Shown: positions 1 to 5,912 of the stretch, piece by piece
Position numbering within the stretch: position 1 is the stretch's first letter
Layout: the number at the start of each line of letters is the position of its first letter
Made by a program: the position numbers and the translations under genes
Notes under the pieces: generated by a model
What the model saw: the letters and a program-made list of their open reading frames with translations, nothing else
The model's database searches: none
Told to the model about the DNA's origin: nothing
Source of the DNA: Candidatus Bathyarchaeota archaeon
GTDB lineage: Archaea; Thermoproteota; Bathyarchaeia; 40CM-2-53-6; FEN-987
Length of the DNA stretch: 5,912 bases
Assembly: GCA_003152955.1 (NCBI GenBank)
Contig: PMBQ01000262.1
Coordinates: 1 to 5,912 of the forward strand
Reading direction: 5' to 3'

Positions 1-115
1 CACACAAAAACACACGCCGAGCTTTAGTGTTTGACCTTGATCAGAACGTTGATTGCAGTCTAGTGAAGTCAAGCGGCAGACAACGAATAGCGCCCATCGC
101 CCTTGGCGCAGCATC

Positions 116-135
116 GCGCAAATTGCGAGTTGCGC
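116..135. terminator. Weak hairpin after the minus-strand gene
   Basis: GCGCAA (116-121) and TTGCGC (130-135) form a six-pair inverted repeat with an 8-base loop, about ten bases beyond the stop codon of the minus-strand gene that ends at 145. No T-run follows on either strand, so it is not a canonical intrinsic terminator. The rest of 1-144 shows no gene or other signal. Confidence 0.2.
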
Positions 136-144
136 CGTTCAGGT

Positions 145-825
145 TTAGTGGCTGGCTGCATGCTTCAGTTCCGTAGGGGTACTTTGGCTCCACCGTCCCG
201 TCAGAAACTCGTTTAGTGCCATCCTAAAGCGATCCAGAACCATGCCCCAGGCGGGCGATGAGCGAGATTTTTCGCTATTCATAACCAAAATCGGACGCGA
301 CCTCCCTGGAGCCACGATCCCGTATTTTAGGTCGAGGAAATTGCGAAGCCCTGGTGGAAGAAAAACATTCAATTCCTGCCAAGTGAGAGCCTTGCATTTC
401 GTTCGGAGTCCAAACTCCGGAATTTCTGCACCAGAACATGACAGAGTCATTCGAACCTCCGTGTTGGCCGGCGTCGTGGAGTGACAGAAAACATTCATCA
501 GCAGAGCATCGGAACTTGTGCAGGAGTCCAGCTCTCTCCAACCCTTGTCACTCGGTGGCAGTGATTTTCTGGCCTGAGGGTGGACCTTGTCGAGTCTTCG
601 GCGCCAGGCGTCCGAGGCAAGGATTGCCCGGTAGCTTTCGGTCAGAAAGTTCCCGTGCCGTTTTTCTTCCGGAAAGCGTTCGCAAACGACAACAGGAAGA
701 TCACCGTAGCTCAGCACGTGTCCGAGCCTATTGCGAGACGCATACTTTGCGTTGCGCAGGCAAAGTTCTTGGCGAAGAGACGAAGCGTAGGCACCCATGC
801 GTGCAGATTGAGGCAAAACTGCCAT
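145..825 (-). CDS. PD-(D/E)XK-like family protein, catalytic part apparently lost
   Basis: A 226-residue protein read from the internal ATG at 825. The frame stays open up to 969, but the recognisable family start MAVLPQ begins here and the longer version would cover the start of the divergent gene at 905. Residues 1-141 resemble, from memory, a family of hypothetical proteins frequent in Acidobacteria: HGNFL and SYRAI (58-68), the block WRELDSCTSSDALLMNVFCH (96-115) and PEFGLR (136-141). In family members PEFG is followed by an acidic residue and an EAK-type motif typical of PD-(D/E)XK nucleases. Here residues 142-226 show no such motif in this frame, and I could not find it in the other two minus frames. 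It may be a truncated, recombined or inactive family member. There is no clear ribosome binding site before ATG 825. The reading as coding sequence is fairly sure; the nuclease relation rests on recall. Confidence 0.6.
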   Translation of the reverse strand: MAVLPQSARMGAYASSLRQELCLRNAKYASRNRLGHVLSYGDLPVVVCERFPEEKRHGNFLTESYRAILASDAWRRRLDKVHPQARKSLPPSDKGWRELDSCTSSDALLMNVFCHSTTPANTEVRMTLSCSGAEIPEFGLRTKCKALTWQELNVFLPPGLRNFLDLKYGIVAPGRSRPILVMNSEKSRSSPAWGMVLDRFRMALNEFLTGRWSQSTPTELKHAASH

Positions 826-893
826 GAAACGAGTGTAACGAGTCGGACTGGGAGTTTTCGCAGAAACCCGCCTTGGGTAGAACTGCGACTGAT

Positions 894-897
894 AGGA
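894..897 (+). promoter_or_regulatory. Ribosome binding site of the small basic protein gene
   Basis: AGGA lies 7 bases before ATG 905. It supports that start over the in-frame ATG at 920. Confidence 0.6.
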
Positions 898-904
898 TTG
901 CTTC

Positions 905-1147
905 ATGCCAAAAACACTGATGCAGTCTGTAGTCACCCAACTCCAGAAGGAACGTACACGACTTGACAATGAACTGCACCGCGTAACAGCGGCCCTGACC
1001 GCTTTCGGGAAGGTCTACATGCATGGAAGCAAACCGAAAGCTGCAACTCGCAAAAAGCGGACAATTTCGGCTGCCGGACGAAGGAGAATTGCGGCTGCCC
1101 AGAAAGCTCGTTGGGCAAAGTGGAGAAAGAGCGCGAAGAAGCGTTAG
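905..1147 (+). CDS. Small basic coiled-coil protein with a KARW-type tail
   Basis: An 80-residue protein in two parts. Residues 6-35 form an amphipathic, charged helix (QLQKERTRLDNELHRV) suited to coiled-coil dimerisation. Residues 42-80 are very rich in Lys, Arg and Ala, with the block AAAQKARWAKW at 63-73. Similar short proteins with a helical head and an AAAQxARWAK tail are, as I recall, common in Acidobacteria and annotated as hypothetical. The basic tail suggests nucleic-acid binding, rather like a histone-H1-type tail, but this is inference and no defined DNA-binding domain is visible. The start has a proper ribosome binding site. The gene is divergent from the gene ending at 145 and convergent with the XRE gene, sharing two stop-codon bases with it. 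Confidence 0.75.
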   Translation: MPKTLMQSVVTQLQKERTRLDNELHRVTAALTAFGKVYMHGSKPKAATRKKRTISAAGRRRIAAAQKARWAKWRKSAKKR

Positions 1148-1416
1148 AGCCCCTGCTGCTTGCCTACCAACACGTGACGCTCAACGGATTGCAAGAGACT
1201 GGACGGCTTCATTCCGAAAGCTTCAGCGAAATCAAAAATCGCTGCCAGTGAAGGACTTTTCTCTCCCCTCTCAAGCTGGCCCACGTAATTTCGGTGATAT
1301 CCGGTTTTATGAGCCAGAGCGTCCTGGGAAATCCCTTGCTTTAGGCGAAGGTTTCGCAGTGTGAGGCCGAACGCTTTTCTCGGATGCAGTCGCCTGGGCC
1401 TGCTCTTTTTGAGCAT
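1144..1416 (-). CDS. XRE-family helix-turn-helix transcription regulator
   Basis: A 90-residue Cro/C1-type repressor. The HTH domain spans about residues 16-76: LRNLRLKQGIS, then the scaffold helix QDALAHKTG (31-39), the recognition region YHRNYVGQLERG (40-51), the usual KSPSLAAIFDFAEAFG, and a closing PSSLL. A basic leader (residues 2-14) precedes it and only a short tail follows, so there is no peptidase, sensor or toxin domain. ATG 1416 is the first usable start, because an in-frame stop lies five codons upstream; AGGG directly abuts it, so the ribosome binding site is poor. Its 5' end faces the promoter at 1434-1463, making the downstream cluster and itself the obvious regulatory targets. 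It converges on the small basic gene, with which its stop codon overlaps. Confidence 0.92.
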   Translation of the reverse strand: MLKKSRPRRLHPRKAFGLTLRNLRLKQGISQDALAHKTGYHRNYVGQLERGEKSPSLAAIFDFAEAFGMKPSSLLQSVERHVLVGKQQGL

Positions 1417-1433
1417 CCCTGGACTTTGCTAGG

Positions 1434-1463
1434 TTGACTACAATTGTGCGACCCACCTATAGT
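1434..1463 (+). promoter_or_regulatory. Sigma70-type promoter of the 1493-2358 cluster
   Basis: TTGACT at 1434-1439 and TATAGT at 1458-1463 are separated by 18 bases, each differing from the consensus hexamer at one position. Transcription would start near 1470, leaving a leader of about 23 bases before ATG 1493. It lies in the gap between the XRE gene and the cluster. Confidence 0.65.
1440..1447. promoter_or_regulatory. Palindrome ACAATTGT, candidate XRE operator
   Basis: A perfect 8-bp palindrome lies inside the spacer of the promoter at 1434-1463. A dimeric XRE regulator bound here would block RNA polymerase. The role is inferred from position; there is no second clear copy in the gap, and an 8-bp palindrome can occur by chance. 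Confidence 0.35.
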
Positions 1464-1478
1464 GTGTATCGACTCACC

Positions 1479-1485
1479 AGAGGAG
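1479..1485 (+). promoter_or_regulatory. Strong ribosome binding site before ATG 1493
   Basis: AGAGGAG lies 7 bases before ATG 1493. Together with the promoter it argues that translation really begins at 1493, even though the downstream frame is doubtful. Confidence 0.6.
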
Positions 1486-1492
1486 CTGGACT

Positions 1493-1783
1493 ATGCGGTT
1501 CCTTCTGAACACAGCCTCACTCGTCCTCTTAGCGAGTTTTCTGTCCGAGATGTCTTTAGCCCAGAAGACCATGTCTGCATTCGCTTCCCTCCAGAGGGTA
1601 CGGCGTCCGCGGCCATTGGGGGCAAGGGATGAACATTCTCAAGAAGTTCGCCATTCTGTGGACCATTGTGATGATTATTGCGTCCATTGCAGCCTTGATG
1701 GCCATTCAGATTGTCTGCGTGGTTCGCGCCAAGCGCGGCGTTTTCAGTGTGGACACCTTTTTATGGTTAATAGGAGAACGTAA
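1493..1783 (+). CDS. Short ORF with a signal peptide; downstream frame doubtful
   Basis: As it stands the frame encodes 96 residues. The first 24 look like a signal peptide: MRFLLNTASLVLLASF, then SEMSLAQ with possible cleavage near residue 23. The start is backed by a strong ribosome binding site and promoter. Beyond about residue 46 the same bases code far better in the frame of the membrane protein at 1629: third-position GC there is about 72%, against about 35% in this frame, whose product turns His- and Cys-rich as wrong-frame translations often do. Two outcomes are possible. The gene may have lost its true end by a frameshift near 1590, since the neighbouring frame reads to a stop that overlaps the next start as ATGA at 1629-1632. 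Or the stop at 1781-1783 is real, as it forms a TAATG junction with the next gene. Function unknown, probably a small exported protein. Confidence 0.35.
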   Translation: MRFLLNTASLVLLASFLSEMSLAQKTMSAFASLQRVRRPRPLGARDEHSQEVRHSVDHCDDYCVHCSLDGHSDCLRGSRQARRFQCGHLFMVNRRT

Positions 1784-1949
1784 TGGAATCCCTGCTCTGG
1801 CAATCCCTACTTGTAGCGATCTGCATTGGTGTGATTCCGGCTTTCATAGCACACTCGAAAGGTCGCAGTTTCGTTGCGTGGTGGTTTTACGGGGCGGCAC
1901 TCTTCATTGCCGCCTTGCCCCATTCTCTGATCATCAAGCCGGATGCTAA
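1629..1949 (+). CDS. Small single-pass membrane protein, 3' end uncertain
   Basis: The protein begins MNILKKFAILWTIVMIIASI: a short basic head, one transmembrane helix at about residues 7-31, then a basic cytoplasmic stretch VRAKRG. Third-position GC of about 72% up to about position 1757 marks it as coding. The frame then runs on to 106 residues, overlapping the next gene by 167 bases; that tail has no sensible character and crosses the ribosome binding site and start of the zinc-ribbon gene. A tandem stop TAA TAG at 1768-1773 sits in the next frame just after a run of five T (1758-1762), so a one-base slip there, in evolution or in the sequencing, would give a neat product of about 46 residues. 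The ribosome binding site is weak, with an AGGG touching the ATG. No family recognised. Confidence 0.5.
   Translation: MNILKKFAILWTIVMIIASIAALMAIQIVCVVRAKRGVFSVDTFLWLIGERNGIPALAIPTCSDLHWCDSGFHSTLERSQFRCVVVLRGGTLHCRLAPFSDHQAGC
1772..1776 (+). promoter_or_regulatory. Ribosome binding site of the zinc-ribbon gene
   Basis: AGGAG lies 6 bases before ATG 1783 and fixes that start. Confidence 0.65.
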
Positions 1950-2358
1950 GCAGATTGAACGCGAACAACTCCAGTCCGGAAACAATCGCAAATGTCCATT
2001 TTGTGCAGAAATAATTAAGGTTGAGGCACGAGTCTGCAGGTTTTGCGGGAGGGACCTTCCTGAATATAAGAGCGACGCAGACGCCGCCGTGAGCGGGAAA
2101 CTCGTGGAGCCGTCGGAAAGAACAAGGGAAGCGCAGATAAATTGTGCCACCTGTAAGTTCCCTAATCCTCCAGATGCGATGCTGTGCATCAACTGTGGCA
2201 GCCTCGTGAGGCCTACTGTTCAGCCAGGTGCACAGCGGCACGCTGTTAGGAGTTTCGATACCGTTCAAATTGCCGTGATTCTAGTGGTTATCGTGCTGTT
2301 TGGCGGCCTTGTATGGTTCGCTCTCGTTGAATGGTCGATGCAAGGCGGGGCGAAGTGA
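1783..2358 (+). CDS. Membrane protein with two zinc ribbons
   Basis: A 191-residue protein. The N-terminus has two hydrophobic segments (about 7-23 and 31-52) joined by IPAFIAHSKGRSF (18-30), a motif that recurs in bacterial membrane proteins linked to zinc ribbons. Next comes a zinc ribbon of the UPF0547 type, KCPFCAEIIKVEARVCRFCG, with C71, C74, C85 and C88. After an acidic linker a second ribbon follows, CATCKFPNPPDAMLCINCG, with C121, C124, C135 and C138. A C-terminal transmembrane helix lies at about 162-182. Such ribbons usually bind Zn2+ structurally and mediate protein contacts; the precise role is unknown. It is the last gene of the cluster behind the 1434-1463 promoter and has its own good ribosome binding site. 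A regulatory or sensing role at the membrane is possible but unproven. Confidence 0.85.
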   Translation: MESLLWQSLLVAICIGVIPAFIAHSKGRSFVAWWFYGAALFIAALPHSLIIKPDAKQIEREQLQSGNNRKCPFCAEIIKVEARVCRFCGRDLPEYKSDADAAVSGKLVEPSERTREAQINCATCKFPNPPDAMLCINCGSLVRPTVQPGAQRHAVRSFDTVQIAVILVVIVLFGGLVWFALVEWSMQGGAK

Positions 2359-2535
2359 CGATGCGGCATACTCCAAGAGGGCGGCCAGAAACTACCCTCC
2401 GCCCCATCAAGGTCTGTACCAGAACGGGCGAGGTTTGCAGAGGGCGTTGAATTCGGTGTCAATTTGGTCGAGTTGAGACGCGCTTGCAGACGGATCGCTG
2501 CCAGAATTCAAGACGAAAATGCCATCTCGCCATCA

Positions 2536-2564
2536 TATATGTTCGCCGTTTGTTCGTCTACAAT
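2536..2564 (+). promoter_or_regulatory. Possible kwaAB promoter
   Basis: TACAAT at 2559-2564 matches the -10 consensus at five of six positions and follows an AT-rich patch (ATATAT, 2535-2540) at the -35 distance that does not match TTGACA. It leaves a leader of roughly 100 bases before kwaA. This is the best candidate in the gap, but weak. Confidence 0.25.
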
Positions 2565-2661
2565 AAGAGGAATAGAGCGGCCCGCCCAACTAGGTTTCCG
2601 AAAACAGGAACAAGTGGCACAAATTGTCGAGACGGGGTGCTCTTGCTTGTACGATTATGAC

Positions 2662-2667
2662 AGGAAG
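2662..2667 (+). promoter_or_regulatory. Ribosome binding site of kwaA
   Basis: AGGAAG lies 5 bases before ATG 2673, supporting that start. Confidence 0.6.
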
Positions 2668-2672
2668 CCGAA

Positions 2673-3194
2673 ATGCCTAATCTTCCAACCAGAGTAGTGC
2701 TCTTCCTAAGTTCCTACACACCCCTGTTTCTGATCATGGCCGTGAAATACGGGCGGGCCCACTGCTATTTTGCGCTGGCGATGGTTCTGCTAGGTGGGAT
2801 TTCCGTAGCCTTACTCTTGTTCTACTTGAAACGCTCTTCCGACCTTGCGATTGATCATGTGAAAGTCGAGAAAATCTCGGGTAAAGACACGGAGGCCATG
2901 AGTTACATCTTCACGTACTTGATCCCATTCTTGGACATCAAGATAGACGAGTTGTCCAGCTCACTCGCGCTTCTGTTGCTCTTTTTCGTTGTCGGTGTGC
3001 TCTACGTTAATTCGAACCTTATTTACATCAACCCGACCCTTAATCTGCTGAGGTACCATTTGTTTGAGATCGAACTCGAAAGCGGGAAGACAAGTGCCCT
3101 GCTTTCGAAGCGAGGCTTTGTCGAGCGAGGCACTTCAATCGCTGTCGTTTCACTGGGGGAGCAGATCCTCTTGGAGATACCCGATGCCAGTTGA
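2673..3194 (+). CDS. kwaA: Kiwa anti-phage system membrane protein KwaA
   Basis: A 173-residue integral membrane protein. Hydrophobic segments lie at about 8-25 (VVLFLSSYTPLFLIMAV), 31-52 (FALAMVLLGGISVALLLFYL), a shorter one at 77-88 (SYIFTYLIPFLD), and 97-119 (LLLLFFVVGVLYVNSNLIYI), giving the four-helix plan described for KwaA. The conserved-looking TYLIPF and the INP turn (119-121) are as I recall for the family. A soluble tail of about 45 residues follows. In the published Kiwa system KwaA is the membrane component that works with KwaB to stop phage infection from the membrane. The decisive evidence is its partner: the next gene is a DUF4868 protein starting inside the end of this one, the standard Kiwa arrangement. 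On its own the sequence would only say small multi-pass membrane protein. Confidence 0.8.
   Translation: MPNLPTRVVLFLSSYTPLFLIMAVKYGRAHCYFALAMVLLGGISVALLLFYLKRSSDLAIDHVKVEKISGKDTEAMSYIFTYLIPFLDIKIDELSSSLALLLLFFVVGVLYVNSNLIYINPTLNLLRYHLFEIELESGKTSALLSKRGFVERGTSIAVVSLGEQILLEIPDAS
3173..3176 (+). promoter_or_regulatory. Ribosome binding site of kwaB, inside kwaA
   Basis: GGAG lies 7 bases before ATG 3184 and is embedded in the last codons of kwaA. It chooses this start over the in-frame ATG at 3064, which would add 40 residues of out-of-frame kwaA sequence. Confidence 0.7.
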
Positions 3195-4134
3195 ACAGGC
3201 GCTTAGGCGAATTAGACGAGAGATGGCGGGGCCCCCTCCTGTAAACGTGGTCCTCGGCTCTCGTACAAATCCTAACCAGCAAGACGATCTTCGTAGACTC
3301 ACCATTACAGCGACTCTCCAAGCTAGCTTTCGCGAAATTGCGGGGAACGCTCTCGCTGACCAGCTCAGACTTATCGCCTATGAACCGGGATACAAGCCTG
3401 ACAGCGGCGAGGTTTGCTGGATTGATCTGCAGCAAGCCCCCGAGATCTCAGAAATCGTCCAACGAGTCCTGAATTTTCAGGCGCTTGTCATCTTTGAGGA
3501 GGACGATGATTTCATTGAATCTCTAGTCTATCACGCTCTCTTTGCCCGAGTGGCTGCGCAGAGAGGGGTTGTGTTCTTCCGTAAGACCAGCGAAAAACTG
3601 GTGCTGGGCCGTGGCGCATCGTTCGCAGCAATCTTTAGAAGGGGGCACTTCGATAGGATCGAAGAAACGGTTTTCCTGTTCGACCGCAACATCGACTGCT
3701 GGTCTGATGGACGGTACATGTTCATCAATAGTGTCGGCAACTTCGAGCGCATGTTTCGCTATTTCGAACAACTGCAGACCAGAGCCCAACAGACCGTGGA
3801 CGCAGTTCTGCAGCGGGTTCCCATATCGAACGCTGATGAGTTCCGAGCAGCTTGTACAACACAGGTTCGGTTCATGACTAAGCTCGCAGTGATAAACAGC
3901 AAACCGTACCTGGCACAAATTGGTATGGCCGATATACGTCGCGCGATCGACGAGCATGGGCTACCTGTTGAGGTTGTTCAGGAGAATGGCCAGGAGATGC
4001 TCGTGTTCGACCCTGACCCGAGTCGTCGATGGATTCTGCTGAAATTGCTCGATGATGACTACCTGAATTCTGTGATGACACACCTTAGATACGAAGTAAA
4101 CTCAAAGATTGCCAGCCCCGTACAGACAAACTGA
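3184..4134 (+). CDS. kwaB: Kiwa anti-phage system protein KwaB (DUF4868)
   Basis: A soluble protein of 316 residues, about the usual length for KwaB. Recognisable DUF4868 features are the block LFDRNIDCWSDGRYMFI with NFERMFRYFE (165-195), the RFMTKLAVI segment (229-237), and the C-terminal signature LLKLLDDDYLNSVMT with RYEVNSK (285-308), where KwaB proteins typically read LL.DDYL...LT...YE..SK. There is no signal peptide or membrane helix, so it is cytoplasmic and probably docks on KwaA. In studied systems KwaB is the effector, reported to bind DNA and interfere with phage replication or expression; that is family knowledge, not visible here. The start overlaps kwaA by 11 bases with its own ribosome binding site, implying coupled translation. 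No frameshift or missing segment is seen, so the system looks intact. Confidence 0.87.
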   Translation: MPVEQALRRIRREMAGPPPVNVVLGSRTNPNQQDDLRRLTITATLQASFREIAGNALADQLRLIAYEPGYKPDSGEVCWIDLQQAPEISEIVQRVLNFQALVIFEEDDDFIESLVYHALFARVAAQRGVVFFRKTSEKLVLGRGASFAAIFRRGHFDRIEETVFLFDRNIDCWSDGRYMFINSVGNFERMFRYFEQLQTRAQQTVDAVLQRVPISNADEFRAACTTQVRFMTKLAVINSKPYLAQIGMADIRRAIDEHGLPVEVVQENGQEMLVFDPDPSRRWILLKLLDDDYLNSVMTHLRYEVNSKIASPVQTN

Positions 4135-4250
4135 TTGCCCAACGTGGTGAAATGTTGGAGGCTCCTGACTGACCGTGATTTGGAGTCCGAATGAGGTTTT
4201 TCGGCGGATTGAATACGAAAATGAGTCCGATCTCCGATCTGGAAGCTGCA

Positions 4251-4268
4251 ATCCTGCAAGTGCAGGAT
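4251..4268. repeat. Perfect 8-bp inverted repeat downstream of kwaB
   Basis: ATCCTGCA (4251-4258) and TGCAGGAT (4261-4268) are exact reverse complements two bases apart, able to form a 7-pair hairpin with a 4-base loop. A T-run follows only 20 bases later (4289-4293), so this is not a typical intrinsic terminator, yet it is the only strong hairpin between kwaB (stop at 4134) and the next gene. It may end the kwaAB transcript or be a protein-binding site. The rest of 4135-4250 shows nothing recognisable. Confidence 0.35.
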
Positions 4269-4291
4269 CGACTGTTTGGGTGGAATCGTTT

Positions 4292-4936
4292 TTACCTAGA
4301 CGTGAAGAATAGGATCGGAACCAAGGGGTACTCGATTGACTGGAGAATTTCGTAGACGCCAGCCGACTCGGGCACACGCTTCCGGATTGCTGGTGCTTCA
4401 AAATCCACTTCAACAGACCACCTGACGGGAGTGTCAATCTCAGCCATAAGCCTGTTCCTCGCGCTTGTACTGGCTCGTGCGTGCTCGAGAACTTGCACAA
4501 ATCGTGAGTCGCCAAATACTCTTTTGAACGGCAGCAGAAGTCGCGGGCGCTTGTTCTTGACCTTTTGACCTTTGTTCGGGTTCAAACAAACGCGGCATAT
4601 GCACCCATGTGTGGAGGTCAGGCCCAAAATCTGCGAGGAACAAGTGTACCCGATGGGACTCGATTGACCTGATTCTAGAAGCGGCGTTGCGTGGTGAATC
4701 GAGTCTTCCGTGTCGAGACGCCGCACTGGAATGACAGGCCCGCACATCCTCCTCCAACGAACCGCTGATGACAAGCTCGAAACCAGCGGCCAACCCCAAT
4801 CGGCAAGCCGCTGATCTGGTGCTATTTCTTGCATTCGGTAAGCCGCTGCACCCAGCGAAAAGCATGGGAGCCACGAGTCGTCGCCCACGGCACCCGTGCG
4901 ACGCGATGTGCTTGAAAAGTCCGAACTTGCCAACAT
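4292..4936 (-). pseudogene. Probable decayed ORF, end resembling a GIY-YIG domain start
   Basis: An open frame of 214 codons. The front half (1-90) has no recognisable character. The middle carries a Cys cluster, CICRVC, and a basic stretch NKGQKVKNKRPR. Residues 175-200, ending VPESAGVYEI then LQSIEYP, resemble the opening of a GIY-YIG-type domain, where GVYEI is the first strand. The expected continuation, a Y-x-G-K type second strand, a catalytic Arg and about 60 more residues, is absent: the frame stops soon after, and GK appears only in another frame beyond it. ATG 4936 lies just 25 bases from the divergent start at 4962, on top of that gene's likely promoter, which makes the full length doubtful. 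I read it as a remnant. It could instead be a chance open frame. Confidence 0.35.
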
Positions 4937-4939
4937 AGG
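4912..4939 (+). promoter_or_regulatory. Possible promoter of the PUA-like gene
   Basis: TTGAAA (4912-4917) matches five of six -35 bases; CATAGG (4934-4939), 16 bases on, is a poor -10. It would start transcription shortly before GTG 4962. Confidence 0.3.
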
Positions 4940-4961
4940 GAGTGAGTTCTAAGATTTCGCA

Positions 4962-5633
4962 GTGCCTACACGTCTTCAGTTAAGTCCAGAAGAAAAGGAT
5001 TCAAAGAATGTTCCCAGGATCTTGTTTGCCCGGATCGGTTGGATGAAGCGATATGACGGCTCGGCCAAAGATGATCCAGGACCAATTGGTGGAGGCAGCT
5101 ACAACAAGGAACATAAAGGCAGTGAGCTCTACAATTTTCATAGTCACCAGGGATGGGTGTACGGATTTATCCAGCCAGCTTCCCAAGGCCGCAGGACACT
5201 ACGCACGCTGAATCTCATTCGAATAGCTCCTGGACAAAACGAAGCAGAACTGAGGAACGTTTTGATCGTTTTCGTCGCGAAGTCCGAAGGAACGGGTCCC
5301 CAGGTTGTCGTTGGATGGTATCGAAATGCAACGGTGTTCGGAACAGAAAGAAGCGGAACCTTGCATGGCCAGAGCAGGCGGTATTTTGCTAGGACGAAAT
5401 CCAGTCATGCCTGTTTGCTGAGAGCGGATGCACGTGACTGTAAAGTTAAGCGAAAAGAGATCGGTATTGGGCAGTCGAACGTGAGCTACGTTTACTCTGA
5501 CGAGGGCGAACTGAGACCGCTGCCGGGGTTACGCCGGGTGCTTTCCCTAATCGAGGCAACCCGACCAGAGGATTTGCAGAGTTTTTGTGTCGAGTGCCAC
5601 TCCGTGCCAACGAAACGGAAATCCAGGGGCTAA
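4962..5633 (+). CDS. Protein with a PUA/EVE-like domain of restriction-associated type
   Basis: A 223-residue protein with the likely domain core at about residues 18-182. Family-like blocks are ILFARIGWMKRYDG (20-33), GGGSYNKEHKGSELYNF (43-59), VYGFIQP (66-72), LIVFVAK (101-107), QVVVGWYRNATVF (114-126) and IGQSNVSYVY (169-178). From memory, this block order occurs in proteins annotated as HNH endonucleases or hypothetical, and resembles PUA/EVE-like modules that recognise modified bases. No HNH motif is seen, so here it stands alone. The last 40 residues add a basic tail and a C-x-x-C pair (C209, C212). The start is uncertain: TAA at 4950 closes the frame upstream, GTG 4962 is the first usable codon and has no close ribosome binding site, and the next alternative is a TTG at 5022. 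Cytoplasmic. The fold assignment is inference. Confidence 0.75.
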   Translation: MPTRLQLSPEEKDSKNVPRILFARIGWMKRYDGSAKDDPGPIGGGSYNKEHKGSELYNFHSHQGWVYGFIQPASQGRRTLRTLNLIRIAPGQNEAELRNVLIVFVAKSEGTGPQVVVGWYRNATVFGTERSGTLHGQSRRYFARTKSSHACLLRADARDCKVKRKEIGIGQSNVSYVYSDEGELRPLPGLRRVLSLIEATRPEDLQSFCVECHSVPTKRKSRG

Positions 5634-5716
5634 ATACTATTCAAACGAATAAACGTAATGGCGCTAGATTGCACGAGCATAGCGTGAGCGATGGTTGTCA
5701 TGTCGCGGCTTAAGCC
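5634..5716. other. Short gap between two plus-strand genes
   Basis: An 83-bp stretch with no gene. A weak inverted repeat CGCTA (5662-5666) / TAGCG (5680-5684) with a 13-base loop is present and has no T-run after it. Confidence 0.3.
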
Positions 5717-5912
5717 ATGCCGAAGAAGAGGTCCAGCTCCGACCTGTTGCGCGAACTGTTCCCTGCCGCCCAAGTGTCCCGCGTTGTGCCGATGAATGAT
5801 TTTGTGGACAGCATTGCTGAAGCCTTCCACAGGGAAATCCTTCAGGCGATGGGTGAGGTCGACGGGATGGCTTTTGTGGATTTGCTGGTTTTGATGCACA
5901 GTGTCGCAGAAT
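5717..5912 (+). CDS. Start of an unrecognised gene, cut by the window end
   Basis: The frame opens at ATG 5717, two codons after an in-frame TAA, and stays open for 65 codons to the edge. It begins MPKKRSSSDLLRELFPAAQV, then a helical stretch with FVDSIAEAFHREILQAMG and a hydrophobic VDLLVLMH. About 69% of third positions are G or C, like the other genes here, whereas the opposite strand gives a His-rich product typical of a shadow. No ribosome binding site is obvious, so the start could differ. I do not recognise the family. Confidence 0.5.
   Translation, partial: MPKKRSSSDLLRELFPAAQVSRVVPMNDFVDSIAEAFHREILQAMGEVDGMAFVDLLVLMHSVAE

Follow-up and report, generated by a model that had tools for sequence, protein, structure and literature searches.

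The question raised by this 5,912-nucleotide stretch of DNA (the window) is whether positions 2673-4134 carry a complete Kiwa anti-phage operon and, if so, how it stands to the Kiwa systems already studied. The original prediction had described two intact, overlapping genes, and both are where it placed them, on the plus strand: kwaA at 2673..3194 (173 codons), encoding a membrane protein whose C-terminal part is rich in beta structure, and kwaB at 3184..4134 (316 codons), encoding a KwaB/DUF4868 protein. Both reading frames run uninterrupted from start to stop, with an overlap of 11 bp (3184-3194), and the motifs TYLIPF, INP, DDYLNSVMT and RYEVNSK are all found in the sequence. As read from the sequence, AGGAAG at 2662..2667 (plus strand) is a possible ribosome-binding site of kwaA, while TTGGAG at 3171..3176 (plus strand), within the 3' end of kwaA, may serve kwaB. 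A mechanical list of open reading frames starts kwaB at TTG 3064; we set this start aside for the ATG at 3184, since relatives begin at its residue ("MPAEQAL...") and TTGGAG lies just upstream. A promoter scan returned two sites against 1.2 expected, which is not above chance, and neither is upstream of kwaA on its strand.

For KwaA, the evidence comes from profiles, sequence searches of solved structures, and a predicted model. Fourteen PADLOC KwaA models match the protein (best 2.1e-28), among them PDLC00221, a model of the same length that matches end to end (4-171 of 173). The Pfam-A release used gave no match at E <= 1, but a newer precomputed Pfam accession, PF28043, is attached to 117 of the 120 KwaA relatives among the matches listed. 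A search of the PDB with the sequence gave E-values of 5.3e-11 and 1.1e-10, with only Kiwa chains at E <= 0.001. The protein had been described as having four membrane segments. That it is a membrane protein is borne out by hydropathy, by the model and by the fold match, giving a membrane protein encoded adjoining kwaB, as in Kiwa. The count of four, however, comes from the model and the structural match rather than from hydropathy. In a scan with 19-residue windows, two segments stand out strongly (window starts at 29-36 and 89-102) and a third is borderline (starts at 6 and 8, score 1.64). The AlphaFold model of the monomer has helices at 4-14/16-26, 31-55, 72-87 and 94-113, followed by the beta-rich part, and aligns with solved KwaA over 169 residues.

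The DUF4868 match on which the assignment of KwaB was staked is significant: Pfam PF16162 (Kiwa protein KwaB-like) matches at 3.6e-14, with 53.6 bits against a cut-off of 26.3, and 11 PADLOC KwaB models match, the best at 8.9e-19. Here too only Kiwa chains appear in the PDB at E <= 0.001, with a best value of 1.1e-05. A single-sequence search against the solved chains aligns the C-terminal region, the N-terminal half being similar by profile or fold only; a profile of the window's branch lengthens the match to nearly the whole solved chain (profile 4-309 on chain 4-310). The predicted KwaB monomer has the overall fold of the solved structures, with an rmsd of 6.1 Å to 9mtn_B, and is of low confidence at residues 138-159 and 302-316. 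PMC11514479 predicts for KwaB an alpha/beta domain at the N-terminus and a C-terminal domain made up entirely of helices, and our model is broadly like this, with one beta hairpin (263-274) in a mostly helical C-terminal part. Structure prediction had been proposed as a check of the pair, and both models, as monomers, match solved Kiwa folds. We assign the two proteins to the KwaA and KwaB families on the basis of profile and predicted fold together, and these, with the overlapping genes, support the complete two-gene operon that had been proposed.

Comparison with solved Kiwa (9mrx, 9mrg, 9mrr, 9mtn, 9nyu, 9o0i) shows what is shared and what is not. The two folds are the same, the DUF4868-type C-terminal region of KwaB is common to both, and the TYLIPF and INP region of the window's KwaA aligns with TYIVPF and ANP of the solved protein. 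Kiwa is also characterized by a KwaA tetramer and KwaB dimers in a membrane supercomplex, whereas the window's proteins are compared here as predicted monomers. Identity to solved Kiwa in the fold alignments is 13-18%; KwaA, at 173 aa, is some 20 residues shorter than the 195 aa of chain 9mrg_A; and both proteins fall below the curated cut-offs of the NCBIfam equivalogs NF041622/NF041623 (84 of 100 bits for KwaA, 64.5 of 200 for KwaB). These three differences would be in keeping with a pair that has Kiwa parts and a Kiwa fold and another trigger or effector step, for example a different KwaB target. We consider such a functional variant unlikely, as PDLC00221 matches a KwaA of the same length from end to end, the C-terminal region of KwaB aligns with the solved protein, and the kwaA-kwaB gene order is kept. 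Because PADLOC models cover a KwaA this short, Kiwa with a short KwaA is already known to that resource, and the window's pair is a fresh example of a described bacterial anti-phage system, not a new kind of system.

We considered how widely the pair is found. In a database of 5.8 billion proteins (E <= 1e-3), KwaB has 73 matches in addition to the window's own protein (74 in all), from 88% identity downwards, and KwaA has 121, from 92% downwards, of which 120 are listed and none is flagged as coming from the window; with this many relatives, the window's pair is more than chance. Organism names are attached to few of these matches. Labels among the KwaA matches include Bryobacteraceae (P0159, 38%) and Ktedonobacteraceae (P0165, 41%), and one KwaB match labeled Candidatus Bathyarchaeota archaeon (P0065, 38%) is a possible archaeal Kiwa. 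Several KwaA and KwaB matches share a longest-contig figure (36477, 118461, 45820, 43952, 9233, 8672, 8362), which suggests gene pairs. Separately, P0074 resembles a dCTP deaminase, and its C-terminal end shares 81% identity with that of the window's KwaB; gene fusion, a scar left by recombination or a chimeric assembly could account for this.

A search of one genome per species found a KwaB relative encoded at 22 loci, 18 of them metagenome-assembled, with record titles naming Acidobacteriota, Chloroflexota, Actinomycetota, Dormiibacterota, Sumerlaeota and Ignavibacteriales. The pairing recurs across these phyla: kwaA is directly upstream of the kwaB relative in 20 of the 22, and the mechanically called frames overlap by 4 bp in half of the loci measured (9 of 18). 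KwaA and KwaB distances are correlated (r 0.853, 0 of 5000 permutations, n = 19), although a common history of the species would be enough to produce such co-divergence. In Edaphobacter sp. RYN_3 there is likewise a kwaA-kwaB pair (KwaA 45% and KwaB 44% identical to the window's), followed by one open reading frame (8803-9237) and then by C5 DNA methyltransferase and HNH-endonuclease frames (9234-11343); Pfam, PADLOC and NCBIfam detect no such methyltransferase or HNH frames in the window's 1.8 kb downstream of kwaB.

Among the genome loci, the most similar KwaA (57%) is from the Acidobacteria MAG SZAS-4, which has a gyrase-A gene about 0.9 kb upstream of kwaA. There kwaA is open and kwaB is broken into two frames (8001-8935), whereas the window's kwaB is one open frame. 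Such breakage in a relative might suggest that the window's locus is itself decayed and non-functional, as might the neighboring frame at 145-969 (minus strand), which appears fragmentary: its REase-ARP match is below threshold (24.7 of 27 bits) and covers only profile positions 21-79 of 270, and the frame may be a remnant or frame-broken. Decay of kwaAB is nevertheless very improbable, given that neither frame is interrupted and that relatives up to 88% identical align with KwaB along its whole length. We read 2673-4134 as a Kiwa operon of two intact genes, predicted to act against phages and belonging to a branch divergent in sequence, with a probability of roughly 0.93.

The host had been taken to be a probable acidobacterium, and the data lean only slightly that way. 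The closest KwaA among titled genome loci is the SZAS-4 protein just described, and the KwaA tree places the window with protein-database copies and this MAG on a 99/95 branch (10 rows; bootstrap not settled), but tests within the window do not fix the host. KwaB matches occur in 3 of 396 Acidobacteriota genomes and 14 of 400 Chloroflexota genomes, two and three of these, respectively, being source genomes of loci studied here. An acidobacterial origin of the genes, as distinct from the host, is plausible.

The remaining frames in the window make a defence-rich neighborhood around kwaAB plausible. A small HTH protein at 1144-1416 (minus strand; Pfam HTH_3, 5.2e-14) also matches PADLOC restriction control-protein models (2.3e-14) and many other HTH families, and a double zinc ribbon frame with hydrophobic ends at 1783-2358 (plus strand; Pfam DZR, 1.1e-08) ends 314 bp upstream of kwaA. 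Downstream, the frame at 4962-5633 (plus strand) matches no Pfam, NCBIfam or PADLOC model at E <= 1, and a protein search at E <= 1e-3 finds 76 relatives other than the window's protein itself. Many of these relatives are longer, with an additional NOV_C/DUF3883 or HNH domain, found in the C-terminal third of all three longer relatives scanned (P0207, P0252, P0268); one relative (P0265) has an MqsA-antitoxin match. The part common to these proteins could be a target-recognition domain. Two short relatives are named by their sources as 5-methylcytosine-specific restriction protein or enzyme A, a name we treat as a hint only because one of them, P0197, has no Pfam family match when scanned. None of the window's flanking genes was seen beside kwaAB in 26 loci, the only other cross-matches being an HTH match in the Edaphobacter locus and antisense shadows of kwaB, and flanking frames scanned at two loci (two in L001, four in the SZAS-4 locus) gave no PADLOC match.

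According to the Kiwa literature, infection is sensed by KwaA at the membrane, and KwaB attaches to the injected DNA and, leaving it uncut, halts replication and late transcription. PMC11514479 reports that a two-gene Kiwa from Streptococcus thermophilus protected by 5 and 4 logs against two phages of lactococci, and by about 1 log only against those streptococcal phages that were tried; it also cites a 2023 preprint in which inhibition of host RNA polymerase is the trigger, Kiwa acts through a RecBCD-dependent pathway, and KwaB is effective without KwaA. By homology, the window's pair might work in the same way. Our literature search found no defence-activity measurement for any member of the window's branch, and a search on Kiwa in Acidobacteria and soil found no paper on Kiwa by title. 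It is conceivable, though doubtful, that this is a distinct Kiwa branch, with its short KwaA and diverged N-terminal half of KwaB, that senses or targets phages in another way than the Kiwa studied so far.

With the window, a known defence family gains a pair that is complete, though divergent; otherwise the locus is ordinary. Positions common to its branch and to solved Kiwa could narrow down the KwaA and KwaB residues that the mechanism requires.
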